Positions 1-64,000 of a stretch of DNA of 64,000 nucleotides are shown in pieces. Location of the stretch: assembly GCF_020886775.1 (NCBI RefSeq), contig NZ_AP024525.1:4030001-4094000 (forward strand). The letters run 5' to 3'. Made by a program: the position numbers and the translations under genes. Each line of letters opens with the position of its first letter. Position 1 is the first letter of the stretch. The notes below the pieces were generated by a model. It saw only the letters and a program-made list of their open reading frames with translations, was not told the DNA's origin and searched no databases. This DNA comes from Sinomonas cyclohexanicum (GTDB lineage: Bacteria > Actinomycetota > Actinomycetes > Actinomycetales > Micrococcaceae).

Positions 1-883
1 GCTGCCGCCGCGGCAGGGCCGGGACGTAGGAGATCCGCGAGTACAGCGTGGGCGGGACGGCGAGGATCGCCCGGCGAGCGGTGACGGTCACGCGGCCCGC
101 GGTGCCGCCGTCGGCCGTCACCGTCACGCTGGCGCTCCCACCCTCCCCCTCATTCCACGCGACGGTCCGGACGGGCGCTCCGAGCACGACGGCGTCGCCT
201 AGCTGGGCGGCCATCGCCTCGCTGACGGACTGCATGCCGCCCACCACGCGCTTGTCGAGGATGAAGTCCTCGTCGAGGAGGTTGCTGAACGAGCCGGCCG
301 AGGCGGCCATGAGCACGGCCTGCAGCGCGGAGAAGGCGTGGGCGGGCTTGGTGAGCATGCCGCCGGCGATGAACAGGCCGATGAGGTTGCAGGCCTCCTC
401 GTCCGCGGACTGGGCGCGGAGCCAATGGTGGAAGCTCACGGTGTCCAGCTCGCGGGCCTTCGGGTGCGCCCAGGGCTCCTCGGCACCGAGCTCCATGGCG
501 AGCCGGTCGAGGGTCGCGGTGAGGCGCTCGACCTCCGCGAGCGTGCCCGGGCTGACGGGAAAGTCCTCGCCGGAGTAGACGGTGCGGGTTCCGTCCGGGG
601 CGACGTAGACGCTCTCCCCCTCGCGGTAGCGGTCGAAGGTCTGCTTGCCGAGCTCGTCGACGAGGCCCAGCAGCTCCGTCTGGTCCGGGCTGATCCACTG
701 GCCGCCGATCTCGAGGAACGCGCCGTCGATCGTGTCGCTCCACGTGCGGCCGCCGACGCGGTCGCGGGCCTCGAGCACGACGACGCGCTGGCCCGCCTTG
801 GTCAGCGTGCGGGCGGCCATGAGGCCGGCGGGGCCGGCACCGACGACGACGACATCGGCATCGCGGGTCTGGGGCTGGGACAT
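1..883 (-). CDS. puo: Putrescine oxidase / flavin monoamine oxidase (3' end beyond window)
   Basis: FAD-dependent amine oxidase, expected to oxidise putrescine to 4-aminobutanal, ammonia and H2O2. The N-terminus shows the dinucleotide-binding motif VVVGAGPAGL (about residues 12-21), followed by LEARDRVGGRTW and EIGGQWISPDQ, which are characteristic of actinobacterial putrescine oxidases. The start ATG (883-881) follows an AAAGGAG ribosome site. About 294 residues are visible; the C-terminal substrate and FAD parts lie outside. The neighbours encode a TetR regulator and the agmatine-to-putrescine enzymes, which supports putrescine as substrate. Another primary amine such as tyramine cannot be excluded. 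Confidence 0.85.
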   Translation of the reverse strand, partial: MSQPQTRDADVVVVGAGPAGLMAARTLTKAGQRVVVLEARDRVGGRTWSDTIDGAFLEIGGQWISPDQTELLGLVDELGKQTFDRYREGESVYVAPDGTRTVYSGEDFPVSPGTLAEVERLTATLDRLAMELGAEEPWAHPKARELDTVSFHHWLRAQSADEEACNLIGLFIAGGMLTKPAHAFSALQAVLMAASAGSFSNLLDEDFILDKRVVGGMQSVSEAMAAQLGDAVVLGAPVRTVAWNEGEGGSASVTVTADGGTAGRVTVTARRAILAVPPTLYSRISYVPALPRRQ

Positions 884-922
884 GATGGCTCCTTTGGGAG
901 GGTATGTGGGGGAGGTCTCAAA

Positions 923-937
923 ATGAATTTAGTTCAT
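923..937. promoter_or_regulatory. Candidate TetR operator, site 1
   Basis: The sequence ATGAA-TTTAG-TTCAT is a perfect 5-5-5 inverted repeat, 40-54 bases upstream of the amine oxidase start. A second copy with the consensus AYGAA-N5-TTCAT lies at 1819-1833, upstream of the amidase gene. The pair brackets the tetR gene and is AT-rich in a GC-rich region. That the adjacent TetR binds it is inference. Confidence 0.55.
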
Positions 938-990
938 TATCTGAGCCTCGGCAAGACCCTCTCCCCCGGCACCCCTCCCCGCCCCGCATT

Positions 991-1034
991 GAGGGGTCAG
1001 GTCCCCGGCGAGGGGTCATGTCCCTGCGTTGAGG
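991..1034. repeat. GAGGGGTCA direct repeats downstream of tetR
   Basis: Two GAGGGGTCA units begin at 991 and 1010, followed by a TTGAGG remnant at 1029-1034. The reverse complement of the same words (TGACCCCTCAACGCC) occurs at 1741-1776, so the tetR gene lies between facing copies. The position just after the tetR stop would suit a terminator-like role, but no U-tract is present. Confidence 0.45.
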
Positions 1035-1035
1035 C

Positions 1036-1725
1036 TCACCCACGGGTGGCGCGGACGGCCGCGAGCGTGCCCCGCAGCCCGGCGACGAGGGCGTTGAGCC
1101 CCAGGCCGAACGCGGCGTCGGCCGAGGCGGCGCCCCTCGCGGGCCGGACGGCGACGGCGGCGGCGAACGTGGGCGCGAGGTCGTGGTGGTCGCCGACGTC
1201 GAAGATCCCCTCCGGCGCCGAGACGTCCATGGCGGAACCCAGGACGAACGACTCGACGGCCACGATCACGTCCACCACCATGTCCATCGGCCATCCGCCG
1301 GCACGGAGTCCGTCCGCGACCCGCTCGTACATGGCCAAGGTGTGCGGGGCGCCGGCCACGGGGAACACCGCGATGATCGGGATGAGCGGCAGGTGCGGCG
1401 CGAATGCCGCGCGGTACGAGTGCGCCCAGCGGGTGATCGCGAGGTCCCACGGATCGACGCCGAAGCCGCTCGTGTCGATGGTCTCGCAGACGTCGTCCTG
1501 GACCCAGTTCAGGACCTCGTCCTTGGATTCGACGTGGTTGTAGAGGGCTGACGGCGCGGTCTTGAGCTCCCGGGCAAGCGCCGCCATGGTGAGCCCCTCG
1601 TAGCCGGCCCGGCCCACGACGGCGAGCGCCGCCGTCGTGATCTTCTCCCGCGACAGCAGGGGCCTGGGCGGGCGGCCCCTCCGGCGCGGGGCGGCCTGCT
1701 GCGCGTCGGGGGCGGGGGCGTCCAT
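1036..1725 (-). CDS. TetR/AcrR family regulator of the putrescine/agmatine genes
   Basis: A 229-residue TetR-type repressor. After a Pro/Arg-rich leader (RRRGRPPRPLLSREKI) comes the helix-turn-helix (GLTMAALARELKTAPSALYN), then a TetR_C-like ligand domain. The start is the ATG at 1725-1723; an in-frame upstream extension would run into the divergent promoter. The gene lies between the amine oxidase and the divergent amidase gene, and two AYGAA-N5-TTCAT sites sit before those two genes. It is therefore the obvious candidate repressor for both transcription units, probably responding to a polyamine or its aldehyde. The ligand is not visible from sequence. Confidence 0.85.
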   Translation of the reverse strand: MDAPAPDAQQAAPRRRGRPPRPLLSREKITTAALAVVGRAGYEGLTMAALARELKTAPSALYNHVESKDEVLNWVQDDVCETIDTSGFGVDPWDLAITRWAHSYRAAFAPHLPLIPIIAVFPVAGAPHTLAMYERVADGLRAGGWPMDMVVDVIVAVESFVLGSAMDVSAPEGIFDVGDHHDLAPTFAAAVAVRPARGAASADAAFGLGLNALVAGLRGTLAAVRATRG

Positions 1726-1740
1726 GGTTCGCCAGTCTAG

Positions 1741-1776
1741 TGACCCCTCAACGCCGGAACATGACCGCTCAACGCC
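1741..1776. repeat. TGACC-CTCAACGCC direct repeats upstream of tetR
   Basis: Two units, TGACCCCTCAACGCC at 1741 and TGACCGCTCAACGCC at 1762, are the inverse of the repeats at 991-1034. They lie within the tetR-amidase intergenic region, close to the tetR start. Function is unknown. Confidence 0.45.
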
Positions 1777-1818
1777 AGGGAGGGGGTTGACCGTGGCGCA
1801 GATCACGTGCTCTCATAA

Positions 1819-1833
1819 ACGAACGCTATTCAT
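1819..1833. promoter_or_regulatory. Candidate TetR operator, site 2
   Basis: ACGAA-CGCTA-TTCAT has the same framework as site 1 (AYGAA-N5-TTCAT). It lies 52-66 bases upstream of the amidase ATG, in the divergent region shared with tetR. Assignment to the adjacent regulator is inference. Confidence 0.5.
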
Positions 1834-1884
1834 TTAGGGCCTACCCCGAGCCTTTCCCGCAAGACCTCCCCCGAAGGACTTCCC

Positions 1885-2980
1885 ATGCACGAGATCCTTG
1901 CCCTGCAGCCCCCGGTGTCGTGGGCCCGCCCGCGCACCGACTCGGATGAGACTGGCCGCCGCGAGCCGCTGCGCGTCGCGCTCGTCCAGCACCGCTGGCA
2001 CGAGGACCCGGCCGCCACCGAGGCCGAGCTCGAGGACGGCATCCGCCGCGCGGCCGCCCACGGTGCCCGCGTCGTCTTCCTCCCCGAGCTGACCCTCCCG
2101 CTACCCCGCGGACACGCTCCCCGACTACACCCCGAGCAGCATCGCCGAGGACCTCGAGACGGGCCGGACCCTCGCGTTCGCCCGCCGCGCCGCGGCCGCC
2201 CACGGGGTCCTCGTCCACGCGAGCCTGTACCGCAGGGCCGCGACGGCCCCCGACCCGCTCGGCTACAACACCGCGATCCTCGTCGCCCCGACCGGCGAGC
2301 TCCTCGCCGCGACGGACAAGCTCCACATCCCCGTCACCGAGGGCTACTACGAGGACAAGTTCTTCCGTCCGGGCCCGGAGCGGGCCCCCCACACGGCCGC
2401 CGACCCGTACCCCGTGCACGCCCCCGCAGAGCTCGGCGGCGCGCGCCTCGGCCTGCCGACCTGCTGGGACGAGTGGTTCCCCGAGCTCGCCCGCATGTAC
2501 TCCCTCGCCGGTGCCGAGATCCTCGCCTACCCCACGGCTATCGGCTCCGAGCCCGGCCACCCCGACTTCGACACCGAGCCGCTCTGGCGCCAGGTCATCG
2601 TGGGCAGCGGGATCGCCAACGGCACGTTCATGGTCGTCCCGAACCGGTGGGGCTCCGAGGGCCTCGTGACGTTCTACGGCTCCTCCTTCATCTCCGACCC
2701 CTACGGCCGCATCCTCGCCCGCGCCCCGCGCGAAGGTTCCGCGGTGCTCGTCGCGGACCTCGACCTCGACGCCCGCCGCGACTGGCTCACGCTCTTCCCG
2801 TTCCTCACCACGCGCCGTCCCGACACGTACGGCGCGCTCACCGCTCCCGTGGACCCGGCACGCCCGTTCGGTGGGACGCACGACGGCGGCGAGTCGCCGG
2901 CGTCGTCCGCCGCGCCCCGCGCCGGGGGCACCGCCACACCGGCAGCCGCTGCCCACGAGCTGCAGGGAGCGGGCGCATGA
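1885..2980 (+). pseudogene. aguB: N-carbamoylputrescine amidase, frameshifted
   Basis: Carbon-nitrogen hydrolase (nitrilase superfamily) that would convert N-carbamoylputrescine to putrescine, CO2 and ammonia. The first part (from ATG 1885, RBS GAAGGA) reads to VVFLPELTL, carrying the catalytic Glu. The protein then continues one frame over from about 2101 with YPADTLPDYTPSS and on to the Lys region (TDKLHIPVTEGYYEDKFF), the Cys nucleophile (GLPTCWDEWFPE) and a normal C-terminus. The break fits loss of two bases from a CCGCGCTACC-like stretch near 2096-2101. It is either a real inactivation or a sequencing error; the rest looks intact. The tail holds an in-frame GCACGACGGCGG repeat (THDGGESP). 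The stop overlaps the aguA start (ATGA). Confidence 0.85.
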
Positions 2981-4014
2981 GCTGGCGCATGCCCGCGGAG
3001 ACGGATCCGCACGAGCGGCTGTGGATGGCATGGCCGTCCGGCGGCTACACGCTCGGCGGGACGGACGCGGACGCGCATGAGGCGCGGGCGGCGTGGGCGG
3101 CCGTGGCGCACGCGGCGCGGCGGTACGAGCCGGTCACGATGGTGGTCCGGCACGAGGACCGTGCGATCGCGAGGGCCTACTTGGACCGCCGCGTGGATCT
3201 ACTCGAGGCGGACCTGGACGACGCGTGGATGCGGGACATGGGCCCGAGCTTCGTGCTCGGCTCAGCCGAAGATGGTGCAAGCGTGCTCGGCGCCGTGGAC
3301 TGGGTCTTCAACGGCTGGGGCGCCCAGGACTGGGCGACGTGGGAGAACGACGCGAGGATCGGCCGCACGGTCGCCGCGGCCGCCGGCGCCGAGCACATCC
3401 CGAGCCGGCTCGTGAACGAGGGCGGGGGCATCCAGGTGGACGGGCTCGGCACCGTGCTCGTCACGGAGACCGTGCAGTTGGACCCGGGCCGCAATCCCGG
3501 CCTCACCAAGGCGGAGGTCGAGGCGGAGCTCGGGCACACCCTGGGCGCCCACCACGCGGTCTGGCTGCCCCGAGGCCTCACGCGGGACTCGGAGCGGTTC
3601 GGCACCCGCGGACACGTGGACCTCGTCGCGGCGATCCCGCGCCCGGGCACGCTCCTGGTCCACGTCCAGCACAACCCTGAGCACCCGGACCACGAGGTAT
3701 CGGGCGAGATCCTCGAGGCCCTCCATGCCTCCCGGACCTCGGACGGGACGCCGTGGGACATCATCGAGGTCCCCGCCCCGGCCCAGCTGCACGACGGCGA
3801 GGGCTGGGTCGACTGGAGCTACATCAACCACGTCGCCCTGAACGGCGGGCTCGTGGCCTGCACGTTCAACGACCCGCATGACGAGAAGGCGCTCCGCCTC
3901 CTCGCCGACGCCTACCGCGGGCGGCACATCACCGCCGTCGACGCCCGCGTCATCTTCTCCCGCGGGGGCGGGATCCACTGCATCACCCAGCAGCAGCCGG
4001 CCGCCCGGGCCTGA
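2977..4014 (+). CDS. aguA: Agmatine deiminase
   Basis: Converts agmatine to N-carbamoylputrescine and ammonia. The 345-residue protein has the usual family length and shows the guanidino-group-modifying motifs: DAWMRDMGP, NEGGGIQVDG, GHVDLVAA and the catalytic cysteine in GGGIHCITQQ (Cys335). The ATG at 2977 overlaps the amidase stop (ATGA), so the two genes should be translationally coupled. With the upstream amidase and the amine oxidase it completes agmatine to putrescine to 4-aminobutanal. The following APC permease could supply substrate. Confidence 0.93.
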   Translation: MSWRMPAETDPHERLWMAWPSGGYTLGGTDADAHEARAAWAAVAHAARRYEPVTMVVRHEDRAIARAYLDRRVDLLEADLDDAWMRDMGPSFVLGSAEDGASVLGAVDWVFNGWGAQDWATWENDARIGRTVAAAAGAEHIPSRLVNEGGGIQVDGLGTVLVTETVQLDPGRNPGLTKAEVEAELGHTLGAHHAVWLPRGLTRDSERFGTRGHVDLVAAIPRPGTLLVHVQHNPEHPDHEVSGEILEALHASRTSDGTPWDIIEVPAPAQLHDGEGWVDWSYINHVALNGGLVACTFNDPHDEKALRLLADAYRGRHITAVDARVIFSRGGGIHCITQQQPAARA

Positions 4015-4179
4015 CATCCGGGCCCGACTGCCGCGCCACACCACAGGGCCTGACCGCCCATCAACCGCACCCTCGCCCACCGAGGTGATCCCCCTGACGG
4101 GTCCGTGTCTGCGATACCGGACCCACCGCCCCTCCGCCGCATTGATGCAGCGGATCGCATGAAAGAACATGGTCTGAAG

Positions 4180-5559
4180 ATGTCTCAGAACACCACCGCG
4201 CTGAAGCGGTCGCTCGGATTGTGGGCGATCGTCGGACTCGGCATGGGGTACATGACCCCCACCACGGTCTTCGATACGTTCGGCATCGTTTCGGGCGAGA
4301 CCAACGGCGCCGTCCCGCTCGCCTACCTCGTGGCCCTCGTCGCGATGGTCTTCACGGCCATCAGCTACGGCCGCATGACCCGGCTCTTCCCCTCGGCCGG
4401 CTCCGCCTACACGTACACGTCGCAGACGATCCACCCCAACGTGGGCTTCCTCGTCGGCTGGACGTCACTGCTCGACTACCTCCTGCTCCCCCTTGTCAAC
4501 GCCGTGATCGTGCGGATCTACATGGAGTCGTTCTTCCCGGACGTGCCGTCGTGGATCTGGGTGGTCGGGTACGTCGTCGTGATCACCGCGATGAACCTGT
4601 GGAGCATGAACTCGACGTCCAAGGTCAACGGCATCCTCGTGATCTTCGAGATCGTGCTCATCGGCGTGTTCATCGTCCTCGCGTGGAACGCCCTGTCCCA
4701 GGGCGCAGGCGCCGGCTCGCCGTTCACCTCGGTCCCCCTGTTCCACGACGGTGTGGACGCCGGCGCGATCATGTCCGGCGCCACGGTGGTGTGCTTCTCG
4801 TTCATCGGCTTCGACGCGATCACGATGTACTCCGAGGAGGCGAAGGACGCGAACACCGTCCCCAAGGCGATCGTGATCGCGCTCCTGCTCGGCGGAGCGA
4901 TCTTCTTCGCCGCCGCATGGTTCGGCCAGTCGGTCTTCCCGACACTCGACGGGTTCGACAACACCGACGACACCCTGCCCGAGATGGCCCTCAAGGTCGG
5001 CGGGCAGTTCTTCAAGATCCTCTTCACCTCGGCCGCGTTCGCCGCGACGGTCGCGTCCAGCCTCGCCTCGCACGCCTCGGTGTCCCGCATGATCTACGTC
5101 ATGGGCCGCAACGGCACGGGCCCCGTCTCGCGGTTCTTCTCGTTCGTGCACCCGAAGTTCCGCACTCCCTCCTACGCCGTGGTCTTCGTCGGCGCCGTCT
5201 CGCTCCTGGCCATCCCGTTCACGCTCGAGTTCGTCTCCTCGATGATCAACTTCGGCGCCCTCATCGCGTTCACGTTCGTGAACCTCACGGTGATCGTGCT
5301 CTTCGCGCTGCGACGCAAGCAGATCCGGACGCCGCGCGAGGTGCTCGTGAACATCGTGCTCCCGCTCATCGGCACCATCCTCACGGGCGTCCTCTGGGCC
5401 AACCTGCAGATGGACGCGCTCATGTACGGCGTGGTGTGGCTCGTGATCGGGCTCGTCTGCCTCGTGGTCATGACCCGCGGGTTCCGCCGCCGGATCGGGG
5501 TGAAGCTGGAAGAGGAGGACGTGGAGGAGATCGAGCACCTCGCCGGTCCCCGCGTCTGA
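4180..5559 (+). CDS. APC-family amino acid/polyamine permease
   Basis: Membrane transporter of the amino acid-polyamine-organocation superfamily with about twelve predicted transmembrane helices. Helix 1 carries the family's glycine-rich substrate motif (GLWAIVGLGMGYMTP), and FSFIGFDAITMYSEEAKD is the APC helix 6 region. The start at 4180 (MSQNTTALKRS) has a weak TGAAG ahead of it; ATG 4159 would add seven residues. It lies 165 bases after aguA on the same strand, so agmatine or putrescine uptake is the likeliest role. Other amino acids remain possible. Confidence 0.85.
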   Translation: MSQNTTALKRSLGLWAIVGLGMGYMTPTTVFDTFGIVSGETNGAVPLAYLVALVAMVFTAISYGRMTRLFPSAGSAYTYTSQTIHPNVGFLVGWTSLLDYLLLPLVNAVIVRIYMESFFPDVPSWIWVVGYVVVITAMNLWSMNSTSKVNGILVIFEIVLIGVFIVLAWNALSQGAGAGSPFTSVPLFHDGVDAGAIMSGATVVCFSFIGFDAITMYSEEAKDANTVPKAIVIALLLGGAIFFAAAWFGQSVFPTLDGFDNTDDTLPEMALKVGGQFFKILFTSAAFAATVASSLASHASVSRMIYVMGRNGTGPVSRFFSFVHPKFRTPSYAVVFVGAVSLLAIPFTLEFVSSMINFGALIAFTFVNLTVIVLFALRRKQIRTPREVLVNIVLPLIGTILTGVLWANLQMDALMYGVVWLVIGLVCLVVMTRGFRRRIGVKLEEEDVEEIEHLAGPRV

Positions 5560-5583
5560 GCCGCGCTTCCCTGAGCACTGGGC

Positions 5584-5632
5584 GCACGACGGCGGTGGGC
5601 CGGGTCCCGTACCCGGCCCACCGCCGTCGTGC
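5584..5632. terminator. 22-bp perfect hairpin carrying the GCACGACGGCGG motif
   Basis: Arms at 5584-5605 and 5611-5632 are exact reverse complements around a 5-base loop. The outer part is GCACGACGGCGG. It stands 25 bases after the permease stop, so it should end that transcript, although no U-run follows. The same outer motif recurs in hairpins near 44.5, 46.4, 47.7 and 49.2 kb. Confidence 0.7.
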
Positions 5633-5642
5633 CTCACCGCTC

Positions 5643-5670
5643 CAGCTGACCTCCAGAAGCTGACTTCCAG
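5643..5670. repeat. Two tandem 14-bp repeat units
   Basis: CAGCTGACCTCCAG (5643-5656) is followed directly by AAGCTGACTTCCAG (5657-5670). These are members of the 14-bp family seen in larger arrays at 14677-14748, 16166-16224 and 24509-24643. Confidence 0.6.
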
Positions 5671-5713
5671 ACGGTGCGGGGACGGGCGGGAGGTGCACGG
5701 GTAGGGTGGGGCC

Positions 5714-6898
5714 ATGGTCGCTCCCCGCACTGAGATCCTGCCGTTCCGCTACCTGTTCGGCCCGGGGCCGGGCAACGCGTACCCGGAGGTGATGGCCGCG
5801 CTGTCGCACCCGGTGATCGGGCACCTCGACCCGGCGTTCATCGACCGCCTGGACCGGGTCTCCGACGGCCTGCGGCAGGTGTGGGGGACCCAGAACGCGC
5901 GCACGTGGCCGGTCTCGGCGACGGGGTCCGGCGGCATGGAGGCCGCGTTCGTGAACTTCGTCGAGCCGGGCGATCCGGTGGTGGTCGCCGTCAACGGGCT
6001 GTTCGGGGAACGGATGGCCGAGGTCGCGCGGAGGTGCGGGGCCGACGTCGTGCGCGTGGACCACGAGTGGGGGCAGCCGGTGGACGCCGAGCGCGTCCTG
6101 GCCGCGCACCCGAACCCCAAGATCATCGCGGCCGTGCACGCGGAGACGTCCACGGGCGTGCGCTCGGACATCTCCGCGCTCGGCGCCGGCAAGGGCGACG
6201 CGCTGCTGCTCGTGGATGCCGTCACGTCGATCGGCGGGCTCGAGCTGCGCGCGGACGCGTGGGGCATCGACATCGGGTACGCGGGCACGCAGAAGTGCCT
6301 CGGCGTCCCGCCCGGGCTCGCGCCGTTCACGGTCTCGGAGCGCGCGTTCGAGCGGCGGGTCAAGGACCCGCGGTCCTGGTACTTCGACATCGGGCTGCTC
6401 GGCGGGTACGTCGGCGCGGCCGAGGGGCACACGCGCACCTACCACCACACGGCGCCCGTGACGATGGTCGCAGGCCTCGAGGCAGGGCTGGCCCGCATCC
6501 TCGCCGAGGGGCTGCCGGCCGTGTGGGCGCGGCACGAGGCCGCCGGTGCCGCACTGCGCGAGGGGCTCGAGCACATGGGCCTCGAGCTGTTCGCCGCCGA
6601 GGGGCACCGCCTGCCCAGCCTGACCACGGTCAAGGTGCCCGACGGCGTTTCCTCCGCCCGCGTCCGGCAGATCCTGCTCGAGCAGTACTCGATGGAGATC
6701 GGCGCGGGCGTGGGGAAGTTCGCGGACACGGTGTGGCGGATCGGGCTCATGGGGCCCAACGCAGACCCGGCGTCGATCACGCTCGTGCTCGGGGCGCTCG
6801 GAGAGGCGATTGCCGCATCGCGGCAGAACACAGCGCGGCAGAACACAGCAGGGCAGAACACAGCAGGGCAGAACACAGCAGGGCAGAACACGGCGTAG
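5714..6898 (+). CDS. PLP-dependent aminotransferase (alanine-glyoxylate/serine-pyruvate type)
   Basis: Class V aminotransferase of the alanine:glyoxylate / serine:pyruvate family, 394 residues. The N-terminus has the typical FGPGPGNAYPEVMAA opening, then HAETSTGV and DAVTSIGG. The PLP-binding lysine is in GYAGTQKCLGVPPG. The ATG at 5714 begins the conserved N-terminus. The last 25 residues are five tandem pentapeptides (RQNTA/GQNTA), encoded by a 15-bp tandem repeat and not part of the fold. A GNAT gene follows after 9 bases. The substrate pair cannot be settled from sequence. Confidence 0.85.
   Translation: MVAPRTEILPFRYLFGPGPGNAYPEVMAALSHPVIGHLDPAFIDRLDRVSDGLRQVWGTQNARTWPVSATGSGGMEAAFVNFVEPGDPVVVAVNGLFGERMAEVARRCGADVVRVDHEWGQPVDAERVLAAHPNPKIIAAVHAETSTGVRSDISALGAGKGDALLLVDAVTSIGGLELRADAWGIDIGYAGTQKCLGVPPGLAPFTVSERAFERRVKDPRSWYFDIGLLGGYVGAAEGHTRTYHHTAPVTMVAGLEAGLARILAEGLPAVWARHEAAGAALREGLEHMGLELFAAEGHRLPSLTTVKVPDGVSSARVRQILLEQYSMEIGAGVGKFADTVWRIGLMGPNADPASITLVLGALGEAIAASRQNTARQNTAGQNTAGQNTAGQNTA
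6821..6895 (+). repeat. Five 15-bp tandem repeats at the 3' end of the aminotransferase gene
   Basis: Five head-to-tail copies of CGGCAGAACACAGCG-like units encode RQNTA, RQNTA, then three GQNTA-type pentapeptides before the stop. The last three units are almost identical, so copy number probably varies between strains by slippage. Confidence 0.9.
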
Positions 6899-6907
6899 GG
6901 CCCGCGT

Positions 6908-7396
6908 GTGGACTGGACCGTCCGGCGCGCCGAGCCCGCCGACCTCGACGCGATCAACGCGGTTGCCGCCGCGGCCGGGCGCCCGCTGTGGCGGGCCCTA
7001 GCGCTCGCGCCGTTCTCCGACCGGTACGCCGTCGTGGCGCTCTCCGGCCAGAGGATCCTCGGCGCCGCGAAGACGCACTTCTACGCGGGGCCCGACGGCG
7101 GCGCGCCGGGCGGGAACTACCTCGGCGGCGTCGTGGTGCACCCCGCCGCACGACGGCGCGGGGCCGGCCACGCGCTCACGGCCGCCCGGCTGGCGTGGAT
7201 CTGGGAGCGCTCCGACGCCGCCTACTACATCGCGAACGCGGACAACGCCGCGTCGATCGCGATGCACGCGGACTTCGGCTTCCGGCAGATCGCGGAGGGC
7301 CCGCGCTTCCATGGGGTGACGTTCAGCGGCGGCCGCGGGCTCGTGTTCGAGGCGAGGCGGCCGGCGTCGTGGGCCCTTCCCGGAGACTCCACCTGA
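6908..7396 (+). CDS. GNAT-family N-acetyltransferase
   Basis: A 162-residue single-domain GNAT. The acetyl-CoA loop is visible as VVVHPAARRRGAGHALTAA (V/I-x-P-x-x-R-x-x-G-x-G/A), followed by YYIANADNAASIAMHADFGF, the usual C-terminal alpha-beta segment. Start is GTG 6908, 9 bases after the aminotransferase stop, so the two are probably cotranscribed. The acceptor substrate is unknown. Confidence 0.82.
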   Translation: MDWTVRRAEPADLDAINAVAAAAGRPLWRALALAPFSDRYAVVALSGQRILGAAKTHFYAGPDGGAPGGNYLGGVVVHPAARRRGAGHALTAARLAWIWERSDAAYYIANADNAASIAMHADFGFRQIAEGPRFHGVTFSGGRGLVFEARRPASWALPGDST

Positions 7397-7420
7397 GACC
7401 GACTGCCGAAGGTGCGCGGG

Positions 7421-8089
7421 TCAGCCGGCGAGCTCGAGCGGGCCGTCCTCGTAGTCGGGAAGCTCGATGGTGTGCGCGGTGTGGTCCCGCTTGGTGGCGA
7501 GGTAGAAGGCGTTGGCCGCGGAAAGGTGCACGCCCGTGGGCACGCGCTCGGTGACCTCGATGCCGAGGGCCTCGAGCTGGTGCGCCTTGTCCGGGTTGTT
7601 GGAGAGGAGCCGGATCCTCGAGGCGCCGAGGGTGCGCAGCATCTGGGCGGCGGCCCGGTAGTCGCGCTCGTCCTCCGCGCGGCCGAGGGCGCGGTTGGCG
7701 GCGTACGTGTCGAGGCCCTGGTCCTGGAGCGCGTACGCGTCGAGCTTCGCGTACAGGCCGATCCCCCGGCCCTCCTGGCGCAGGTAGAGCAGGAACCCGC
7801 CGGCCTCGGTGATGCGCTCGGCCGCCTCGCGCAGCTGGGGCCCGCAGTCGCAGCGCTCGGAGCCGAAGACGTCCCCGGTGAGGCACTCGCTGTGCGGGCG
7901 CACGAGCGGCGCGTCGCCGCCGTCGTGCGAGCGGGCCAGCGCGGCCTCCCAGTCCCCGAGCCCGAGCAGCAGGTGCTCGCGGCGGTCCGCGAGGTGGCGG
8001 AACGTGAAGACGTCCGCCACGGTGGTGTAGCCGTCGGGGAACTTGAGCGGGACCCGAACCCGTGTGCGCACCTCCGGTGTACCTGACAT
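7421..8089 (-). CDS. ribA: GTP cyclohydrolase II
   Basis: First step of riboflavin synthesis: GTP to 2,5-diamino-6-ribosylamino-pyrimidinone phosphate, formate and pyrophosphate. The 222-residue protein shows the zinc-binding set HSECLTGDVFGSERCDCG, then LLYLRQEGRGIGL and the GTP-binding C-terminal half. It stands alone, unfused to RibB and away from other rib genes. Upstream of HSEC the reading frame contains RSHDGGDAPLV, encoded by an imperfect copy of the GCACGACGG palindrome (7899-7929). This could be natural family variation or a repeat-derived insertion. I see no FMN riboswitch ahead of the start. Confidence 0.93.
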   Translation of the reverse strand: MSGTPEVRTRVRVPLKFPDGYTTVADVFTFRHLADRREHLLLGLGDWEAALARSHDGGDAPLVRPHSECLTGDVFGSERCDCGPQLREAAERITEAGGFLLYLRQEGRGIGLYAKLDAYALQDQGLDTYAANRALGRAEDERDYRAAAQMLRTLGASRIRLLSNNPDKAHQLEALGIEVTERVPTGVHLSAANAFYLATKRDHTAHTIELPDYEDGPLELAG

Positions 8090-8225
8090 GGCCCAGCTCC
8101 CCTCATCTAAAACGTAACAGCGCGATTTTACATGAACGTTCCGAGGCCCGTACAGGACCGTCATGCGATCGCAACACTCGCCTCCTAGTGTTTGTTCCAT
8201 CACCCCGCCCAGGCAGGAGGCAACC

Positions 8226-8702
8226 ATGCAGACACATGCCAAGCTGACCATCCGACGAGTGCCGTGGTCGAACTGCGTGGGACGCGACCTCCGCGCTGCG
8301 CAGCAGGCCGAGCGCGGCGCCGCCCCGGACCCGACGGACGCGGACCTCGCCGTCTTCCTCATCGCCTACGAGCGCGCCACCGGCCAGCCGCTCGGGTGCG
8401 GCGGCCTGCGGTGGCTCGAGCCGACCATCGCGGAGGCAAGGCCGATCTACGTCCTGCCCTACGCGCGGGGGGCGGGGATCGCCGCGTCGATCCTCACCGC
8501 GCTCGAGGGAGAGGCGCACGCCGCCGGCGTCACCACCGTGGTGGCCGAGGCCGCCACCGCCCGCCCCGGCGGCGAGCCGTTCTTCGAGGCGGCCGGCTAC
8601 CGGCGCATCCCGAACTTCGGGCCGTACCAGGAGTCCGAGGAGTCGGTGTGCCTCGCCAAGCCGGTCATGAACCCCATACGGGTCCACGCTGCCCCCGTCT
8701 GA
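8226..8702 (+). CDS. GNAT-family N-acetyltransferase
   Basis: A 158-residue acetyltransferase. The central region GCGGLRWLEPTIAEARPIYV leads into the acetyl-CoA-binding stretch LPYARGAGIAASILTALEGE, and FFEAAGYRRIPNFGPYQ is the typical C-terminal strand-helix with conserved Gly-Tyr. The ATG at 8226 has a strong GCAGGAGG site. Divergent from ribA with 136 bases between; no other context points to a substrate. Confidence 0.8.
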   Translation: MQTHAKLTIRRVPWSNCVGRDLRAAQQAERGAAPDPTDADLAVFLIAYERATGQPLGCGGLRWLEPTIAEARPIYVLPYARGAGIAASILTALEGEAHAAGVTTVVAEAATARPGGEPFFEAAGYRRIPNFGPYQESEESVCLAKPVMNPIRVHAAPV

Positions 8703-8735
8703 GCGCCCCGTCTGAGCGAGGTCCTCAGACCGGGG

Positions 8736-9917
8736 TCACCACTCCAGCTGCTCCTCCCGCGAGCGCCAGTGGATCCAGCGCCGCCACGCGTCGGGGGCAA
8801 GCACCACGGCCACGCCGACGACCGCGCCGATCGCCGTGTCGATGAAGCGATCGTGCAGGAGGTCGAGGGGATTGATGTGGACAACGAGCAGGGTTGAAAG
8901 GAGCGCGAGCGGCGTCACGCACACCTGTGCGAGGAAGTACTGCCGGGCGATGAGCATCTCCGCGCCGAACTGGCACAGCGAGATGAGCACCACCATGACC
9001 CACGCTTCCGGCCGCACCGCCACGATGAGGGCCAGGATCGCGAGGCCCACCATGGTGCCGAGGATACGCTGCAGGCCACGGGCGACGCGGTGCCGGGTCG
9101 TGTGCCCCACGAGGGGCACGACGGCGGCGACCATCGCCCAGTAGTTGTGGCCGAACCCGAGGGCCTGGCCCACGATCGTCGCGATGGTGCCAGCGACGCT
9201 CGCCGCCACGAGGTACCCGACCGACTCGAGCCACAGGGCCTGGCGCTCGTGGGCGGCAAGGCGCACGCGCCAGGCAGACCGGACCCCTGCCCAGGTGAGC
9301 GGGGTGCGCCGCGAGGGCACCACCCGGGAGGCCATCCCGATGAGCACGGCGAGGAGCACCGTGAGCGCGGCCGCGAGTATCGCCTGCCCCAGGGGCGGCT
9401 GGTGCGGCACGGACGCAATCGCGGCGTACGCGAAGATGTGGAACAGCGAGCCCGCGGGGCGCAGACGCCAGTGCCCCACGATGACGGTGCAGCCCCACGC
9501 GACGACGGTGGTGCCGACCACGATGGTCCACGGGCTGATCACGTCGCCGGGGCTGAGCCTCGCGGTGAGCGTGCCTGCGAGGATCACGGCAAGCATGAGC
9601 AGCCCGGCCCGGATCTGGGTCACAATCCGTGTGCGGTGCGGCTCGTTGCGCCCGTAGATCCCCGTGAACGCGCCGAAGCTCGCGAAGATTGCGAGGTCGA
9701 GCCGGCCCAGCAGCACAAGGGTGATGAGCGGCAGGAACACCCCGGCGGCGACGCGGAGCGCCACCTGATGGTCGTTCTTCGCCGGGCCGATGCTGAACAG
9801 CAGCCGGTGGGCGAACTCCCGGGCACGCGAGAGGCCACCGGCGGCCGGGCCGCCCGGGTGCGAGGCGCCGTCGTGCGCCGGAGTGCTGGCCGGGCCCTGC
9901 GTCTCCCGCCCCCTCAC
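8736..9917 (-). CDS. FUSC-family inner membrane protein
   Basis: Membrane protein of the fusaric-acid-resistance/YccS-like (FUSC) family. Two blocks of about four to five hydrophobic helices surround a short charged linker (VPSRRTPLTWAGVRSAWRVRL). GFGHNYWAMVAAVVPLV is the family's second-block signature. The GTG start at 9917, just after the rlmN stop, gives 393 residues; ATG 9983 would overlap rlmN by 59 bases. The disordered N-terminus contains PAHDGASHPGG, encoded by another GCACGACGG repeat. Transported substrates are unknown; aromatic-acid efflux is typical of relatives. Confidence 0.75.
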   Translation of the reverse strand: MRGRETQGPASTPAHDGASHPGGPAAGGLSRAREFAHRLLFSIGPAKNDHQVALRVAAGVFLPLITLVLLGRLDLAIFASFGAFTGIYGRNEPHRTRIVTQIRAGLLMLAVILAGTLTARLSPGDVISPWTIVVGTTVVAWGCTVIVGHWRLRPAGSLFHIFAYAAIASVPHQPPLGQAILAAALTVLLAVLIGMASRVVPSRRTPLTWAGVRSAWRVRLAAHERQALWLESVGYLVAASVAGTIATIVGQALGFGHNYWAMVAAVVPLVGHTTRHRVARGLQRILGTMVGLAILALIVAVRPEAWVMVVLISLCQFGAEMLIARQYFLAQVCVTPLALLSTLLVVHINPLDLLHDRFIDTAIGAVVGVAVVLAPDAWRRWIHWRSREEQLEW

Positions 9918-9924
9918 TCCGCGC

Positions 9925-11136
9925 CTACTCAGCCGCAGCGAGCTGGCCGCAGGCGCCGTCGATCTCCTTGCCGCGCGTGTCACGCAGGGTCGTGGGAATG
10001 CCGGCGGCGCGGAGGGTCTCGATGAACTCCTCCTGCACGTGGCGCTCGGAGGACGTCCAGATGGACCCGGGGGTCGGGTTGAGCGGGATCGGGTTCACGT
10101 GGACCCAGCCGCGGCCGCGCTGGTTGAGCTTCTTCGCGAGGAGGGCGGCGCGCCAGGCGTGGTCGTTCATGTCCTTGATGAGCGCGTACTCGATGCTCAC
10201 GCGGCGGCCGGTCTTCCGGTAGTACTCGTGGGCGGCGTCGAGGGCCTCGTCGACCTTCCAGCGGTTGTTGACGGGGATGAGCTCGTCGCGGAGCTCGTCG
10301 TCGGGCGCGTGGAGCGAGAGGGCGAACGTGACGGGGAGATCCTCATCCGCGAGCTTGCGGATCGCGGGGACGAGGCCCACGGTCGAGACCGTGATGTTGC
10401 GGGCGCTCATGCCCAGGCCCATCGGGACCGGGTCCACGAAGCGGTGCACGGCATTCATGACGCGCTTGTAGTTGGCCAGCGGCTCGCCCATGCCCATGAA
10501 GACGATGTTGGTGACGCGCTCATCCGGGTGCTCCTGCTGGCCCAGCTCACCCGCCGCGATGATGCGGTTCGCCGCGACGACCTGGTCCACGATCTCCGCC
10601 GTGGACATGTTCCGGGTCAGGCCCGCCTGGCCCGTGGCGCAGAACGGGCAGTTCATGCCGCAGCCGGCCTGACTCGACACGCACAGGGTGATGCGGCCGG
10701 GGTAGCGCATGAGCACGGACTCGACGAGGGCGCCGTCGAAGAGGCGCCAGAGGAACTTGATGGTGTTGCCGTCGTCGGTGCGGAGGCGGCGGACTTCGCT
10801 GAGCAGCGGCGGGAAGAGGCCCTCGACCAGTTCCCCGCGGCCCGCCTTGGGCAGGTCGCTCATCGCGTCAGGGTCCGTGGTCCAGTGCTGGAAGTAGTGG
10901 GTGCTCAGCTGCTTCGCGCGGAACGCCGGCAGGCCGAGCTCCTTGACCTTCGTCTGGCGCTCCTCGAGGCTGAGGTCCGCGAAGTGCTGCGGCGGCTGCT
11001 TGACCCGCGGGGACGCGAACTGCAGCAGCGGCCGGCCCTCGGCGGTACGCTGCTGCTCCCAGCCCTCGGCCTTGGGCTGAACCTGGGCGCGGGCCTCGGG
11101 GCGGGACGTGTCAGGGGTGCTGGCGGCGGAAGTCAT
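9925..11136 (-). CDS. rlmN: Dual-specificity 23S rRNA A2503 / tRNA A37 C2-methyltransferase
   Basis: Radical SAM methyltransferase. The 4Fe-4S cluster motif appears as [15 protein letters not shown] (CxxxCxxC), followed by [12 protein letters not shown] and the SAM-binding regions. The substrate-adduct cysteine lies near the C-terminus in [16 protein letters not shown] 11136 gives 403 residues; two further ATGs at 11145 and 11148 add three or four residues and cannot be separated by ribosome site. The stop lies 8 bases before the proposed start of the FUSC gene, so the two are probably cotranscribed. Confidence 0.94.
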
Positions 11137-11227
11137 CCTGTCCATCATCCCATGCCCGTTTGGCCAGCGGCCAATCGGGGCACTATGATTCCGCTCTCGC
11201 CGGGGGCAGGCGCCTCCCTCGTCGCCC

Positions 11228-11286
11228 CGAAATGTTGGGTTGAGCAGGGTCCGAGCGCCTCCCACCCTGCTCAACCCAACATTTCG
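11228..11286. terminator. 23-bp perfect hairpin between the ABC transporter and rlmN
   Basis: The arms 11228-11250 and 11264-11286 are exact reverse complements around a 13-base loop. The arm begins CGAAATGTTGGGTTGAGC. It sits between the end of the ABC gene (11355) and the rlmN start (11136) on the same strand, so it should separate the two transcripts. No U-tract is present. Confidence 0.7.
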
Positions 11287-11354
11287 CGGGCGGCCGGTTC
11301 GCGGGCCGGGCGGGCCTGGGGCGGGAGGGCGGGAGGCCGCGGGCACGGGCGGCG

Positions 11355-13250
11355 TCAGCCGCGGCGGGCCGGGGACGGGGCCGCCGCCTGCTCCGCGTAC
11401 AGCCGCGCGTATGCACCGCCGGCGGCGAGGAGCTCGGCGTGCGTCCCGTGCTCGACGATCCGCCCGCCGTCCACCACGTAGATGACGTCGGCGGCCACCA
11501 CGGTCGAGAGCCGGTGCGCGATCGCGATGGTGGTGCGCCCGTGCGCGGCCGTGTCGAGGGCCTGCTGGACCACGCGCTCGGAGATGGTGTCAAGGGCGCT
11601 CGTGGCCTCGTCGAGGATGAGCACCTCGGGGTCCTTGAGCAGCACCCGCGCAATCGCGATGCGCTGCTTCTCCCCGCCCGAGAGCCGGTACCCGCGCTCC
11701 CCCACCACGGTGTCGTAGCCGTCCGGGAACCCGGCGATCGTGGCGTGGATGTTCGCCGACCGCGCGGCCGCCTCGAGCTCCTCGTCGGTCGCGTCCGGCT
11801 TGGCGTAGCGCAGGTTCTCGGCGATCGTCGCGTGGAACAGGTACGTCTCCTGGCTCACGACGCCGATGTGGCTCACGAGGGATTCGCGGTCGAGATCCCG
11901 CACATCATGCCCCGCGAAGCGGACCGCGCCCGAGGACGCCTCGTAGAACCGCGGGATCAGGTAGGAGACCGTGGTCTTCCCGGCGCCGCTCGGGCCCACG
12001 AACGCGGCGTACTGCCCGGGCTCGATCGTGAAGGAGACGTCATCGAGAGTAGCCCGGTCCACGCCGCGCGCGTCCGGGTAGCGGAACGTCACGCCGTCGA
12101 ACTCCACCTCGCCCAGGCACGGCGCGTGCGCGGGGAGGGGCGCGGCGTCGGGCGCGTCCACGATGGCGGGACGCAGGTCGAGGTACTCGAAGATGCGTGC
12201 GAAGAGCGCGCCGGAGGTCTGCAGGTCCAGCGCCACCCGCATGAGCGCAATGAGCGGGAACAGGAGCCTGGCCTGGACGTTGGTGAAGGCGACGATCGTA
12301 CCGGCGGTGATCGCGACATTGCCTCCCGTGATGAGCCACCCCGCCACCAGGTACACGATCGCGGGGATCGAGGAGAGGAAGATCGTCACGAGCGCGAAGA
12401 AGTACTGCCCGCTCATGGCCTGCCGGACCTGGAGCCGGACGAGGTTCGTGTTCTCGGCGGAGTACTTGGCGATCTCGTCCGGCTGGCGGTTGAAGCTCTT
12501 GGAGAGCAGGATCCCGGACACGCTCAGCGACTCCTGGGTGATCGCCGTCATGTCCGAGAGCGACTCCTGGGTCTTCGTGGCGATCCGCGCGCGGACCTGC
12601 CCCACGCGGCGCTGCGCCACGACGAGGAACGGCATGAGCACGATCGCGATGAGCGTCAGCTGCCAGTTGAGCGCCACCATCGCCACGAATGCCGCGATGA
12701 CCGTGACGATGTTGCCCACCACGCCGGAGACGGTGTTCTGCAGGACGCTCGCGACGCCGCCGACGTCGTTCTGCAGACGCGACTGGATCACGCCTGTCTT
12801 GGTGCGGGTGAAGAAGCTCAGCTCCATGGACTGCAGGTGGCTGAAGAGGCGCACACGCAGGGACCCCATGACGCGGTTGCCCACGGTCGAGGTCAGGTAT
12901 GTCTGCCACACGCCCAGCAGCGCCGAGAGGACGTACGCGCCGACCATGAGGCCCACGAGCTCGCCGAGCCGCGGCAGGTTGGGGCCGCCGCTCGCCGGGA
13001 AGAGGCCGTCGTCGAAGATGCGCTGGGTGAGCAGCGGCGGCGCGACGGACAGCGCCGCCGCCGCGAGGACGAGCACCACCGTGAGCACGAGCGCGCCGCG
13101 GTGGGGCCGGAACAGCTCGGCGATGCGCCGCAGCAGGTGCGGGATCTTCGGCGCCTCGGCGTTGAGCTTCTTCTGCAGGGCAACGTCGCCGCTCGAGATG
13201 CGGCCTCCGCGCACGACGCCGCCGGGTCGCCCGGGTGGGTGTTGGGACAT
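11355..13250 (-). CDS. ABC exporter half-transporter (fused TMD-NBD), multidrug type
   Basis: A 631-residue type IV ABC exporter that should work as a dimer. Residues about 50-340 form six transmembrane helices. The nucleotide-binding domain shows Walker [10 protein letters not shown], the signature LSGGEKQR, Walker [13 protein letters not shown] and the H-loop [12 protein letters not shown] 13250 follows a GGAAGGGGG site. The padR gene ends 27 bases upstream on the same strand. A PadR repressor plus exporter is a common drug-responsive pair, so efflux of a toxic compound is likely. The N-terminus [12 protein letters not shown] overlaps a half copy of the GCACGACGG repeat. Confidence 0.9.
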
Positions 13251-13277
13251 GGGCGTCGCCCCCTTCCTGAGCTGAGG

Positions 13278-13961
13278 CTACTCCGCGAGGATCATGTACA
13301 GGGCCTTGCGTGCCTCGTCGATCTTGACGGCCGCCTGGGCGCGCTGCTCGTCCGTGGCGGCGCCGCGGAACTGGTGCAGCACCCCCATGAACTTGCCGAC
13401 GCTCTCCATGAACGCCTGGGTGGCCTCGCTTCTTCCGGGCGCCGCGTCCCACGCCTGGGTGAGCTCGTCGGCGTGGTCGGCGACGTAGGTGCGGCCGGCG
13501 TCCGTGAGCGTGTACTCGGTGCGCTTGCCCTCGCCCGTCTGCTCGACGAGCTCCTCGTCGACGAGCTGCTGGAGCGTCGGGTACACCGAGCCAGGGCTAG
13601 GGCGCCAAACGCCGTTGGTCTTCTCGTTCGCGGCCTGGATGATGCCATAGCCGGTGAGCGGCTGCTCGGACAGGAGCGAGAGGATCATGGCGCGCACGTC
13701 GCCGCGGCTCGCGCGCCGTCCTCCGCGGGGTCCGAAGCCGGGCGGGAAGCCGTGGCCCCCGCGCCCGCCCGGGCCGAAGCCGTGCCCGCCGAACCCGGGA
13801 CCGAAGCCCGGGAAGCCGCCCGGCCCGCCGGGGGCGAAGCCGCCCGGGCCGCCCGGTCCGAAGCCGCCGGGCCCGAAGCCCCGGCCCTGCGGGCCGCGGG
13901 GGCCGTCGTGGTGGTGCATCGCCTCGAAGTCATGGTGATGGTGGTGTGGATGTCCGCGCAT
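13278..13961 (-). CDS. PadR-family repressor with His- and Gly-rich N-terminal tail
   Basis: The C-terminal half is a PadR winged helix (SEQPLTGYGIIQAANEKTNG, then WRPSPGSVYPTLQQLVDEEL), followed by the helical dimerisation part. The first roughly 85 residues are unusual: a histidine cluster (HPHHHHH, MHHHDGPRG), then repeated GFGPGG/GGPGG segments of low complexity. ATG 13961 has an excellent AGGAGG site, so the tail is translated. A near-perfect palindrome centred on CGATATATCG sits 57-84 bases upstream, the expected autoregulatory site. The His cluster may bind metal; that is speculation. Confidence 0.88.
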   Translation of the reverse strand: MRGHPHHHHHDFEAMHHHDGPRGPQGRGFGPGGFGPGGPGGFAPGGPGGFPGFGPGFGGHGFGPGGRGGHGFPPGFGPRGGRRASRGDVRAMILSLLSEQPLTGYGIIQAANEKTNGVWRPSPGSVYPTLQQLVDEELVEQTGEGKRTEYTLTDAGRTYVADHADELTQAWDAAPGRSEATQAFMESVGKFMGVLHQFRGAATDEQRAQAAVKIDEARKALYMILAE

Positions 13962-14017
13962 GGCGTCCTCCTGATGTCTGCGTTGGCTGTTATCGATGCC
14001 GGGCCCGATCCGGACCC

Positions 14018-14045
14018 GACACTTAACGATATATCGCTGAGTGTC
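14018..14045. promoter_or_regulatory. Probable PadR operator
   Basis: A 28-bp near-palindrome: GACACT outer arms, a CGATATATCG core, and two three-base spacers (TAA, CTG) that match each other at the middle base. It lies 57-84 bases upstream of the padR start, where it would overlap the promoter of the padR-ABC operon. AT-rich cores of this type are usual for PadR proteins. Confidence 0.75.
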
Positions 14046-14069
14046 AGAGAACAAGAGGGTTAGACAAGC

Positions 14070-14127
14070 GCTGCCCCGGCCCGCATCTCCTTGGTGTATT
14101 CACGCAGGAGATGCGGCCCGGGGCAGC
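14070..14127. terminator. 22-bp hairpin downstream of the AhpD-like gene
   Basis: Arms 14070-14091 and 14106-14127 pair with one mismatch around a 14-base loop. The hairpin lies 24 bases after the AhpD-like stop (minus strand) and before the padR promoter, so it probably insulates the two units. Confidence 0.7.
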
Positions 14128-14150
14128 AGATGTGTTGGGTCGCGGGTGGC

Positions 14151-14630
14151 CTACAGCCTCACCTTGTGCCGGCTCACGATCGAGAGGCGGTTGAACGCGT
14201 TCATCGAGATCGCGGCCCAGCAGAGGGCGGAGAACCTCTCGTCGCCGAGTTCGGCATGGGCGCGGTCGAGGATGGCTGCGCGCTCGTCGTCGTCCGGGAG
14301 CAGGGTGATGGCCTCGGCGATGTCGAGGGCAACCCGCTCGAGCACTGTGAACATGCCGGCCTCGCGCCAGGCGGGCAGCACGTTGAGCTTGCGCGCGGGG
14401 ACGCCGGCCTCGGCGGCCTGGCGGCCGTGGAGGTCGAGGCAGTAGGTGCAGCGGTTGATCTGGGAGATGCGCAGGCTCAGGAGTTCGACGGCGTCGCGCG
14501 GGACTCCCGCCGCGTCGGTCGCCTCGTGGACCTTGGCCCGGAACGCCACGAGCGACTTCCAGATCGCGGGGTTGGCCTTGTCGAGGTAGAAGGAGGCGGG
14601 CTCTTCGAGGTCGGCTTCGGGGTTCGTCAT
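14151..14630 (-). CDS. AhpD-like / carboxymuconolactone decarboxylase family protein
   Basis: A 159-residue alkylhydroperoxidase-like protein. The diagnostic redox motif is INRCTYCLDLHGRQA (CxxC-x3-H), and the rest is helical. Such proteins act in peroxide defence or as uncharacterised oxidoreductases. Start ATG 14630. Monocistronic, with a hairpin after it and a 14-bp repeat array ahead of it. Confidence 0.88.
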   Translation of the reverse strand: MTNPEADLEEPASFYLDKANPAIWKSLVAFRAKVHEATDAAGVPRDAVELLSLRISQINRCTYCLDLHGRQAAEAGVPARKLNVLPAWREAGMFTVLERVALDIAEAITLLPDDDERAAILDRAHAELGDERFSALCWAAISMNAFNRLSIVSRHKVRL

Positions 14631-14676
14631 GGACCCATCATGGCGCGCGGCCCGGGCCGGCGGCCGCACCCCGCAA

Positions 14677-14748
14677 GAGATGACCCCCAGGACGTGACAC
14701 CCAGAAGGTGACTCCCAGAGCCTGGGGGTCACCTTCTGGGTGTCATGT
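14677..14748. repeat. 14-bp repeat array, left part (interrupted by the IS)
   Basis: Three forward units (GAGATGACCCCCAG, GACGTGACACCCAG, AAGGTGACTCCCAG; 14677-14718) are followed by inverted units (CTGGGGGTCACCTT at 14722, CTGGGTGTCATGT at 14736). The last is cut at 14748 by the IS481-type element. The inverted half continues at 16166. Forward against inverted units would form a long hairpin. Confidence 0.8.
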
Positions 14749-16165
14749 GTGATGTCTCGGGAGATCGGTGACGGTTCTGTGTCAGGACATCGGTGACGGT
14801 TGGTGTGTCAGGACATTGGTGACGTTTCTCTTCTTGGTGTGGCTTCGGCCGTTGCCGACATACGTTGTTCCTGGTTCGGGCCAGCTGTGTTCGATGATGA
14901 GGACGCCTTCGGTATCGAAGATGCTGATGGCCGTTGGCGAGTAGAGGATGTGGACACTCTGGCCGGCGCGGGCGGCGCTGATCTGGAAGGCCGTTCCGCG
15001 GGCCCGGATGGTCCCGTTCCTGCGCACGCGTGCAGTCCGGAGCCGGTCGTCTGGGGGTGCTGGCCGTGGTGCGGCGCCCTGTGCTGGGACGGGCGGCTCG
15101 AGCGGCTCGGGCACGGGGGCGGGCCGTGGCGGCTCGGCTTTGGGCGTCGCCTGCCAAGCCTGCAGCGGGGTGGTCCGCCCGGGCAGGCCCTGGTGGGGGC
15201 GCTGGGTGTTGTAGATGAGGTCGAATGCGTCGACCTGGGCCTGGAGTTCCTCGAGGGTCTCGGCGAGCGGCTGCTTGTCCAGCCAGCGGAAGAGCGTGCT
15301 GTGGAACCGTTCGTTCTTGCCCTGGGTGGTGGGCTTGTAGGGCTTGCCGGTGATCGGCTCCACGCCCAGGGCCGTGACGTGGGCGACGAGCCGGCCGAGC
15401 ACCCCGCGCCGGCTGGGGTTCAGGGCTACGCCGTTGTCGCTCAGGAGCCGCTGGGGCACCCCATGGGCGGCGATTCCCTTGTCCACGACCGCGATCGCCG
15501 CCTCGGCCGTCTCCGACCACGCGACGTGGGAGGCAACGGCGTAGCGGGCGTGGTCATCGAGGAGCTGGAAGATGACGCACTTGCGGCCCCGGGCCAGGAC
15601 GTACTCGGTCGCGTCCAGCTGCCAGCACGCGTTCGGCGCGGGATAGACGAACCGGCGGTACGAGGCCCGGGGCTTCTTCTTCGGCTCCAGCCTGGCGACC
15701 CCGGCCTCGCGGAAGATGCGCGCCAGCGACGCGACCGATGGCGCCTGCATGCCCATCGCCGTCATCTTGTCGTGCACGCTGATCGGTCCGTGGTCCAGCC
15801 CGGAGCGCTCCAGCGCAGCGCGCACATCCACCGCCTGCTGCTTGACCTGGGCGATGATCTGGGTCGGGCTGGACTTCGGGCGGCGTGAGCGTGGTTCCAG
15901 CACCGCCGCTGGCCCTTCCTCCCTGGCGCGCTGCCGGAGCGCATAGAACGTCTTGCGGGAGATACCGTGCTCGGCACAGAACGTCGACACCGCCCCGCGC
16001 GGGGCGGTGTCGGGCCACCGGGAGATGGCAAGGCGGACACGGGGATCAACGGGCTCGGAGTGACTCACTCACCAGTCTGACCCGGAGATGTGTCACCACC
16101 AAGACCCCCCGAACCGTCACCGATGTCCTGACACAGAACCGTCACCGATGTCCTGCGAGATAACA
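14749..16165 (-). mobile_element. IS481-family insertion sequence
   Basis: About 1,417 bp flanked by 16-bp direct repeats (CTTCTGGGTGTCATGT at 14733-14748 and 16166-16181), consistent with a target duplication. Inside each end are exact 37-bp inverted repeats (14765-14801 and 16112-16148), each containing CATCGGTGACGG-type words. The outer tips match imperfectly (TGATGTCTCG against TGTTATCTCG). One intact transposase gene on the minus strand fills it, so the element may still be active. Confidence 0.88.
14782..16068 (-). CDS. IS481-family transposase
   Basis: A 428-residue DDE transposase. The N-terminal HTH (GISRKTFYALRQRAREEG) is followed by the rve integrase core with catalytic residues in WQLDATEYVL (D), RLLSDNGVAL (D) and GKNERFHSTL (E). 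IYNTQRPHQGL is the usual family ending of the core. The C-terminal extension ends with a beta-rich segment. The start is probably GTG 16068. The gene fills the element and looks intact. Confidence 0.92.
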   Translation of the reverse strand: MSHSEPVDPRVRLAISRWPDTAPRGAVSTFCAEHGISRKTFYALRQRAREEGPAAVLEPRSRRPKSSPTQIIAQVKQQAVDVRAALERSGLDHGPISVHDKMTAMGMQAPSVASLARIFREAGVARLEPKKKPRASYRRFVYPAPNACWQLDATEYVLARGRKCVIFQLLDDHARYAVASHVAWSETAEAAIAVVDKGIAAHGVPQRLLSDNGVALNPSRRGVLGRLVAHVTALGVEPITGKPYKPTTQGKNERFHSTLFRWLDKQPLAETLEELQAQVDAFDLIYNTQRPHQGLPGRTTPLQAWQATPKAEPPRPAPVPEPLEPPVPAQGAAPRPAPPDDRLRTARVRRNGTIRARGTAFQISAARAGQSVHILYSPTAISIFDTEGVLIIEHSWPEPGTTYVGNGRSHTKKRNVTNVLTHQPSPMS

Positions 16166-16224
16166 CTTCTGGGTGTCATGTCCCGGGGGTCATGTCCCGG
16201 GGGTCACGTCCTGGGAGTGCGGGC
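16166..16224. repeat. 14-bp repeat array, right part
   Basis: After the IS, inverted units continue in exact 14-base steps: CTGGGTGTCATGTC (16169), CCGGGGGTCATGTC (16183), CCGGGGGTCACGTC (16197) and CTGGGAGTGCGGGC (16211). The array ends at the pobA stop codon. Before the insertion it would have had three forward and five inverted units. Confidence 0.8.
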
Positions 16225-17414
16225 TACTTGGACTGCCACCCCGTGTAGCACTCGGCGATGTACGCGCGGCCGCGCTCGGACTCGAGCAGCGAGCGGAGCT
16301 CGCCAAGCTGGCGGGCCCGGAAGAACTCGTGGTTCGTCTCAGTCGGGACGGTGTGCAGGAGCGTGGTCATCCAGTACGAGAAGTACTGCGCCTTCCAAAC
16401 ACGGTCCAGGGCGCGCTCGGAGTAGGTGTCCATGAGCGCCGTCGAGCCGGACTTGAAGTACGAGTCGAGGGACTCGAACAGCACGCGCACATCGGAGAAC
16501 GCGAGGTTGAGGCCCTTGGCGCCGGTCGGCGGGACGGTGTGCGCGGCGTCGCCGGCGAGGAACAGGTTGCCGTGGCGCATCGGCGTCTGCACGAACGAGC
16601 GGAACGGCAGCACGACCTTGTCCGTGACCGGGCCCTCCTTGAGCTCGAACCCGTTGCCGTTCACGCGCAGGCGCAGCTGCTCCCAGATCTGCTCGTCGGT
16701 CCAGTCGGCGGGGTTGGTGGTCGGGTCGCACTGGAAGTACATGCGCTGGACCGTGTCGGTGCGCTGGGAGATGAGCGCGAACCCGTGCGGCGAGTTGGCG
16801 TAGATGAGCTCGGGGGCGCTGCGCGGGGCCTCGGTGAGGATGCCGAACCAGGCGAACGGGTACTCGTTGAAGTACGTCTTGCGCGCGGCCTCGGGGATCT
16901 GGTGGCGGCAGTACGAGCGCGAGCCGTCCGCGCCGACGAGGATCTCGGCGCGCAGCTCGAAGTCGTTGCCCTCGGAGTCGGTGAAGTGAACCCTCGGCTT
17001 GTCGAGCAGGTCGAAGGCCTCGGTGTTCGAGCACGAGTAGCGCACGTCGCCGCCGTCGGTCTCGCGGCGGGCGGCGAGGTCGTCGAACACGTCGTTCTGC
17101 GGGTACAGCCACACGGACTGGCCTACGAGGCCCTTGAAGTCGATGCGGTGGCCCTCGCCGTTCACGCGGAACTCGGTGCCCTCGTGCTCGTGGCCGTTGC
17201 GCAGCACGTTGTCCACACCCGACTGGACGAGCAGGTCCACGGACCCGGCCTCGAGGATGCCGGCGCGGATGGTCGCCGAGATCTCCGCGCGGGAGCGGAT
17301 CTCCACCACCGTGTTCTCGATCCCGGCCTGGTGCAGGAGGTGCGAGAGCATGAGGCCGGCGGGCCCTGCGCCCATGATGGCCACCTGCGTGGTGATGACG
17401 GTGCGATCGCCCAT
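16224..17414 (-). CDS. pobA: 4-hydroxybenzoate 3-monooxygenase
   Basis: Flavoprotein hydroxylase converting 4-hydroxybenzoate to protocatechuate with NAD(P)H and O2. The 396-residue length is typical. Motifs seen: FAD-binding GAGPAGLML (from residue 15), the NAD(P)H/FAD region LVGADGSRSYCR and the second FAD motif LFLAGDAAHTVPPTGAKG. ATG 17414 follows AAGGAAC. An IclR regulator lies upstream on the same strand and an aromatic-acid symporter is divergent beyond it. The TTTCCG-N5-CGGAAA inverted repeat at 17511-17527 probably controls the gene. Confidence 0.94.
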   Translation of the reverse strand: MGDRTVITTQVAIMGAGPAGLMLSHLLHQAGIENTVVEIRSRAEISATIRAGILEAGSVDLLVQSGVDNVLRNGHEHEGTEFRVNGEGHRIDFKGLVGQSVWLYPQNDVFDDLAARRETDGGDVRYSCSNTEAFDLLDKPRVHFTDSEGNDFELRAEILVGADGSRSYCRHQIPEAARKTYFNEYPFAWFGILTEAPRSAPELIYANSPHGFALISQRTDTVQRMYFQCDPTTNPADWTDEQIWEQLRLRVNGNGFELKEGPVTDKVVLPFRSFVQTPMRHGNLFLAGDAAHTVPPTGAKGLNLAFSDVRVLFESLDSYFKSGSTALMDTYSERALDRVWKAQYFSYWMTTLLHTVPTETNHEFFRARQLGELRSLLESERGRAYIAECYTGWQSK

Positions 17415-17510
17415 GATCGTTCCTTTCGGGTTCGGAGCCTGCTCGCGGGATCCGCGGCGGCCGTACGTCTGCTTCGAGTGTGACGCGGCTCGCTCCCAGC
17501 GCGAACCCGA

Positions 17511-17527
17511 TTTCCGTTGATCGGAAA
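17511..17527. promoter_or_regulatory. Candidate IclR operator upstream of pobA
   Basis: TTTCCG-TTGAT-CGGAAA, a perfect 6-5-6 inverted repeat 97-113 bases upstream of the pobA start and downstream of the IclR gene. Two other IclR-linked promoters in this window have 17-bp repeats of the same layout. Confidence 0.6.
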
Positions 17528-17595
17528 CGAAACCTGAAAACGAGAGGCGCGCTCCCGCCGTCGTGCGCGCGGGCCGCCCGCCGAGCACCGCCCTG

Positions 17596-18342
17596 CTACG
17601 CGGGGCCGCCGAGCTGCCGGCCGATCCCCCGCGCCGCCGTCTTGAGCGCGGGCACCAGCTGCTGGATCCGCACCTCGGCGAGAGGCACGACGACGCCGAT
17701 CGCCGCCACCGCGCGCCGTTGCCGATCGAAGATGGGAACCGCGATGCCCCACGTGTCCGGGTCCACGACGCCCGCGAGCTCCGCGAACCCGTGGGTCGAC
17801 GCGGCGGCGAGGAGCTGCCGGACGTGCTCGGTGGTGGCCTTGCCGGTGTGGTCGCGGAACCGGGCGAGGTACGCGGCCTGAACGTGCGGGGGCTGCGCGG
17901 ACATGAGCGCCACGCCCGCCGAGGAGATGTGGACCGGCATGCGCCCGGCCACCTTGGCCCGGTTGGCCACGGACCCGCGGCGCGAGAGCCGCTCGACGAA
18001 CAGGACGTCGTCGCCCTGGAGGACGGCGAGATTGACGTTCTGGTTGAGGACCTGATGGATGTCGTCCATGAATGGCAGGGCCGCCTGGCGCAGCACGAGC
18101 GTGGGCGAGTTGCGGTTCACGAGCTCCCACAGCCGCAGGCCGAGCTGGACCTTCCCGCCGGGCGCCTGCTCGAGGAGGCGGTGCTCGGCGAGCTGTTTGA
18201 CGAGCCGGTGGGCACTCGTGAGCGGCAGGCCCGCCCTGGCGGCGAGCTCGCCGAGCGGCAGCGAGCTGACGCCCTCCGGGAAGGCCTCGAGGACGCGCAC
18301 CACGCGGTCCACCACGGAGTCGCCGGACGCAGAGTTGGCCAT
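17596..18342 (-). CDS. IclR-family regulator, probable pobA regulator
   Basis: A 248-residue IclR protein with an N-terminal winged helix (LPLGELAARAGLPLTSAHRL) and a C-terminal effector domain (VNLAVLQGDDVLFVERLSRR, MPVHISSAGVALMS). ATG 18342 has a GGAAGGGGAG site. Located between pobA and the divergent aromatic-acid symporter gene, it most likely senses 4-hydroxybenzoate and controls both. The region downstream of its stop carries one arm of a GCACGACGG repeat (about 17553-17570). Confidence 0.85.
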   Translation of the reverse strand: MANSASGDSVVDRVVRVLEAFPEGVSSLPLGELAARAGLPLTSAHRLVKQLAEHRLLEQAPGGKVQLGLRLWELVNRNSPTLVLRQAALPFMDDIHQVLNQNVNLAVLQGDDVLFVERLSRRGSVANRAKVAGRMPVHISSAGVALMSAQPPHVQAAYLARFRDHTGKATTEHVRQLLAAASTHGFAELAGVVDPDTWGIAVPIFDRQRRAVAAIGVVVPLAEVRIQQLVPALKTAARGIGRQLGGPA

Positions 18343-18372
18343 GACCGCTCCCCTTCCATGACGCGTGAGATT

Positions 18373-18404
18373 CCATTCAATGGTGCCACGTGTCACACGA
18401 CACG
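18373..18404. promoter_or_regulatory. Paired palindromes in the iclR-symporter divergent region
   Basis: CCATT-C-AATGG (18373-18383) and CGTGTC-ACAC-GACACG (18389-18404) are both perfect inverted repeats within the 113-base divergent promoter. Either could be an IclR or general operator; the assignment is inference. Confidence 0.4.
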
Positions 18405-18455
18405 CCGAACGGTGATAGAACTCTCAGGTCCACCCCTGAGCATCCGAGGTTCTCC

Positions 18456-19775
18456 ATGTCCGCTGTCCTGCCCTCTTCATCCGGCACCCGAGCCGGCGCC
18501 GCCGCACGGTCCCAGTGGCCCGTCTGGCTCTGCTGGTTCGCGATGGTCCTCGACGGGTTCGACCTCGTGGTCCTCGGCGCCGTGATCCCCACCCTGCTCA
18601 AGACCCACGAGCTCGGCTTCGACCCCGTCGGCGCGACCCTCGCCGCGACCATCTCCCTCGTGGGCGTGGGCCTGGGCGCCCTGTTCATCGCCCCGCTCTC
18701 GGACCGGTTCGGCCGCCGCAGGCTCCTCATCGCGTGCGTCGCGTGGTTCTCGGTCTTCACGCTCGCCGTGGTCGCGGCGCCGAACGTCGCGCTCTTCAGC
18801 GCGTTCCGGCTCCTCGCGGGCCTCGGCCTCGGCGCGTGCCTGCCCGCCGCCCTCGCCTACATCAACGACTACGCGAAGGCCGGCTCCGGCGCCTCCAACA
18901 CGACCCGCACGATGACCGGCTACCACGCCGGCGCCGTCGCGACGGCGTTCCTCGCGCTCCTGATCATGCCGAACTGGCGCGCCATGTTCATCGCGGGCGG
19001 CGTCGCGGGCCTCGTGCTCGTGCCCTTCCTGTGGGCCAAGCTGCCCGAGTCCCTGCCCACGGCTCCCAAGGCGGCCCCCGGCGCCGGTTCCGCGCACGAC
19101 GGCGGCGAGGCACCGTCGTCGTCCGCCTCGCCTTCCGCCGTGGATTCCGCACGGGCCGAGAAGCTCGGGTTCCGGGCGCTGCTGCGCAAGCCGTACCCCC
19201 TCGTGGCGATCGGGATCGCCGTGGCCTCGTTCATGGGCCTGCTGCTCGTGTACGGGCTCAACACGTGGCTGCCCACGCTCATGGCTGAGGCGGGGTACTC
19301 GATGAGCTCGTCGCTGACGCTGCTGCTCGTGCTCAACGTCGGGGCCGTGGCCGGCCTGCTGCTGGCGGGCTGGCTCGCGGACAGGCACGGGACCAAGCGG
19401 ATCGTGCTCATGTGGTTCGGAGTCTCCGCGGTGCTCCTGGCCGCCCTGAGCATCCGGATGCAGAACGAGCTCCTGCTCAACGCGGCCGTGTTCGTCACCG
19501 GCGTGTTCGTGTTCAGCGCCCAGGTGCTCGTGTACGCGTGGGTCTCGCAGCTGTTCCCTGCGCACCTGCGCGGCACGGCTCTCGGCTTCTCCGCCGGGGT
19601 GGGCCGCATCGGCGCCATCCTCGGCCCGGCCGTCACCGGGACGCTCGTCACGCTCGGCGTCGCGTACCCGTGGGGCTTCTACGTGTTCGCCGCCGCCGCG
19701 GTGCTGGCTGTGCTCGCGCTCGTGGCCGTGCCGCATGCTGTTGCGATGCCGGCGGCGGAGCGCGCGGACGCCTGA
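18456..19775 (+). CDS. MFS aromatic acid:H+ symporter (AAHS type)
   Basis: A 439-residue, 12-helix major facilitator. Helix 1 carries AMVLDGFDLVVLGAVIP, the AAHS signature with the key Asp, and the 2-3 loop has the MFS motif APLSDRFGRRRLL. It lies next to pobA and its regulator, so 4-hydroxybenzoate or protocatechuate uptake is likely (PcaK-like). The central loop between helices 6 and 7 contains SAHDGGEAPSSSASPS, encoded by a GCACGACGGCGG repeat copy (about 19093-19118); such a loop tolerates insertions. Confidence 0.88.
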   Translation: MSAVLPSSSGTRAGAAARSQWPVWLCWFAMVLDGFDLVVLGAVIPTLLKTHELGFDPVGATLAATISLVGVGLGALFIAPLSDRFGRRRLLIACVAWFSVFTLAVVAAPNVALFSAFRLLAGLGLGACLPAALAYINDYAKAGSGASNTTRTMTGYHAGAVATAFLALLIMPNWRAMFIAGGVAGLVLVPFLWAKLPESLPTAPKAAPGAGSAHDGGEAPSSSASPSAVDSARAEKLGFRALLRKPYPLVAIGIAVASFMGLLLVYGLNTWLPTLMAEAGYSMSSSLTLLLVLNVGAVAGLLLAGWLADRHGTKRIVLMWFGVSAVLLAALSIRMQNELLLNAAVFVTGVFVFSAQVLVYAWVSQLFPAHLRGTALGFSAGVGRIGAILGPAVTGTLVTLGVAYPWGFYVFAAAAVLAVLALVAVPHAVAMPAAERADA

Positions 19776-19783
19776 GGCGGCCC

Positions 19784-19807
19784 GGGCCGCGGTGGGGGCC
19801 GCGGCCC
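19784..19807. terminator. GC-rich hairpin after the symporter gene
   Basis: GGGCCGCGG (19784-19792) pairs exactly with CCGCGGCCC (19799-19807) around a 6-base loop, 9 bases after the stop codon. It is probably the transcript end; no U-run. Confidence 0.6.
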
Positions 19808-19875
19808 GGCGGCCCTGCGCCCGCGGCGCCACAGCCCTTCTGACGCGAAGGTTCCGGTGGGGTGTGCTCGTTGGG

Positions 19876-21114
19876 TTATGAGGCGTGGTCGAGGGTGACG
19901 TTGTATCCGAGGGCCTGTAGCTGGTGGATGGCGCGGTTCTTGGCGCGGTCGGGGTGGTTGCGGGTGTAGTAGTCGGGGCCGGGGTCCTGGTAGAGGGTGC
20001 CGGTGGTGCCCATGTGCCAGATTGTGACCAGGAGCGTGTGCTCGAGTGCGACGATGGCCCTCATCGGGCCGCGGCGGGCGGCGATGCGGCGGTATTTGGC
20101 GTGGAGGTAGGTGCCGGGGTGGTTCGCGCAGACCATGGCGAAGATGCCCAGGGCTCCCAGGAGGTAGGGGTTGCCGGGGCGGGTGCGGGAGGACTTGACC
20201 CTGCCGGCGGATTCGTTGTTCCCCGGGGCGGTGCCGGCCCAGGAGGCCAGGTGGTCCGCGGTGGGGAACCGGGACATGTCCGCGCCGGTCTCGGCGACGA
20301 TGACGTCGGCGATCGTGGTGCTGATCCCCGGGATGGTGGTGATCAGGTCGTGGAAGCCGCGAAAGGGCTCCATGAGCGCCTCGATCTGTGCGGTGAGGGT
20401 CTCGATCGCGGCGGTGTGCTGGTCGATCAGGTCCAGGTGGATCCGGGCCAGGAAGGCGTGGTGGGCGGTGAACCGGCCGGTCAGGGCCTCGGTCAGGGCT
20501 GGGATCTTGGGCCTGAGGCTGGTCCTGGCCAGCTCCGCCATGGCCCCGGGGTCGGTGTTTCCGGTGATCAGGGCCTCGAGCATGGCCCGCCCGGAGACCC
20601 CGAGGATGTCCGTGGCGACGGAGGAGAGCTTGATCCCGGCGTCCTCCAGGAGCTTCTCCAGTCGCTGGGCCTCCCGGGCCCGGTCGCGGGTGATCGCGGT
20701 GCGGGTCCGGGTCAGGTCGCGCAGCTGGCGGATCGGGGCCGGGGGGACGAGCGAGGCCCGCACGAGCCCGTGCGCGCCGAGCTGGGCCAGCCAGGTCGCG
20801 TCGGCGACGTCGGTCTTCCTTCCCGGGACGTTCTTCACCTGCCGGGCGTTGACCAGCATGACCTCGACCCCGGGCAGGTCCTCGAGGAGGTAGTAGAACG
20901 GCTTCCAGTAGTCGCTGGTGGCCTCCATGACCACGCACGTGACCTGCTGCTGGGCGAGGTGTTCGCGCAGGGCCAGGATCTGACCGGTCATGGAGGACCA
21001 TGTCGTGACCGTCTCGACGGCCTTGGCGCGGCCCGTCCCGGCGATGCGGACGCAGACCTTCGCGTCCCGCTTGGAGATGTCGATTCCCGCGCACCGGGGA
21101 TGGAGGAGTTCCAT
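19876..21114 (-). CDS. IS110-family transposase (DEDD recombinase) #1
   Basis: A 412-residue IS110 recombinase. The RuvC-like DEDD domain shows GIDISKRDAKV, VVMEATSDYW and GRKTDVADATW. The C-terminal Transposase_20 domain shows ITTIPGISTTIADVI and ASWAGTAPGNNESAG with the conserved serine. ATG 21114 follows AAAGGAG. The gene is intact, but its upstream leader, where IS110 elements usually encode their guide RNA, has been separated by the inserted IS256-type element. Confidence 0.9.
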   Translation of the reverse strand: MELLHPRCAGIDISKRDAKVCVRIAGTGRAKAVETVTTWSSMTGQILALREHLAQQQVTCVVMEATSDYWKPFYYLLEDLPGVEVMLVNARQVKNVPGRKTDVADATWLAQLGAHGLVRASLVPPAPIRQLRDLTRTRTAITRDRAREAQRLEKLLEDAGIKLSSVATDILGVSGRAMLEALITGNTDPGAMAELARTSLRPKIPALTEALTGRFTAHHAFLARIHLDLIDQHTAAIETLTAQIEALMEPFRGFHDLITTIPGISTTIADVIVAETGADMSRFPTADHLASWAGTAPGNNESAGRVKSSRTRPGNPYLLGALGIFAMVCANHPGTYLHAKYRRIAARRGPMRAIVALEHTLLVTIWHMGTTGTLYQDPGPDYYTRNHPDRAKNRAIHQLQALGYNVTLDHAS

Positions 21115-21246
21115 CGCCTGGCTCCTTTCCGATCGGAATGGCGTCCGCCGCGGGGAGGGCAGGAGAGATTCGGAAGTCTGACGCTCGGGGAGGGTGTCAG
21201 ATGGTTTGTGTGAGGGCGGTGTCCCTGAGAGAAAGCCGAGACACTG

Positions 21247-22073
21247 ATGAGCATGGTCAGCAAGGAAGAGCGGCAGGAGCGCCGCAGGGCCCAGCGTGAG
21301 GGCGTGGAAGCGCTCGAGGCGTCGGGGGCGCTGGATGAGCTGTACTCGATGATCGATGCCGGGCAGGTCCAGCTCGAGGGCAGGGACGGGCTGATCCAGC
21401 AGCTGATCAAGGCCGGCCTCGAGCGCGGGATGCAGGCCGAGCTGTCGGACCACCTCGGGTACGAGAAGGGCGACCCGGACGCGGCGCTGTTCCCGAACTC
21501 GCGCAACGGCTCGTTCCCGAAGACGGTCGGCACGATCGCCGGGGACGTGGAGCTCGCGGTCCCGCGGGACCGGGACGGGACCTTCACACCGATGCTCGTG
21601 CCCAAGGGCGCCCGGCGCCTGTCCGGGCTCGATGACATGATCATCTCCCTGTACGCGGGCGGGATGACGGTGCGCGACATCGAGCATCACCTCGTCTCCA
21701 CGGTCGGCACCGAGGTCAGCCGCGAGACGATCTCCAAGGTCACCGACGAGGTCCTGGACGAGGTCCTGGCCTGGCAGCGCCGGCCGCTGGAGTCCTTCTA
21801 CCCGGTCATCTACCTGGACGCGATCGTGGTCAAGGTCCGCGACGGGGCGCACGTGCGCAACAAGGCCGCGCACATCGCGGTCGGGGTGGACATGGACGAC
21901 GCACGTGCTCGGGATCTGGGTCCAGGCCGCCGAGGGCGCGAAGTTCTGGGCCGGGGTCTGCGCCGAGCTGGCCAACCGCGGCGTCCGGGACGTGCTCATC
22001 GTCTGCTGCGACGGGCTCACCGGCTTCCCCGAGGCGATCGAGGCGACCTGGCCCGAGTCGCTGGTGCAGACCT
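21247..22073 (+). pseudogene. IS256-family transposase, N-terminal part (frameshifted and interrupted)
   Basis: Mutator/IS256 transposase fragment. Frame 1 reads from ATG 21247 through ELSDHLGYEKGD, VPRDRDGTFTP, a catalytic Asp in [14 protein letters not shown] and VGVDMDD. The family sequence then continues in another frame from about 21903 with [15 protein letters not shown] and the second Asp in [14 protein letters not shown] few bases were evidently lost near 21896-21904. The gene is cut at the CT dinucleotide 22072-22073 within the codons for VQTC. Confidence 0.9.
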
Positions 22074-22089
22074 CATCTGTCCACAATGG

Positions 22090-22260
22090 CGGTGGCCGAA
22101 CCGTTCGGCCAGCCACCTGCGCCGTGGCGGTCAGAACCCTTGCAGACGCGTCGCCCTCGAGGCCCACATGCAGACCCGTTCGGCCGCCGCGGGGCAGAAT
22201 CGTGAATCAGCCAGCGGGAGATGCGACGCCGGTGCGGCGATCGCCGAGATGAGGTCCTGA
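22090..22260 (+). ncRNA. Candidate IS110 bridge RNA with matched target and donor guides
   Basis: Noncoding leader of element #2. A 5' hairpin is at 22094-22110 (GGCCGAA/TTCGGCC). TGCAGAC at 22141-22147 equals the seven target bases before C22071-CT. CATGCAG at 22167-22173 pairs with the right target CTGCGTG (one G-U). AGCGGGAG at 22213-22220 equals the element's right end (23724-23731). AGATGAG at 22247-22253 is complementary to the left end CTCATCT. Between the last two is an 8-bp stem with one bulge. The order target guides then donor guides agrees with the IS621 bridge RNA. Exact ends are estimates. Confidence 0.75.
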
Positions 22261-22321
22261 CGCGAGGCTGCCGCGCACCGCCGGCACAGGTGGGTTCAGT
22301 CCGAGAGGAAGGACCTGCGGT

Positions 22322-23635
22322 ATGACAAGTACTGAACTGGCTACCGCTGCCGGGACCCCCGAGGTGTTCGCCGGCGTGGACTGGGGCGGTGCGTTCCACC
22401 AGCTCTGCCTCGTCGACTCGACCGGGGCCACGCTGCTGCAGAAGCGCTTCCCGCACACCGTCGAAGGCCTTGCCGGGCTGTGCGCCGCCCTTGCCGCGGT
22501 CGCTGGCGTGGTCCGGGTCGCCATCGAACGCGCCGAAGGGCTCCTGGTCGAGCGGCTGCTCGAGCTGGCCGTGGAGGTCTACTGCATCTCCCCGAAGGTC
22601 TCCGCCCGGTCCCGGGAGCGCTACCGGATGGCCGCGAAGAAGTCCGACGCGTTCGACGCCTTCGTCCTGGCCGACAGCCTCCGCCACGAACACACCCATT
22701 GGCGCCCGATCCGACCCGCGTCCCAGACCCTGATGCGCCTGCGCGCCGTGATCCGCGACCGCGAGCGGCTCGTGTGGCGCCAGCGCGACCTGGAGAACCA
22801 GCTCCGGGCGGTGATGGAGTCCTACAACCCTGCGGTCCTGCACCTGTTCTCCAGCCTCGACCGGGACATCTCCCTGCAGTTCATCAGGCGCTACCCACAG
22901 CCCGCCCAGGCCGCCCGCGTCGGGGTCAAGCGCATGGACGCCTTCATCACCGCCCACGGCTACTCCGGGCGCACCAGCGCCGAGACCCTCGTGGAACGCC
23001 TCCGCCCCCACCTGCTCGCCGCGGGCGAGGGCACCAGCGCCGGCCGGGCGTTCACCGCAGTGCGGATGGCCGAGGAGCTCTCCCTGCTCAACGGGCACCT
23101 GCGCGAATACGACACCGAGATCCAGGCACTGCTCGCCGCCCACCCCGACACCCGGATCTTCACCGCCTTCCCCGGCGTCGGCCCCGTCACCGCCGCGACC
23201 CTCCTGGCAGGGATGGGCGAGGACCGCGACCGGTACCCCTCCGCGGCGTCGCTGCTGGCCGAGACCGGGCTCGCTCCCGTCACCCGCGCCTCCGGGCGCA
23301 CCCGCCAGGTCCGCTTCCGCTACGCGGCGAACAAGCGCATGCGCCACGCGATCGACTGGTGGGCCTTCGTCGCCGTCCGCGAGGACCCCCACTTCACCGG
23401 CGAGCACTACCGAAGGGCCCGGGCCGCAGGCCAAGGCCACCACCGCGCACTGCGCGGCGTCGCAGCCCGCTGGGTCCGCATCCTCTGGCGCTGCTGGCAC
23501 GACCGCACCGAATACGACCCGGCCCTGCACCCCCTACGCCGGCAGGCCCTCGAAGCCGCCGACCACGCCCAGGACACCGGCCCCATCCCCCAGCGCACCG
23601 CAGAGGAACACCTGGCACTGCCCGCCGCGAGCTGA
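22322..23635 (+). CDS. IS110-family bridge-RNA-guided recombinase #2
   Basis: A 437-residue IS110 recombinase. The DEDD domain shows FAGVDWGGAFHQ, VAIERAEGLL and AAKKSDAFDAFVLAD. A coiled linker follows. The Transposase_20 domain has TAFPGVGPVTAATLL and LAPVTRASGRTRQ, with Ser324 the probable covalent nucleophile. ATG 22322 follows GAGGAAGGA. It is not closely similar to transposase #1, so the two IS110 elements arrived independently. The frame is intact, so the element may be active. Confidence 0.92.
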   Translation: MTSTELATAAGTPEVFAGVDWGGAFHQLCLVDSTGATLLQKRFPHTVEGLAGLCAALAAVAGVVRVAIERAEGLLVERLLELAVEVYCISPKVSARSRERYRMAAKKSDAFDAFVLADSLRHEHTHWRPIRPASQTLMRLRAVIRDRERLVWRQRDLENQLRAVMESYNPAVLHLFSSLDRDISLQFIRRYPQPAQAARVGVKRMDAFITAHGYSGRTSAETLVERLRPHLLAAGEGTSAGRAFTAVRMAEELSLLNGHLREYDTEIQALLAAHPDTRIFTAFPGVGPVTAATLLAGMGEDRDRYPSAASLLAETGLAPVTRASGRTRQVRFRYAANKRMRHAIDWWAFVAVREDPHFTGEHYRRARAAGQGHHRALRGVAARWVRILWRCWHDRTEYDPALHPLRRQALEAADHAQDTGPIPQRTAEEHLALPAAS

Positions 23636-23734
23636 GCCCACGCACACCCCCAGCGGACGGGAAGCCCCCGCCCGCCGATCAGCCCTGCCCCCCGCGACCC
23701 CCATCCGGACCCCAGGGGTTGACAGCGGGAGTCT

Positions 23735-24258
23735 GCGTGGTGCACCTGATCCGGGCCTCGATGCGGTTCGTGGCCTACGGCCAGCGCAAGGCCGTCGCCG
23801 CGGCCCTCAAGACGGTCTATCAGGCCCCGAACGAGGCCGCCGCGAAGGCGGCCCTGGAGGAGTTCGCGGCCTCCGAGCTGGGGAAGAAGAACCCCAACAC
23901 GGTCCGGGCGTTCCAGGACGCCTGGGAGCGGTTCATCCCGTTCCTGGCGTTCCCGCCGATGCTGCGCCGGGTCATCTACACCACCAACGCGATCGAGTCG
24001 CTGAACTACCAGCTGCGCAAGGTCATCAAGAACCGCGGCCACTTCCCCTCCGACGACGCGGTCGTGAAGCTGCTCTGGCTCGCGATCTGCAACATCGAGG
24101 ACAAGCGCGCCCGCGAACGGGCCAAGGAGCGCGGACTGCCTGCAGACCGGCGCAAGGCCGACGGGCGCCTCGTCCAAGGCCAGGTCACCACGAACTGGAA
24201 GCAGGCCCTGGCCCAGCTCGCCCTGGCCTACCCCGAACGCATCAACCCCTACCTCTGA
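23735..24258 (+). pseudogene. IS256-family transposase, C-terminal part
   Basis: Continuation of the split transposase. From GCGTGGTGCACC it reads VVHLIRASMRFVAYGQRKAV, then a helical segment (YQAPNEAAAKAALEEF), the region with the third catalytic residue (IYTTNAIESLNYQLRK) and the normal C-terminus ending NPYL. No start of its own; it is separated from the N-terminal part by IS110 element #2. Confidence 0.9.
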
Positions 24259-24303
24259 ACCAAACCGGAGACCGACCACTCACACAAACAACTTGACACG
24301 CTC

Positions 24304-24474
24304 CGCTCGGGCTCAAAGGCACCAATCCACGGTTCCCGCGGAGGCCCTCCGCCACCATGCTGGAGGACAGGCTCACCGGCACCACAGAAGGTTCGGGGTC
24401 GACCGCGACGGACACCCCCAGCATCCATCCCGCACACACACGGCGCAACCACCGGCCACGCACGAACCTTCGCG
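24304..24474. other. Displaced leader of IS110-like element #1
   Basis: Noncoding stretch between the IS256 target duplication and the outer inverted repeat. By position it is the 5' leader of transposase #1, read on the minus strand. A GAACCTTC word (complement of 24387-24394) matches the element's own end repeat, as a donor guide might, but I could not decode a full set of guides. Confidence 0.45.
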
Positions 24475-24508
24475 CACCACGGTGCGCCCCGCAGGCGGCG
24501 CCCCCATG

Positions 24509-24643
24509 CTGGGGGTCAGCTTCTGGGAGTCACGTCCCCCGCAGGGCAGCTTCTGGAAGTCACATCCTGGGGGGCACGTCCCGTGGGGAGTGCACCCGCT
24601 GAAGCTGACCCCCAGGAGGTGATCCCCAGAAGGTGACTCCTAG
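24509..24643. repeat. 14-bp repeat array, four inverted and three forward units
   Basis: Inverted units CTGGGGGTCAGCTT (24509), CTGGGAGTCACGTC (24523), CTGGAAGTCACATC (24553) and CTGGGGGGCACGTC (24567) face forward units AAGCTGACCCCCAG (24602), GAGGTGATCCCCAG (24616) and AAGGTGACTCCTAG (24630). Neighbouring units are exactly 14 bases apart. The last unit overlaps the stop codon of the TDT transporter, so the array may fold as that gene's terminator. Confidence 0.8.
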
Positions 24644-25713
24644 ACGGAGGGGCGGGCGAGGCGGGGGCGGGCCAGCGTCGCCCACAGGTGCCACAGCATC
24701 CCCCCGAAGGTGATCAGGAATGCGGCCACCGCGACCCACAGCTCGCCACGGCCGATCGCCGTGACCACGGGCAGGTTGTCCGCGCGCCCCAGGTAGATCC
24801 CCGCGACGGCGTACATGCCGAGGGGGAAGATGACGCTCCACAGCCCGGGCTCGTAGGCCAGGGGCACGCGGTGCACGATGTGCCGCCACCACCCCGCCGC
24901 GAGCAGCACGGGGAACAGCCACGAGGCGAACGCCCAGAACACCACGGACGCACCGGCCACGAGCCCGCGTGTAGCGTCGACCATGGGGGCGCCGGCCATC
25001 TCGACGATCCGCGCGCCGGCGAGGACGCTGATCGCCATCGCGCCCATCGCCACGAAGTAGGGCGGGCGGAGGTCCTCGGGGCGGATGGGGTAGGTCATCA
25101 GCCGGAGGGAGACGAAGACGCCCACGGCCGCGTAGAGGATGAGCCCCACGGACCACGCCACGACGGCCACGAGCGCGAGCCCCGCACGCCAGTCCGGCCC
25201 GGCCAGGGGCTCCACGGTCGCGGACGCCACGGCCACCGACTGGCTCGCGACGCACCAGATGAACCACGTCCCGTTGGCGTCCTTGACCACGGGCCGCTCC
25301 GCGCGGCCGAGCACGGCGGTCCACGGGATCACGTAGCCCAGCACCACCCACGCGAGCAGCGCGAGGCACAGCAGCACGGCGGTCGCGGCCGGCCAGCCAG
25401 CCATGCCGAGCCGGACGCCGAGCACGTCGGTGCCGGCGATGAACGTGAAGAACCCGAAGGCCCGGCCGGGGTGCATGAAGTCGCGCCGGATGTCCTCGCG
25501 GAACCGGACGAGGCGCACGAGGTTGAGCGTGAGGATCACCACGTAGGAGACGAGGCACACCCACAGCAGGGGCGCGGAGAGCCAGTGGATCCCCTCGAGC
25601 TCGAGGCCCACGGAGATGATGCCGCTCGCCATCGTGAGGGCAAAGTACCCGGGGGTGAGCGTCTGCACGGCCTCGGCGACGCGGGATCCTGCGGGCGCTG
25701 CGGCTGTGCTCAT
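24640..25713 (-). CDS. TDT-family (TehA/SLAC1-like) anion transporter
   Basis: A 357-residue membrane protein with about ten helices, of the tellurite-resistance/dicarboxylate transporter family. The opening LTPGYFALTMASGIISVGLE and the segment FMHPGRAFGFFTFIAGTDVL are typical. ATG 25713 chosen; the longer upstream frame is noncoding. Relatives carry C4-dicarboxylates, sulfite or other anions. It follows the oxidoreductase gene on the same strand with only 29 bases between, so they may be cotranscribed. Confidence 0.85.
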   Translation of the reverse strand: MSTAAAPAGSRVAEAVQTLTPGYFALTMASGIISVGLELEGIHWLSAPLLWVCLVSYVVILTLNLVRLVRFREDIRRDFMHPGRAFGFFTFIAGTDVLGVRLGMAGWPAATAVLLCLALLAWVVLGYVIPWTAVLGRAERPVVKDANGTWFIWCVASQSVAVASATVEPLAGPDWRAGLALVAVVAWSVGLILYAAVGVFVSLRLMTYPIRPEDLRPPYFVAMGAMAISVLAGARIVEMAGAPMVDATRGLVAGASVVFWAFASWLFPVLLAAGWWRHIVHRVPLAYEPGLWSVIFPLGMYAVAGIYLGRADNLPVVTAIGRGELWVAVAAFLITFGGMLWHLWATLARPRLARPSV

Positions 25714-25742
25714 GGCCCCCAGCCTAAGGCGCGGGCTCCGAC

Positions 25743-26759
25743 TCACGGCACGAGGACCACCTTGCCGATGTTGCGCCGGGCTTCGAGGTAGGCGTGGGCG
25801 TCGCCGGCCTCGGCGAGGGGGAACGTGCGGTCCACGTGCGGGCGCACCCAGCCTTCGTCGACCCCCTCGAGGAGGGCCTCCATCCAGCCTCGGACCTTCT
25901 CGGTCTCGCTGAATAGGTGGCCTAGGTTTACGCCGAACACTCCGAGGTTCCGGTTCATGAGCGGGATCGGGTTGAAGAGCGGCTGCTGGGCCACGAGCGC
26001 GAGGAGCCCGAGCTTCCCGGGCAGCCTCGACGAGACCGCGCCGGAGACGCTGAACATCCCGAGCCGTCCCGTGGGGCGCAGCATGCGGTAGCTCCGCCGC
26101 CAGTGGTGCCCGCCGAACGGGTCCAGGACAAGCTCGACGCCGCGGCCGCCGGTGAGCCGCATGACCTCCTTGGTCCAGTCCTGGGTCGTGTAGTCGATGG
26201 CCTCGTGGAGGCCGCGTTCGGCGAGGAACGCGTGCTTCCGCGCGCTGGCGGTGCCGATCATGCGGGCGCCGATGTGACGCCCGATGTCCAGGGCGGCGAG
26301 CCCCACTCCCCCGCCGGCGTTGTGGATGAGCACGGTGTCGCCCGCGGACAGCGACCCCATGACCACCATGAGCTGCCACGCAGCGAGGTAGGTCACGGGG
26401 AGCGCCGCCGCCTGCTCGTGGGACAGCGTGGCCGGCTTCTCGAACACCTGTTCCTGCGGGACGCAGACGGTGTCGGCGTACCCGCCGAAGTGCGTGAGGC
26501 CGACGACGTCGCGCCCCACCCACCGCGGGTCAGCCTCGGGCCCGACGGCGTCCACCGTCCCCGAGACCTCGTAGCCCACCACCGCAGGGAACCGCGACAC
26601 ATCCGGGTACAGCCCCTGGCGGGCCAGGATGTCGGCGAAGTTGACCCCGCTGGCACGCGCGCGGATGCGGACTTCGCGTCCCCTCGGGACGGGGTCCGGC
26701 GACTCCCTCAGGACGATCCGGTCGGTTCCGCCCGCGGCGGTGATCACAGCCTGCCTCAT
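25743..26759 (-). CDS. Quinone-oxidoreductase-like MDR dehydrogenase
   Basis: A 338-residue zinc-independent medium-chain dehydrogenase. The family motif GVNFADILARQGLYP is near residue 40, and VVGYEVSGTVDAVG follows. The NADP-binding loop is LIHNAGGGVGLAALD. No structural zinc cysteines are seen, which fits the quinone reductase / VAT1 branch. Start ATG 26759. A two-gene unit with the TDT transporter is likely; the substrate is unknown. Confidence 0.86.
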   Translation of the reverse strand: MRQAVITAAGGTDRIVLRESPDPVPRGREVRIRARASGVNFADILARQGLYPDVSRFPAVVGYEVSGTVDAVGPEADPRWVGRDVVGLTHFGGYADTVCVPQEQVFEKPATLSHEQAAALPVTYLAAWQLMVVMGSLSAGDTVLIHNAGGGVGLAALDIGRHIGARMIGTASARKHAFLAERGLHEAIDYTTQDWTKEVMRLTGGRGVELVLDPFGGHHWRRSYRMLRPTGRLGMFSVSGAVSSRLPGKLGLLALVAQQPLFNPIPLMNRNLGVFGVNLGHLFSETEKVRGWMEALLEGVDEGWVRPHVDRTFPLAEAGDAHAYLEARRNIGKVVLVP

Positions 26760-26840
26760 GGAAGCGGATCATAGTCCCGCCCCGGAAACGCCCGGTGGCG
26801 CGGGTCCGCGTAGCCTTGGAGCACCGACGGAAGGACGCCC

Positions 26841-27437
26841 ATGCCCGCCCAGATCATCCGCTTCGCCGACCTCCGGCCCGAACGCTGGAAGAACGGCGGC
26901 GGCACGACGGTCGAGATCGCGCGCGGGCCGGCCGATCCCGGCACCGACTGGGACTGGCGCCTGAGCATCGCGGACGTGGACCGCGCCGGCGACTTCTCGG
27001 CGTTCGAGGGCATGGAGCGCGTCCTGACCGTGATCGACGGCGAGCTGCTCGTGCTGACCGTGGACGGCACCGAGCACGGGCTCGAGCGCTACCGCCCCTT
27101 CCGGTTCGACGGCGGCGCCCCCGCGAGCGCCGTCCTGCCCACCGGCTCGATCCGCGACCTCGGCCTCATCACCCGCCGCGGCGCATTCACGGGGTACGTG
27201 ACGATCCTCGAGCTCTCGAAGAAGCGCCCCCTCCCGCTCGGGCCTGGCCAGCTCGGCGTCCTCCTCCAGGGCGACGCGGTGGCGCACCTTCCGTCTTCGG
27301 CCGCCCCCGGCGCGACGCACGATGGCACTCCCCTCGCGCGCTACGACACCGTCCGTGGCGGCGAACCTGCTCCCACTGTGGCCGGGCGCGGATTCCTCGC
27401 GGTCGTGTCGGTGGTGCCTGGTGCAGATGATGCGTGA
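26841..27437 (+). CDS. HutD/Ves family protein
   Basis: A 198-residue cupin-like HutD-family protein. The signature RWKNGGGTTVEIARGP lies near residue 15, with WRLSIADVDRAGDFSAFEGM after it. HutD is linked to control of histidine utilisation, but no hut genes are in view. A loop near residue 160 reads ATHDGTPLARYD, encoded by a degraded copy of the GCACGACGG motif. A long palindrome follows the stop. Confidence 0.85.
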   Translation: MPAQIIRFADLRPERWKNGGGTTVEIARGPADPGTDWDWRLSIADVDRAGDFSAFEGMERVLTVIDGELLVLTVDGTEHGLERYRPFRFDGGAPASAVLPTGSIRDLGLITRRGAFTGYVTILELSKKRPLPLGPGQLGVLLQGDAVAHLPSSAAPGATHDGTPLARYDTVRGGEPAPTVAGRGFLAVVSVVPGADDA

Positions 27438-27448
27438 GCAGCGGGCCG

Positions 27449-27512
27449 CCAGGCACAATGCACCGGCCGATAAGGCGTCCCAAACGCCGATCCGCCGCTG
27501 AGTTGTGCCTGG
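27449..27512. terminator. Nested 64-bp palindrome after hutD
   Basis: Outer arms CCAGGCACAA (27449-27458) and TTGTGCCTGG (27503-27512) enclose an inner stem GGCGT/ACGCC and CGGC/GCCG pairing. It begins 11 bases after the hutD stop, so termination is the likely role. The remaining 89 bases before the next start show nothing clear. Confidence 0.55.
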
Positions 27513-27601
27513 AGGGACGCCGCCACGGAGCCGCGCGCAACGGTTCCGCTCAGCGGAAGCGTCGAGTGGCGGCGGGCCCCCGGCCGCGATGAACTGGCTG
27601 C

Positions 27602-28300
27602 ATGTCCCTCAAGCTCACCCCTGCCGCCAACCACGTGGGCCGCGACGTCGGTGCGTCCATCCCCACAGAGGCTGAAGGGGTCTTCGCCCTCGGGGACGAG
27701 CCCGCCGGGGAGCTGGAGCGGATCTGGCCCCGCGCCGCCGTGCATCTGAGGGTCCGCAGCAACGATGCGCACACGCTGTACGCGGTGGCGATCGCGCGGT
27801 CGCTGCTCGCGGCGCACCCCGAGGCGGACGCGGGCGTGGTGCTGCCGGCGATGATGCTGCATGACATCGGCTGGTCCAAGGTGCCCGCCGACGAGGTCCT
27901 GGAGGCGATCGCGCCCGGCGGCGGGCGGCCCGATCTGGTGCTGCTGCACGAGAAGGAGGGCGCGCAGCTCGCGGAGGGGATCCTCGCCGAGGTGGGCGTG
28001 CCGGCGGAACGGGCGGCGCGCATCGTCGAGATCATCGACGGGCACGACTCGCGGCGTGAGGCGCTCTCGATCGAGGACGCGATCGTCAAGGACGCGGATA
28101 AGGTCTGGCGGCTCACGCCGCACGGGCTGGACACGGTCATGGACTGGTTCGGGATCGACCGCGGACAGGCGCTGCGGCTGTGCAGCTCGCGCGTGCACTC
28201 GCACCTGTTCACAGACGCGGCGAAGGCGCTCGCACGCGGGCTCGCGGGCGTGGAGTCGGCGAACCTGTGGCCCGAGCGGGCGGCGCTAGAGTTGCCCTGA
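27602..28300 (+). CDS. HD-domain metal-dependent phosphohydrolase
   Basis: A 232-residue HD-superfamily protein. The metal-binding set is visible: His in RSNDAHTLYAVAIA, the HD doublet in MMLHDIGWSKV, HEKEGAQLAEG, IIDGHDSRREA and the distal Asp in VKDADKVWRL. It is followed after 42 bases by an IclR regulator on the same strand. The substrate, perhaps a nucleotide or phosphorylated metabolite, cannot be told. Confidence 0.82.
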   Translation: MSLKLTPAANHVGRDVGASIPTEAEGVFALGDEPAGELERIWPRAAVHLRVRSNDAHTLYAVAIARSLLAAHPEADAGVVLPAMMLHDIGWSKVPADEVLEAIAPGGGRPDLVLLHEKEGAQLAEGILAEVGVPAERAARIVEIIDGHDSRREALSIEDAIVKDADKVWRLTPHGLDTVMDWFGIDRGQALRLCSSRVHSHLFTDAAKALARGLAGVESANLWPERAALELP

Positions 28301-28342
28301 CTGTACGGTTGCCCTGAGCGGGGCCCGACCTCAGGAGGCACG

Positions 28343-29134
28343 ATGGCGGGCGGCAGCAACGAGCCCGGACGCACCGTCACGTCCAAGGTGCTCGCGCTGC
28401 TGTTCGCGTTCGAGTCGGGACGGCGGTCGCTGAGCTTGTCCGAGCTCGCGGAGACCGCCGGGCTGCCGCTGAGCACCACGCACCGGCTCGTGGGCGAGCT
28501 CGTCGAGTCAGGGGCGCTGGCGCGGGATCCGCAGGGGCGCGTGCAGCTGGGCATCCGGCTGTGGGAGCTCGGGCAGAACGCCGGGCGGGCGCTGCGCGAC
28601 ACGGCGCACCCGTTCGTCCAGGACCTGTTCTCCCTCACCGGCGAGACCTCGCACCTCGCGATCCGCGAGGGCCACGAGGTGCTGTACATCGACCGCGTGT
28701 ACGGGACCAAGCGTGTGCCGCGCGCGTCGCGCGTGGGCGGCCGTCTGCCCATGCACGCGACCGCCGTGGGGAAGGTGATCCTCGCGTTCGAGGAGGACTG
28801 GGTCCGCGACGCCTACTTCAACCGGCACCTCGAGCAGCCCACCGCGTTCACGCACATCAACCCGGCCAGGCTCGCCGACGAGCTCGCGCAGATCCGCGAT
28901 CAGGGCTACGCGACCACGGCGGAGGAGGTGCGGCTCGGGTCGGCGTCGATCGCGGTGCCCGTCTTCCACACCGGGCGGATCGGGGCCGGGCTCGGGCTCG
29001 TGGTGCTGTCCTCGCAGGCGGGCACCATGCTCCGGCACCTGCCGACGCTGCGCGGCATCTCGGCGCAGATCGAGCGTGCGACGGCCCACATCCCTCTCGA
29101 GACGCTGCGGGCAAGCGCGAAGATCAGCGGCTGA
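28343..29134 (+). CDS. IclR-family transcriptional regulator
   Basis: A 263-residue IclR protein. The N-terminal winged helix shows LSELAETAGLPLSTTHRLVG, and the effector domain shows HLAIREGHEVLYIDRVYGTK, MHATAVGKVILAF and GSASIAVPVFHTGR. Strong AGGAGG site before ATG 28343. It lies behind the HD-domain gene, with which it may be coexpressed. No 6-5-6 palindrome is evident just upstream, unlike the other IclR loci here. Confidence 0.85.
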   Translation: MAGGSNEPGRTVTSKVLALLFAFESGRRSLSLSELAETAGLPLSTTHRLVGELVESGALARDPQGRVQLGIRLWELGQNAGRALRDTAHPFVQDLFSLTGETSHLAIREGHEVLYIDRVYGTKRVPRASRVGGRLPMHATAVGKVILAFEEDWVRDAYFNRHLEQPTAFTHINPARLADELAQIRDQGYATTAEEVRLGSASIAVPVFHTGRIGAGLGLVVLSSQAGTMLRHLPTLRGISAQIERATAHIPLETLRASAKISG

Positions 29135-29170
29135 CCTCCGCGGGGCCTCCAACGCCGAGGGGCGATGTCC

Positions 29171-29551
29171 CTACGGCTCGAGCCGCCGTCGCAGGAGGCA
29201 GAACTCGTTGCCCTCCGGGTCGGCGAGGACGTACCACGAAGCGTCGTCGGGCTGGCCGAGGTCGAGGCGGCGGGCGCCGAGGGCGAGGAGCCGCTCGAGC
29301 TCGGCGTCCTGGTCCCGGTCCACGGGGTTGACGTCGATGTGGAGGGCAAGCCGGTCGGTGCGCGCATCGGTGCCCGGCATGAGGATGATGGTGGGCTGAA
29401 GCCCGCCGAACCCGGCCTCCGGAGGCCCGATCTCGATGAGGCCGACGTCCTCGCGGTCGATCTCGACGTAGCCGAGGACGCCGCACCAGAACTGGGCGAG
29501 CAGCTCGGGGTCGGCGCACTTGAGGACGAGCTCGCTGATGCGGGAGGCCAT
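29171..29551 (-). CDS. VOC-family (glyoxalase/bleomycin resistance-like) protein
   Basis: A 126-residue two-module VOC protein: ISELVLKCADPELLAQFWC at the start and ASWYVLADPEGNEFCLLRR at the end, the usual metal and substrate strands. ATG 29551 gives the conserved N-terminus. Convergent with the IclR gene, 36 bases apart, and divergent from the following transporter. Function beyond the fold is unknown. Confidence 0.82.
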   Translation of the reverse strand: MASRISELVLKCADPELLAQFWCGVLGYVEIDREDVGLIEIGPPEAGFGGLQPTIILMPGTDARTDRLALHIDVNPVDRDQDAELERLLALGARRLDLGQPDDASWYVLADPEGNEFCLLRRRLEP

Positions 29552-29619
29552 GCGGATCAGTCTAGGGACGCCCCTGCCGTCACTTGGCAACAGGCCGCGA
29601 GCGTGGAAACCTCGTCAGG

Positions 29620-30822
29620 GTGACCGCCACGAAACGTCCCCGCTGGCTCACGCGCAACGTCCGCACGCTCTCCGCGGTGAGCTTCTTCCAGGACGCCGCG
29701 AGCGAGCTGCTGTACCCGATCATGCCGATCTTCCTCACGGTGGTGCTGGGCGCGCCGGCGGCCGTGGTGGGCGCCGTCGAGGGGGTCGCCGAGGGCGTCG
29801 CGTCGCTGACCAAGCTCGCGGCCGGGCGGCTCGCGGACCGGTACTCCAAGCGGCCCCTGATCGGCCTCGGCTACGGGCTCGCGGCCGTGGGCAAGCTCAT
29901 GATCGCGCTCGCGTCGTCGTGGCAACTCGTGCTCGCGGCGCGGAGCGTGGACCGCCTCGGCAAGGGCATCCGCGGGGCGCCCCGCGACGTGCTGCTCATG
30001 GAGGGCGCCGACCCCGCGAGCCGCGGCCGGATCTTCGGCTTCCACCGCATGGCGGACACCCTCGGCGCCGTGGTGGGGCCGGCCGTGGGGCTCATCCTGT
30101 ACGAGGCGTTCAGCCGGCAGATCCCGCCGCTCCTGTGGGTCGCCGTGGTCCCCGCCATCCTCTCGGTGGTGCTGGTCGCCGCGGTGCGGGAGAAGCGCAA
30201 GGCCCCCGGCGGCGTCGTGCGCGGAGGGACAGGACGCACGACGGCGGCCCCGCACCCGGGTGACCCGGCGCGCCTCCCCGCGCGGCTGAGGCTGCTGATC
30301 GGCGGCCTGACGGTGTTCTCGCTTGTGAACTTCCCGGACTCGCTCCTGCTGCTGCGGGCGCACGATCTGGGGCTCTCGACGGAGGGCGTGATCGGCGCGT
30401 ACATCCTGTACAACGTCGCGTACGCGGCGCTGTCCTACCCGGCGGGCGCGCTGTCCGACCAGATCCCGCGGTACCACGTGTTCGCGGTAGGGCTGGCGTG
30501 CTTCGCTGTCGGCTATCTGGGGCTCGGGCTCATCGGCGACCCGATGTGGGTGTTCCCGATCCTGATCGTGTACGGCGGATTCACCGCCGCGACCGACGGC
30601 GTGGGCAAGGCCTGGGTCTCGAGCCTCGCGCCCGCGGGGCTGCAGGGCCGGGCGCAGGGCCTCTTCCAGGGGCTCACGGGCGGCGGGATCCTCGTCGCCG
30701 GGCTGTGGGCCGGGCTGGCGTGGGGCGACGCCGGGCGGGTGCCTCTGCTCGTGAGCGGCGCCGCGGGAGTGGTGCTCGCCGTCGGGCTGGTCGTGGCGGG
30801 GCGGCGGCTGGCGTCGAGGTGA
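29620..30822 (+). CDS. MFS transporter (efflux-like)
   Basis: About 400 residues, 12 helices. N-terminal LSAVSFFQDAASELLYPIMP and motif AGRLADRYSKRPLIGLGYGL mark an MFS branch seen in many actinobacteria. Start GTG 29620 preferred (TTG 29584 possible). The central cytoplasmic loop holds [20 protein letters not shown], encoded by a full GCACGACGG palindrome (CGTCGTGCG 30213-30221, CGCACGACG 30235-30243), in frame. The substrate is not predictable. Confidence 0.8.
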   Translation: MTATKRPRWLTRNVRTLSAVSFFQDAASELLYPIMPIFLTVVLGAPAAVVGAVEGVAEGVASLTKLAAGRLADRYSKRPLIGLGYGLAAVGKLMIALASSWQLVLAARSVDRLGKGIRGAPRDVLLMEGADPASRGRIFGFHRMADTLGAVVGPAVGLILYEAFSRQIPPLLWVAVVPAILSVVLVAAVREKRKAPGGVVRGGTGRTTAAPHPGDPARLPARLRLLIGGLTVFSLVNFPDSLLLLRAHDLGLSTEGVIGAYILYNVAYAALSYPAGALSDQIPRYHVFAVGLACFAVGYLGLGLIGDPMWVFPILIVYGGFTAATDGVGKAWVSSLAPAGLQGRAQGLFQGLTGGGILVAGLWAGLAWGDAGRVPLLVSGAAGVVLAVGLVVAGRRLASR

Positions 30823-30838
30823 GGGGTCGGCGCGAAGG

Positions 30839-31285
30839 TCACCGGGGACGGTGAGTGCCTTCGAGCCGTGCCTTGAGCCCCTTCCAGATCCGCTGTTCCT
30901 GACGCCGTCCGACGGCGGCGAACACCGGCGCGGCGATCTTCAGGAAGCCCTTGGGCCTGAGGTTCCAGGCCCAGGACATGCGAGTTCCCTCGGGGTCCGC
31001 GGAGAACGTCAGCGCCCCGTCGATGTCCGCGGCGGCCATCCGGGTCACGGATCCCAGCCGGGAGGGCCGGGAGTACTCTGTGACCTCCAGATCGAAGGGA
31101 GTGGTGCCGCGCCCCGAGGCCATGGTGACGTGCCAGAGGGTTCCCACCCCGATGGGCCCCGGCGTGGCCTTCTCGACGCTGCTCATCTGGGGGTTGTACA
31201 GCGGCTCGTTGCGCTCGTCGGCGACGAAGTCGAAGACCTCCTCCACCGGGCGCCTGATGGTGATCGAACCGGTGATCGCTGCCAT
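30839..31285 (-). CDS. SRPBCC-family protein
   Basis: A 148-residue START/Bet v1-type fold protein: the opening GSITIRRPVEEVFDFVADER and the C-terminal helix region WKGLKARLE are typical of polyketide-cyclase-like or SRPBCC proteins. Such small proteins bind hydrophobic ligands; a specific function is not evident. Convergent with the MFS gene, with only 16 bases between the stops. Confidence 0.78.
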   Translation of the reverse strand: MAAITGSITIRRPVEEVFDFVADERNEPLYNPQMSSVEKATPGPIGVGTLWHVTMASGRGTTPFDLEVTEYSRPSRLGSVTRMAAADIDGALTFSADPEGTRMSWAWNLRPKGFLKIAAPVFAAVGRRQEQRIWKGLKARLEGTHRPR

Positions 31286-31436
31286 GTGGACGGCTCCTCG
31301 GCTGTGGGGCAGGACTGGTCACCGCCCCGCGCGCGTACCCCAAGGGTCTGCCGGGCGGCTCTGCGCCTGAAGTGCCGAAGGTCCCGGGCGTGTGCGCCTG
31401 TACTGCCAGCTGGGCTCGGGTGAGAGACTCGACGGA

Positions 31437-31817
31437 ATGACAGCCTCCTTGCGTTGCGAGATCTTCCCGTCCGACCTCGAGGCAACGGCCCGGTTCTACA
31501 CGGAGGTCCTCGGATTCCGCATCACCCGCGACGGCCGCCAGGAGGGCATTCGCTACCTCGCCCTCGAGCGTGGAACCGTCCAGCTGGGAGCGGCGTACCG
31601 CCCGGCGCCCCCGCAGCGGGGCTCGCGCCGGCCCCCGATCGGGGTCGAACTCGTGCTCGAGGTCGAAGACCTTCTGGCCGAGCGTGACCGCGTTGCCGAA
31701 GCAGGATGGCCAGTGGAAGAAGAGATCACCGAGCGACCGTGGGGGCTGCAGGACTTCCGTCTGCTCGACCCCGACGGCTACTACTGGCGACTCACCACGC
31801 GCGCCAAGAACGGGTGA
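31437..31817 (+). CDS. VOC-family protein
   Basis: A 126-residue glyoxalase/bleomycin-resistance-like protein. It starts ASLRCEIFPSDLEATARFYT and ends WGLQDFRLLDPDGYYWRLT, the paired beta-alpha-beta modules. ATG 31437 chosen. It is alone, divergent from the SRPBCC gene, and 165 bases ahead of the biotin-enzyme operon, from which a 17-bp palindrome separates it. Confidence 0.8.
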   Translation: MTASLRCEIFPSDLEATARFYTEVLGFRITRDGRQEGIRYLALERGTVQLGAAYRPAPPQRGSRRPPIGVELVLEVEDLLAERDRVAEAGWPVEEEITERPWGLQDFRLLDPDGYYWRLTTRAKNG

Positions 31818-31878
31818 CTGCACGCCCCTCACACGCTAGCGGCGCCTTAGTCAGATCCTGCCGTCGACTGCACCCAGA

Positions 31879-31895
31879 ATTCCCACCAGGGGAAT
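31879..31895. promoter_or_regulatory. Candidate IclR operator of the carboxylase operon
   Basis: ATTCCC-ACCAG-GGGAAT, a perfect 6-5-6 inverted repeat 87-103 bases upstream of the biotin carrier protein start. The operon ends with a gene cluster bounded by an IclR regulator (41594-42379), the natural candidate to bind here. The layout is the same as at 17511 and 56805. Confidence 0.5.
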
Positions 31896-31981
31896 GTTGC
31901 CGAATCTGATTGCTCCAGCAGGAACATCCATCTACGGTTCAAGGAGTGATCCCCACCACACACGCAAGGAGGCGATGCCCC

Positions 31982-32530
31982 GTGGATCTTGACCTCGAAG
32001 AGCTCGCAGCGGTCATCGAGCAGCTCGACAAGACTGAGTTCACCGACTTCTTGTTCGAGAACGGCGACTTCAAGCTGCGGGTCTCCCGCGGCGGCCACTT
32101 CACGGACGCCGCGCCCCGGACCGCGGCTCAGGCCGCGCACGACGCCGCGCCGTCGCCCGCCGCTTCTCCCTCGCCCGCCACCGTGGCCGCACCGCAGCCG
32201 GCCCCAGCGGCTGCTGCGGCCCCGGCGCCCGGCCTCCATTCCGTCCCGGCCTCCGCACCTCAGGTGCCGCCGCAGCCCGAGGCCGGCCACGCCGTCGTCA
32301 CCGCCCCGATGCTCGGCACCTTCTACTCGGCCGCGAAGCCGGGCGCGGCGCCGTTCGTGGCCGTCGGCGACGCGATCGGCCCGGACACGGTGGTCTGCAT
32401 CGTCGAGGTCATGAAGCTCATGAACTCCGTCCAGGCCGGCATCTCCGGCACCATCACCGAGGTCTACGTGAAGGACGGAGACCTCGTGGAGTTCGGCCAG
32501 CCGATCTTCGAGGTGCGGGAGTCCGCATGA
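31982..32530 (+). CDS. Biotin carboxyl carrier protein
   Basis: A 182-residue BCCP. N-terminal helix region LEELAAVIEQLDKTEFTDFL, then a long Ala/Pro linker, then the biotinyl domain with the modification motif CIVEVMKLMNS (biotin on Lys145). Start GTG 31982, preceded by AAGGAGG. Its stop overlaps the biotin carboxylase start (ATGA). The linker reads AQAAHDAAPSPAAS near residue 50, perhaps another repeat-derived insertion. It should shuttle carboxybiotin to the 5S-type transferase two genes on. Confidence 0.93.
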   Translation: MDLDLEELAAVIEQLDKTEFTDFLFENGDFKLRVSRGGHFTDAAPRTAAQAAHDAAPSPAASPSPATVAAPQPAPAAAAAPAPGLHSVPASAPQVPPQPEAGHAVVTAPMLGTFYSAAKPGAAPFVAVGDAIGPDTVVCIVEVMKLMNSVQAGISGTITEVYVKDGDLVEFGQPIFEVRESA

Positions 32531-33966
32531 CGGCGCCCGCCACTCAGAACATCAGGCACCGCATCTTCATCGCGAACCGCGGCGAGATCGCGGTCCGCCT
32601 CATCGAGGCGTGTGACCGCCTCGGCTTCGAGACCGTCCTGGGCGTCTCGGCCGCGGACAAGGACACACTCGGCGCGAAACGTGCCACGCGCGTTGTCGTG
32701 CTCGGCGGGCCCCGCCCGGGCGAGTCGTACCTGGCGATGAACACCGTGGTCCACGCCGCCGTCGCAACGGGCTGCACCGCCGTGCACCCGGGCTACGGCT
32801 TCCTCTCGGAACAGCCGGCGTTCGCGCGGCTGTGCGCCGAGGAGGGCCTGACGTTCATCGGCCCGCAGCCCGAGGCGCTCGATGCCCTCGGCGACAAGCT
32901 CACCGCCCGCCGCCTCGCCGAGGCGAACGGCGTGCCGGTCTCGAAGGGTGGCACCGCGACCACGGGAGAGGAGGTCGCGGCCCTCGCTGACTCGATTGGC
33001 TTCCCGGTGCTCATCAAGGCAGCGTTCGGCGGCGGCGGGCGCGGCATGAAGCTCGTGCGCAGCCAGGACGAGCTCCTCGACGCGTGGCAGCTCGCCTCAG
33101 CCGAGGCGGAGGCAAGCTTCGGCGACGGCACGGTGTTCCTCGAGCGGTTCGTGGAGGACGCCAAGCACGTCGAGGTCCAGGTCCTCGGGGACCGCCACGG
33201 GCACCGCATCCATCTCGGCGAGCGCGAGTGCTCGGTCCAGTACCGCTACCAGAAGGCCGTCGAGGAGGCCCCGTGCGCGGCGCTGCCCGAGGCCACCCGT
33301 AGGCTCCTGCACGCGAGTGCCCTCCGCCTCGCGGACGCGCTGGACTACGTGGGCCTCGGGACCGTGGAGTTCCTCTACGACCCGTCCCGCGACGAGCTCG
33401 CGTTCCTCGAGGTCAATCCCCGCCTCCAGGTGGAGCACCCGGTCACGGAGGCGATCACCGGCGTCGACCTCGTGAGGGAGCAGATCCTCGCCGCGCTCGG
33501 CGAGCCGCTCTCCGTCACGCAGGAGGACGTCCGCGTGACCGGCCACGCGATCGAGTGCCGCATCACCGCGCAGGATCCGGAGCGTGGGCTCGCCCCGAGC
33601 CCCGGACGCGTCACCCGGTGGCGGCCGACGGCGGGCGGCGGCCTCCGCCTCGACACGCATCTCTACGAGGGCTACCTCTTCCCGCCCTACTACGACGCCC
33701 TCATGGCCAAGCAGATCGCCTGGGGCCCGGACCGGGATGCGGCGATCGAGCGCATGGAGTCCGCGCTGGCGGGCTTCGAGATCGGGGGCCTGACCACCTC
33801 GCTCCCGCTCCTGCGCCGCATCCTCGCGCATCCCGACTACCGGACCAACCGGGTCACGACCCACTGGCTCACGGACCACCTGGAGGACATCATGCAGGCT
33901 CCCGACGCCCGGGCCGCGGGCTCCGGCCCCGCCGCGCTGCCGCACGAAACGGCGGTGGCGCGCTGA
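32527..33966 (+). CDS. Biotin carboxylase
   Basis: ATP-dependent carboxylation of biotin on the carrier protein. The 479-residue protein has all family marks: FIANRGEIAVRLIEA, the ATP-grasp glycine loop IKAAFGGGGRGMKLV, VEVQVLGDRHGHRIHLGERE and FLEVNPRLQVEHPVTEAITG. ATG 32527 overlaps the BCCP stop by four bases, and its own stop overlaps the next start (TGATG). It is an AccC-type protein, here dedicated to a pyruvate-carboxylase-like transferase rather than AccAD. Confidence 0.95.
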   Translation: MTAPATQNIRHRIFIANRGEIAVRLIEACDRLGFETVLGVSAADKDTLGAKRATRVVVLGGPRPGESYLAMNTVVHAAVATGCTAVHPGYGFLSEQPAFARLCAEEGLTFIGPQPEALDALGDKLTARRLAEANGVPVSKGGTATTGEEVAALADSIGFPVLIKAAFGGGGRGMKLVRSQDELLDAWQLASAEAEASFGDGTVFLERFVEDAKHVEVQVLGDRHGHRIHLGERECSVQYRYQKAVEEAPCAALPEATRRLLHASALRLADALDYVGLGTVEFLYDPSRDELAFLEVNPRLQVEHPVTEAITGVDLVREQILAALGEPLSVTQEDVRVTGHAIECRITAQDPERGLAPSPGRVTRWRPTAGGGLRLDTHLYEGYLFPPYYDALMAKQIAWGPDRDAAIERMESALAGFEIGGLTTSLPLLRRILAHPDYRTNRVTTHWLTDHLEDIMQAPDARAAGSGPAALPHETAVAR

Positions 33967-35468
33967 TGGCGAAGATCAGCCTCGTCGACGTCTCGCTCCG
34001 CGACGGCAACCAGAGCCTCTGGGGCGCCACGGGCATCACGACGCGCATGGTGCGCGGCGTCGCCCCGCTCCTGGACCGGGTGGGCTACCGGACCCTCGAG
34101 CTGGTCTCGAGCACGCTCATGGCCACGGCCGTCCGCTACCACGCGGAGGACCCGTGGGAGAAGATCCGCGTGGCCCGGCAGCTCGCCCCGAACACGCAGC
34201 TCGGCTTCCTCACCACGGGCAAGCGGTTCATCACGTTCGGCCGCACGCCGGACGCGGTGTTCGAGCTCGCGTTCACGCTCCTGGCCCGCAACGGCGTCCG
34301 GAAGCTGTGGGTCATCGACCCGATGCATGACATGGAGGGCGCCAAGCGCACCGCCGCGATGGCCAAGCGCGTGGGCTTCGAGGAGGTCATCGGCGGGGTC
34401 TGCTACACGATCAGCCCGGTCCACACCCCGGAGTACTTCGCCGAGAAGGCCGGAGAGCTCTCGGACAGCCCGGACATCGACGGCGTGTACCTCAAGGACC
34501 CCTCCGGCATCCTCACGCCGGACAGCGTCCGCACCCTCGTCCCGGCGCTTCAGGCCTCGCTCGGCGCGACGACCGGTGGCCCGCAGCTGCGCGAGGTCCA
34601 CTCCCACTCGACTACGGGCCTCTCCCCCATCACGCTCCTCGAGGCCGCGGACCTCGGCGTCGAGACGCTGCACTGCGGGCTGCCGCCGCTCGCTGACGGG
34701 CCCTCGCACCCGAAGGCGCAGCAGCTCGTCGCGAACCTGCGCGCCCGCGGGCACGAGGTGGACGTGGACGTCGAGGCGATGGACCGCGCCTCCGAGTACC
34801 TGACACGGCAGGCGCGCATCAAGCGCCTCCCCCAGGGCCGGCCCGCCCAGTACGACGAGGCCTACTACAAGCACACGATCCCCGGCGGCGTGCAGTCCAC
34901 GACCCGCCGCCAGCTGGCCGAGATCCGCCGTCCCGAGCTGTTCGACGCCGTCATCGAGGAGTCCCTCCAGGTCCGCGAGGACCTCGGCTGGCCGATCGTC
35001 ATGACCCCATTCGCGCAGTACATCGTGGCGCAGGCCGCGCTCAATGTCATCGCCGGCGAGCGCTACAAGACCATCTCGAACGAGGTCGTGGACCTGCTCC
35101 GCGGAGACTTCGGCCCCCTCCCGGGCAAGGTCAACGAGGACCTCCTCGACCGGGCCCTCGCCACGCCGCGGGGGCGCGAGAAGGCGGCCGACGGCGACGA
35201 GGTCACCCTCCGCGGTCTTCGGCAGCAGTTCGGGATCCACCTGAGCGACGAGGAGCTGCTCCTGCGCGCGGTCATGCCGGCCGAGCAGGTCGATCGGATG
35301 GTGGCCGCGAAGAAGAAGTCGACGACCGCGACGCTCGCCGGGCTGCTCGCAGCGGCCGGGTCGCCGTCGTCGGGCCTGTCGGTCTCCGTCAGCTCCGGCG
35401 ACACGAAGTTCTCCATCAGTCGAGACGCGAATCCTGCAGACAGCGCAGCCAAGGAGGCGACTGCATGA
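33966..35468 (+). CDS. 5S-type biotin carboxyltransferase, divergent active site
   Basis: A 500-residue TIM-barrel carboxyltransferase related to transcarboxylase 5S, oxaloacetate decarboxylase alpha and the pyruvate carboxylase CT domain. Seen: metal Asp in SLRDGNQSLW, the carboxylatable-Lys region VYLKDPSGILTP, and metal histidines in REVHSHSTTGL. Known pyruvate/oxaloacetate enzymes have RDAHQS at the first motif; here it is RDGNQS, so the acceptor is probably not pyruvate. Linked downstream to dikinase-like proteins and acetoacetyl-CoA synthetase, it is my candidate for transferring CO2 to a ketone enol(ate). The stop overlaps the HAD gene start. Confidence 0.85.
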   Translation: MAKISLVDVSLRDGNQSLWGATGITTRMVRGVAPLLDRVGYRTLELVSSTLMATAVRYHAEDPWEKIRVARQLAPNTQLGFLTTGKRFITFGRTPDAVFELAFTLLARNGVRKLWVIDPMHDMEGAKRTAAMAKRVGFEEVIGGVCYTISPVHTPEYFAEKAGELSDSPDIDGVYLKDPSGILTPDSVRTLVPALQASLGATTGGPQLREVHSHSTTGLSPITLLEAADLGVETLHCGLPPLADGPSHPKAQQLVANLRARGHEVDVDVEAMDRASEYLTRQARIKRLPQGRPAQYDEAYYKHTIPGGVQSTTRRQLAEIRRPELFDAVIEESLQVREDLGWPIVMTPFAQYIVAQAALNVIAGERYKTISNEVVDLLRGDFGPLPGKVNEDLLDRALATPRGREKAADGDEVTLRGLRQQFGIHLSDEELLLRAVMPAEQVDRMVAAKKKSTTATLAGLLAAAGSPSSGLSVSVSSGDTKFSISRDANPADSAAKEATA

Positions 35469-36356
35469 ACCCCACCAGCATCGAGCAGATCCGGGCCTGG
35501 GTCATCGACGTGGACGGCTGCCTCATGCGCACCACGAAGGCCGGCGGCGCGGGCGGGGAGGCGATGCCCGGCGCGGCGGAGCTCGTCACGTTCCTCCACG
35601 GCCGCGGCGACCGCGTGCTCGTGTGCACGAACGCGTCACAGCAGCCGCCCCGCCCGCGTCTACGCGGAGCACCTGCGCGCCCACGGCCTCGACATCCCGG
35701 ACGAGGACTTCGTCACTGCCGGCTCCGCGGCGGCGGAGTACCTCTCGATCCACCACCCCGGGGCGACCGTCCTCGCCGTCGGCGGCGCCGGGATCACGGA
35801 GCCGCTCGCGGCGAACGGGCACCCGCTCGCCGACCCTGACAGTGCCGGTTCGGCGAGCGGCGAGCTGGCCGACGTCGTGCTGGTGGGTGCGGACGACTCC
35901 TACACGAGTGCGCAGCTGAACGCGGCGGCCCTCGCTGTCGACGCCGGAGCGCCGCTCTACACGACCGTGGACGTGCCGTGGTTCCACGGCGGGATCCAGA
36001 AGTCGCTCGTGGTCTCAGGCGCGGTCGCGCACGCGATCGGCTGGGCCGCCGGCGTCACGCCGACCGTCCTGGGCAAGCCGTCCCCCGCCCTCGGCGAGGC
36101 ACTGATGCACAGGATCGGCGAGGCTGCCGCGGATGCGCCTGCCTCTGCCGGCAGCCGCGTCGCCGTCGTGGGCGACGCGATCGTCGAGACCCAGCTGGCC
36201 AGGAGCATGGGCGCGGTGAGCGTGCTCGTGCTCACGGGCTCGACCACGCCGGAGAAGCTCGCCCAGCGGAGGGGTGCGGATGTGCCGGACCTCGCCCTCC
36301 CGGGGGTCGCAGACCTCCACACCCTCCTGACCAACGCTGTCCTCCCCACCCCCTGA
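35465..36356 (+). pseudogene. NagD-like HAD phosphatase, frameshifted
   Basis: HAD subfamily IIA phosphatase. Frame from ATG 35465 gives the nucleophile motif WVIDVDGCLMRTT and motif II VLVCTNASQQPP. After about 35651 the family sequence continues in another frame with VYAEHLRAHGLDIPDEDFVT, then LGKPSPALGEAL (Lys) and VVGDAIVETQLARSMG (motif IV). The break coincides with a CCCC run at 35648-35651, one C too many, so it is a single-base insertion: real or sequencing error. Coupled to the transferase by ATGA. An HAD protein also belongs to phenylphosphate carboxylase, a mechanistic parallel. Confidence 0.8.
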
Positions 36357-36383
36357 CTCCTTCCAACGCAGTAAGGAACCCCG

Positions 36384-38273
36384 ATGTCCCTCGACAACAC
36401 CCGCCGCTTCCCGTTCTTCTCCGAGGCCTCCGCCCCCGCCGGCGGCGAAGGCTGGCAGTCCATGTACCCGTACTACCTCGTCCCTTCCGAGGAGACGCAG
36501 AAGCACGAGGACGCCCAGTTCTGGTTCGCCGACACGATGCACTGGTCGCGCGGCGCGCACCCGTTCGACAGCATCGGCGCGGAGGCCGTGTACCTCGGTG
36601 TCGGCACGTTCAGCACGCGCATCTTCGCTCTGCCGGTCTCGCTCGGCCTCGACGTGCGCATGTACAACGGCTACGTCTACATCTCCCCGCTCGCCGTGAC
36701 CGACCCGGCGCAGATCCAGGCGCGCGCCGCCGTCTTCCAGGAGCGCGCCGGCTACTACTACGCCAACTGGGACGAGCTCTACGGCAAGTGGAAGGCCAAG
36801 ATGGACAATGCCATCGCCTCGCTCGAGACCATCACCTTCCCGCCCCTCACCGAGTACGACCCCGCGGAGGTCGTCTTCGAGGCCAAGGGCACCTCTGAGT
36901 CCCTCGCGGTCATCGAGAACTACCACCGCCTCATCGACGAGTTCTTCAAGATCTGGCAGTACCATTTCGAGTTCCTGAACCTCGGCTACGGCGGGTACAT
37001 CACGTTCTTCCAGTTCTGCAAGCAGGCGTTCCCGCTCGTGACCGAGCAGCAGATCTCCCGCATGGTGGCGGGCGTGGACGTGCTCGCGTTCCGCCCGGAC
37101 GACGAGCTGCGCGCCCTCGCCGCCAAGGCCAACGAGCTCGGCCTCGTCGAGGTCCTCGCCGGCGAGGGCGCCCCCGAGGCGATCCTCGCCCGGATCGCGG
37201 CCGCCCCGCGCGGCGACGAGTGGGTCGCGGCGTTCAACGCCGCCAAGGACCCGTGGTTCAACTACTTCACCGAGTACGGGTTCACGCACGATCAGGTCAC
37301 GTGGGCCCAGGACCTCTCCGTGCCGCTCAAGAACATCGCCCGGTACGCGACCAAGATCGCCGCGGGCGAGGACATCTCCCGCCCGATCGAGCGCCTCCGC
37401 GAGGAGCGCGACGAGATCGTCGCCGAGTACCGCGCACTGCTCGCCCCGGCCGAGGCCGCCCAGTTCGACGAGCTCCTCGGTCTGGCCCGCACGGTGTTCC
37501 CCTACATCGAGGAGCACAACATCTACGTGGAGCACTGGTCCCACAACGTGTTCTGGCAGAAGGCCGACAAGCTCGCGCAGTTCCTCGTCTCGGCGGGCTT
37601 CCTGGCGGACAAGGAGGACTTCTACTACCTCAACCGCTTCGAGGTGGACCAGGTGCTCTTCGACGTGGTCGACTCGTGGGCCATCGGCGTCGAGGCCCGC
37701 GGGAAGCGCCGCTGGAACGCGGAGATCGAGCGCCGCAAGCCAATCGTCGCGGCCCTCCAGTCGGTGCCGGCAGCCCCGGCGTACGGCATCCCGCCGGAGC
37801 AGGTCACGGACCCCTTCGCGGTCATGAACTACGGCGTCACCACCGAGCGCGTCAACGACTGGCTCGGCTCCTCGGACAAGTCCGCTGCCGGCCTCAACGG
37901 CATCCCGGGCTCCATGGGCGTCGTCGAGGGCCCCGTGCGCGTGCTGCGCTCGGAGAACGACCTGCCGCAGCTGCAGCCCGGCGAGATCCTCGTGGCACCC
38001 ATCACCGCGCCGTCGTGGGCCGCGGCGTTCTCCGTGGCCGCGGGCGTCATCACGGACATCGGCGGCATGATGTGCCACGCCGCGATCGTCTGCCGCGAGT
38101 ACGGTCTCCCCGCCGTCGTCGGCACCGGGTTCGCGACGGCGCGCCTCACCACCGGGCAGCGCGTGCGGATCGACGGGCGCAAGGGAACGGTCGAGCTGCT
38201 GGACGCTCCTGCCGCGGACGACGGCGCGCCCTCCGCGGGCGCCGACGCCACCGACACGTCCGCCTTGGTCTGA
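36384..38273 (+). CDS. PEP-synthase-like protein, catalytic-histidine subunit
   Basis: A 629-residue protein with the phosphohistidine swivelling domain of PEP-utilising enzymes at its C-terminus: ITDIGGMMCHAAIVCREYGL, with catalytic His565, followed by PAVVGTGFAT. The first 500 residues form a large helical region without the PEP synthase ATP-grasp part, which is supplied by the next gene. This two-protein split is that of phenylphosphate synthase (alpha plus beta). Start ATG 36384 after AAGGAA. I infer phosphorylation of an enol or phenol oxygen. Confidence 0.75.
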   Translation: MSLDNTRRFPFFSEASAPAGGEGWQSMYPYYLVPSEETQKHEDAQFWFADTMHWSRGAHPFDSIGAEAVYLGVGTFSTRIFALPVSLGLDVRMYNGYVYISPLAVTDPAQIQARAAVFQERAGYYYANWDELYGKWKAKMDNAIASLETITFPPLTEYDPAEVVFEAKGTSESLAVIENYHRLIDEFFKIWQYHFEFLNLGYGGYITFFQFCKQAFPLVTEQQISRMVAGVDVLAFRPDDELRALAAKANELGLVEVLAGEGAPEAILARIAAAPRGDEWVAAFNAAKDPWFNYFTEYGFTHDQVTWAQDLSVPLKNIARYATKIAAGEDISRPIERLREERDEIVAEYRALLAPAEAAQFDELLGLARTVFPYIEEHNIYVEHWSHNVFWQKADKLAQFLVSAGFLADKEDFYYLNRFEVDQVLFDVVDSWAIGVEARGKRRWNAEIERRKPIVAALQSVPAAPAYGIPPEQVTDPFAVMNYGVTTERVNDWLGSSDKSAAGLNGIPGSMGVVEGPVRVLRSENDLPQLQPGEILVAPITAPSWAAAFSVAAGVITDIGGMMCHAAIVCREYGLPAVVGTGFATARLTTGQRVRIDGRKGTVELLDAPAADDGAPSAGADATDTSALV

Positions 38274-38299
38274 GCCGAGCCCCGAGAGGAGATCCACCG

Positions 38300-39391
38300 A
38301 TGTTCACGCTGCACTTCAGCGACCCAGCCTGCCGCGACGTCCGGGAGACCGGCGGCAAGGCCAAGAGCCTCGCCGACATGACGGCCAACGAGCTGCCCGT
38401 GGCGCCGGGCTTCGCCGTCACCGCGGAGGCGTACCGCCACTTCCTCGGCTCGACCGGGTTGGGCGAGACGATCGGACGCGTCCTGGACGAACCCCTCGAT
38501 CCGCATGACCTCGCCGCCCTCGAGCGCACCGGCGAGGAGCTCATGAGAGCCGTCCGCGCCACCGCCCTGCCGGAGGACGTCACAGAGTCCATCCGCGACG
38601 CGTACGCGTCGCTGTGCTCGGAGACCGGGCTCGAGGACGTCTCCGTCGCCGTGCGCTCGAGCGCCACCTCGGAGGACTCGGCCGGAGCCTCGTTCGCCGG
38701 CGAGTTCGAGACCTGGGTCGACGTCACGGGCGCCGAGGACGTGATCGCGCACGTCCTCAAGTGCTACGAGAGCGTCTTCGCGCCCCGCGTGCTCGGCTAC
38801 GCGATCGAGCAGGACCTCGACCCGCGGACCATCGAGATGGCCGTCGTCATCCAGAAGGTCGTGCGGGCCCGGGCCGCCGGCGTCATGTTCACACTGAGCC
38901 CCACGAGCGGCGACCGCTCGAAGATCGTGCTCGAGGCCAGCTGGGGCCTGGGCCTGTCCGTGGTGGGCGGCGAGGTCACCCCGGACCGGTTCCTCGTGGA
39001 AAAGATCGGCCTGGAGATCGCGGACCGGACGCCCGGCGACAAGCGGATCGAGTACCGCACGGGCACGGCGCCGACGCCGGTCGAGGAATCCCGCTGGACC
39101 GAGCTCTGCCTCGACGACGCTGAGGTCATCGCCCTGGCCACCCTCGGCAAGCGGCTCGAACGCATCCACGGGTCGGCGCAGGACATCGAGTTCGCGGTGG
39201 ACGAAGAGCTGCCCGAGGGGGCCAACATCGTCCTCCTGCAGTGCCGCCCGGAGACCGTGTGGAGCGGCGCCGAGCGCAAGCCCGCGTTCGACGCCTCCGC
39301 CGGGATGATGTCCTGGATCACCGGGTCGATCTCCGGCGGGACCACGCCTCCCGGCCACACGCACGATCTCGCGCACAAGCACTCGGCCTAG
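38300..39391 (+). CDS. PEP-synthase-like protein, ATP-binding subunit
   Basis: A 363-residue match to the N-terminal ATP-grasp (PPDK_N) domain of PEP synthase. Seen: ETGGKAKSLADMTANELPVA, VAVRSSATSEDSAGASFAGE (nucleotide lid), ARAAGVMFTLSPTSGDRSKI, the ATP region EASWGLGLSVVGGEVTPDRF and IVLLQCRPETVWS. It has no swivelling histidine, so it must act with the preceding protein. ATG 38300 has a GAGGAGA site, 26 bases after that gene. The tail is rich in His and Gly (PPGHTHDLAHKHS). Confidence 0.82.
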   Translation: MFTLHFSDPACRDVRETGGKAKSLADMTANELPVAPGFAVTAEAYRHFLGSTGLGETIGRVLDEPLDPHDLAALERTGEELMRAVRATALPEDVTESIRDAYASLCSETGLEDVSVAVRSSATSEDSAGASFAGEFETWVDVTGAEDVIAHVLKCYESVFAPRVLGYAIEQDLDPRTIEMAVVIQKVVRARAAGVMFTLSPTSGDRSKIVLEASWGLGLSVVGGEVTPDRFLVEKIGLEIADRTPGDKRIEYRTGTAPTPVEESRWTELCLDDAEVIALATLGKRLERIHGSAQDIEFAVDEELPEGANIVLLQCRPETVWSGAERKPAFDASAGMMSWITGSISGGTTPPGHTHDLAHKHSA

Positions 39392-39406
39392 GGGAACAGC
39401 ACCATC

Positions 39407-41446
39407 ATGACGACGACGCCCACCTCGGCACCGACCGCCGGATCCGCCGCCCGGCAGGGCAGGCTCCTCCGCCCCGCCCCGCCCAGGGAGGACTGGAACC
39501 GGTATCGCCTCGGCCGTTTCCTGCTCCGCGCCGAGCTCGCGACAGGCCGCACGTTCGCCGACTACGAGGAGGCCTGGCGCTGGAGCGTCGAGGACCTCGA
39601 GGGGTTCTGGCAGCTCGTGTGGGACGAGTCGGACATCATCGCGCACACGCCGCCCGAGAGGGTTCTCGGGCGGCGCGCGATGCCGGGCGCGGAATGGTTC
39701 CCCGGGGCCACGCTCAACTACGCCGAGCACGTGGTGCGGGCGCTGCGGGAGCGGGGCGACGCCGTCGTGCTCAAGTCCCGCAGCCAGACGCGGGCGGCGA
39801 GCGAGTGGACGGGGAACCGGCTGCTCGAGGAGATCGGGCGGCTGCAGGCGGGGTACCGGCGTCTCGGGCTCGAGGCGGGCGACCGCGTGGCCGGGTACCT
39901 GCCCAACACCCCCGAGGCCCTCGCGGCGTACCTCGCCGCCGCGGGAATGGGGCTCGTGTGGGCCGCGGTGCCGCCGGAGATGGGGCCGCGCAGCGCGATC
40001 GACCGGTTCGGGCAGCTGGACCCGAAGCTGCTCATCACCCTCGACGGGTACCGGTGGGGCGCGCGGGACGTGCCGCGGCTCGCCGAGCTCGAGGAGATCC
40101 GGCAGGCTCTGCCGGGTGCCGCCGTCGTGCTTCTGCGCTATCTGGACGCGGATGCGCAGATACCGGACGGCATCGGGACGTACGAGGAGCTGCGTGCCGA
40201 GCCGGGCGAGTTCGAGGCGGTACCGGTGCCGTTCGCGCACCCGCTGACGGTGCTGTTCTCGTCGGGGACCACGGGGAAGCCGAAGGCGATCGTGCACTCG
40301 CACGGCGGCATCCTGCTCGAGCACTCCAAGGCGATCCCGCTGCAGTTCGACCTCGGGCCCGATGACCTCGCGTTCTGGTACACGACCACCGGGTGGATGG
40401 TGTGGACGCTCATGGTGTCCTCGCTGCTGACCGGCTGCGGGCTCGTGCTCGTGGACGGGGATCCGGGGTGGCCGGCGCTCGACGGCGAGTGGTCCCAGTG
40501 GGCGGTCGCCGCCGAGACCGGCGCGACGTACCTCGCGTCCGGGTCCGCGTACCTCGCCGCGTGCGCGAAGGCCGGGCTGCGCCCGGGCTCGCGCTGGGAC
40601 CTGGGCCGGCTGCGGGAGATCAACTGCTCCGGCTCGGCGCTCTCCGCCGAGGCGGCGGAGTGGGTGTACGACGCCGTGTCGCCGACCGTGCTCCTCGGCC
40701 CCACCTCGGGCGGGACGGACGTGTGCACAGCATTCGTGGGAGGGACCTTCCTCACCGAGGTGCGCGCCGGGGAGATGTCCTGCCGGGCGCTGGGGGCGGA
40801 CGTTGCTGCGTGGTCACCGGCCGGGGAGCCCGCGGCCGTGGGCGAGCCCGGGGAGCTCGTGGTCAAGCAGCCGATGCCGTCGATGCCGACCGGGTTCTGG
40901 GGCCCGGACGGCGCCCAGCGGTACCGGGACTCGTACTTCCACACCTTCGAGGGCGTGTGGTGCCACGGCGACTGGCTCGTGCACACTGCGGACGGCGGGT
41001 GGATGATCACCGGGCGGTCCGACGCGACACTCAACCGCGGCGGGGTGCGGCTCGGGACAGCCGAGTTCTACGCGGTCCTGGACCAGGCGCCGGGCGTGGC
41101 GGACTCGATGGTGCTGCACTTCGAGGACGGCAGCGGGATGGGCAAGCTCGTGCTCGCGGTGGTGCCGTCTCCTGGGGCAGATCCGGACGAGCTCGCGGCG
41201 GGGCTGCGGCGCCTCATCCGCACCCAGCTCTCGCCGCGGCATGTGCCGGACGTTGTGGTGGCCGTGCCCAGCGTGCCGCGGTCCTCAATCGGCAAGCGTC
41301 TCGAGGTCCCGCTCAAGCGGATCGTCCTGGGTGCGGAGGCGACGAACGTCGTCGACCGCGGCGTGCTCGTGGATCCCGACGGGCTCGACGCGACGGTCGC
41401 CGCGATCCGCGCGGCGCTCGGGCATGACAGGCCCCCGACGGCATGA
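39407..41446 (+). CDS. Acetoacetyl-CoA synthetase (acetoacetate-CoA ligase)
   Basis: ANL-superfamily ligase of 679 residues, the typical length for acetoacetyl-CoA synthetases. P-loop region FSSGTTGKPKAIVHSHGGIL with the AACS-specific HSHGGILLEHSK; TTTGWMVWTLMVSSL; GDWLVHTADGGWMITGRSDA; and a C-terminal lysine region SSIGKRLEVPLKRI. It starts 15 bases after the ATP-binding subunit. It would activate acetoacetate to acetoacetyl-CoA for thiolysis, which makes acetoacetate the likely product of the upstream carboxylation. Confidence 0.88.
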   Translation: MTTTPTSAPTAGSAARQGRLLRPAPPREDWNRYRLGRFLLRAELATGRTFADYEEAWRWSVEDLEGFWQLVWDESDIIAHTPPERVLGRRAMPGAEWFPGATLNYAEHVVRALRERGDAVVLKSRSQTRAASEWTGNRLLEEIGRLQAGYRRLGLEAGDRVAGYLPNTPEALAAYLAAAGMGLVWAAVPPEMGPRSAIDRFGQLDPKLLITLDGYRWGARDVPRLAELEEIRQALPGAAVVLLRYLDADAQIPDGIGTYEELRAEPGEFEAVPVPFAHPLTVLFSSGTTGKPKAIVHSHGGILLEHSKAIPLQFDLGPDDLAFWYTTTGWMVWTLMVSSLLTGCGLVLVDGDPGWPALDGEWSQWAVAAETGATYLASGSAYLAACAKAGLRPGSRWDLGRLREINCSGSALSAEAAEWVYDAVSPTVLLGPTSGGTDVCTAFVGGTFLTEVRAGEMSCRALGADVAAWSPAGEPAAVGEPGELVVKQPMPSMPTGFWGPDGAQRYRDSYFHTFEGVWCHGDWLVHTADGGWMITGRSDATLNRGGVRLGTAEFYAVLDQAPGVADSMVLHFEDGSGMGKLVLAVVPSPGADPDELAAGLRRLIRTQLSPRHVPDVVVAVPSVPRSSIGKRLEVPLKRIVLGAEATNVVDRGVLVDPDGLDATVAAIRAALGHDRPPTA

Positions 41447-41458
41447 CAGGCGCTGGCG

Positions 41459-41512
41459 CGGGCCTGCTGTGCCGCTTCGGGCCTGCTGTGCCGCTTCGGG
41501 CCTGCTGTGACG
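41459..41512. repeat. 19-bp tandem repeat, almost three copies
   Basis: CGGGCCTGCTGTGCCGCTT is repeated head to tail at 41459, 41478 and 41497; the third copy breaks off after 13-16 bases. It lies in the gap between the ligase and the convergent IclR gene. The rest of the gap (to 41593) shows nothing recognisable. Confidence 0.8.
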
Positions 41513-41593
41513 GGATCATCGTGGAGACCCCGTACTCCGGATGGTCTGGGCCCCGGCGGCTCACCTCTGTCCGGGAGCTGGGGTCCGCGCCGG

Positions 41594-42379
41594 TCAGCCG
41601 TGGGGGCCGCCGGCGAGCCTGGACTCGATCCCGGTGGCAGTCGCCCTCAGCGCCTCGACGATCCCCGGCATAGCGGGGCGCTTGAAGCGCGAGGCGGGGA
41701 TCGCCGTCGTGATCGCGGCGACGACCTGTCCGGCCGGCCCGTGGACCGCGACGCCGAGGCCCACCACGCCGGACTCCGTCTCCTCGAAGTTGGTCCCGAA
41801 GCCCGCGCGGCGAACGTCGGCCATGGCGCGTTTGAGCCGGCCGATGGACCCGATCGGGCTCGTGGGCCAGGGCGGAAGGCCGTTGCGGTAGAGCTCCTCG
41901 AGGTCAGCGTTGCTCATCTCGGCCAGGATCGCCTTGCCCCCGGCCGAGGCGAAGGCCGGCATCTGATCGCCCTGACGCACAGTGACCCGCAGGACGGCGT
42001 CCGCTTCCACCCCGTCGACGAACATGATGTTCCCACCGCGGCGGATCATCAGCTGGACGGTCTCCCCGAGCCGGTCGGCGAGCTCGTGCAGCGGGACCTC
42101 GGCGGCCTTGCGCAGCTGGGACATCGAGGGCCCGTGCGCGCGGTCGGGCTGCATCGCGGGCCCGATGCGGTACCGGCGGTCCCCGGTGCGGGCGGCGAAG
42201 TCCCGCAGCACGAACGTGGCCAGCATGCGGTGCGCGGTCGACGGCGCGATCCCCAGCGCCTCCGAGGTCTCCTTCACCGACAGCGAGCCCCGCTCGCGCA
42301 GGAGCTCCACGAGCCGCAGCGTCCGGTCGACGGACTCGATCGGTGACGCCTCTGCGGCGCGGGGCGGCTCCTGACTCAT
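41594..42379 (-). CDS. IclR-family regulator of the carboxylation cluster
   Basis: A 261-residue IclR protein: winged helix LSVKETSEALGIAPSTAHRM and effector domain TVQLMIRRGGNIMFVDGVEA, FASAGGKAILAEMS. ATG 42379 used; ATG 42391 is possible and neither has a good ribosome site. It is convergent with the ligase gene, the usual place for a regulator at the end of a cluster, and probably controls the operon through the ATTCCC-N5-GGGAAT site near 31887. Confidence 0.83.
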   Translation of the reverse strand: MSQEPPRAAEASPIESVDRTLRLVELLRERGSLSVKETSEALGIAPSTAHRMLATFVLRDFAARTGDRRYRIGPAMQPDRAHGPSMSQLRKAAEVPLHELADRLGETVQLMIRRGGNIMFVDGVEADAVLRVTVRQGDQMPAFASAGGKAILAEMSNADLEELYRNGLPPWPTSPIGSIGRLKRAMADVRRAGFGTNFEETESGVVGLGVAVHGPAGQVVAAITTAIPASRFKRPAMPGIVEALRATATGIESRLAGGPHG

Positions 42380-42423
42380 GCGGCCATTCAACCACCGGTA
42401 GCGCCGCCCACCCTGCGGAGCGG

Positions 42424-43326
42424 TCAGGTCCTGATCTCGTCGAGGAGCTGGCAGAGCATCAGGTCAAGTGCCGAGTGGTCGATGCCCAGCGAGAACACGT
42501 CTGATGTATGGAGGTGCCCGGGATCGACCACGAAGTGCGGGAGTCTTCCGCGCGTCCGGAACCGTTCGGCGAGCAGGAGGAATGCCTGCTCCTGGAAGTC
42601 CGGGGGATCGAATTCGGCCACGACGGCCAACAACGGCCCGGGCCACGCGGCCAGGCCCGCCACCGAGGACCGTGCCCGGAGGTCGCCGTCATCAGTGCCG
42701 TAGTACATCCCCACGAGGTTCCTGTGCTGTCCTTGGGTCGACGCTGGGGCGTAGATGCCGGACACGAGTGCAAGGGCCGCGATGCCTCCGGTTTCGCCGC
42801 CTCCATGGCCGGCTATGAACGATCCAACGTGCGCTGCCCCAGCGGAGTCTCCGGCGAGGACAATGCGGCCTGGATCCCCGCCATACGCGGAGATGTTGCC
42901 CCGGACCCACGCGAGGGCAGACGCGACATCCTCGGCCGCCGCAGGCCACGTGTGCTCGGGGGCCAGGCGGTAGTCGATGACGACGGCGACGGCGCCGTGG
43001 CGGCAGGCCCAGGCGCCGATGTTGTCGCAGTGCGTCGTGCCGGGAAGCCACTTGGTGCCACCGACGAAGCCGCCACCGGGCGCCCACACCAGCACCGGCG
43101 CCCGGTTGTCCCTGGCCCCCGGGTCGTAGTGGACGTCGAGGCGCTGGCGAGGGTCTGGACCATACGCCGCGTCCCGTTCGATTCCGGGGGCCGTGTATCC
43201 GCGCCGCTCGTGCGGTTCGCGCAGCAGCTCAAGGATCGCCCCGACCGTTTGGGGCGTGAAGGGACTCCGCGCCAGCTCGCGGAAGGCATCGCGGAAGCTT
43301 CCCGGAGAGGAAGGAGTATCCGTCAC
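42424..43326 (-). CDS. Alpha/beta hydrolase (esterase)
   Basis: A 300-residue alpha/beta-hydrolase-fold-3-like enzyme. Oxyanion region VLVWAPGGGFVGGTKW and nucleophile elbow VLAGDSAGAAHVG, with VVIDYRLAPEHTWPAAAEDV typical of hormone-sensitive-lipase relatives; the catalytic His lies near DPGHLHTSD. GTG 43326 follows AGGAGG. It is 68 bases after the unknown gene 43395-44372 on the same strand and may form an operon with it. Confidence 0.83.
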   Translation of the reverse strand: MTDTPSSPGSFRDAFRELARSPFTPQTVGAILELLREPHERRGYTAPGIERDAAYGPDPRQRLDVHYDPGARDNRAPVLVWAPGGGFVGGTKWLPGTTHCDNIGAWACRHGAVAVVIDYRLAPEHTWPAAAEDVASALAWVRGNISAYGGDPGRIVLAGDSAGAAHVGSFIAGHGGGETGGIAALALVSGIYAPASTQGQHRNLVGMYYGTDDGDLRARSSVAGLAAWPGPLLAVVAEFDPPDFQEQAFLLLAERFRTRGRLPHFVVDPGHLHTSDVFSLGIDHSALDLMLCQLLDEIRT

Positions 43327-43394
43327 GGCTCCTCCTCTTGTGGGCCGCTCGCGGTCGTCGTGTTGACCATTGTCCGCGGGGAATCGAGCACCGC

Positions 43395-44372
43395 TCAGAG
43401 GTGAGACTTGATGAACTCCAGGATCATCTCGATCTCCCGCTCGACCGCCGCCTCGACGGGATTGAAGGGCGTCCCGTCGAAGTACCGGGCGGAGGTGCCG
43501 GGGCCGTCGGGGCTGCCGTGGCCCGAGTCGATCGACTTGCGCCACCGCTCCGCGTGGGCGGCCCACTCCTGCCGGTTCACGATTGCGGGCTCAGTGAACC
43601 AGACATTCCAGCTCAGCGTGTTGCCCGCAGTGAGCAGGTTCCCGGAGTAGATGTTGAACAGGTCCATGACGAGCCTGTTGAAGTCGTCGGCCACCTCATC
43701 CCCGGTTGACGCAATGGGCCCGATCTCGACACCGAGATGCGCCACATTCCATGCCTCGTCGGCGTGCCGCGCGAATTCGGGAATCGGGAAGTCGGTGCTC
43801 TCACCGTCACGGAGGGGGAAGATGGGCTGCTGGGGATTTCCGGGGTCGAAGGTGCTGACCTGAATCGCGTGCTGCTTGTCGTGCGGGAAAGGGTGATTGC
43901 TGGCGATGAACTCGTTCCAGAGCCACCGCACCAGGCTATTCTCCTTCGCACTGGGGGTGAACCAGATCTGGCCCGTCACGGTCATGTCTGCCGCAAGGGT
44001 CTTTGCCGGCTCGTCCACCCAGCCGCGCTGGCCCGTCACCGTCACCTCGACGTTGAGGCACCCGAGCGAGGCGGTGCACACGCCCTGCTGCGGGCAGATG
44101 ATCGAGTAGACGCGCCCGGCGTCGTCGTAGCCGAGCCTCGAGATGTCCGGGGCGAACATCTGGTAGCAGCGCGAGTCCGCCCGGCCCGGATCCGACTCCC
44201 ACGAGAATTCGGGCCAGAGGACCGCCTGCTGCCGTGTCAGCTTTCCGATATTCGCCATATTCCCGAGCATCGGCAGCGACGAGAGGTCCGGGTCGGGATA
44301 GGCGAACGCCGGATTCGATTGGGCAAAGCCACCCACCCAGCCGGGCGGGATCAGAGGTTGGACATTGGTCAC
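43395..44372 (-). CDS. Protein of unknown function next to an esterase
   Basis: A 325-residue soluble-looking protein I do not recognise. No signal peptide or membrane segment. Composition is rich in Trp and acidic residues; recognisable stretches are PLIPPGWVGGFAQSNPAFAY at the N-terminus, VYSIICPQQGVCTASLGCLN with three cysteines, and a C-terminal amphipathic helix (VEREIEMILEFIKSHL). ATG 44372. It shares strand and spacing with the esterase, so a common substrate or coexpression is possible. Confidence 0.7.
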   Translation of the reverse strand: MTNVQPLIPPGWVGGFAQSNPAFAYPDPDLSSLPMLGNMANIGKLTRQQAVLWPEFSWESDPGRADSRCYQMFAPDISRLGYDDAGRVYSIICPQQGVCTASLGCLNVEVTVTGQRGWVDEPAKTLAADMTVTGQIWFTPSAKENSLVRWLWNEFIASNHPFPHDKQHAIQVSTFDPGNPQQPIFPLRDGESTDFPIPEFARHADEAWNVAHLGVEIGPIASTGDEVADDFNRLVMDLFNIYSGNLLTAGNTLSWNVWFTEPAIVNRQEWAAHAERWRKSIDSGHGSPDGPGTSARYFDGTPFNPVEAAVEREIEMILEFIKSHL

Positions 44373-44527
44373 CGCAGGACCTCCAGAGGAATCCGTGGAA
44401 CCTTCGAATATGCAGTCGTAACGAGTCGAAGACTATCCGCGCCGGTCGGAAAACGTCGATAAGCACCCCGATGTCGGGCATGACAAATCCAGGAACTGAC
44501 CGCGAATCTACTCTCAGACGTGAGCGC

Positions 44528-44554
44528 ACGACGGCGGGTGGTCACCCGCCATCG
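44528..44554. terminator. GCACGACGG-type hairpin after the SOUL gene
   Basis: GGCGGGTG (44533-44540) faces CACCCGCC (44543-44550) after a GCGCACGAC lead-in. A degenerate member of the GCACGACGGCGG hairpin family, touching the stop of the SOUL gene. The rest of 44373-44554 shows no gene. Confidence 0.5.
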
Positions 44555-45181
44555 TCAGCTCCCCGCATGCGGGCCCGCGTCTCGGTCCAGCGCCACGTCC
44601 TGGATGACCTCGTTGTGCCGGAGGAACCAGGGTTTGAACGGCGGGTCGAATCGGGCGAACCGGGGCGGACCTGACGGTCTCAGGCCGGCTGCGGCGAGGG
44701 CGTGCTGGAGCTCGCGGCTGCGCTTGGCGAAGTCAGATTCGGTCCCGCGGCCGGAGAAGCGGACAACCGCTGCCGTGGAGCCGGGCACGGCCCGGATCCG
44801 CACCCGCGGGTCGGCGGGAACGGGAGCCGATTCCGCGGTCATTCCGGCAGGGGGCACGAAGGCCACGACGTACGGGCCGTCGTCCGAACCGCCGGCGGCG
44901 TCGCCCATGGGCCCGTGCTGGAGCACCGGCGCCGTCATCTGCACCTTCTGGGACTGGGACTTCGGAGACTTGGCGCCCTGGAGCACGGGGGCGGTCATCG
45001 CCACGGACTGCCGCGACGTGTTGTTTCCGCTGATGTAGTTGAACAGGTGGCGGAAGGCGGCGTTGCCCGCCCGGTCGAACGTCGCGGCGACCTCCACCTC
45101 TGCCAGCGTGTGCGCGGGGTACCGCCGCAGCTCGAAGTCCGCGTACCGCCGTACAAGCTCGTAAGGCTGCTGTTCAGTCAT
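44555..45181 (-). CDS. SOUL-family haem-binding-like protein
   Basis: A 208-residue SOUL/HBP-family protein: YELVRRYADFELRRYPAHTL at the N-terminus, SVAMTAPVLQG and KVQMTAPVLQH (the repeated MTAPV motif), then the C-terminal FARFDPPFKPWFLRHNEV. Members bind tetrapyrroles or have unknown roles. It ends 6 bases from the upstream SRPBCC gene, so the two are cotranscribed. Confidence 0.88.
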   Translation of the reverse strand: MTEQQPYELVRRYADFELRRYPAHTLAEVEVAATFDRAGNAAFRHLFNYISGNNTSRQSVAMTAPVLQGAKSPKSQSQKVQMTAPVLQHGPMGDAAGGSDDGPYVVAFVPPAGMTAESAPVPADPRVRIRAVPGSTAAVVRFSGRGTESDFAKRSRELQHALAAAGLRPSGPPRFARFDPPFKPWFLRHNEVIQDVALDRDAGPHAGS

Positions 45182-45187
45182 GGCCCC

Positions 45188-45643
45188 TCAGACGCTACGC
45201 CCGGGATCGGGCCCCGCCTCGACCACACGCTTGATGTCCGCCAGAACAGGCGCCCACGAAGTGGTGACCATGGAGTCCGCATCGGCCTGGGTCGGGCTGT
45301 TGCCGTGGGTCAGTGTCAGGGTCGTGGCGCCGTTGTGCTCCGTCAATTCGTAGGTGACGTGGTGGTAGTTCTCCGGCGAATCCGCGGTGCCGGCCATCGG
45401 GCTCCAGTGGGTCGTGCTCACGACCCTCGGCGGCTCGTACCGCAGGACCGTGCCCTTGTCGGTGTAAGACTGGCCCTTCCACTCGCCGCTCCACGTCACG
45501 GCACCGCCGGGGCGCCAGTCGGCCTCGATGGTGGTCCCGTGCAGGTACCGCGAGACGGTCTCGGGGTTGACGAGCGCGTCCCACACACGCTCGATCGGGG
45601 CGTTGATCTCGATCGACGTCTGGGCTGAGTAGGTGTCGGCCAT
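45188..45643 (-). CDS. SRPBCC (AHSA1-type) protein
   Basis: A 151-residue AHSA1-like protein starting SAQTSIEINAPIERVWDAL, with GTTIEADWRPGGAVTWSGEW and the terminal helix TSWAPVLADIKRVVE. Sits 6 bases ahead of the SOUL gene. Likely a small hydrophobic-ligand protein; no specific role visible. Confidence 0.82.
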   Translation of the reverse strand: MADTYSAQTSIEINAPIERVWDALVNPETVSRYLHGTTIEADWRPGGAVTWSGEWKGQSYTDKGTVLRYEPPRVVSTTHWSPMAGTADSPENYHHVTYELTEHNGATTLTLTHGNSPTQADADSMVTTSWAPVLADIKRVVEAGPDPGRSV

Positions 45644-45670
45644 GGGGGCGATGCTACTACCGCATTGTCG

Positions 45671-46291
45671 CTACTGGGCCGCACAGGCGATCGGCTTGAA
45701 GCCAGCCGAGGCCATAGTCGGGCTCGGGCTCGTGGGGGTCAATTCTTCGTATGCGGCACCGGAAAACTCGCCTTGGAGCTGCACCAGAGCTCGATCGAGG
45801 TCCTCCGGGGTGATGGTTGGTTTGCCCCCAAGGCTCAGAGAATCGTAGGTGGAATCAGCTTTCGAGGAGATCTTCTGCTTGGCCTCCTTCACCGCACCGC
45901 TCGAGGACACCAGATCAACGCCCCATGCCGCTTGGGCAAGCTTGGTGTAGCTGTTCTCAAGGTCAGCGAAGGCCGCGGCCACGGTGCCCGGAGGGGCCTG
46001 CCTCCCGTCAGCAAGGCAGATGTAGCGCGCAGCCGAGACGTCGAACAGGGCCACTGATCCGAGAAACTCCTGATAAGGCCCCGCACGGCGGGCAACGGAG
46101 CTGGCCTCGACGCTGTCCTGGGCATTCTGTTTGGCCATCCAGACAGGAATCAGCAGGCCAGCGATCCCGCATCCGGCCACAATGAGCGAGACGAGGAACT
46201 TCCACTGCTCGAGCCTGTCCAGAAATCGATGGCCAGTTCCTTCGCGTGCGCGAGCCTCATCGGCTGCTGAATCGATTTCTGGATCCGCCAT
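45671..46291 (-). CDS. Hypothetical single-pass membrane protein
   Basis: A 206-residue protein with an acidic N-terminus (ADPEIDSAADEAR), one membrane helix near residues 32-51 (FLVSLIVAGCGIAGLLIPVW) and a mostly helical external or cytoplasmic domain. ATG 46291 after GGGGAG. I do not recognise a family. It ends 28 bases before the SRPBCC gene on the same strand. Confidence 0.65.
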   Translation of the reverse strand: MADPEIDSAADEARAREGTGHRFLDRLEQWKFLVSLIVAGCGIAGLLIPVWMAKQNAQDSVEASSVARRAGPYQEFLGSVALFDVSAARYICLADGRQAPPGTVAAAFADLENSYTKLAQAAWGVDLVSSSGAVKEAKQKISSKADSTYDSLSLGGKPTITPEDLDRALVQLQGEFSGAAYEELTPTSPSPTMASAGFKPIACAAQ

Positions 46292-46415
46292 TCTCCCCAT
46301 CCCCCTTGAACGTCGGTAGACGCCGCGACCAGCATTAATGTTGCTGATCTGTCCGATGTCCACAAGGCCCGACGGGGCCGCTCACCCCCGAAACCGCTTC
46401 CGCTGAGGCAGTAGC

Positions 46416-46477
46416 ACAGCTCAGCCGAGCGCACGACGGCGGGCACCCACCCGCCGTCGCGCGCTCGGCTGAGCTGT
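46416..46477. terminator. 28-bp hairpin of the GCACGACGG family
   Basis: Arms 46416-46443 and 46450-46477 pair with one mismatch around a 6-base loop, including GCGCACGACGGCGGG near the tip. It follows the SRPBCC gene at 46492 (minus strand) and precedes the membrane-protein gene; the strongest hairpin of this family here. Confidence 0.75.
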
Positions 46478-46491
46478 CGGTACAGCGACGC

Positions 46492-46953
46492 CTATCTGGC
46501 AGGCGACGGGTCGGTGATGCGCAGCGGCGCGCCGGTCTCGACGAGGGTCTTCAGTCCGGAGACGGTGTGGGGGCAGTGGCCGGTGGCCCTGACGAGGAGG
46601 TCGCGGATCGCGTCGGGCCCGGAATGGGTGACGGTGAGCAGGGTCGCCTCCCCGAACGGTTCGATGTCCCAGATCAGGGAGAACTTGTCGTGGCTGGGGC
46701 TCTGGGAGAAGCCGTCCGCATTGACAGTCAGGACGAGCCGGCGCGGCTCATCGGCCTCGACCACCGTGCCGCTGGCGCGGACCGTCCCGTCCGGACCCGT
46801 GTAGGCGACGTCCGAGCCGTCCCGCCACTCGCTGCGCACCTCCTGGTAGGGGAAGTACTGGACGGTCTGGCTCGGGTCGGTCAGCGCCTCCCAGACCCGG
46901 CCCGGGCTGGCCTTGATGAATGCCGAATAGGTGTGGCTGAACTCGCCGTCCAT
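46492..46953 (-). CDS. SRPBCC (AHSA1-type) protein
   Basis: A 153-residue AHSA1-like protein: FSHTYSAFIKASPGRVWEAL, then VRSEWRDGSDVAYTGPDGTV and LTVTHSGPDAIRDLL. ATG 46953 after GGGAGG. It is divergent from a TetR regulator 101 bases away, so it is a likely target of that regulator. Function not otherwise predictable. Confidence 0.82.
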   Translation of the reverse strand: MDGEFSHTYSAFIKASPGRVWEALTDPSQTVQYFPYQEVRSEWRDGSDVAYTGPDGTVRASGTVVEADEPRRLVLTVNADGFSQSPSHDKFSLIWDIEPFGEATLLTVTHSGPDAIRDLLVRATGHCPHTVSGLKTLVETGAPLRITDPSPAR

Positions 46954-47054
46954 GGCTGCCTCCCGTGGCTGATCGCACGGCTCCCATCCGTCGCCGCGCA
47001 CGGCTTTGAACGAATCTATTGGAGTCGGCTTCTAATGAATAGGATGTTACTCTT

Positions 47055-47693
47055 GTGACGATGGCCACACAAGAGCCCGCCCGGCGGACGTACACCACGA
47101 GCCTGCGCCGAGAGCAGGCAGAGCAGACCCGGCAGCGGATCCTCTCCGCCGCCCGCGCCCTCCTGACCAACGGGACCTACAGCAGCGTGACCATGGAAGA
47201 CATCGCGCGCGAGGCCAGCGTGGCCCCGCAGACGATCTATGCGGTGTTCGGGAACAAGCTCCGGCTCGCGGAGGCGATGGTGGACGCCGGCTGGCCACAC
47301 ATCCCGCCACTGATCGCCCAGATGGAGGAGGCGGCCGGGCTGCGGGATCCGGAGGAGTGGCTGCGCACCATGGCGCGGCTGCACCGGCAGGTGTTCGAGC
47401 CGTGCGCCGACCTGATCCGCTTCACGAGCGTGTCCGGCGACCCCAGGCTCACCGCCCGCTACGCCCGCATCCAGCACGGGCGCCATGAGCGGGTGCAGGC
47501 CCTCGCCCCCATCCTGGAGCGCAGCGGACGCCGCCGCCCGGACCTCTCGGCCGAGGAGGCCGTCGCGGTCGCCTGGACCATGCTCGGCCCCGACAACTAC
47601 GCGCACCTCGTGTATGACCGGGGCTGGACCCCCGACCGCTACGAGGAATGGGTCGGCCAGGCGCTCGTCGACCTCACGCTCACCCCAGCCTGA
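47055..47693 (+). CDS. TetR-family regulator
   Basis: A 212-residue TetR protein with helix-turn-helix YSSVTMEDIAREASVAPQTI and a C-terminal ligand domain. Start GTG 47055 or ATG 47061. Divergent from an SRPBCC gene. The 101-base intergenic region is AT-rich (ATTGGAG...TTCTAAT, partly symmetric), but I cannot define a clear operator. Confidence 0.84.
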   Translation: MTMATQEPARRTYTTSLRREQAEQTRQRILSAARALLTNGTYSSVTMEDIAREASVAPQTIYAVFGNKLRLAEAMVDAGWPHIPPLIAQMEEAAGLRDPEEWLRTMARLHRQVFEPCADLIRFTSVSGDPRLTARYARIQHGRHERVQALAPILERSGRRRPDLSAEEAVAVAWTMLGPDNYAHLVYDRGWTPDRYEEWVGQALVDLTLTPA

Positions 47694-47720
47694 CGCCGCC
47701 CCCTGGCGGGACGAGCCACA

Positions 47721-47765
47721 GCGAGCGCACGACGCCGGGGCTCCCACCTGCCGTCGTGCGCTCGC
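47721..47765. terminator. GCACGACGG-family hairpin between tetR and the MFS gene
   Basis: GCGAGCGCACGACG (47721-47734) pairs exactly with CGTCGTGCGCTCGC (47752-47765). It lies between the convergent tetR and transporter genes and can serve both. Confidence 0.7.
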
Positions 47766-47788
47766 CTGAAGCGTCGCTAGACACAGCC

Positions 47789-49162
47789 CTACGGCGCGAG
47801 CTCCTCGAGGACGCGCCCCTTGGTCTCGATCGCGAAGAAGATCGTGATGAGCCCGCCGAGCAGCGCGATTCCGGCGAAGACGATGAACACCCACCCGATC
47901 CCGAAGCCGTCCATGATCCACGCGACCAGGAGAGGGCCGAGGCTCGAGCCGGCGCGCAGCCATGCGCTGCCGAAGCCGGTGCCGATGGCCCGCAGGCGCG
48001 TCGGGTACAGCTCGGCGGAGTAGAGGTAGAGGGAGAACGAGATGGTCTGCAGGATCGCGTAGGCGATGCTCGCCCAGAGGACCACCTGCACGGCGGACAC
48101 CGCGCCGAGGGCGCCGAGCACCACGAGCGGGACGGTGGAGGCGAGGAACGCCACGGAGTACCAGCGTTTGCGCCCCACGCGGTCAATCAGGAACGCGCAC
48201 AGCACGGACGCCACCACGCCGACCCCGGAGGTCACCCACCCGTAGGCGAGGCTGGTCTGCAGCGGGACGTGGAAGACCTCCTTGTACAGGGTGGGCAGCC
48301 ACGTGATGAGGCCGTTGTTGACCACGTAGACGCTGATCCACAGGCCCCAGATCATGAGGGTGCGCTTGCGGTAGATCCCGCGGAACAGCTCGCGCCAATC
48401 GGACTTGGCCTCGACCGCCGGGAGCGGCCGCTCCGCGGGCTCGGCGAGTATGTGGCCGGCCTTGATGGCCTCGCGCTCGAGCATCGACACGACGGCGTCG
48501 GCCTTCTGGCCCCGGCCCACGGACGCGAGCCAGCGGGGCGATTCGGGCATGAGCCACCGCAGCGGGATGGTCAGGATCGCCGGGACGAGCCCCACGATGA
48601 ACATGGCCTTCCAGCCGAACGCGGGGACGAGGAAGTACCCGGCGAGCCCGGCGAACATGAGGCCCACGGGGAAGATGACCTCGTACAGGAGGAAGAAGCG
48701 GCCGCGGCGCCGCGCGCCGACGAACTCGTTGATGTACGCGCTCGCCACGGGCACCTCTCCCCCGGTGCCGATGCCCTGGAGGAACCGCATCACGATCATC
48801 GACCACGCGCCCCACGCGAAGAGGCACGCGAGGTCCATGCTCACGAACAGGACGATCGTGATGAGCAGGGTGGGCATGCGGCCGATCCGCTCGGCGAGCG
48901 CGCCGAAGAAGAGGGAGCCGAAGAGCTGGCCGAGGTAGCCGGCGGAGAGGATCATGCCGATCTCGCCGGCGCCGAGGTGCCATTCGGTGACGAGCTGGGG
49001 CATCGCGAACGCGATCGCCAGCACCGTGTAGGCGTCGAAGAAGGTGGCGGAGCCGATCACGACGCGGATCATCGTGAGGCGCCGCGTGATCGGCAGCCTC
49101 TCGAGCCGCGCGACGATCTCGGTCTGCGTCGCGGAGGTCTGTCCGCTGGCCATAGCAGTCAT
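47789..49162 (-). CDS. MFS transporter (sugar/organic-acid type)
   Basis: A 457-residue 12-helix major facilitator. FFGALAERIGRMPTLLITIV (motif A), RFLQGIGTGGEVPVASAYIN and LMPESPRWLASVGR are typical of the sugar-porter/SV2-like branch. ATG 49162 after GGGAGGA. It lies downstream of the DapA-family gene on the same strand (after a hairpin) within the LacI-linked group, so uptake of a sugar acid for that enzyme is plausible. Confidence 0.83.
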   Translation of the reverse strand: MTAMASGQTSATQTEIVARLERLPITRRLTMIRVVIGSATFFDAYTVLAIAFAMPQLVTEWHLGAGEIGMILSAGYLGQLFGSLFFGALAERIGRMPTLLITIVLFVSMDLACLFAWGAWSMIVMRFLQGIGTGGEVPVASAYINEFVGARRRGRFFLLYEVIFPVGLMFAGLAGYFLVPAFGWKAMFIVGLVPAILTIPLRWLMPESPRWLASVGRGQKADAVVSMLEREAIKAGHILAEPAERPLPAVEAKSDWRELFRGIYRKRTLMIWGLWISVYVVNNGLITWLPTLYKEVFHVPLQTSLAYGWVTSGVGVVASVLCAFLIDRVGRKRWYSVAFLASTVPLVVLGALGAVSAVQVVLWASIAYAILQTISFSLYLYSAELYPTRLRAIGTGFGSAWLRAGSSLGPLLVAWIMDGFGIGWVFIVFAGIALLGGLITIFFAIETKGRVLEELAP

Positions 49163-49226
49163 TGTGGTGGGATTCCTCCCCTCCGCGCACGGGCGGAGCT
49201 GTCGGGACGTCATTGTCGCCGCGGTG

Positions 49227-49262
49227 GCGCACGACGGCGGGCGGGCACCCGCCGTCGTGCGC
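49227..49262. terminator. 15-bp perfect GCACGACGG-family hairpin
   Basis: GCGCACGACGGCGGG (49227-49241) pairs exactly with 49248-49262 around a 6-base loop, 21 bases after the DapA-family stop on the minus strand. The canonical, least diverged copy of the family. Confidence 0.75.
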
Positions 49263-49282
49263 TCAGCCGGGATGGGCTCGGC

Positions 49283-50227
49283 TCAGGCGCGGGCCGGGAC
49301 GGAGGCGAGGCCGAGGTGCGCCGAGGCGAGGGCCAGGGCGATCTCCTCGTGAGCGCCGGGTGCGAGCGGCAGCAGCGGGGTGCGCACGGTGGCGTGCTCG
49401 AGGATGCCGCGGGCCACGAGGCCCTCCTTGAGCGCGACCGTGCCCTCCATGTGCGAGCCGCGGTGGTAGACGTTCTTGGTCACGGGCAGGAGGCGGTCGT
49501 GGACCTCGCGGGCCTTGGCGTAGTCCTTGGCCTTGCCGGCGGCGATGAGCTCCACGAGCGGCTCGGGGGCGAGGCCGCCGTAGCCGACGAGGGCACCGTC
49601 CACATCGAACATGGTGTGCAGCAGGTACTCGTCGTGGCACGTGAGGATCTGCAGCTCGGGGAAGGCCGCGCGCAGCACAGGGATCTCGGTGTCCCAGCGG
49701 CGCATGTTGCGGACGCCGTTCTTCGTGGCGAACACGCCCTCCTGGCCGGCGATCTCGAGCTGGGTGTCCAGGTTGTAGGTGGCCTTGGTGGCGTCCGGGT
49801 ACTGGAACAGGATCAGCGGCAGGCCGCTGGTCTCGTAGATCCCCTTGTACCGGCTCTGGGGCGCGCCTTCCTGGTAGCCGAACCGCAGCCAGCCGTGGGA
49901 CGGGTAGACCAGGCCGGCGGAAGCACCGGCGTCGACGGCGCGCTGGGCCTCCTCGGCGGCGACCTTGTTGCCCTCGCCCGTGATGCCGGCGATGATCGGC
50001 AGCCGGCCGTCCACGGCGTCGCGGAACGAGGAGATGACGAGGGCCTGCTCGGCCTGGGTCAGGAACGTGCCCTCGCCCGCATGGCCGAGGACCACAAGTC
50101 CCTTGACGCCCTCGACGCTGCCGAGCCAGCTGCCGAGGCGGTGGATCGCGTCGACGTCCACGTCGCCGTCGCGGGTGAACGGGGTGACCGGTGCGGGGAC
50201 GAGGCCGCGGAGGTCGATGCTGCTCAT
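49283..50227 (-). CDS. DHDPS/NAL-family lyase or dehydratase
   Basis: A 314-residue class I aldolase-fold enzyme. The Schiff-base lysine is in GVFATKNGVRN and the conserved Tyr in LILFQYPDATK; the N-terminus LVPAPVTPFTRDGDVDVDAI is typical. It is not likely to be the lysine-pathway DapA: it is divergent from a LacI regulator and near a MFS transporter, so a catabolic 2-oxo-acid aldolase or sugar-acid dehydratase is more probable. ATG 50227 after AGAGGAG. Confidence 0.84.
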   Translation of the reverse strand: MSSIDLRGLVPAPVTPFTRDGDVDVDAIHRLGSWLGSVEGVKGLVVLGHAGEGTFLTQAEQALVISSFRDAVDGRLPIIAGITGEGNKVAAEEAQRAVDAGASAGLVYPSHGWLRFGYQEGAPQSRYKGIYETSGLPLILFQYPDATKATYNLDTQLEIAGQEGVFATKNGVRNMRRWDTEIPVLRAAFPELQILTCHDEYLLHTMFDVDGALVGYGGLAPEPLVELIAAGKAKDYAKAREVHDRLLPVTKNVYHRGSHMEGTVALKEGLVARGILEHATVRTPLLPLAPGAHEEIALALASAHLGLASVPARA

Positions 50228-50282
50228 GGTTGCTCCTCTTCGAGTGTGGTTCATGCCGTCCGGAAGGTTTCCTTCGGCTGAG

Positions 50283-50305
50283 GGAATCGATTCCGTTATC
50301 GATTG
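50283..50305. promoter_or_regulatory. Tandem LacI-type operator
   Basis: GGAATCGATTCC (50283-50294) is a perfect palindrome, and a second ATCGAT core follows 12 bases later (50298-50303). Both lie in the 136-base divergent region between the lyase and the LacI gene. CG-centred palindromes of this kind are typical LacI-family sites. Confidence 0.7.
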
Positions 50306-50363
50306 CTTCAACGGTAAGCTGGGTCACAGGAGCACGTCAAGGGTTGATTTCGAGGAGGTTGCG

Positions 50364-51407
50364 GTGGCTGGCAAGGAGGCCCGCGCGGGGTCGCGGCCCA
50401 CGATCGCCGACGTCGCGGACGCGGCCGGGGTTGCGAGGTCCACGGTGTCCCGGGCCATGAACCGCGAGCACACGTTCTACCGCAGCGACTCCGCGGCGCG
50501 CATCCGCGCGGTGGCCGAGTCCCTGGGCTACGAGCCGAATCCGTCCGCGGCCAACCTCCGGCGCCGGCAGACGAACACGATCGGGGTGCTCGTCTCGCGC
50601 CTCACCGACACGGTGATGGCCACGCTGTACGAGGAGATCGCCGCGGCATGCGCAGCCCGCGGGTACCACGCGCTCGTCGCGACGACCTATGGCGACCCGG
50701 GGCTCGAACGGGAGAACGGCCACGCGATGCTCGCCTCACGAGTCGACGGGCTCATCCTCACGACGGCGACGACGGAGGGCGGCCTGTGCGCCGAGCTCCT
50801 GGAGCGCGGCATCCCGCACGTGCTCGCCCTGCGCGCGTACGGCATCAGCCCCAGCGTGACGGGCGACGACGCGCTGGGCGGCTACCTCGCAACACGCCAC
50901 CTCATCGATCTCGGGCACCGGGAGATCGGGATCGTGGCCGGGCCGGACGAGGCGCCCACGGCGTTGGCGCGGCGCGAGGGGTACCGCCGGGCCCTGGCCG
51001 AGGCGGGGCTTATGGAGCCGCCGGAGTTCGCGTATCCCTCGACGTTCTCCATGGAGAGCGGGGAGGCGGCGGCCGAGGCGTTCTTGGCGGGCTCGCGGCG
51101 GCCCACCGCGGTTTTCGCGGTCAACGACAACACGGCGATCGGCTTCACCTCAGTGATCCAGCGGGCCGGCCTGCGCATCCCGCAGGACCTCTCGGTGGTC
51201 GGCTACAACGACATCCCGCTTGTGGCGCGACTCGCTGTGCCCCTGACGAGCGTGCGCGTCCCGTTCCGGGAGATCGCCGCGGCCGCCGTCGATGAGCTCC
51301 TGACCTCGGTCAACGGGCAGCCTGCCTCACCGCAGCGTCAGCGGGTCCTTGCACCGACACTCATCCCCCGCGCCTCGACCGGGCGGCCGCGCGGAGCCGG
51401 CGCGTGA
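50364..51407 (+). CDS. LacI-family transcriptional repressor
   Basis: A 347-residue LacI-type protein: HTH TIADVADAAGVARSTVSRAM, hinge LRRRQTNTIGVLVSRLTDT, then the periplasmic-binding-like ligand domain (IVAGPDEAPTALARREGYRR, AVFAVNDNTAIGF). Start GTG 50364, preceded by CGAGGAGG. Divergent from the DHDPS-family gene with a tandem ATCGAT palindrome between. Its 3' end overlaps the convergent gene by 47 bases. Confidence 0.9.
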   Translation: MAGKEARAGSRPTIADVADAAGVARSTVSRAMNREHTFYRSDSAARIRAVAESLGYEPNPSAANLRRRQTNTIGVLVSRLTDTVMATLYEEIAAACAARGYHALVATTYGDPGLERENGHAMLASRVDGLILTTATTEGGLCAELLERGIPHVLALRAYGISPSVTGDDALGGYLATRHLIDLGHREIGIVAGPDEAPTALARREGYRRALAEAGLMEPPEFAYPSTFSMESGEAAAEAFLAGSRRPTAVFAVNDNTAIGFTSVIQRAGLRIPQDLSVVGYNDIPLVARLAVPLTSVRVPFREIAAAAVDELLTSVNGQPASPQRQRVLAPTLIPRASTGRPRGAGA

Positions 51408-52704
51408 ACTCGTCGAGCCACGCGCCCACCGTGGCGCGGGCCACCGGGTTGTCCGGGTAGCGGCAGCGCAGGTGCAGCCCATCCCCGGCGGCAATGAACC
51501 AGACCATGAGGTTGTCCGTGGGCAGCACGGCGGAGACGAACTGCGGCTCGAGCGCGGGGTCGAGGCCCAGCGGCAGGCGGCGCATGTCCAGCCACGAGAT
51601 CGCGAACATCCCGGGGGGCTCCACCGCCGGGCCGATGCGCTCGAAGATCGGCGCCAGGGGATGGGCGCCCAGGCGCACGGCCTCCTCGACGGCCCCGGCG
51701 CACGAAGCCGGGTCCGTCGAGGCGATGTCGAGCACCGCGTTCGTGATGAACCAGCCGACCGCCGCGCGCCACCGCTGCTCGGTGCGGGAGTGGACCGGGA
51801 ATACCGCGCGCAGCGGCGCGCCCGCGGTGTCCTGGAACAGCTGCGCGAGCTCTGACAGGACCGCCGCCAGGAGGCGCACGCCCTCCTGACGCCCGCGGGC
51901 CTCGAGGCGGGCGAGCTCGTCCTCGCCCAGCACGTCGCGGACCTCGACCGCCGCGGGGGACGGCCGCGACAGATCGCCCAGCGGCAGCGGGAACACCGGC
52001 AGCGCGCCGCCGCCCGCGCTCAGGATCTCGCCCCAGTGCCCGATCACGCCCGCCGGCGCCGCGGGCATCTCCGCGAGGGCCCGCGTGTGGTCGGCGAACG
52101 CGGGCGGCGCCGCCGCAGGAGCCGGCGCGGCGGCCGCGCTCTCCGTGGGCGCCGCGGGTGTCACCCCCTCAAGCACCTCGTGGGCCAGGATCAGCAGCGA
52201 CCACATGTCCACGTGGGCGTGATCGCTCGCGAGGACGACGACGGGGCGCGGGTCCGGCTCGCCCGGGCCGGGCGTCACCAGGGCGAGGAGGTACGACGGC
52301 GCGGCGAACGGGCGGCACTCGGCGTCCAGCAGGGCGCGGAGCGCGTCGCGGGCGGCCGGGTGCGGCCCCACCTCGTGGCGCCGCCACGCGCCGTCGTCCA
52401 TCGTTGCCTCGTGCAGCCGGACCCGCGGGCCGTCCGGCGAGAAGACGGTGCGCAGGGTGCCATGGCGCGCGATCACGGCCCGCCACGCGTCCGCGAGCGC
52501 GGCACGGGTCGCGGCACTCGTCGCAGCCTCTGGCAGGCGGAAGGACACCGCCATCCAGGACCCCTCGCGGTCCCCGCGTCCCACGTGGCGGCCCTGGTCG
52601 TAGGAGACGGGCAGTTCGCGCGCCGGGTCGGGCACAGCGCGCACGGCGAAGCTCTCGAGGGAGCCTTCGGGCAGGGCCATGTGGGCAACCGTGGTGAGCC
52701 GCAT
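51361..52704 (-). CDS. Stand-alone condensation-domain-like acyltransferase
   Basis: A 447-residue protein related to NRPS condensation domains and Pap/WS-type acyltransferases. The catalytic HxxxD appears in LASDHAHVDMWSLLILAH; the C-terminal half contains AAVGWFITNAVLDI and DNLMVWFIAAGDGLHLRCRY. No adenylation or carrier domain is near. The middle has a low-complexity Ala/Pro stretch. ATG 52704. It might acylate or esterify a hydrophobic acceptor. Confidence 0.72.
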   Translation of the reverse strand: MRLTTVAHMALPEGSLESFAVRAVPDPARELPVSYDQGRHVGRGDREGSWMAVSFRLPEAATSAATRAALADAWRAVIARHGTLRTVFSPDGPRVRLHEATMDDGAWRRHEVGPHPAARDALRALLDAECRPFAAPSYLLALVTPGPGEPDPRPVVVLASDHAHVDMWSLLILAHEVLEGVTPAAPTESAAAAPAPAAAPPAFADHTRALAEMPAAPAGVIGHWGEILSAGGGALPVFPLPLGDLSRPSPAAVEVRDVLGEDELARLEARGRQEGVRLLAAVLSELAQLFQDTAGAPLRAVFPVHSRTEQRWRAAVGWFITNAVLDIASTDPASCAGAVEEAVRLGAHPLAPIFERIGPAVEPPGMFAISWLDMRRLPLGLDPALEPQFVSAVLPTDNLMVWFIAAGDGLHLRCRYPDNPVARATVGAWLDEFTRRLRAAARSRRGG

Positions 52705-52755
52705 GGTGCCGTAGTCTAGGGCCCACATGTTTCGGGACAGTGCGCGGGAGGGCCC

Positions 52756-53553
52756 ATGGCGTCATTCCAGACCCGCGGGGCGGTCCTCGACTACGAGATC
52801 GCCGGCTCCGACGGTCCGCTCGTCGTGCAGCTGCATGGCCTGACGTCCAGCCGGGAGCGCGACGCGCAGCTCGGCCTCAACCTTGCGCGGGCGCTGCGGG
52901 ACCACCGAGTCCTGCGCTATGACGCCCGCGGGCACGGCCACTCGACGGGGACGCTGGTCGAGGCCGACTACACCTGGCCGAGCCTCGCTGAGGACCTGCT
53001 GGCCCTGCTCGACCACGTCGCCCCCGGCGAGCAGGTGCATGGGGTGGGGCCGTCGATGGGCACCGGGACCCTCCTGCACGCGGCGCTGAGGGACCCGGGG
53101 CGCTTCGCGTCCATGACCCTCGTGACGCCCCCGACGGCGTGGAAGAGCCGGGCGGCCCAGAGCGAGACCTATCTGGCCAACGCCGCCATGGTCGAGCAGG
53201 AGGGCGTTGCCGCGTTCGTGCAGCGCGGCTCGACGGCGCCGACGCCGCCCGCGCTCGCCGACGCGCCCGAGACGGGCGTCGCCGTGCCCGAGCGACTTCT
53301 CCCGAGCGTGATGCGGGGCGCCGCGGCGACCGACCTGCCGAAGAAGAAGCAGGTCGCCATGATCGAGGTGCCGGCCCTGATCCTCGCGTGGAGCGGGGAC
53401 CGCTCGCACCCGCTGACCACCGCGCGGGCGCTGCACGACCGGATGCCGCACAGCCGCATCGTCGTGGCGCGAACGCCCTACGGGGTCATGGCGTGGCCGG
53501 GGCTGTTCGCGGAGTTCGTCACGACGGTAGGCGTCGGGGACGTGCCCTTCTGA
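52756..53553 (+). CDS. Alpha/beta hydrolase
   Basis: A 265-residue serine hydrolase: oxyanion motif VVQLHGLTSSRERD, VLRYDARGHGHSTG, nucleophile elbow VHGVGPSMGTGTLL. Related to 3-oxoadipate enol-lactonase-like hydrolases. The expected C-terminal histidine motif is replaced by PYGVMAWPGLFAEFV, without the usual GH, so catalysis may be impaired or altered. Divergent from the condensation-like gene. Confidence 0.75.
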   Translation: MASFQTRGAVLDYEIAGSDGPLVVQLHGLTSSRERDAQLGLNLARALRDHRVLRYDARGHGHSTGTLVEADYTWPSLAEDLLALLDHVAPGEQVHGVGPSMGTGTLLHAALRDPGRFASMTLVTPPTAWKSRAAQSETYLANAAMVEQEGVAAFVQRGSTAPTPPALADAPETGVAVPERLLPSVMRGAAATDLPKKKQVAMIEVPALILAWSGDRSHPLTTARALHDRMPHSRIVVARTPYGVMAWPGLFAEFVTTVGVGDVPF

Positions 53554-53562
53554 ACGCGACGC

Positions 53563-53646
53563 ACGCTGGAGGCGACGCTCCGGATCGGCCGAGCCTACGC
53601 CGAGCGCCTGGCCGCCGAGGGCTACGGTCTGGTGATCGTGGGCTAG
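53563..53646 (+). pseudogene. Remnant of a short-chain dehydrogenase N-terminus
   Basis: A 28-codon stretch reads LRIGRAYAERLAAEGYGLVI and ends VG-stop. GIGRAYAERLAAEGYDLVLV is the Rossmann opening of many SDRs; here no start and nothing downstream continue it. It begins 9 bases after the hydrolase stop. It looks like debris from deletion or rearrangement. The rest of the region up to 53793 has nothing recognisable. Confidence 0.6.
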
Positions 53647-53793
53647 GGTCTCGTGAACCGACGCGGCGGTGAGCGGCGCTTCCTCGCCCAGCGGAAGCCC
53701 GAGCGGCACAATGGCTCTGGACGACGAGGCCCAACGACGGACGGGCAGCGTCGCCGAAGCGCTACGTCACCCACCATTGCCAAGGAGCCTCCC

Positions 53794-54441
53794 ATGGCCG
53801 TTCGCGCCGACCTCAACATCTCCCTCGACGGCTACGCCTCGACCACCGACCAGACGCCGGAGAACCCGATGGGCGAGGACTGGCCGCGCCTCGTCGCGGC
53901 CTACACGGGCACTAGGACGTTCCGCGAGAGGGTGCTCGGTGACCGCTCGGGTGAGGGGACCACCGGCGTCGACGACCGCTACGGCGCGGAGTACTTCGAG
54001 GGCATCGGCGCCGAGATCATGGGCGCGGGCATGTTCGGCTTGCACACCTTTCCCGACGATCCGGACTGGCGCGGGTGGTGGGGCGACGAGCCGCCGTTCC
54101 ACGCCCCGGTCTTCGTCCTCACCCACAATGCCGACCGCGCGCCCATCGAGTTCGACAACGGCACGGTGTTCCACTTCCTCTCGACCACCCCCGAGGAGGC
54201 CCTCGCCAAGGCGATCGACGCCGCGGGCGGAGCCGACGTGCGGATCGGCGGCGGCGTGGACACCGTGCGCGCGTTCCTGCGGGCCGGGCTCGTGGACCGG
54301 CTGCACGTGGCCATCTCACCGATCCTGCTAGGCCGCGGGCAGAACCTGTGGCAGGACCTGCGCGGGCTCGAGGCCGGCTACACGGTCAGCAGCGAGGTGG
54401 CCGAGAGCGGCGTCGTTCACATGACCTTCGCACGGGACTGA
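53794..54441 (+). CDS. Dihydrofolate-reductase-like (RibD C-terminal domain) protein
   Basis: A 215-residue RibD_C/DHFR-fold protein: ADLNISLDGYASTTDQ at the start, ADVRIGGGVDTVRAFLRAGL and DRLHVAISPILLGRGQNLW at the end. The ATG at 53794 follows CAAGGAG. Members of this group are NAD(P)H-dependent reductases of unknown physiological substrate; it is not a folate enzyme by default. It stands alone. Confidence 0.85.
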   Translation: MAVRADLNISLDGYASTTDQTPENPMGEDWPRLVAAYTGTRTFRERVLGDRSGEGTTGVDDRYGAEYFEGIGAEIMGAGMFGLHTFPDDPDWRGWWGDEPPFHAPVFVLTHNADRAPIEFDNGTVFHFLSTTPEEALAKAIDAAGGADVRIGGGVDTVRAFLRAGLVDRLHVAISPILLGRGQNLWQDLRGLEAGYTVSSEVAESGVVHMTFARD

Positions 54442-54482
54442 CACCGAGACGGATCCCGGGACGCGAGCCTCATGCCGACCTC

Positions 54483-54773
54483 TCAGCCTCTCAGTTCGGC
54501 GGGCCTCCTGGCGTAGCGGGTCTTAAGGAAGGCGGCCATGTCTTCGAGAGTGGTGAGGGCACCAGGCAGGAGATGCACCTGGGCGAGGAAGCCATGCATC
54601 TGGCCCTCGATGAGGCGTGTAGACACGGGGACTCCTGCACCAGCCGAGCGGTCAGCGTAAGCCTGCCCTTCGTCTCGCAAGATGTCGTCTTCGGCCAAGA
54701 TCACCATGGCAGGTGGGGCCTCGGCCGCACGCATCGCGTCGAGCATCTTCTGGCTGGCGGCGTCAACTGGCAC
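54483..54773 (-). pseudogene. C-terminal fragment of an HSL-type esterase
   Basis: 96 codons matching the last third of alpha/beta-hydrolase-3 esterases. The acid residue (ILAEDDILRDEG) and the histidine (GQMHGFLAQVHLLPGA) are present, but the HGGG and GDSAGG parts are gone. It ends 22 bases downstream of the Baeyer-Villiger monooxygenase frame. Esterases often hydrolyse the product of such monooxygenases, so this is probably the remains of the partner enzyme. Confidence 0.72.
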
Positions 54774-54794
54774 GATTTCTCCCGTCCCCTTCGG

Positions 54795-56780
54795 TCAGTG
54801 GTGCACTGTGAAATCGCGGTCGAAGTCGACCTCATGGGTGAGCTGCCAGTACTCGATGTGGCTGAACGGCCAGATCTGGGATACCCGGCCGCGGCGGTTC
54901 TTGTACCAGCTGCGCACCTGCGGTTGCCCCCAGGCGCGGGTGGCGTTCGCGGCGTCGACCTTCGCGACGATGTCGTCGAGCGCGGGTCGCGTCACGGAGA
55001 AGCCCTTCACGCCCCGCAGCAGGATCTGATGGATGGCCTCGACCGCGAATTCGACTGCGCACTCCATCATGAAGTGCTGGCTGCCGTGCACCACATAGTT
55101 CGTGTTCGGGCCCATGATCATGAAGAGGTTCGGGTAGCCCGGCACTGAGATGCCGGCCCACGCGCGGGCGTCGCCGTCCCAGTGCTCCTTGAGGGTCTCG
55201 CCCGTCGCGCCGCGGACCTCGATCGGGTCGAGGAAGTCGGAGGCTTGGAATCCGGTTGCGTAGATGACCGCGTCGAACTCGTGGACCTCCCCGTCGGCGG
55301 TTGCGATTCCGTTCTCGGTGAAGTGGTCGATGCCGCTCGTGACAATGCGCGTGTGCGGTTGCTGCAGGGCTTCGGCCCACACACCGTTGTCGCGCAGCAT
55401 CCGCTTGCCGCCTGGCGGGTAGTTCGGCACCACGGTGGCGACGATCTCGGGATGGTCCTTCCACTGGCGGCTGATGATATCGGTGAGGATCTGGCGGACC
55501 TTGAGGTTGACGGGAGAGACCGAATCCTCGCGCTCCCAGCCGGGGGCGGCGATCACGGTGTGCGCCCGTCCGGTGGCAGATTGGAAGAAGCCGGAGAGAC
55601 GGAACCACTGCCCGTAGTAGGGGACGTGCTCGCACAGCCAGCTCAGTGCCGAGGAGGTGCGGTCGTGGTAGTTCGGCGCCGGGATCATCCACGGCCCTGA
55701 TCGCTGGAACACGGTCAGCTGCGCGACGCTGTCCACGATCGCCGGGACGATCTGGTAGGCGCTCGCGCCGGTGCCGATGACGGCGACCCGCTTGCCGGCC
55801 AGATCCACCCCGTGGTCCCACCGCGCCGAGTGCATCTGCGTGCCATGGAAGTCACCGCGCCCCGGATAGTCGGGAATGTTCGGCCGCTCGAGCTGACCGA
55901 CGGCCGAGATGACCGCATTGAAGTAGTGGACCACCTCGGTGCCGCTGCTCGAGCGGGTTCTGACCTCCCAGTCGCCGCGCTGCTCGTCCCACGTGAGAGC
56001 GGTGACCTCGGTGTCGAAGACAACGTGCTCGCGCAGGCCAGCACGGTCCACGATCTCGAGCGCGTACTCTTCGATCTCCTCTCCGCGGGCGTAGGCGCTC
56101 GGCCAGTCGGTGCGCTGGGCGAAGGAGTAGCTGTAGGCGAAGGTGGGGGTGTCGAGGCGGACCCCGGGATACGTGTTGGCCCACCATACGCCGCCGACTT
56201 CGGAGTTCTTCTCGAAGGCAGTAAACGGCACGCCTGCCTGGCTCAGACGGTACATGGCGGCGATGCCGGACATGCCCGTGCCGATCACCGCCACCCTGAA
56301 GTCCCGGCCCTGGGCGACCCCTTCGAACGTCCAGTCGGGGGCGCCGAGCTTCTTGGGCGCGAGGTCGAGCTCGTGGGTCAGCAGCTCGGTGTCCGCATCG
56401 CTGGCTCCGTTGGTGAGGAAATCAAGGAGGACGCGCGTCTGAGTCGCGTCGAGGCGGCGCGGCTTGTTCAGGCGATCATCGCGGACCCGCTTGAGGGCGC
56501 TGAGTGCCAGTTCGCGCGCCTCGGCCTGCGCTTCGACAGTCAGTCCGCCCTGCGGCGCCGGAACGACGTCCGCAGGCGGGAACGGCGGCCGAAGCGCCGG
56601 CCGCAGGATCTCGAAGTCACCTGTGACGGCGGCGAGCGCGACGAGCAACGACGGCAGATCAGCCGCCTTGACGGTGCGCTGCAGGAACGCATCGTCCTCG
56701 GTGATCGCCTGGTACTCGTCGCGCCAGTACACGTCGTCGACGGCGTCGGTAAGCGTGGCGATTGCCTCGGGGATCGTCAT
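54795..56780 (-). CDS. Baeyer-Villiger monooxygenase (4-hydroxyacetophenone monooxygenase-like)
   Basis: A 661-residue flavin monooxygenase inserting oxygen next to a ketone. Two Rossmann motifs, VAVIGTGMSGIAAMYRLSQA and VAVIGTGASAYQIVPAI, flank the BVMO fingerprint FHGTQMHSARW (FxGxxxHxxxW). An N-terminal extension of about 130 residues before the first FAD motif is typical of the HAPMO group, which converts aryl methyl ketones to aryl acetates. ATG 56780 after GAGGAGGG. Divergent from an IclR regulator with a 17-bp palindrome between. Confidence 0.9.
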   Translation of the reverse strand: MTIPEAIATLTDAVDDVYWRDEYQAITEDDAFLQRTVKAADLPSLLVALAAVTGDFEILRPALRPPFPPADVVPAPQGGLTVEAQAEARELALSALKRVRDDRLNKPRRLDATQTRVLLDFLTNGASDADTELLTHELDLAPKKLGAPDWTFEGVAQGRDFRVAVIGTGMSGIAAMYRLSQAGVPFTAFEKNSEVGGVWWANTYPGVRLDTPTFAYSYSFAQRTDWPSAYARGEEIEEYALEIVDRAGLREHVVFDTEVTALTWDEQRGDWEVRTRSSSGTEVVHYFNAVISAVGQLERPNIPDYPGRGDFHGTQMHSARWDHGVDLAGKRVAVIGTGASAYQIVPAIVDSVAQLTVFQRSGPWMIPAPNYHDRTSSALSWLCEHVPYYGQWFRLSGFFQSATGRAHTVIAAPGWEREDSVSPVNLKVRQILTDIISRQWKDHPEIVATVVPNYPPGGKRMLRDNGVWAEALQQPHTRIVTSGIDHFTENGIATADGEVHEFDAVIYATGFQASDFLDPIEVRGATGETLKEHWDGDARAWAGISVPGYPNLFMIMGPNTNYVVHGSQHFMMECAVEFAVEAIHQILLRGVKGFSVTRPALDDIVAKVDAANATRAWGQPQVRSWYKNRRGRVSQIWPFSHIEYWQLTHEVDFDRDFTVHH

Positions 56781-56804
56781 TGAACCCTCCTCATCAGCAC
56801 TACT

Positions 56805-56821
56805 TGTGCAGATAGTGCACA
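56805..56821. promoter_or_regulatory. Candidate IclR operator of the BVMO gene
   Basis: TGTGCA-GATAG-TGCACA, a perfect 6-5-6 inverted repeat 25-41 bases upstream of the BVMO start, in the divergent region with the IclR gene. Same 17-bp layout as sites at 17511 and 31879. Confidence 0.6.
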
Positions 56822-56902
56822 TATCCGGTATATTCTGCGTAAATAATGGTTAGCATGTCTGCTGTTGTCAAGTGACACGAGGAGCGCGGATACGCTGTGA
56901 GG

Positions 56903-57583
56903 ATGCCCGAGAACTCGCGCTCAGCCCCGCAGGGGTCGCAGACGCTGGCCCGCGGAATTCAGGCGCTCAAGACCGTGGCAATGTCGCGCTCCGGGCTTTC
57001 GATCCAGGAAGTGGCGGCTGGATTGGGCATCCACCGCAGCGTCGCCTCGCGGTTGCTTCAGACCCTTTCAGAGGGCGGCCTCATCACGCGCGGAGGCGAT
57101 GGGCGGTATCGGGCTGGCGCAGGCCTGATCCCGTTGGCGCGCAACGGTGTGGCAGTCTTCCGTGAGGAAGCGCTGCCCGAGGTCAGGCGCCTGTGCGACA
57201 GGCTGGGCGTGACGGTCGCCCTATTCGTGGAGCAGGCCGGGGCAGCCTACGCACTCCTGGTGGAGGCCCCGCGTTCGGCGGGTTTCCATCTCTCGCTCAG
57301 CGAGGGTGCAAGCTACCCTTTCGACCATGGCGCCGCCACGTGGGCGCTGCGTTCCCTCCACCCTGCCCGCCCAGACGACCCCGCCGTCCTGACCGAGGCG
57401 CGCTCGCGAGGCTGGGTGCGCACTGCCGGTGAGGTTGAACCGGGCGCGTATGCGTTGGCAGTCCCGATCGGTTCAGATGGACTGCGTCCGAACGCCTGTC
57501 TGGCCGTCATCACGCTGCGCGAGGAGCTACTCGACGGCGCACTCGAGCCGCTGCTCGAATCTGCGCGGAGGATTGGCGCATGA
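56903..57583 (+). CDS. IclR-family regulator
   Basis: A 226-residue IclR-type protein with winged helix LSIQEVAAGLGIHRSVASRL and a shortened effector domain (VTVALFVEQAGAAYALLVEA, FDHGAATWALRS). Start ATG 56903 or GTG 56897. Divergent from the BVMO gene and convergent with the SDR gene 16 bases on. It probably controls the BVMO promoter. Confidence 0.82.
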   Translation: MPENSRSAPQGSQTLARGIQALKTVAMSRSGLSIQEVAAGLGIHRSVASRLLQTLSEGGLITRGGDGRYRAGAGLIPLARNGVAVFREEALPEVRRLCDRLGVTVALFVEQAGAAYALLVEAPRSAGFHLSLSEGASYPFDHGAATWALRSLHPARPDDPAVLTEARSRGWVRTAGEVEPGAYALAVPIGSDGLRPNACLAVITLREELLDGALEPLLESARRIGA

Positions 57584-57599
57584 CCTTGCGGTGGACCGG

Positions 57600-58313
57600 T
57601 CAGACCGCCCGGGAGCTGCCACCGTCGACGCGGATGTTCTGGCCGGTGATGTAGCTCGACTCATCGCTGGCGAGGAAGCGGACGACGCGGGCGACCTCGG
57701 CCGTACTGGCAGCACGGCGCAGAGGGATGCGAGAGGTCCACTCGGCGGGCACGGTGCTTGGGTCCGGTTTGGTGAAGCCGGGCAGGACGTTGTTCATGCG
57801 GACGCCCTGCGGGCCGTACTCGTCCGCGTAGAGCTTGGCGAACGAGGCAAGGCCAGCGCGGATGGTTGCCGAGACCGGGTAGGCGGGGTTCGGTTCGAAG
57901 GGCGAGCTCGTCGAGATGTTGACGATCGACCCGCCCCCGCCCTCCAGCATGTGGGGGGTGACAATGCGTGCCATGCGGACCACGTTGAGCAGGCAGAGCT
58001 CTAGGCCGTCGAGCCAGTCTTGATCGCTCAGCTCGAGCACTTTGCCCTTGGCCGGGTGGCCTGTGCAGTTGACGACCGCGTCGACGCGGCCGTAAGTCGA
58101 GACCGCCAGGTCGACAACCTCGCGGAGGTCGTCGACCGAACGGTTCGAACCGTCGATGCCGACGCCCCCGAGGTCCCGCGCGAGGGCCGCAGCCCGGCCC
58201 GAGGGCGACAGCGCCGCGATGCGGTAGCCGGAAGAGGCCAGCTCGGCGATGCTCGCCGCGCCGATGCCGGATCCGCCCCCGACGACGATCGCGACCTTCT
58301 CGGCCTCGGCCAT
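57600..58313 (-). CDS. SDR-family protein lacking the catalytic lysine
   Basis: A 237-residue SDR. NAD(P) motif VVGGGSGIGAASIAEL and the C-terminal SSYITGQNIRVDGG are standard. The catalytic region reads VNISTSSPFEPNPAYPVSAT: Ser and Tyr are there but the lysine of YxxxK is replaced by Ala. Either this is a divergent SDR subgroup or activity is changed. The ATG overlaps the stop of the upstream TetR gene by one base, so the pair is cotranscribed. Confidence 0.83.
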   Translation of the reverse strand: MAEAEKVAIVVGGGSGIGAASIAELASSGYRIAALSPSGRAAALARDLGGVGIDGSNRSVDDLREVVDLAVSTYGRVDAVVNCTGHPAKGKVLELSDQDWLDGLELCLLNVVRMARIVTPHMLEGGGGSIVNISTSSPFEPNPAYPVSATIRAGLASFAKLYADEYGPQGVRMNNVLPGFTKPDPSTVPAEWTSRIPLRRAASTAEVARVVRFLASDESSYITGQNIRVDGGSSRAV

Positions 58314-58966
58314 CAGGATTCCCCCTCCTTCGACTTCGCCTCGGCGCCGCGCTTCGCATAGTGTTCGGTCAGCAGGTCGACCGCCAGGGTCGACAGCTCA
58401 GCGAGCTCCTGGAAGTCGACGTCATCGCCAGCCGAGGCCGATACGTAGAACCCCTCGGTCAGCGCGCGGCCGAAGGCCACGATCTTCCGCGCGAAATCCG
58501 GGTCCGCCCCGAGGGCCTCCGCTGGGAACTGTCCGCCCACCTGCCCTAGGGCGGTCTCGAACATGTCCGCGCGGATCTGAAGGTACTTCTGGCGCGCTTC
58601 GTTGTCCTCCAGACGCTTCTCGAGCGCGAAGACCAGGCCGATGACCCAGAACGCGTGCTTCGCGTTGGCGGGGTTCGAGCGAGGGGCAGCCGCGCCCGCG
58701 ATCGAGCTGCCCAGCAACTCGCGCTGGCTCCGCCCCCCGACCGAATCGCGCCAGAGCCCGAAGCAGTAGTCCAACAGCGCGACGAACAGCTTCTCCTTGT
58801 TCTCGAAGTGCCAGTACACCGAGCCGATAGGGAGCCCCGAGACGCGCGCAACCTCGGACATGGTGGTCCCCTCGTAGCCTGCCTCAACGGCGAGGCCCAG
58901 GACGGCGTCAAGGATTGCCTTCTCGTTCTCGGGCGTCGTGTAGTGCACACTCCTGCGCTTGGCCAT
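58313..58966 (-). CDS. TetR-family regulator of the catabolic island
   Basis: A 217-residue TetR protein with HTH TTMSEVARVSGLPIGSVYWH. ATG 58966. It is divergent from the MFS gene with 254 bases between; that region and the promoter before the mhpB-like gene share the rare TTCTAGAA motif, so this regulator probably represses both. The next gene on its own strand is the SDR, overlapping by one base. Confidence 0.86.
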   Translation of the reverse strand: MAKRRSVHYTTPENEKAILDAVLGLAVEAGYEGTTMSEVARVSGLPIGSVYWHFENKEKLFVALLDYCFGLWRDSVGGRSQRELLGSSIAGAAAPRSNPANAKHAFWVIGLVFALEKRLEDNEARQKYLQIRADMFETALGQVGGQFPAEALGADPDFARKIVAFGRALTEGFYVSASAGDDVDFQELAELSTLAVDLLTEHYAKRGAEAKSKEGES

Positions 58967-59056
58967 GCTCACCAACTTCCCGGATCGTCACCGACCCTCA
59001 AACCCTTGACGCCTGTGTGACCCACGATATACCGTCGCATCAATCCAGAACCTGCA

Positions 59057-59064
59057 TTCTAGAA
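59057..59064. promoter_or_regulatory. TTCTAGAA operator in the tetR-MFS region
   Basis: TTCTAGAA inside ATTCTAGAAT, a perfect palindrome, 91-98 bases upstream of the tetR start and about 160 bases before the MFS start. The same octamer recurs twice (plus a one-mismatch copy) before the mhpB-like gene. Confidence 0.6.
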
Positions 59065-59220
59065 TTCGCTGAGCCGAAGTAGCCCCTGCACTCTGGAGAA
59101 CGACTCCACCTACAAGACCCCGACCGTTCCGGCCGTGCCTGCGCAGCGTTGCGCCATCGGCCTGAGCACGCGCTACGAAACCCGAACAGACGATGACGGG
59201 TCTCGCGCAGAGAGGCACTC

Positions 59221-60591
59221 ATGAAGGTCACAGAATTGATTGCCGGTTCGAAGATGAGCCGGTTCCAGATCCTCGCCGTCGTCACCGCCATCGTGCTGAC
59301 GGTCCTCGAAGGCTACGACGCCGCCATGATGGCCTTCGTCGCCCCCTACGTCACCAAGGAGTTCGCTTCCTCGGCCAGCATGATCGGCGTGGTGCTCTCG
59401 GGCGCTCTCATCGGCATGGTCGTCGGCTCGGTCATCGTCGCACCCATTGCGGACAAGGTCGGCCGGCGGCGCATCGCGATCGTGGGGACCTGCATCGTCG
59501 CCGTCGGGATGCTCGCCTCGCCTTTCGCGACCGATATGGCAGGCATGATGTGGGCGCGGATCGTGACCGGCCTCGGTGTCGGTGCACTCATCTCCGTGGT
59601 CGGCGTCATCGCCGCCGAATACTCGAACCGGCACGTGTACCCGGTGGTCATGGCGGTCTACTCCGCCGCCATCAACATCGGAGCCGTGCTGGGCGCCGTC
59701 ATCATCGGACCGCTGCTGCCGGTGCAGGGCTGGCGGTTCGCGTTCTGGGTCGGCGTCGTGCTGTCCGTCATCGCCATCGTGCTCGCCGTCGCGCTCTTCC
59801 CCGAGTCGATCGCCTGGCTCGCCGCGCGCCGTAAGCCGGGCTCGCTCGAGCGCCTCAACAGCACCCTCGCCCGGATGGGCCACGACCCCCTGCCCGGGCT
59901 GCCCGAGAGCCAGCTGCCAGCACGCGAGGGCAGCAGTGCACTGCGCACCGTCTTCTCGAAGCAGCTGGTCGGCCAGACGCTGCTCATGATCATCGGCTAC
60001 ATTTCATTCCTCGTCGTGTTCTACTTTGCCAACGCGTGGGCTCCGAATACCCTCGCGGCGGCGACGAAGAACCCGGCACTGGCGGCTCCGACCACACTGT
60101 CCCTGGGCTTGGGCGGAATCATCGGGGCCTTGGTGTTCGGCTTCATCTCCACCCGCGTGAACCCGCGCATCCTCACCCCCCTCTTCCTCATCGTCGGCGC
60201 TGGCGGCGTCGCCCTGTTCGGCTTCATCGAGACGAACCTGCCGGCATCGCTGATCGAGCTCTTCGTCGCCTCCTTCTTCTTCAGCGCCGGGGTGACGGGC
60301 TTCTACCAGATCATCCCCAAGCTGTACCCGACTCTGGCCAGGGCCACCGGCTATGGCATCGTGGCTGGCGCTGGGCGCATCGGCGGCATCGCCTCCCCGA
60401 TCCTGGCGGGCGCTGCGTTCGACGCCCACATGCCGGTGCCGACCGTGTTCGTGATCTTCGCGCTGCCGCTGGTCGTCTCTGCCCTGACCATCGTCGGCCT
60501 CAGCGCGCTCGAGTCCGCGCAACGGAAGCGGGCGACGGCGTCGGAAGGCGCCGCCGGGGCAAGCGAGCCACTCGCTTCCCCGGCCAAGTGA
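59221..60591 (+). CDS. MFS transporter, aromatic-acid type
   Basis: A 456-residue 12-helix transporter. Helix 1 has VLTVLEGYDAAMMAFVAP with the acidic residue pattern of the aromatic acid:H+ symporter group; the 2-3 loop reads APIADKVGRRRIAIVGT. ATG 59221 follows an AGAGAGG site. It heads the catabolic operon and is followed by a strong hairpin, so the downstream genes are mainly driven from the TTCTAGAA promoter. Substrate: presumably the aromatic compound degraded here. Confidence 0.85.
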   Translation: MKVTELIAGSKMSRFQILAVVTAIVLTVLEGYDAAMMAFVAPYVTKEFASSASMIGVVLSGALIGMVVGSVIVAPIADKVGRRRIAIVGTCIVAVGMLASPFATDMAGMMWARIVTGLGVGALISVVGVIAAEYSNRHVYPVVMAVYSAAINIGAVLGAVIIGPLLPVQGWRFAFWVGVVLSVIAIVLAVALFPESIAWLAARRKPGSLERLNSTLARMGHDPLPGLPESQLPAREGSSALRTVFSKQLVGQTLLMIIGYISFLVVFYFANAWAPNTLAAATKNPALAAPTTLSLGLGGIIGALVFGFISTRVNPRILTPLFLIVGAGGVALFGFIETNLPASLIELFVASFFFSAGVTGFYQIIPKLYPTLARATGYGIVAGAGRIGGIASPILAGAAFDAHMPVPTVFVIFALPLVVSALTIVGLSALESAQRKRATASEGAAGASEPLASPAK

Positions 60592-60596
60592 AACCT

Positions 60597-60634
60597 CCCT
60601 TCCGGGCGTCGTGTCCCACAGACGCCCGGAAGGG
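60597..60634. terminator. 14-bp perfect hairpin after the MFS gene
   Basis: CCCTTCCGGGCGTC (60597-60610) pairs exactly with 60621-60634 around a 10-base loop, 6 bases after the stop. A few T residues follow within ten bases, the most terminator-like hairpin in this island. Confidence 0.75.
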
Positions 60635-60645
60635 AAGGCTGGCAT

Positions 60646-60681
60646 TTCTAGAACGAAAATTCTAGAAAAATGATTCTTGAA
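60646..60681. promoter_or_regulatory. Triple TTCTAGAA operator, 14-bp spacing
   Basis: TTCTAGAA at 60646-60653 and 60660-60667, and TTCTTGAA at 60674-60681, start exactly 14 bases apart; the last ends 11 bases before the mhpB-like start. The octamer is very unlikely by chance in this GC-rich sequence. Likely binding sites of the TetR protein at 58313-58966, blocking initiation. Confidence 0.65.
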
Positions 60682-60692
60682 AGGAAAATGGC

Positions 60693-61634
60693 ATGACACT
60701 AGCGGTGGCAGCCCTGTCCCACGCTCCATCCTTCGGAAATGTCGACCCCGGTGGCCGCACTTTCGCCGAGATCGAGTCTGCAATCGACGAGGTCAAGGCG
60801 TTCGTGAAGGACTACGATCCCGAGGTCGTCGTCGTCTTCGGCCCAGACCACTTCAACGGCCAGCTCTACTCGCTCATCACGCCGTGGGCGGTGGGGGCCC
60901 AAGCTGAAGGCGTCGGCGACTACAACACCACCGAGGGCCCACTCCCGGTGGACAGCGCCGCTGCCCGCGCCCTGCACGCCCACGTGCTCGAGCAAGGGAT
61001 CGAGATCGGCCGCTCAGAGCGTATGAAGGTTGACCACGGGGTCGTTCAACCGCTCGACTTCGTGTTCGGCAAGGACTTCGCGCAGCCGATCGTCCCGGTG
61101 TTCGTGAACTCGCTCGGCATGCCGCTGACCCCGATGCGCCGGGTCCGTGAGATGGGCGAGGCCTTCGGCAAGGCGGCCCAGGCGCTCGACAAGCGGGTGC
61201 TCTTCGTCGCCTCCGGAGGCATTTCGCACAACCCACCGATCCCACGATGGGAGGGTGCCCCCGGAACCATGCAGGAGCGTCTCATTGCGTACGCCCCCAC
61301 CCGCCAGGAGCGTGTGGAACGCGAGCAGAAGATCGTCCAAGGAATCCAAGCGATCGCGGACGGCAACGCCCCGAGCGATCCCTTGAACGAGGAGTGGGAC
61401 CGGCTGCTCCTGGACACGTTCCGCTCGGGGGACCTGAGCGAAGTGGACGGCTGGGCGAACGACTGGTTCTTGGCCGAGGGCGGATCGGCCGCGCATGAGA
61501 TGCGGAGCTGGATCGCAGCCTATGCCGCGCTCTCCACGGCCGGGACGTACCGGGTCGCCGTCGACCACTACTGGCCGGTGAAGACCTGGGGCGCCGGCTT
61601 CGGCATCCAGGCCGCGATCACGGTGGCTCCGTGA
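60693..61634 (+). CDS. mhpB: Class III extradiol dioxygenase (MhpB-like)
   Basis: A 313-residue LigB-type Fe(II) extradiol dioxygenase, closest in layout to 2,3-dihydroxyphenylpropionate 1,2-dioxygenase. Metal or catalytic histidines lie in VAALSHAPSFGN, VFGPDHFNGQLY and MKVDHGVVQPLDF; FVASGGISHNPPIP is also typical. ATG 60693 after AAAGGA. Its stop overlaps the next start (GTGA). It would cleave a catechol-type ring meta to the hydroxyls; the exact catechol is open. Confidence 0.88.
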   Translation: MTLAVAALSHAPSFGNVDPGGRTFAEIESAIDEVKAFVKDYDPEVVVVFGPDHFNGQLYSLITPWAVGAQAEGVGDYNTTEGPLPVDSAAARALHAHVLEQGIEIGRSERMKVDHGVVQPLDFVFGKDFAQPIVPVFVNSLGMPLTPMRRVREMGEAFGKAAQALDKRVLFVASGGISHNPPIPRWEGAPGTMQERLIAYAPTRQERVEREQKIVQGIQAIADGNAPSDPLNEEWDRLLLDTFRSGDLSEVDGWANDWFLAEGGSAAHEMRSWIAAYAALSTAGTYRVAVDHYWPVKTWGAGFGIQAAITVAP

Positions 61635-62530
61635 GCGCCCCCGCATACGCCCCCGTCCCTGGCCAGGGCCCTGAGCCGGTCACCTTCTGGGAGGCCGTCG
61701 CGGATCTTCCCCACCGGCTGGAATACGTCCAGGTCGGAGCGTGGCGCACCCGCGTGCTGCACGTCGGCCACGGCGAGCAGACGATCGTGCTGCTCAATGG
61801 CACGAGCGGACACATCGAAGCCTTCACGCAGAACATCCGCGCCCTCGCGGCCCGCTACCACGTCATCGGCTACGACTACCCCGGGCACGGATTCACGACC
61901 CTGAGCGACCACGACCTCGAGATCCCCGAGTACGAGGCACACCTGCTGGCACTGCTCGACGCCCTCGGCCTCGACCAGGTCCACCTCATCGGAGAATCCC
62001 TCGGCGGCTGGATCGCGATCAAGTTCGCCGCCCATCACCCCGAGCGCCTGCGCACCATCGTCCTGAGCGCTCCCGGGGGCCGGGTCGTGGGCGAGCAGCG
62101 GGTCGACCGGGCCCAGTCGGTGAGCGCACAGGCAGTCGCCGACCCCAGCTATGACAACGTTAGGAAGCGACTCCAGGTCGTCATCCACGACCCGGAGAAG
62201 ATCACCGACGAGCTGGTGAAGGTCCGCCAGGCCATCTACTCGCAGCCGGGGTTCGAGGAATCCATGCGCCACATCTCCGTGCTGCGCCAACCCGAAACGC
62301 GCTGGCGCAACCGTGTCACCGTCGAGGACTACGCGGCGATTCCGGTGCCGGCGCTGCTGGTCTGGACGGACCACGAGCCGACGGGCGGCCCGGAGGTCGG
62401 CGAGCAGCTGGCGGCGGCCATCCCCGATGGCGAGTACCTGCTCGTGACCGACGCCGCCCACTGGCCGCAGTGGGAGGGCTCCGATGCCTTCAACGAGCAC
62501 ACGCTCGACTTCCTGAGGAGGAAAGGGTGA
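61631..62530 (+). CDS. Meta-cleavage product hydrolase (MhpC-like)
   Basis: A 299-residue alpha/beta hydrolase of the C-C bond hydrolase type. Seen: IVLLNGTSGHIEAFTQNIRA, VIGYDYPGHGFTT, nucleophile elbow LIGESLGGWIAIKFA, Asp near LLVWTDHEP, and His in VTDAAHWPQWEG. Start GTG 61631 inside GTGA overlapping the dioxygenase stop. It should hydrolyse the ring-cleavage product to 2-hydroxypenta-2,4-dienoate plus an acid. Its stop overlaps the hydratase start. Confidence 0.87.
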   Translation: MSAPAYAPVPGQGPEPVTFWEAVADLPHRLEYVQVGAWRTRVLHVGHGEQTIVLLNGTSGHIEAFTQNIRALAARYHVIGYDYPGHGFTTLSDHDLEIPEYEAHLLALLDALGLDQVHLIGESLGGWIAIKFAAHHPERLRTIVLSAPGGRVVGEQRVDRAQSVSAQAVADPSYDNVRKRLQVVIHDPEKITDELVKVRQAIYSQPGFEESMRHISVLRQPETRWRNRVTVEDYAAIPVPALLVWTDHEPTGGPEVGEQLAAAIPDGEYLLVTDAAHWPQWEGSDAFNEHTLDFLRRKG

Positions 62531-63330
62531 CCAGCACTGCGAGCGAGCAGACCATCGAGGAGATCGCCGACGAGATCTACCTCGCCCGCCGCGGGACGTA
62601 CACGATCGACTACGTCAGCCCCCGCCTGCCCGACCACGACCTCGAGTCCGCATACCGTATCTCGGAGATCGTCGCCGCCCGCCGCGAGGCCGAGCTCGGC
62701 GTGAAGCGCGCAGGCCGCAAGGTCGGGCTCACCAACCCGCTCGTCCAGCAGCGCGTCGGCGTCTTCGAGCCGGACTACGGGATCATCCACGACGACATGG
62801 TGTTCCCCTCGGGCGCCAGACTGGCCCAGTCGCGCTTCAACTTCCTGCGCATCGAGGCCGAAGTCGCGTTCGCCTTGAAGGAGGACATCCTCGACACCCG
62901 GCTCGAGGCCATCAGGGAATCGATCGACTACATCACCCCGGCGTTCGAGATCGTCGACTTCCGCTTCCCCGGCAACGTCGGCGCGATCGTGGACACCATC
63001 GCCGACAACGCCGGGTGCGGGGGGCTGGTGCTCGGCGAGGAGCGACACGCCTACGGTGAGGTCGACCTGACGGCCGCGGAAATGGTCATCACGACCGCCG
63101 AGGGCCTCGAGATCACCCGCGGGATCGGCAGCAACGTGCTCGGCGACCCGATCAACGCGGTCAAGTGGCTCGCCGAGACCGCGATGCGCATCGGACAGCC
63201 GCTGCGCGCCGGCGAGCTGCTGCTCTCCGGCTCGATCGGCTACATCGAGCCCTGGCCAGCCGACGTCGAGTGCATCGCCACCATCACAGGACTGGGCCGC
63301 GTGACTGCGACCCTTGACTCGAACAGCTAA
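62527..63330 (+). CDS. mhpD: 2-keto-4-pentenoate hydratase (MhpD-like)
   Basis: A 267-residue fumarylacetoacetase-fold hydratase converting 2-hydroxypenta-2,4-dienoate to 4-hydroxy-2-oxovalerate. Seen: RAGRKVGLTNPLVQQ, FLRIEAEVAFALKEDI (metal acidic residues), YITPAFEIVDFRF and LLSGSIGYIEPWPA. GTG 62527 in a GTGA overlap with the hydrolase gene, behind GAGGAGGAAAG. The next gene follows after 10 bases. Confidence 0.89.
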   Translation: MTSTASEQTIEEIADEIYLARRGTYTIDYVSPRLPDHDLESAYRISEIVAARREAELGVKRAGRKVGLTNPLVQQRVGVFEPDYGIIHDDMVFPSGARLAQSRFNFLRIEAEVAFALKEDILDTRLEAIRESIDYITPAFEIVDFRFPGNVGAIVDTIADNAGCGGLVLGEERHAYGEVDLTAAEMVITTAEGLEITRGIGSNVLGDPINAVKWLAETAMRIGQPLRAGELLLSGSIGYIEPWPADVECIATITGLGRVTATLDSNS

Positions 63331-63340
63331 GGACAGACCG

Positions 63341-63814
63341 ATGACAGAGAGAACATACGGCGTCGACATCGAGACCCGAATCGAGATCGAGCAGCTCATC
63401 TCCGAACTGCTCTACCGCCTCGACCACAACCAGGCCGACACCACCTGGGAGCTCTACGCCGAGGACGCCGTCACCGAAGGACCGCTGGGCACCATGAACG
63501 GCCGCGAGGCGATCAGGGCCTGGGGAGCAAAGCGTGCCCAGCAGACCGACGTCGTCGGACGGCACTTCATCGGCGGGATCCGTCTGGCCTGGGAGAACGG
63601 GGTCCTCACCGGCACCGTCACGTACCTGACCTTCCGCGATGCCGCCGAGGACGTGCTCAAGCCCGCGAGCGTCGGCGAGTTCCGCGAGCAGTACCGCAAG
63701 GTCGACGGCGGGTGGTGCTTCGCGCGTCGCGAGATCGTCCCGGTCTTCGGAGGCGCGAACGCGGCAGCGCACGCGAAGCGCCTCGCCGAGGCCGCAAACG
63801 CGGGGCCACGGTGA
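63341..63814 (+). CDS. NTF2/SnoaL-like protein
   Basis: A 157-residue cone-shaped NTF2-fold protein (SnoaL-like): IEQLISELLYRLDHNQADTT, WELYAEDAVTEGPLGTMNGR and YRKVDGGWCFARREIVPVFG. Small isomerases, dehydratases or ring-hydroxylating beta-like proteins share this fold. It is embedded in the meta-cleavage operon (10 bases after mhpD; stop overlapping the aldolase start), so it probably acts on a pathway intermediate, but the reaction is unknown. Confidence 0.78.
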   Translation: MTERTYGVDIETRIEIEQLISELLYRLDHNQADTTWELYAEDAVTEGPLGTMNGREAIRAWGAKRAQQTDVVGRHFIGGIRLAWENGVLTGTVTYLTFRDAAEDVLKPASVGEFREQYRKVDGGWCFARREIVPVFGGANAAAHAKRLAEAANAGPR

Positions 63815-64000
63815 AGCAGGCTGCCCTGGCATCGGGGCCGCACGCCCCCGCGCTGCTGCACCAGGCGCTCGCATCGCAGGCCGTCGCCGAGTTCGTGCTG
63901 TCGTCCGGCTACAACGGCGTGATCGTAGACCTGCAGCACGGCGAGATCGGACTCGACGACGCGTGCCGGATGCTTCGCGCGATTCCCCGCGAGCAGAGCG
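63811..64000 (+). CDS. HpcH/HpaI-family aldolase (3' end beyond window)
   Basis: The first 63 residues of a class II pyruvate aldolase: NGVIVDLQHGEIGLDDACRM is the family's DLQHG motif with the base/metal region following. GTG 63811 overlaps the previous stop (GTGA). It would split 4-hydroxy-2-oxovalerate or a relative into pyruvate and an aldehyde, replacing the MhpE-type aldolase in this operon. The rest of the gene is outside the window. Confidence 0.8.
   Translation, partial: MKQAALASGPHAPALLHQALASQAVAEFVLSSGYNGVIVDLQHGEIGLDDACRMLRAIPREQS

Follow-up and report, generated by a model that had tools for sequence, protein, structure and literature searches.

How does an IS110 element come to lie at a codon boundary inside the transposase gene of a different insertion sequence, an IS256 element? 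Both are contained in the window, the 64,000-nt stretch of Sinomonas cyclohexanicum DNA that we analyzed (Table 1). By direct reading, the left junction is ..GGTGCAGAC-CT (22072-22073) followed by CATCTGTCC, with the element starting at 22074, and the right junction is ..TTGACAGCGGGAGT-CT (23733-23734) followed by GCGTGGTGCAC. Joining the flanks without the IS110 element restores ..ESLVQTCVVHLIRAS.. in frame, and the interruption falls between the third base of Thr and the first base of Cys in ..V-Q-T-C-V-V-H.. of the IS256 transposase, which confirms the ends, the CT core and the codon-exact split proposed in a first-pass annotation of this DNA. The split motif is the conserved Q-x-C-x2-H of IS256-family transposases, which we take to be part of the published Mutator signature, and the insertion cuts the transposase before its C-x2-H. 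The element has a left end of 248 nt, in which the RNA structure lies, and a right end of 99 nt; judged by this layout, a long RNA-bearing left end with a short right end, it belongs to the IS110 group and not to IS1111.

Table 1. Features of the IS110 element, its leader and its insertion site, in window coordinates.
Feature	Position	Strand	Remarks
IS256 8-bp target duplication CGCTCGGG	21182-21189 and 24304-24311		direct sequence reading
Target IS256 (Mutator-family) element	21190..24303	+	PF00872 6.8e-53 on left part; ends and duplications compared with copies in the same genome
Left target (LT) TGCAGAC	22065..22071	+	codons of V-Q-T
Left core CT	22072..22073	+	read as inherited from target
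IS110 element	22074..23734	+	1661 bp, one core copy; direct sequence reading; 5 copies in genome
CACAAT, -10-like box of circle-junction promoter	22082..22087	+	predicted, sequence only
5' hairpin of bridge RNA (helix 1)	22094..22110	+	100% of cells paired, 3/7 pairs compensatory
Target-binding loop	22129..22185	+	stem 22129-22137 with 22178-22185, 4/8 pairs compensatory
Left target guide (LTG) TGCAGAC	22141..22147	+	sequence, clade comparison, permutation
Apical hairpin of target loop	22153-22156 with 22160-22163	+	1/4 pairs compensatory
Right target guide (RTG) CATGCAG	22167..22173	+	includes core pairing
Left donor guide (LDG) AGCGGGAG	22213..22220	+	equals right end at 23724-23731
Donor-loop apical hairpin (helix 4)	22223..22244	+	3/4 pairs compensatory
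Right donor guide (RDG) AGATGAG	22247..22253	+	complementary to CT+CATCT
IS110 recombinase, 437 aa	22322..23635	+	PF01548 3e-30, PF02371 7.3e-15; NF033542 4.1e-57
Right end TTGACAGCGGGAGT	23719..23732	+	holds left donor and -35 box TTGACA
Right core CT	23733..23734	+	read as donor-derived
Right target (RT) GCGTG	23735..23739	+	codons of C-V

Two further observations concern the surroundings of the element. Besides being interrupted, the window's IS256 copy is frameshifted, since 5 nt present at about 21898 in the six other copies are missing from it. The same IS256 also cuts the leader side of a second IS110 recombinase (412 aa, 19876-21114, minus strand). Parts of that second IS110 flank three further IS256 copies of the genome on both sides, and were seen on the left side in the window, so that IS256 is an invader of one IS110 and the target of another.

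The recombinase passes the NCBIfam model NF033542 ('IS110 family RNA-guided transposase') above its cut-off, and D20, E69, D109, D112 and S324 align with D11, E60, D102, D105 and S241 in the DEDD RuvC-like and Tnp domains of IS621 (residue names from the available text of PMC11208158). With the single recombinase as query, phmmer found no match in the PDB, whereas a profile of twelve IS110 proteins, this recombinase and the second one of the window included, matched IS621 (1.7e-26) and ISCro4 (4.2e-26) in two stretches, leaving about 80 profile positions between them unmatched. Assignment to TIGR-Tas was rejected, the recombinase scoring 27.9 bits against the NF052498 cut-off of 100.

Relatives were found by recombinase, not by target. 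The search gave 14 loci in the species collection and, in addition, four plasmids. Among whole genomes of the class, matches at E ≤ 1e-60 occurred in 8 of 394 and matches of at least 51% identity in two, the source genome (G000) and G003; in the genus of G003 the corresponding counts were 23 and 8 of 297 (G003, G469, G477, G510, G516, G617, G644 and G646). At E ≤ 1e-100, one of 297 genomes in its own order matched, namely itself, and the Pseudonocardia protein matched 2 of 397 genomes in the order of G003. Viral contigs, scanned once, gave no confirmed relative, and phages yielded one distant relative at 31% identity. In a tree, the IS256-inserting lineage groups together (92/97) and the W-Q-R-C branch is supported (99/98); support for a single V-Q-T-C branch is not firm (61/82), and the root is unsafe owing to one very long outgroup row.

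All 32 records with both junctions, from relatives of about 51% identity or more, lie at the same IS256 codon (29 places), and in each of the 32 Q-x-C-x2-H reads in frame across the joined site. These records comprise 28, L089 and three added later; the pairs L030/L058, L031/L057 and L033/L061 are by their coordinates one place each from two collections, which gives the 29 places, and L086 and L087, on two related plasmids, probably represent a single insertion. The hosts of L086, L087 and L088 (3/32) carry stop codons near the junction and so were, or became, broken. Divided at 90% identity over the left flank, the hosts of 29 records fall into 15 IS256 types, and each of the seven left parts given to Pfam, the window's and six others of the 15 types, is a Mutator transposase (PF00872). 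The 29-record junction set, like the unanchored permutation described below, leaves out L050, L068, L069, L075, L076 and L077, whose junctions are unreadable or unsafe, and includes L045, L063 and L081 with right cores set by hand. The first-pass annotation had spoken of one decoded natural target; its reading of that target stands, but the site is the dedicated target of the whole clade as sampled. Separately, a further insertion has probably occurred within the element L088 (M. chubuense plasmid pMYCCH.01): the distance from junction to junction is 2894 bp, against about 1550 elsewhere, and the recombinase match is split in two.

Could IS256 simply be an abundant target of a clade that inserts elsewhere too? 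The sampled genomes are only part of those known, and among the five loci with a right junction only, L036 has no IS256 continuation and L041 only a few IS256 codons. Against this, IS256 C-x2-H follows to the right of L037, L039 and L040, and L040 also has IS256 on the left, ending at the same residue (these five loci and L042 lack one or both junctions and stand outside the 32). The full count of both-junction records in IS256 was reached with elements sought through their recombinase, and a left-part search found IS256 in the flank of none of 27 loci at 34-40% identity. The exact target pattern occurs three more times in the source genome, in two empty IS256s and at one non-IS256 place, 1788344, where a search of that genome for the exact pattern found no element. 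We therefore regard general abundance as an improbable explanation. In G646, two loci (L101 and L106) have an IS256 that is intact through the target and breaks a few codons rightward into the same unrelated LLTELTPELLQLRAG, perhaps another element with a nearby site.

A second possibility is that a single old insertion produced an IS256::IS110 chimera which then spread as a unit, the common site reflecting descent. The source genome (one contig, 4.41 Mb) holds five copies of the element and seven of IS256; all five elements lie at the same base of IS256, and the two empty IS256 copies keep an uninterrupted 451-aa ORF. Since the interrupted copies have their own 8-bp duplications (two of the five, L024 and L026, share one), such chimeras may well be mobilized in trans. 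L024 (G000:C1 16200-20100) and L026 (4125800-4129700) also have common outer flanks along with that duplication, TCTGGCTC, pointing to a larger duplicated segment. Linked differences to the left and right of the insertion (21525, 21958, 21994, 22045, 23856, 24115, 24141 and 24145) sort the IS256 copies of this genome into two subtypes; both are occupied, which requires at least two insertions or tight gene conversion. In G003, elements identical over 1400 bp sit in IS256s less than 70% identical (best local alignment over 450 bp), and two of these have empty copies in the same genome. Spread of a chimera can add copies, but it cannot explain identical elements in divergent IS256s, and we consider descent from one insertion very unlikely.

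Empty sites in G003 also bear on how the junctions arise. Seven unoccupied sites match an occupied one without difference over about 300 bp in either flank, which suggests that the filled sites did not come from gene conversion of flanking sequence. Two of the seven have the core GT (as L052 and L054) and five CT (as L056). Where a GT site is filled, the left junction has GT and the right junction CT, and filled and empty sites differ by no duplication beyond the core. Across the clade the left cores are CT in 18, GT in 9 and AT in 2 of 29, while the right cores are CT in 29 of 29. These junction sequences indicate that the left core is taken from the target and the right core from the donor. 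The GT/CT pattern is as expected from top-strand exchange 3' of the core; for IS621, strand exchange is placed there in the available text of PMC11208158.

What, then, reads the site? The leader is laid out as a 5' hairpin, a target loop and a donor loop, with one hairpin separating LTG from RTG in the target loop and another separating LDG from RDG in the donor loop. The four leader segments given by the first-pass annotation are correct base for base by direct reading, and so is the order it drew from them, target guides before donor guides as in a bridge RNA. In an alignment of 12 distinct leaders, a four-helix structure pairs 97.5% of 276 cells and has compensatory changes in 11 of 23 pairs. 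Shuffled alignments did as well in 0 of 500 trials on four of five measures and in 55 of 500 on the fifth, further pair types, and sliding the partners by 1 to 3 columns lowered pairing to 34-45%; the structure was derived from the alignment on which it was scored, a bias in its favour. The innermost pair of the apical target-loop hairpin is broken in 4 of the 12 leaders, the window leader included. The two hairpins predicted earlier, at 22094-22110 and between the donor guides, hold in this alignment, as does the expectation of conserved RNA structure in homologous leaders. Taken singly, the window leader does not fold unusually well (z = -1.15); it is the conservation of the fold across relatives that is unusual. 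The leader has no Rfam match at the gathering score, and one weak, unrelated match lies below it.

Guides and targets change together. Most V-Q-T-C (VQTC) members have RTG CATGCAG at a target CTGCAT or CTGCGT, where guide U accepts A or G and guide G accepts C or T by wobble; apart from L034 and L035 these members have one common RTG, constant while the targets vary. L034 pairs RTG CACGCAG with target CTGTGTG. In L086, L088 and L089 the RTG position reads GCGGCAG at CTGCCG and the LTG is TTGGCAG at TGGCA. In the Pseudonocardia and Mycolicibacterium relatives both guides have changed along with the target. More distant relatives match their own targets, at best over 10 nt (L049) and 9 nt (L048). 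Most mycobacterial members have one LDG mismatch (AGCGAGAG).

This agreement was assessed by permutation. With guides anchored in register, 36 distinct elements gave 0 of 100,000 permutations as good for RTG and 0 for LTG, in register windows set after the unanchored result and with permutations that ignore relatedness; the clade alone gave 66 and 237 of 100,000, and for the outgroup by itself both counts were 0. The anchored window did not reach the guides of L072 and L073. Unanchored (n = 35), RTG, LTG and LDG each gave 0 of 20,000 and RDG a non-significant 3665; for the clade only, the counts were 167 (RTG), 72 (LTG), 166 (LDG) and 433 (RDG) of 20,000, and for the outgroup RDG was again not significant (11829/20,000). 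An element's own target was best or tied for its leader in 8 (RTG), 13 (LTG), 23 (LDG) and 7 (RDG) of 35 unanchored cases, so the signal lies in the sum and not in every element; for the window leader, the best RTG-type match lay in the LTG region. Within the clade, RDG pairing is supported by columns 5 and 179, which in 12 leaders read U-A in seven, C-G in three, A-U in one and C-A, a broken pair, in one. The covariation of guide bases with target flanks that the annotation had proposed as a test was found, and the observation it named as refuting, unchanged leaders at unrelated sites, was not; near-identical leaders stand at the same IS256 codon, and changed guides accompany changed targets.

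These comparisons decide against a third reading, in which the recombinase itself recognizes the IS256 site and the leader matches are a by-product of ancestry. VQTC members with near-identical guides and one target would look the same if the site were read by protein, but guides and targets change together in the same register across VQTC, WQRC and distant relatives, the leader has a covarying RNA structure, and IS621 uses such guides (available text of PMC11208160); of the three alternatives we give this one the least credence. Chance leader matches were rejected, as four guide matches together, in any order, arose in 3 of 50,000 first-order random leaders. RTG alone (7 nt, G-U allowed) did so in 34,519 and RDG alone in 10,916 of 50,000, and because they are this common by chance both are weak in the window by itself and are carried by the comparative data.

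The VQTC records (25, at 22 places) also show which mismatches occur at the target. From position -7 to +5, 34 of 35 full mismatches fall at third codon positions, as expected when selection acts on the host protein and the guide stays constant; at the edges, -8 is mismatched in 12 and +6 in 24 of the 25. We read this codon pattern as showing mismatch tolerance, with the guide sitting on what the protein cannot change.

Taken together, we put the probability at roughly 0.93 that this is an autonomous RNA-guided IS110 element whose lineage is dedicated to one IS256 transposase site. Its ends, site, RNA structure, covariation and core inheritance are all read from sequence, and from these we infer transcription, complex formation and recombination as follows. 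The excised circle would bring TTGACA of the right end and CACAAT of the left end to a spacing of 18, from which a leader RNA of about 180 nt would be made. This bridge RNA would pair through LTG and RTG with the codons around V-Q-T|C-[IV] of the IS256 transposase gene, and through LDG and RDG with the joined ends of the element itself. The DEDD/serine recombinase would then exchange strands just 3' of the N-T core, and for this reason the left junction would keep the target core and the right junction carry the donor CT. Within the guide span, guide U and G accept Ile/Val and TGC/TGT by wobble, and for a host IS256 of another lineage (W-Q-R-C-R) both guides are rewritten to match.

The predicted circle-junction promoter is shared by most of the clade: the -35 matches in at least 5 of 6 positions and the -10 in at least 4 of 6 in 24 of 29 members, the -10 reaching only 3/6 in the other 5 and the right end reading TTCACA in place of TTGACA in 2 of the 29. 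For the -10, none of 21 outgroup elements has a 4/6 match. No -35 is present at the integrated left junction. The integrated element reads in the direction of the IS256 gene, so read-through from IS256 may occur. IS621 also forms a promoter across its circle junction, according to the available text of PMC11208160.

Much of this resembles IS621, the E. coli IS110 element with a bridge RNA (PDB 8wt6). Both have PF01548 and PF02371, the DEDD residues and the Tnp serine, and a core with a fixed T and a freer first base; they also agree in a bridge RNA, predicted here, in the left end with a 5' stem-loop followed by target and donor loops, and in a promoter, likewise predicted here, across the circle junction. 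IS621 differs in its length, 326 aa against 437 aa here, lacking about 80 profile positions that separate the RuvC match from the Tnp match, and in its target, REP instead of a protein-coding motif of another IS; its core lies in all four guides (PMC11208160, available text), whereas here it is outside LTG and LDG. ISCro4 (PDB 9t56; chain of 341 residues) is also shorter, a comparison made by its profile match and length alone. Elements of the IS1111 group with seekRNAs likewise choose a repeated target, such as attC or REP, under RNA guidance, but their guide RNA is usually downstream of the gene and here it is upstream (both points from the available text of PMC11187229). The distant actinobacterial IS110 relatives, 34-40% identical, have the same leader layout and guides that covary with their own targets, which are start-codon-like by sequence alone (CTCAT, reverse complement ATGAG) or others, none in IS256. 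In L083, L046, L049, L048, L065 and others, the sites look by sequence alone like start codons on the other strand, and the RTGs match up to 10 nt of the individual site. L066, L072 and L073 have a duplicated left end, as if from two insertions or an abortive second copy in tandem. IS900 has the motif CATGNNNNNNTCTCCTT (PMC8141618, available text), a likeness to these relatives by motif alone.

As bridge RNAs and seekRNAs of IS110 elements are published (PMC11208160 and PMC11187229, available texts), NF033542 is passed and the profile matches IS621 in the PDB, the suggestion that the system looks undescribed was too strong; both mechanism and family are known, from IS110 and IS621. Listings from a literature made up mostly of open-access journal papers showed no prior mention of IS110 in IS256 or of such targeting. 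In Mycolicibacterium hassiacum, 4 of the 11 IS110 copies tabulated have a 609-bp IS256 C-terminal fragment at a distance of exactly 233 bp (PMC10832570, available text), by arithmetic on the printed numbers that takes all as full-length IS110 and C-terminal IS256 copies; these pairs are probably the same nesting. As far as the literature searched extends, an IS110 lineage dedicated to a single protein motif of a different transposon family, together with its natural retargeting, is new.

For the family, we speculate, at somewhat less than even odds, that this is a lineage of RNA-guided hyperparasites, whose bridge RNA would read the codons of an invariant IS256/Mutator motif, tolerate synonymous change and be rewritten for another IS256 lineage, and which would disable the host transposase and be carried onward in trans by other IS256 copies. 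The lineage offers a natural case of bridge RNA retargeting, with two guide dialects that each fit their own host codons and with one genome in which vacant and occupied sites occur together. The rules by which a long actinobacterial recombinase treats mismatches and wobble can be read here from nature, as can which junction inherits which core. One mobile element family would here have specialized on another through an RNA address placed on a protein-conserved motif.
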